A DNA stretch of 7,992 nucleotides from a bacterium (lineage in GTDB: Bacteria > CSSED10-310 > JAJRTK01): the NCBI GenBank assembly GCA_024278345.1, contig JAJRTK010000044.1, positions 1-7,992 on the forward strand, written 5' to 3'. Below the pieces are notes generated by a model that saw nothing but the letters and a program-made list of their open reading frames with translations, was not told the origin of the DNA and ran no database searches. The translations under genes and the position numbers were made by a program. This document shows, piece after piece, positions 1-7,992 of the stretch (within the stretch, counting starts at the first letter, position 1; every line of letters begins with the position of its first letter).

Positions 1-19
1 GAGCGAAGGCGGCGATAAT

Positions 20-87
20 GGCGAGCAGCGGGCGTCGGATGGCGACCGATGGGAGCGGAACGCAACACGAAGAAGACAAAGGGTTTG
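20..87 (-). repeat. Dispersed intergenic repeat, copy 1 (degenerate)
   Basis: Read on the minus strand, 87 down to 51 matches the minus strand of 7842-7805 at about 31 of 38 aligned positions with one gap (both start CAAACCCT and end TCCGCTCCC). Further on, about 22 of 29 positions match the tail of the plus-strand copy at 146-205. It is the most diverged of three copies. A hydrophobic-looking minus-strand reading frame here is best explained as translated repeat. Confidence 0.55.
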
Positions 88-145
88 CCGAGAACTCCGC
101 CCTAAAAGAAGAGCACGACCTAGTTTTCTCGAACCGCTTTTTTCT

Positions 146-205
146 TTTGGAGTTGGCTTCCGCTCACGGCGGCGGCAATCCGTCCGCCGCCACTCGCCTT
201 TTCAC
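146..205 (+). repeat. Dispersed intergenic repeat, copy 2
   Basis: The segment has the consensus order of the family: a CTTTTGGA start, TTCCGCTCACGGCGG, then a tail from 179 to 205. That tail matches the minus strand of 7769-7742 perfectly apart from one extra base in the A/T run there. It lacks the 30-nt hairpin segment present in the downstream copy. A further shared 10-mer, CGCTTTTTTC at 135-144, recurs on the minus strand at 7881-7872, so homology may extend upstream with a deletion. Confidence 0.75.
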
Positions 206-279
206 GGTTGCGGACTCTTCCCAAGCCCGGTGTCCCGGCCCGGGATGCGTTTTCCTAAAAAAACATGTTTGCGGTATTC

Positions 280-309
280 TTGACACTTGACATTCAAGAT
301 TTTTGTAAG
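280..309 (+). promoter_or_regulatory. Candidate sigma-70-type promoter for the giant gene
   Basis: Two perfect TTGACA hexamers lie one base apart at 280-285 and 287-292. The first is followed after 18 nt by TGTAAG (304-309), a 4/6 match to TATAAT. A second A/T-rich hexamer, TATAGA (320-325), is too far from either -35 box for a standard promoter. The surroundings are unusually AT-rich for this window: 301-360 has 21 G/C of 60 by hand count. If used, the transcript would carry a leader of roughly 280 nt before the start codon. The -35 match is strong and the -10 weak, and the lineage's consensus is unknown. Confidence 0.35.
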
Positions 310-584
310 TCAGTGGTTTTATAGATTCTTACTTCAGTCGCGTCTCTAAATCCCAATCATGTAGAATCAGATAGTTACGGCTCAACCGCTCCTGACGGAA
401 CTGCTGGAAGGCCAAAAAACTTGAAACTTTTGAAGATTAGTGAGATAGGTAATGTACTGTGAATGGTTAAGTGCATTTTCCGTGAAAGTCGCAGGCGGTT
501 TTGGTGGTGCTTGACTTCAGAAAGCCCTCAAGACTTGGGGCATGGCATTCTGCCCGGGACTCTCATCACGGATCTTCTGGTAGT
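310..584 (+). other. Long AT-richer leader region without a recognisable gene
   Basis: This stretch between the candidate promoter and the ribosome-binding site contains no convincing coding frame. I looked for the cyclic-di-GMP (GEMM) core and for other riboswitch landmarks I know and recognised none. Small inverted matches occur (for example CCG at 386-388 with CGG at 396-398), but no strong terminator-like stem with a T tract. It may simply be a long 5' untranslated region. Confidence 0.4.
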
Positions 585-592
585 GGAAGGGG
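585..592 (+). promoter_or_regulatory. Shine-Dalgarno site deciding the start of the giant gene
   Basis: The purine run GGAAGGGG abuts the ATG at 593 with no spacer, but lies 6 nt from the in-frame ATG at 599. Normal spacing therefore favours initiation at 599, giving a protein beginning MERRIF and two residues shorter. Both starts leave the same signal peptide. This is read directly from the sequence; actual use of 599 is inferred. Confidence 0.6.
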
Positions 593-715
593 ATGGGCAT
601 GGAGCGAAGAATCTTCACGGAAACGAAGATCTGGGGCCGTGGGCTCCGCCTGGTCTCGGTCTGGCTGGTGCTGGGGCTGAGTACGGGGAGCGTGACACAT
701 CCTTTGCTTGCGGCG
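593..715 (+). other. Sec signal peptide of the giant protein
   Basis: Residues 1-41 form a long n-region with basic residues (RR at 5-6, K12, R16, R19), a hydrophobic core around LVSVWLVLGL, a helix-breaking STGS segment and an A/L-rich end. Cleavage is likely after Ala40 or Ala41, leaving a mature N-terminus at or just before Asp42-Trp43. It directs export by the general secretion pathway. There is no lipobox cysteine and no twin-arginine motif of the Tat type. Confidence 0.8.
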
Positions 716-3700
716 GACTGGTATGTGTCTCCCACCGGGAGCGATCTGGATGGGGGTAGTGTTGGGGTTCCGTGGAGGACCCTGACCCATGCGTTGGACC
801 CCAACAGCGGCGTAGTGTCGGGGGATACAATCCATCTGTTCCCGGGGTTGTATGACGCCATTAGCGATGCCAACGGCCTGGAGGCTTTTCCACTTTCCTT
901 GCTGGACGGTGTCGCTATTGAGTCCCTGGATCCCAACAACACGGCGATCAGTGCGCCCCAGGGGACGGCCCTTTTTTTTGCAACGGGAGATCTTTCCAGT
1001 ACAACGCGGATCAGTGGATTGACTCTTCGCCACGATCCGTTTGATCCCAATAATCCCGCCACCCACGCCGGCGAGGCCATTTTCAGTTTTGCCGTGGGCA
1101 GCGCCCGGATGGCGCCCCAGATCGTGGGGAACAGGCTGATGGGAGACAGCATCGACCCGGACGAAGGGATCGTCGTTCGCGATGTGGCCAGCAGCGATGG
1201 CAGTTTCCTGGGAACGATTTCCGGCAACACCTTTCAAAACCTCGATGTGGGAGTCCACGTGACCCAGCGTTTCGGGGGGTTGGCGGACGATTTTTCACCG
1301 ACGCTATCCAACAACAGTTTCACGGCCACGAACCGCGCCATGGGATTTACCCTGGGGACCACGGTGGTGAGTTCGGTGACGTACGCTGGCGAGGGGCGCA
1401 TGTCGCCCACGGTTTCGGGAAACCGCGGCACGGTTGGCACTGGTTTCGATCTTTCGGTCACGGCCCGTGGGGGGACGACGGAGATCGCGCCGGTCATTTC
1501 GGGAAATACCTTCATCGATGGTGGAATTACTCTTGCGTTGGATGGCGGATTGATGGCAGCCGGGGATCTGTTGACCTTCTCCCCCGTGGTGACGGGGAAC
1601 TATCTCGAAAACAGCCTTGGTTCCGGGATTTCTAGTGCCATCATCGCGCTTACGGGAGGCACGCTTCTTTCCGTGGCCGAGTTTTCGAACAACGAGATTC
1701 AGGGGGCTTGGGGAAGAGGGATCACGGTTACCGATAGCTCGTTTCACACAGGGGAGATTGCCTTGACTCGGACCTTCAAGGGAAACCGCGTGGAGAACGT
1801 GGTGTCCGATGGCATTCAGTATCGTGCGTTCAATTTTACGCCAGTGCTGGATCCCCAGGATCCAAACATTATCGTGAGCCAGGTGGGATCGGCCGCGGTG
1901 ACACTGGATTTCCAGGATAACGTGGTGCGTTTCGCCGGTAGCGATGGCATGGCCTTCGGTTTTCTGGACTTTGACATCACAGGGGCCTTCCAGGCGACGG
2001 TCACGGCTGTGAACAACAGAATTGCCATCCCCGGGCGTTGGGGGGTGAACGGACTGGTTGCCGACATCGCTTCGGGGGGAAGCGGAACGATGGACTGGAG
2101 TGCGACTGGCAATACCATCGAGATGGGCATCAGCGGGGCGTTCGTCAGCGAGATTCGGAACGTGACGGGAGACGCCATGTTGACGTCCAACCTGACGGTT
2201 ACGGGGAATCACATTTTCGGAAGCTCGGTAACGACGACAACACCAGCGCTTTTTTCGCCGGCGCCCCTCTTTCAGACCGCTGCAGCGGGAGCCGACCCTC
2301 TTCTCGCCCTGGATGATTCGCTCACCGAACGGGCCTTTGTGGCTGGCGATGGGGTACTGCTCGACCAGAAAACACTGGGCGAAAAACCTGCTTCCGGATC
2401 GGCCCTGGGGGGGCGGCTCCCGGGCGGTCGTGCGCCCACGGCCACGGGAAACGGCGTATCGCTCTATTTGCTAGGGTTCCACGTCACGGACAACTCTGGA
2501 GGCGGCACGCCTTCCATCGCCCTGGACTGGAGGGCGGAAAACAACGTGATCCCCGTGGGCCGAAACGGCGTCAACATACTCCAAAGCGACGTCACGTCGC
2601 CCTTGGGGACAGGAAATCTCGTCTCGAATCTCACGATTTCCGGAAACGAAATGGGACAATTAAGTTCCGCCGGCATCGTCGCTACCGCTTTGTCGTTCGG
2701 AGATTCGAACACGCCGGCGGGCAATAGCGTCAGTTTCGACTGGCACTTCGATAACAACAGCATTGCACAGGCAAGCCGCGGCATTTCCATGAACCAGCGG
2801 AATCTCTACGTCGGTGGCCCGTTGGTCTCCGATGCCACCATCCAGAACAACGACGTGGATCAAGCAAACTCCATGGCGCTGGCCCTGGGTTGGCGTTTGG
2901 TTTCGGCGGGAGGGGATCTGAGTCAGAACTGGCGGGTGGACGCGAATCACGTCGGCTTGGCCAGAGGCACTGGCATCAAAGTCAATGAGTCGGCATTGAG
3001 CGCCGGAGGCAAGGTGGCGTCGAACTTGAGTGTCAGCGACAACAGTGTGGCCTACGCCACGACGTCCACGGGCATCGTCGTCAGTGTTGGCATGGTGACG
3101 GCGGGTTCCGATATCGACTTCGACTGGAACCTGGATCGGAACCGGGGCGGCTACACGTACTACGAGCTGATTAACCTGAACCAGAGTATGGTCCAGAGTG
3201 GCGGGAACATCGTGTCGAATCTCAGTATGACGGGCAACGAGCTGGGCGAGACGACCTCCTCGGGCTTCGACCTCTGGGTGTGGGGGTTCACCACCTCTCC
3301 GGATGCCAACGACCCCAACGCGCCGGCGGGTGACATCACCCTGGCGTGGAATATCGACGACAACACCGTGGATTGGGCTAATAGCAGCGGCGTCAACCTT
3401 GGTTTCACCTCCATGAAGGCCGCCGGCGCTCTCTGGTCGAACCTCAGCTTGAGTGGAAACCGGGTCGGCTTCGCCCGGTCATGGCAGGGCTTCGATATCT
3501 ATGGTTCCCAATTCCAGGCTCGGGGAGACGTCACGGCAACCTGGAATGTTTTGGACAACTGGGTTGCCGAGGCTGTGGGTTATAGCGCTCTTCGGGTCGC
3601 TCAAACACAATGGTCGGGCCACGGCGCAGTCACATCCAACTTGACGGTTTCAGGCAATCTCTGCGACCTCGTGCGGACTGCCCCAGCCATTGATCTCTGG

Positions 3701-6700
3701 GCACGGAATTTCGACACGAAAGCCGATCCCAACAATCCTGCCGGGGACAACATCACCTTCAATTGGGACATCCTGAACAATACCGTGGGATACGGTGACC
3801 GCGGGATGGAAGTCAATCAAAGGTCCCACCAAGCTGGAGGCAAGATTCTATCGAACCTCAGCGTGACAGGCAACCGAATCGAAACTAGCTTGTCCAGCGG
3901 AATCTCCATTCTTGCCAGTTCCCTGGATACCCGTTCTTTCCAGCCCAACGATCCCAACGATCCCAACAACCCCTTGGGGATGTCCGGTGGCGATATCGAG
4001 GCGACGTGGACCATCGCCGATAACAGTGTGTCAACACTCCGGGCGGATGCCATTCGGATGACCCGAAGCAATTTCAACAGTGGCACAGGCATCGCCAACG
4101 CCATCACGGTGGAACGGAACCAGGTCCAAGGTGGGTCGGATGGCTTGTACCTTCAAGAATCGAGATTCATCGCCGCCAATGCGATTGGGGTGTTGGCGAA
4201 TTTCGTGGACAACATCATCGGAATTGCCGATTCAACGGGAATCGCCTTCTTTCATTCCGACTTCGTTGCGGGAACGGCCATCGATTCAAGTGCCGGGTTT
4301 TCTGGAAACCGTGTTGCTTCCTCCATGGGCTCCATCGTGGCACAACAAGCAGCCTTTGCATCTTCCGCCGGGGACGTCGCCGCGACTCTTTCCATGACGG
4401 ACAACGAGTTAGGGAGTTCCGCGAGATTCGCGGCTGTCGTGTTCCAGAATGCCTTGATGGGCTCCGGGGCCGGCAATGTCGTTTCCAATGTTACCATGAC
4501 GGGGAACCAGTCGGACTATGCGGCATCAAACGGAGTTTTCTTGTACGGAATTAGCTTTGTAGCCTCCGACGGCGATATCGAGGCATCCTGGACGATCCAA
4601 GACAACACCTTGGCACAAGCAGACACCGCGGGGCTTGGCCTCGCCTTTATCCAGGCCTCTTTTTCCGCCACCGATGGAGGAGTTTCCAGCACCGTGGAGG
4701 CGTCTGGCAATTCCGTGGACGGAGGGACTATCGGATTGATCGGCCTGGGATCTGACTTTAGCACGAGCGGGACAGCTCCAGGGAACCTGAAGGTTGACTG
4801 GTCAATGCTGGGGAATCCCGTGAGCCATTTCGCACAAGAAGGCATCCTCCTGGATCTGAGCACTTTGGCAAGCGGAGCCGATTCCGGTCTCTCCATGACC
4901 GTGGCGGGAAACGACGTCTCAAACTCGGGAAGCCCTGGTTCGCCGTCCTTGGCGTTACAGATAAATAACTTTTCGGCCACCGGGAACCTCCTGGCCGGTG
5001 GCCAGGTCCTGAACAACCAGGTCCAGGGCTCCAGGGGCCAGGGACTCTTCGTCTCCGCCAGGAACATCGGACCCTCGGCCTCCACACAGCCGACCCTCAC
5101 GGTGAGCGGGAACACCATCACTGGCGGCGCCGGTGATGGGATCGTAGTCTCCTCCACGGTTTCCACACCGGGCGAGCCCCTCCAGGGGACTCTTCTCATC
5201 CGTGGCAATCAGGTGACCGACAATGCTGGGGCCGGCCTGGTGACCTTGCTTGCCGCGGCGTCCGCCTCCGGCTCCATCCTCAGTGATGTACGGTTGGAGG
5301 AGAACATCCTTCAAGGGAACCAAGCTGCCGGCCTCCGCACTTCCCTCACCCACAACGACACCACCGATCCCAACGACCCCAACGCTCCACCAAACACCGG
5401 ATCCAACCCTTACCTGGTCTCCTGCAACACCATTACCGGCAACCGTCAGGGGATCGTCCAGGAAAGCAACCATTATTCCTTCGTGGGCCCCCCTGCCGTG
5501 AGCATCGACTATCCGACGGCCGATTATGGCGGCGGAAACCGAGGCTCCGTGGGACTCAACGTTATTTCCGGAAGCACGCTCTACGATTTTTTCAATGTCA
5601 GCGCCCTGGCGGTGATGGCTCAGAACAACCTTTGGTCTGACACCGCCGGAGTTCTCATCGACCACAAGATCCGGGACGACGACGAAGATCCGACCAAAGG
5701 GGCCGTGGACTACGCAGGCTTCCTTTCCACGGCGCCCACGGTGGAGGCCAATGCTCAACTGGTGGCGACTCTCCTCACCGACACGGCGCCCACCGGGCCC
5801 AGTATCGGCGATACTTTCCAGCTCGACACCACCGTGAGCAGTACCGGAAGCTGTGGTTGCGCCAACGTGGTACTGAGCATTCCCATTCCGGCTACGGAGA
5901 CCGTTGTTCCAGGCTCGGTCACCGTCACCAGCGGAACGGGCCTCGTCCTTTCGGAGAACCCCATCACCGTGGCCTTCGGCTCCTTGGCCGCCAGTACATC
6001 CAGCCAGGTCTCCTTCCAGATGACCCACGACTCGGGAAGCAGCTTCAGTCTCCAGGGGACCGTGAGCTGCGCCCAGCTCACGTCGGACGTTTTGACGGAC
6101 GACCCCAACGATTCCACCAGTAACGCCGACCCGACGGTGGTTGATTTCTTGCCCGGCGACCTGGGCATCGCCCTCACGGCTTACTCGGTCTCGGAGGCAG
6201 CGGGCGGTGTGACCGCGACCCTTTCGAGGAGCGGCGGCAACGCGGGCTCCGTCACCGTGGACTACGAACTTTTGGACGGAACCGCGGTGGGAGGCAGCGA
6301 TTACACCGTTGCCACCGGGACCATCACCTGGCCCGAGGGCGACCTGACCGACAAGACCCTGGACCTCGGCATCCTCGACGATACGTCACCGGAAGGCGAC
6401 GAAACCTTCACCCTCCATCTCCTCAATCCCACCGGCGGAGCGGGCCTTCTCACCGACACCGCCACCATCACCATCATCGATGACGACTCCGCCATCTCCC
6501 TGGTCTCCGCCGATTGGTCGGCTCCGGAGAACGCCGGCTCCATCACGGTGACTCTCACCCGCACCGGGGCCACGGCCGGGGGCGTCACCGTGGACTATCT
6601 CCTGGCCAACCTGGACGCCACGGCGCCGGACGACTACGTTGCCGCCACGGGAACCCTTGTCTGGGCGGACGGCGAGACCGGCGACAAGAGTATTGCCATT

Positions 6701-7672
6701 ACCCTTACCGACGACGCGCTTCTGGAGGGGGACGAGAATCTCCTGGTCACCTTCGAAAGCCCGGTGGCTGGAAGCGGTACCGCGGTTTTTCAGGGGGAGA
6801 GCCAGGTGATCGCCACCATCCTCGACGACGAGTCGGCTCTCCGGTTCAGCTCCGCGACCTATGCGGCGGGGGAGAATAGTGGGCCCGCGGTCATCAGTGT
6901 CAGCCGGATTGGCGGGAGTGTCGGCACTGTTTCCGTCAACTACGCCACCTCCGATGGCACTGCCATCGCGCCTACCGACTACCAGGCGGTTGCCGGAACT
7001 CTGGTGTGGGCGGACGGCGAGACTGGAGACAAGACCTTCTCTGTTCCGCTGGTGGACGACACCGACGATGAGCAGCCGGGTGAGACAGTCCAGCTTACGT
7101 TGACGAATCCGGCCCGGCAGGGTCTTTTGGGAACGCCCTCCAGCGCGGAGCTGACCATCGTGGACAATGATGCACCGGTGGGCAACGCCCTCTTGCGTTT
7201 CAGCGCGCCCAGCTACGCCGTGGGGGAGACGGCGGGAACGGCCCTCATCACCGTGAGCCGTCTGGACAGCACCGTGGGCGCGGTCTCCGTGGATTACGCA
7301 ACTTCCGACGGAACCGCGGTCTCCCCTGGGGATTACCAGGCGACAAGCGGGACGTTGAGCTGGTCGGACGGCGAGGGAGGCGACAAGAGTTTTTCCGTTT
7401 CCATCGTGGACGACACGCTTTTCGAGCAGCCAGGGGAGACAGTCCAGCTCACGTTGAGCAATCCCACGGGGACGGCGGTGTTGGGCTCGCCTTCGGCGGT
7501 TGAGCTCACCATCGTGGACAACGAGCGCGCGACGCCGGTGGTGGGCCACACCACCCCGGGAAGCCGCTTGTTTCTAGTCTTCCTCCTGCTTTTGTTGGGA
7601 ACGGCATTTCTTTCGCCTCTTCCCAAGAAATGGCGTTTTGGTCAGCCGGAAACGTCGGCAAGGCTGTTCTGA
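593..7672 (+). CDS. Giant secreted beta-helix / Calx-beta surface protein
   Basis: Predicted exported structural or adhesive protein of 2,359 residues. Seen in the sequence: a basic N-terminus, a hydrophobic stretch at about residues 18-34 and an LLAAD region at 38-42 form a Sec signal peptide with likely cleavage after Ala40 or Ala41. The mature start DWYVSPTGSD (42-51), followed by PWRTLTHAL, is the usual opening of secreted parallel beta-helix (DUF1565-like) proteins. Asn-capped coils (SGN, DNN, TGN) run from about residue 110 to 1715. A DUF11-like sandwich follows at about 1722-1830, four Calx-beta domains at 1857-2311, a hydrophobic helix at 2326-2343 and a basic tail (PKKWR). No catalytic Asp/His/Arg cluster of a polysaccharide lyase or pectinase was recognised, so adhesion or a surface scaffold is inferred rather than shown. 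Calx-beta domains are known to bind calcium in other proteins. The frame is intact from start to TGA. No neighbouring gene is visible, so it looks monocistronic. An in-frame ATG at 599 is the likelier start. The family assignment is secure; the function is not. Confidence 0.95.
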   Translation: MGMERRIFTETKIWGRGLRLVSVWLVLGLSTGSVTHPLLAADWYVSPTGSDLDGGSVGVPWRTLTHALDPNSGVVSGDTIHLFPGLYDAISDANGLEAFPLSLLDGVAIESLDPNNTAISAPQGTALFFATGDLSSTTRISGLTLRHDPFDPNNPATHAGEAIFSFAVGSARMAPQIVGNRLMGDSIDPDEGIVVRDVASSDGSFLGTISGNTFQNLDVGVHVTQRFGGLADDFSPTLSNNSFTATNRAMGFTLGTTVVSSVTYAGEGRMSPTVSGNRGTVGTGFDLSVTARGGTTEIAPVISGNTFIDGGITLALDGGLMAAGDLLTFSPVVTGNYLENSLGSGISSAIIALTGGTLLSVAEFSNNEIQGAWGRGITVTDSSFHTGEIALTRTFKGNRVENVVSDGIQYRAFNFTPVLDPQDPNIIVSQVGSAAVTLDFQDNVVRFAGSDGMAFGFLDFDITGAFQATVTAVNNRIAIPGRWGVNGLVADIASGGSGTMDWSATGNTIEMGISGAFVSEIRNVTGDAMLTSNLTVTGNHIFGSSVTTTTPALFSPAPLFQTAAAGADPLLALDDSLTERAFVAGDGVLLDQKTLGEKPASGSALGGRLPGGRAPTATGNGVSLYLLGFHVTDNSGGGTPSIALDWRAENNVIPVGRNGVNILQSDVTSPLGTGNLVSNLTISGNEMGQLSSAGIVATALSFGDSNTPAGNSVSFDWHFDNNSIAQASRGISMNQRNLYVGGPLVSDATIQNNDVDQANSMALALGWRLVSAGGDLSQNWRVDANHVGLARGTGIKVNESALSAGGKVASNLSVSDNSVAYATTSTGIVVSVGMVTAGSDIDFDWNLDRNRGGYTYYELINLNQSMVQSGGNIVSNLSMTGNELGETTSSGFDLWVWGFTTSPDANDPNAPAGDITLAWNIDDNTVDWANSSGVNLGFTSMKAAGALWSNLSLSGNRVGFARSWQGFDIYGSQFQARGDVTATWNVLDNWVAEAVGYSALRVAQTQWSGHGAVTSNLTVSGNLCDLVRTAPAIDLWARNFDTKADPNNPAGDNITFNWDILNNTVGYGDRGMEVNQRSHQAGGKILSNLSVTGNRIETSLSSGISILASSLDTRSFQPNDPNDPNNPLGMSGGDIEATWTIADNSVSTLRADAIRMTRSNFNSGTGIANAITVERNQVQGGSDGLYLQESRFIAANAIGVLANFVDNIIGIADSTGIAFFHSDFVAGTAIDSSAGFSGNRVASSMGSIVAQQAAFASSAGDVAATLSMTDNELGSSARFAAVVFQNALMGSGAGNVVSNVTMTGNQSDYAASNGVFLYGISFVASDGDIEASWTIQDNTLAQADTAGLGLAFIQASFSATDGGVSSTVEASGNSVDGGTIGLIGLGSDFSTSGTAPGNLKVDWSMLGNPVSHFAQEGILLDLSTLASGADSGLSMTVAGNDVSNSGSPGSPSLALQINNFSATGNLLAGGQVLNNQVQGSRGQGLFVSARNIGPSASTQPTLTVSGNTITGGAGDGIVVSSTVSTPGEPLQGTLLIRGNQVTDNAGAGLVTLLAAASASGSILSDVRLEENILQGNQAAGLRTSLTHNDTTDPNDPNAPPNTGSNPYLVSCNTITGNRQGIVQESNHYSFVGPPAVSIDYPTADYGGGNRGSVGLNVISGSTLYDFFNVSALAVMAQNNLWSDTAGVLIDHKIRDDDEDPTKGAVDYAGFLSTAPTVEANAQLVATLLTDTAPTGPSIGDTFQLDTTVSSTGSCGCANVVLSIPIPATETVVPGSVTVTSGTGLVLSENPITVAFGSLAASTSSQVSFQMTHDSGSSFSLQGTVSCAQLTSDVLTDDPNDSTSNADPTVVDFLPGDLGIALTAYSVSEAAGGVTATLSRSGGNAGSVTVDYELLDGTAVGGSDYTVATGTITWPEGDLTDKTLDLGILDDTSPEGDETFTLHLLNPTGGAGLLTDTATITIIDDDSAISLVSADWSAPENAGSITVTLTRTGATAGGVTVDYLLANLDATAPDDYVAATGTLVWADGETGDKSIAITLTDDALLEGDENLLVTFESPVAGSGTAVFQGESQVIATILDDESALRFSSATYAAGENSGPAVISVSRIGGSVGTVSVNYATSDGTAIAPTDYQAVAGTLVWADGETGDKTFSVPLVDDTDDEQPGETVQLTLTNPARQGLLGTPSSAELTIVDNDAPVGNALLRFSAPSYAVGETAGTALITVSRLDSTVGAVSVDYATSDGTAVSPGDYQATSGTLSWSDGEGGDKSFSVSIVDDTLFEQPGETVQLTLSNPTGTAVLGSPSAVELTIVDNERATPVVGHTTPGSRLFLVFLLLLLGTAFLSPLPKKWRFGQPETSARLF
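914..2221 (+). repeat. N-terminal beta-helix coils (irregular part)
   Basis: From about residue 108 to 543 the protein repeats a turn signature of small or polar residues plus Gly/Asn-Asn followed by an aliphatic pair: GNRLMG, GNTFQN, NNSFTA, GNRGTV, GNTFID, GNYLEN, NNEIQG, GNRVEN, DNVVRF, NNRIAI, GNTIEM, GNHIFG. They are spaced roughly 30-45 residues apart. This is typical of right-handed parallel beta-helices, in which Asn residues stack at a turn. Coils here are less uniform than the strictly alternating block downstream; only the last two (TMDW...TGN and TSNLTVTGN) already show the alternating signatures. Boundaries are approximate. Confidence 0.75.
2222..2443 (+). other. 74-residue non-repeat insert interrupting the beta-helix
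   Basis: Residues 544-617 depart from the coil pattern: a TTTT/Pro/Ala-rich start, a charged segment (DDSLTERAF, DQKTLGEK), then a Gly/Ser/Arg/Pro-rich end (GGRLPGGRAP). The coil signature stops after TGNHIFG and resumes with GNGVSLYLLGF. The anchors on either side (Ser532 and Ser678) are 146 residues apart. Removing 74 leaves 72, one ordinary repeat period, so the segment behaves as an in-phase loop insertion. It includes a G7 tract at 2407-2413. Function unknown. Confidence 0.65.
2522..4915 (+). repeat. Alternating two-type beta-helix repeat, about 12 pairs
   Basis: Two unit types alternate without exception over about 24 units. Type A carries S-N-L-[ST]-x-[TS]-G-N or a variant, with the Ser position at residues 678, 746, 810, 875, 949, 1015, 1087, 1169, 1232, 1298, 1366 and 1433 (intervals 68, 64, 65, 74, 66, 72, 82, 63, 66, 68, 67). 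Type B carries [DNT]-W-x-[IVLFAM]-x-[DN]-N or a variant, with Trp at 646, 717, 780, 845, 919, 984, 1058, 1139, 1333 and 1403; two B units, near 1202 and 1268, have lost the Trp. Longer intervals coincide with Asp-Pro-Asn-rich loops. The pattern suggests growth by duplication of a two-coil module. It is read from the sequence by hand, and the fold is inferred from the family. Confidence 0.75.
4916..5737 (+). repeat. C-terminal beta-helix coils and helix end
   Basis: After the alternating block the coils become ordinary again: NNQVQG, GNTITG, GNQVTD, ENILQG, CNTITG, then NVISG and NNLWSD around residue 1681. The closing segment with DHKIRDDDEDPTKGAVDYAGFL matches the usual end of bacterial beta-helix proteins, where a final N-x-W turn is followed by an acidic stretch, a G-x-V-D/Y strand and a Pro-containing exit. 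Helix end is placed near residue 1715. Confidence 0.7.
5756..6082 (+). other. DUF11-like beta-sandwich linker domain
   Basis: Residues about 1722-1830 read as alternating strands with the order typical of DUF11/CARDB-like extracellular modules: an opening strand (FQLDTTVSSTG), a ...NVVLSIPIP-x(4)-VVPGSVTV segment, then VAFGSLAA and an S-x-V-S-F-Q-M strand. It contains a Cys-x-Cys pair (1754, 1756) and Cys1826, a cluster in an otherwise Cys-poor protein, which could form a disulfide after export. The domain assignment rests on pattern memory and is moderately certain. A DPND loop at about 6101-6112 separates it from the Calx-beta array. Confidence 0.5.
6161..7525 (+). repeat. Four tandem Calx-beta domains
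   Basis: Residues 1857-1965, 1966-2079, 2081-2193 and 2198-2311 are four copies of about 110 residues. Each has the Calx-beta order: a strand ending Y/W-x-[VA]-x-E, a strand of type V-T-L-S/T-R, then V-x-V-[DN]-Y, D-Y-x-A-x-x-G-T-L-x-W, G-[DE]-x-x-D-K, a D-D-T/A strand with E-x-x-E, L-x-L-x-N-P, and a closing I-[IVL]-D-[DN]-[DE]. The repeated acidic clusters (LDDE, IDDD, VDND) are the expected calcium sites of the family. Copies 3 and 4 share a 29-nt stretch at 7082-7110 and 7436-7464 with three differences, and copies 2 and 3 share the VWADGETGDK segment, indicating fairly recent duplication. Confidence 0.9.
7568..7669 (+). other. C-terminal hydrophobic helix and basic tail, possible surface anchor
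   Basis: Residues 2326-2343 form one Leu/Phe-rich hydrophobic helix, preceded by a Pro/Gly/Thr linker (GHTTPGSR) and followed by PKKWR and an eleven-residue polar tail. The order of linker, single membrane helix and basic cluster resembles C-terminal sorting signals handled by sortases or exosortases. However, neither LPXTG nor the PEP-CTERM or IPTL-CTERM motifs are present. It may be a stop-transfer anchor or an unlisted sorting tail. Confidence 0.6.
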
Positions 7673-7741
7673 GCAGGCGCCTGGGTTTAGAGGTGTGGTG
7701 CGGAGGAGTTTTTTGGGGGATATGGACGGGTCTTGGATGTG
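7673..7741. other. Short 3' flank of the giant gene without a clear terminator
   Basis: A perfect 10-bp palindrome CAGGCGCCTG sits at 7674-7683, directly after the stop codon, and a T6 tract lies at 7709-7714. They are too far apart, and the palindrome has no loop, so together they do not make a standard intrinsic terminator. No coding frame is supported here. Termination may depend on Rho or on the hairpins downstream. Confidence 0.4.
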
Positions 7742-7842
7742 GTGAAAAAGGCGAGTGGCGGCGGACGGAGGGGAACTCACGCCGCAGGCGTGGGTCATGC
7801 CGCCGGGAGCGGACCCCAATCCAAAGAAAGACAGAGGGTTTG
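7742..7842 (-). repeat. Dispersed intergenic repeat, copy 3 (longest)
   Basis: On the minus strand this runs from CAAACCCT at 7842 through TCCGCTCCCGGCGG to the conserved tail ending at 7742. It links the other two copies: its first part matches copy 1 and its second part matches copy 2. Between the two parts it has 30 nt (7770-7799) where copy 2 has 6. It lies 70 nt beyond the stop codon of the giant gene, in opposite orientation to copy 2. Confidence 0.75.
7775..7795. repeat. Hairpin within the downstream repeat copy
   Basis: Arms ACTCACGCC (7775-7783) and GGCGTGGGT (7787-7795) pair over nine positions with a single G-T wobble and a GCA loop. No T tract follows on either strand, so it is not a canonical intrinsic terminator. 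It falls inside the 30-nt segment missing from the upstream copy and resembles a REP-type palindromic insertion. Confidence 0.6.
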
Positions 7843-7899
7843 ATGGGTCATGGTCATGGTACCGGCCACCCGAAAAAAGCGCGCAGCGCACAAAGATGT

Positions 7900-7992
7900 G
7901 GGTCCAGGGAGCTGGCTCCCTGGCGTGGGTCTGGGAGCGGCGCTCCCAGCGGAGGTCCGGAGGCGGAGCCTCCGCCGGGTTCCAGGGCTGGA
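7900..7992. repeat. Array of about 27-bp GC-rich palindromic units, cut by the window edge
   Basis: Three full units begin with GGTC or GGGTC at about 7900, 7927 and 7954, and a fourth begins near 7978. Unit 1 pairs CCAGGGAGC (7904-7912) with GCTCCCTGG (7915-7923). Unit 2 pairs CTGGGAGCG (7931-7939) with CGCTCCCAG (7941-7949). Unit 3 pairs CGGAGGC (7958-7964) with GCCTCCG (7968-7974), or alternatively GGCGGAG (7962-7968) with CTCCGCC (7970-7976). Arm sequences differ between units while each stays self-complementary. The array is non-coding and its full length is unknown. Confidence 0.75.

Follow-up and report, generated by a model that had tools for sequence, protein, structure and literature searches.

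Right-handed parallel beta-helices are built of coils whose elements are named PB2, T2, PB3 and PB1, and natural examples are usually viewed as a single coil repeated with noise. Proteins of the DUF1565, Beta_helix and NosD families, the closest described systems, have the same three-strand coils with an Asn in the turn as are predicted for the protein described here, the helix ends of which match DUF1565. Among leucine-rich repeat proteins, ribonuclease inhibitor is composed of alternating repeat types. Alternating repeat types have also been described in SLRP leucine-rich repeats (PMC2637281). The passengers of Chlamydia Pmp proteins form very long right-handed helices, one relative having as many as 43 coils, and their inward core motifs (FxxN and GGA) have a structural role (PMC11166332).

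The window, i.e. the whole stretch of 7,992 nucleotides of bacterial DNA that was analysed, contains a single long open reading frame on the + strand encoding 2359 amino acids. Gene context is absent, as contig JAJRTK010000044.1 stops where the window stops. The last 113 bp of the contig (7880-7992) form an element of three GC-rich hairpins, of which the same genome carries 40 copies at 97-100% identity and 504 first-look candidates, many of them at contig ends. This element is probably a dispersed REP-like repeat at which the assembly broke. No viral features were seen in the window, although a scan of viral contigs counted one relative that may be too close to the window itself, so that the contig may belong to a viral collection. 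Its features are as follows:

593..7669, + strand: open reading frame, 2359 aa; a second ATG, at 599, is spaced more favourably from a Shine-Dalgarno sequence
593..715, + strand: signal-peptide-like N-terminus, residues 1-41 (recognised in the sequence itself, which is basic and hydrophobic and has LLAA)
734..919, + strand: start of the beta-helix, matching DUF1565 at profile positions 2-56, its N-terminal part (Pfam PF07602; N-termini of relatives)
1100..2080, + strand: about 10 upstream coils, Asn180-475, that do not alternate (z -0.1) and of which some have Pro where the Trp would be (Beta_helix E 2.4e-5)
2081..2212, + strand: first B/A pair (W502; TSNLTVTGN), from unit profiles
2213..2512, + strand: insert of 100 residues at an A-to-B junction
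2513..4984, + strand: A/B block, 24 coils or 12 two-coil modules (unit anchors, alternation tests)
3284..3331, + strand: long T1 loop that contains a DPN motif and follows an A coil
3704..3748, + strand: long T1 loop that contains a DPN motif and follows an A coil
3920..3991, + strand: the longest of the T1 loops, with PNDPNDPNNP, likewise following an A coil
4088..4474, + strand: stretch of degenerate alternation, Asn1176 to 1271, Trp absent at 1202 and 1266
5093..5638, + strand: end of the beta-helix, matching DUF1565 at profile positions 133-251, its C-terminal part (Pfam PF07602)
6164..7522, + strand: four Calx-beta domains (Pfam)
7550..7645, + strand: hydrophobic C-terminal stretch followed by KKWR, membrane-anchor-like (read from the sequence)

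The DUF1565 profile (PF07602, cut-off 20.3 bits) is exceeded by two partial matches of 22.7 and 35.7 bits; these do not form one contiguous domain of about 257 positions, as about 1390 residues of coils lie between them. Since the start and the end of DUF1565 flank the block, an ordinary beta-helix appears to have been lengthened in its middle, and the protein is, judged by its sequence, an expanded variant of DUF1565 and not a standard member. Beta_helix (PF13229) matched residues 207-384 slightly under the Pfam cut-off and residues 1481-1581 over it. NosD (PF05048) scored 22.6 bits at residues 1465-1699 against a cut-off of 23.6; the likeness is one of fold, and the protein is not classed as NosD. 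Calx-beta (PF03160) passed its cut-off with 236 bits in total over four stretches. The A/B block matched no Pfam family, and a C-terminal beta-barrel of the autotransporter/Pmp kind was absent when the full protein was searched against Pfam at E values up to 0.1, with Calx-beta only. Relatives align with the two helix ends only, in frames of about 330-740 aa, and the similarity to plasmid-borne Calx-beta proteins found by tblastn (30-35% identity) is confined to the C-terminal Calx-beta part. DPN or DPNDPN motifs occur in loops throughout the protein (residues 69, 113, 151, 423, 907, 1045, 1120, 1123, 1592, 1595 and 1837) and may have a calcium-binding or linker role.

The main finding concerns residues 641-1464 (window 2513-4984), which consist of 24 consecutive units of about 32 residues in the order B A B A. 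The B units are of a W type (e.g. DITLAWNIDDN) and the A units of an SNL type (e.g. NIVSNLSMTGN), with a pair period of 63-70 residues where loops are short and 71-82 where they are long. With the conserved Asn of each unit, chosen by hand, as the anchor and similarity scored by BLOSUM over a 13-residue strand, mean similarity among the 24 units was 21.7 at even lags and 8.9 at odd lags. The even-minus-odd difference of 12.83 compares with 0.02 +/- 1.23 in shuffles of unit order and was reached in 0 of 20000 of these. Means at successive lags were 8.2, 24.1, 9.3, 23.3, 8.5 and 24.3, and even-lag similarity was almost level from lag 2 through lag 10. An automatic anchor rule in place of the hand-picked anchors gave z values of 5.2 and 4.6, and a blind two-class EM that ignored unit order recovered 20 of 25 alternations (12.9 +/- 2.5 expected, p = 0.003). 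One more pair lies upstream (W502/SNL534), followed by an insert of about 100 residues; with it the total is 26 units and z is 11.5. The two-state alternation that the initial annotation had placed at 2522-4915, with a pair period of 63-68 residues at short loops, is borne out. Alternation was absent from the ten coils before residue 497 (z -0.1). In several coils of this upstream block (1100-2080), Pro occupies the Trp/Leu position (residues 175, 236, 272, 300 and 331).

Trp is present at the marker position in 11 of the 13 B units, the exceptions being Ala1202 and Leu1266, in agreement with the two Trp-less B units that had been noted near 1202 and 1268. Leave-one-out profiles called 23 of the 26 units as expected and miscalled those of Asn1176, Asn1271 and Asn1440. 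Because the A units beside the Trp gap (1176 and 1239) are also degenerate, residues 1166-1294 (about 130 residues) are a stretch worn in both types, rather than the site of two Trp losses; small residues occur there in both types, with no visible repair in PB2. The break suspected around the Trp-less units thus takes the form of a weakened stretch, and of the earlier description of about 24 units alternating without a break, the alternation stands but the unbroken course does not.

A model of residues 840-1144, for which the alignment input was four stretches of the same protein, had a pLDDT of 91.6 and a pTM of 0.89. Each unit in the model comprises three strands, of 8, 5 and 6-10 residues, and a two-residue turn that contains the anchor Asn. 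A unit is therefore predicted to make up a single coil, with three strands, of a right-handed parallel beta-helix, the three parallel sheets per coil and short Asn turn of that fold being present in the prediction for these residues; the directly predicted part covers eight to nine coils. The top PDB matches by VIA-align were right-handed beta-helices, including the alginate epimerase/lyase 8jaz (Z 18.1, 212 residues, 3.6 A), and the NosD R-domain aligned with a Z of 16.4. Foldseek alone gave no match under E 0.03 for this model, which is not read as absence of the fold. AlphaFold2 is known to over-predict beta-solenoids for perfect repeats, whereas for the diverged natural families tested in that study the predictions were consistent across methods (PMC11795689); the repeat modules here are 21-41% identical to module 4. 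The beta-helix put forward in the initial annotation, with structure prediction as its proposed check, accords with this model and with the DUF1565 and Beta_helix matches at both ends.

Counted from the anchor Asn (N), nearly every unit has hydrophobic residues at N-9 and N-3, two positions that show no alternation, and this constancy marks the inward register. Positions N-7 and N-5 lie on the same side of the strand. B units have Trp at N-5 and in most cases Leu, Phe or Ala at N-7, where A units have Leu and Ser, respectively. Since the Trp at N-5 is in that register, the periodicity suggests that it points into the core and not to the surface. An exposed Trp ladder, with the side chains aligned on one face as had been supposed, is rejected on the same in/out periodicity; neither would the rings stack, as two rungs (about 9.6 A) separate each Trp from the next and a Leu lies in between. 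The alternation z was 8.7 at N-7, 10.9 at N-5 and 11.2 for the inward PB2 set. On the same side, position 4 of PB1 is usually Gln in B units, and A units mostly have a small residue there (z 4.6); PB3 does not alternate (z -0.1). Summed core volume was 1446 +/- 88 cubic angstroms in B units versus 1250 +/- 113 in A units (p = 4e-4), with a lag-1 correlation of -0.38; volume compensation between adjacent coils was a trend only (p = 0.063).

On balance, we favour a reading in which the protein is a secreted, probably surface-held giant helix of DUF1565/NosD-like type, lengthened in its middle by two-coil duplication and with its alternation held by core packing. The middle of the right-handed helix would have been extended through repeated duplication of a module consisting of a bulky-core rung (B, with Trp, Leu/Phe and Gln inward) on a slim-core rung (A, with Leu, Ser and Ala/Gly inward), such that the Trp ring would occupy the space that the Ser in the adjacent rung leaves free. 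As A-A neighbours would leave a hole and B-B neighbours would clash, the alternation would be retained long after the DNA copies had diverged. Long DPN loops would exit the helix after A coils only. The secretion signal, the long helix, the Calx-beta domains and the hydrophobic tail together suggest a surface stalk or adhesin, in which a helix of about 40 coils and about 20 nm, with Calx-beta and the C-terminal anchor, would keep the loops and a glycan- or surface-binding face distant from the cell. A further and more doubtful step is that alternating bulky and slim rungs might constitute a binary core-packing code, a two-rung repeat permitting growth to about 40 coils; if true, this code could be transferable to designed beta-solenoids.

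With regard to history, outward PB2 positions alternate too (z 5.0; columns N-10, N-4 and N-2, and likewise the turn residue N-1). Together with the flat even-lag similarity, this points to descent from a two-coil module, and the amplification of such a module, as first annotated, is the likeliest history, although the outward alternation could reflect function instead. Matching codons at shared residues were close to expectation (0.375 observed vs 0.389 expected in A; 0.562 vs 0.504 in B), which argues that the amplification is old. Recent tandem duplication of the DNA was rejected, given codon identity at expectation and a single, unrelated 21-bp TRF match. On our reading, the alternation would stem from a two-coil module of ancient origin, maintained by the packing of large against small core rungs. 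The alternating outward and turn columns would also fit a purely historical origin, in which A and B differ because they descend from the two coils of an amplified unit and packing imposes no requirement, as would the long T1 loops, which follow A coils only (three with DPN motifs; U test, p = 0.016). Descent without packing is nevertheless unlikely as the whole explanation: with codon identity at chance and the modules so diverged, free drift should have wiped N-5 and N-7 as in PB3, yet these are the strongest columns.

Outward-facing PB1 aromatics are found in some A coils (W895, Y970 and W1036 at 3275-3700, and also Y1318) and may form a putative ligand face. The sugar cleft of related polysaccharide lyases lies on the PB1 face, and such enzymes are prominent among the structural matches, although the protein gave no family match by which catalytic residues in a PB1 cleft could be placed. 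The alternation could accordingly be a binding feature, with these aromatics, on every second rung, forming a ladder at 9.6 A intervals to which a sugar chain or another ligand would bind. The outward PB1 positions do alternate weakly (z 2.0; A column TGSWYWLQQYLQ), but only 4 of 12 A coils carry an aromatic and the signal is far below that of the core, so we regard this as improbable. That 64 rather than 32 residues form one structural unit of a different fold is hardly credible, for although a single-sequence model of residues 497-1690 (1194 residues, made without an alignment) was unusable (pLDDT 32.5), A and B units share one strand-turn-strand-strand layout in the model of residues 840-1144 and DUF1565/Beta_helix profiles match on both sides.

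A search for the module in other genomes, as suggested in the initial annotation, returned no relative with the A/B pattern in the collections covered: none in 386 sampled genomes (where the ends alone matched), in 8 genomes of the same phylum, in two other small phyla, in GTDB contigs (by peptide patterns), in viral contigs or in phages, an absence that is weak because several scans demand exact peptide matches and the genome sample is thin. A DNA pattern for the W...SNL spacing gave 9 matches in viral contigs, of which four were out of frame and two more lay in ORFs of <100 aa; the others included two tail-fibre-like ORFs with NWRI.DNT and SNLSMTGN and one 984-aa ORF resembling a plain beta-helix. 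A fatty-acid-binding protein matched the module profile (E 0.001) and was set aside, since the similarity seems to be a chance W..D-N resemblance, short and in a different fold. No alternation was detected in 8 blocks of 6 beta-helix proteins used for comparison (largest z 1.2). The comparison genomes also contain giant proteins with 22-residue NosD-type coils, in open frames of up to 9114 aa.

The fold of this protein is already known; what sets it apart as a variant is the between-coil period of two. The block of 26 coils with two kinds of core offers a natural test case for constraints between neighbouring rungs, its packing rule is testable for long designed beta-solenoids, and the protein exemplifies a giant surface protein, as we read it, enlarged via coil insertion inside a DUF1565 domain. 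Of the known systems, bacterial Calx-beta surface proteins resemble it in the C-terminal part only, where it carries its four Calx-beta domains. Leucine-rich repeats, such as those of ribonuclease inhibitor and SLRP, are likewise solenoids with a higher-order period, but their fold is unrelated and it is repeat length that alternates. In Pmp proteins the alternation of two motifs takes place inside a single coil and the helix is followed by a beta-barrel (PMC11166332), whereas in the present protein it is successive coils that alternate, and a barrel was not seen. The DUF1565, Beta_helix and NosD proteins remain the closest in fold; the members compared have coils of 22-26 residues without alternation, in contrast to the alternating units of about 32 residues found here.
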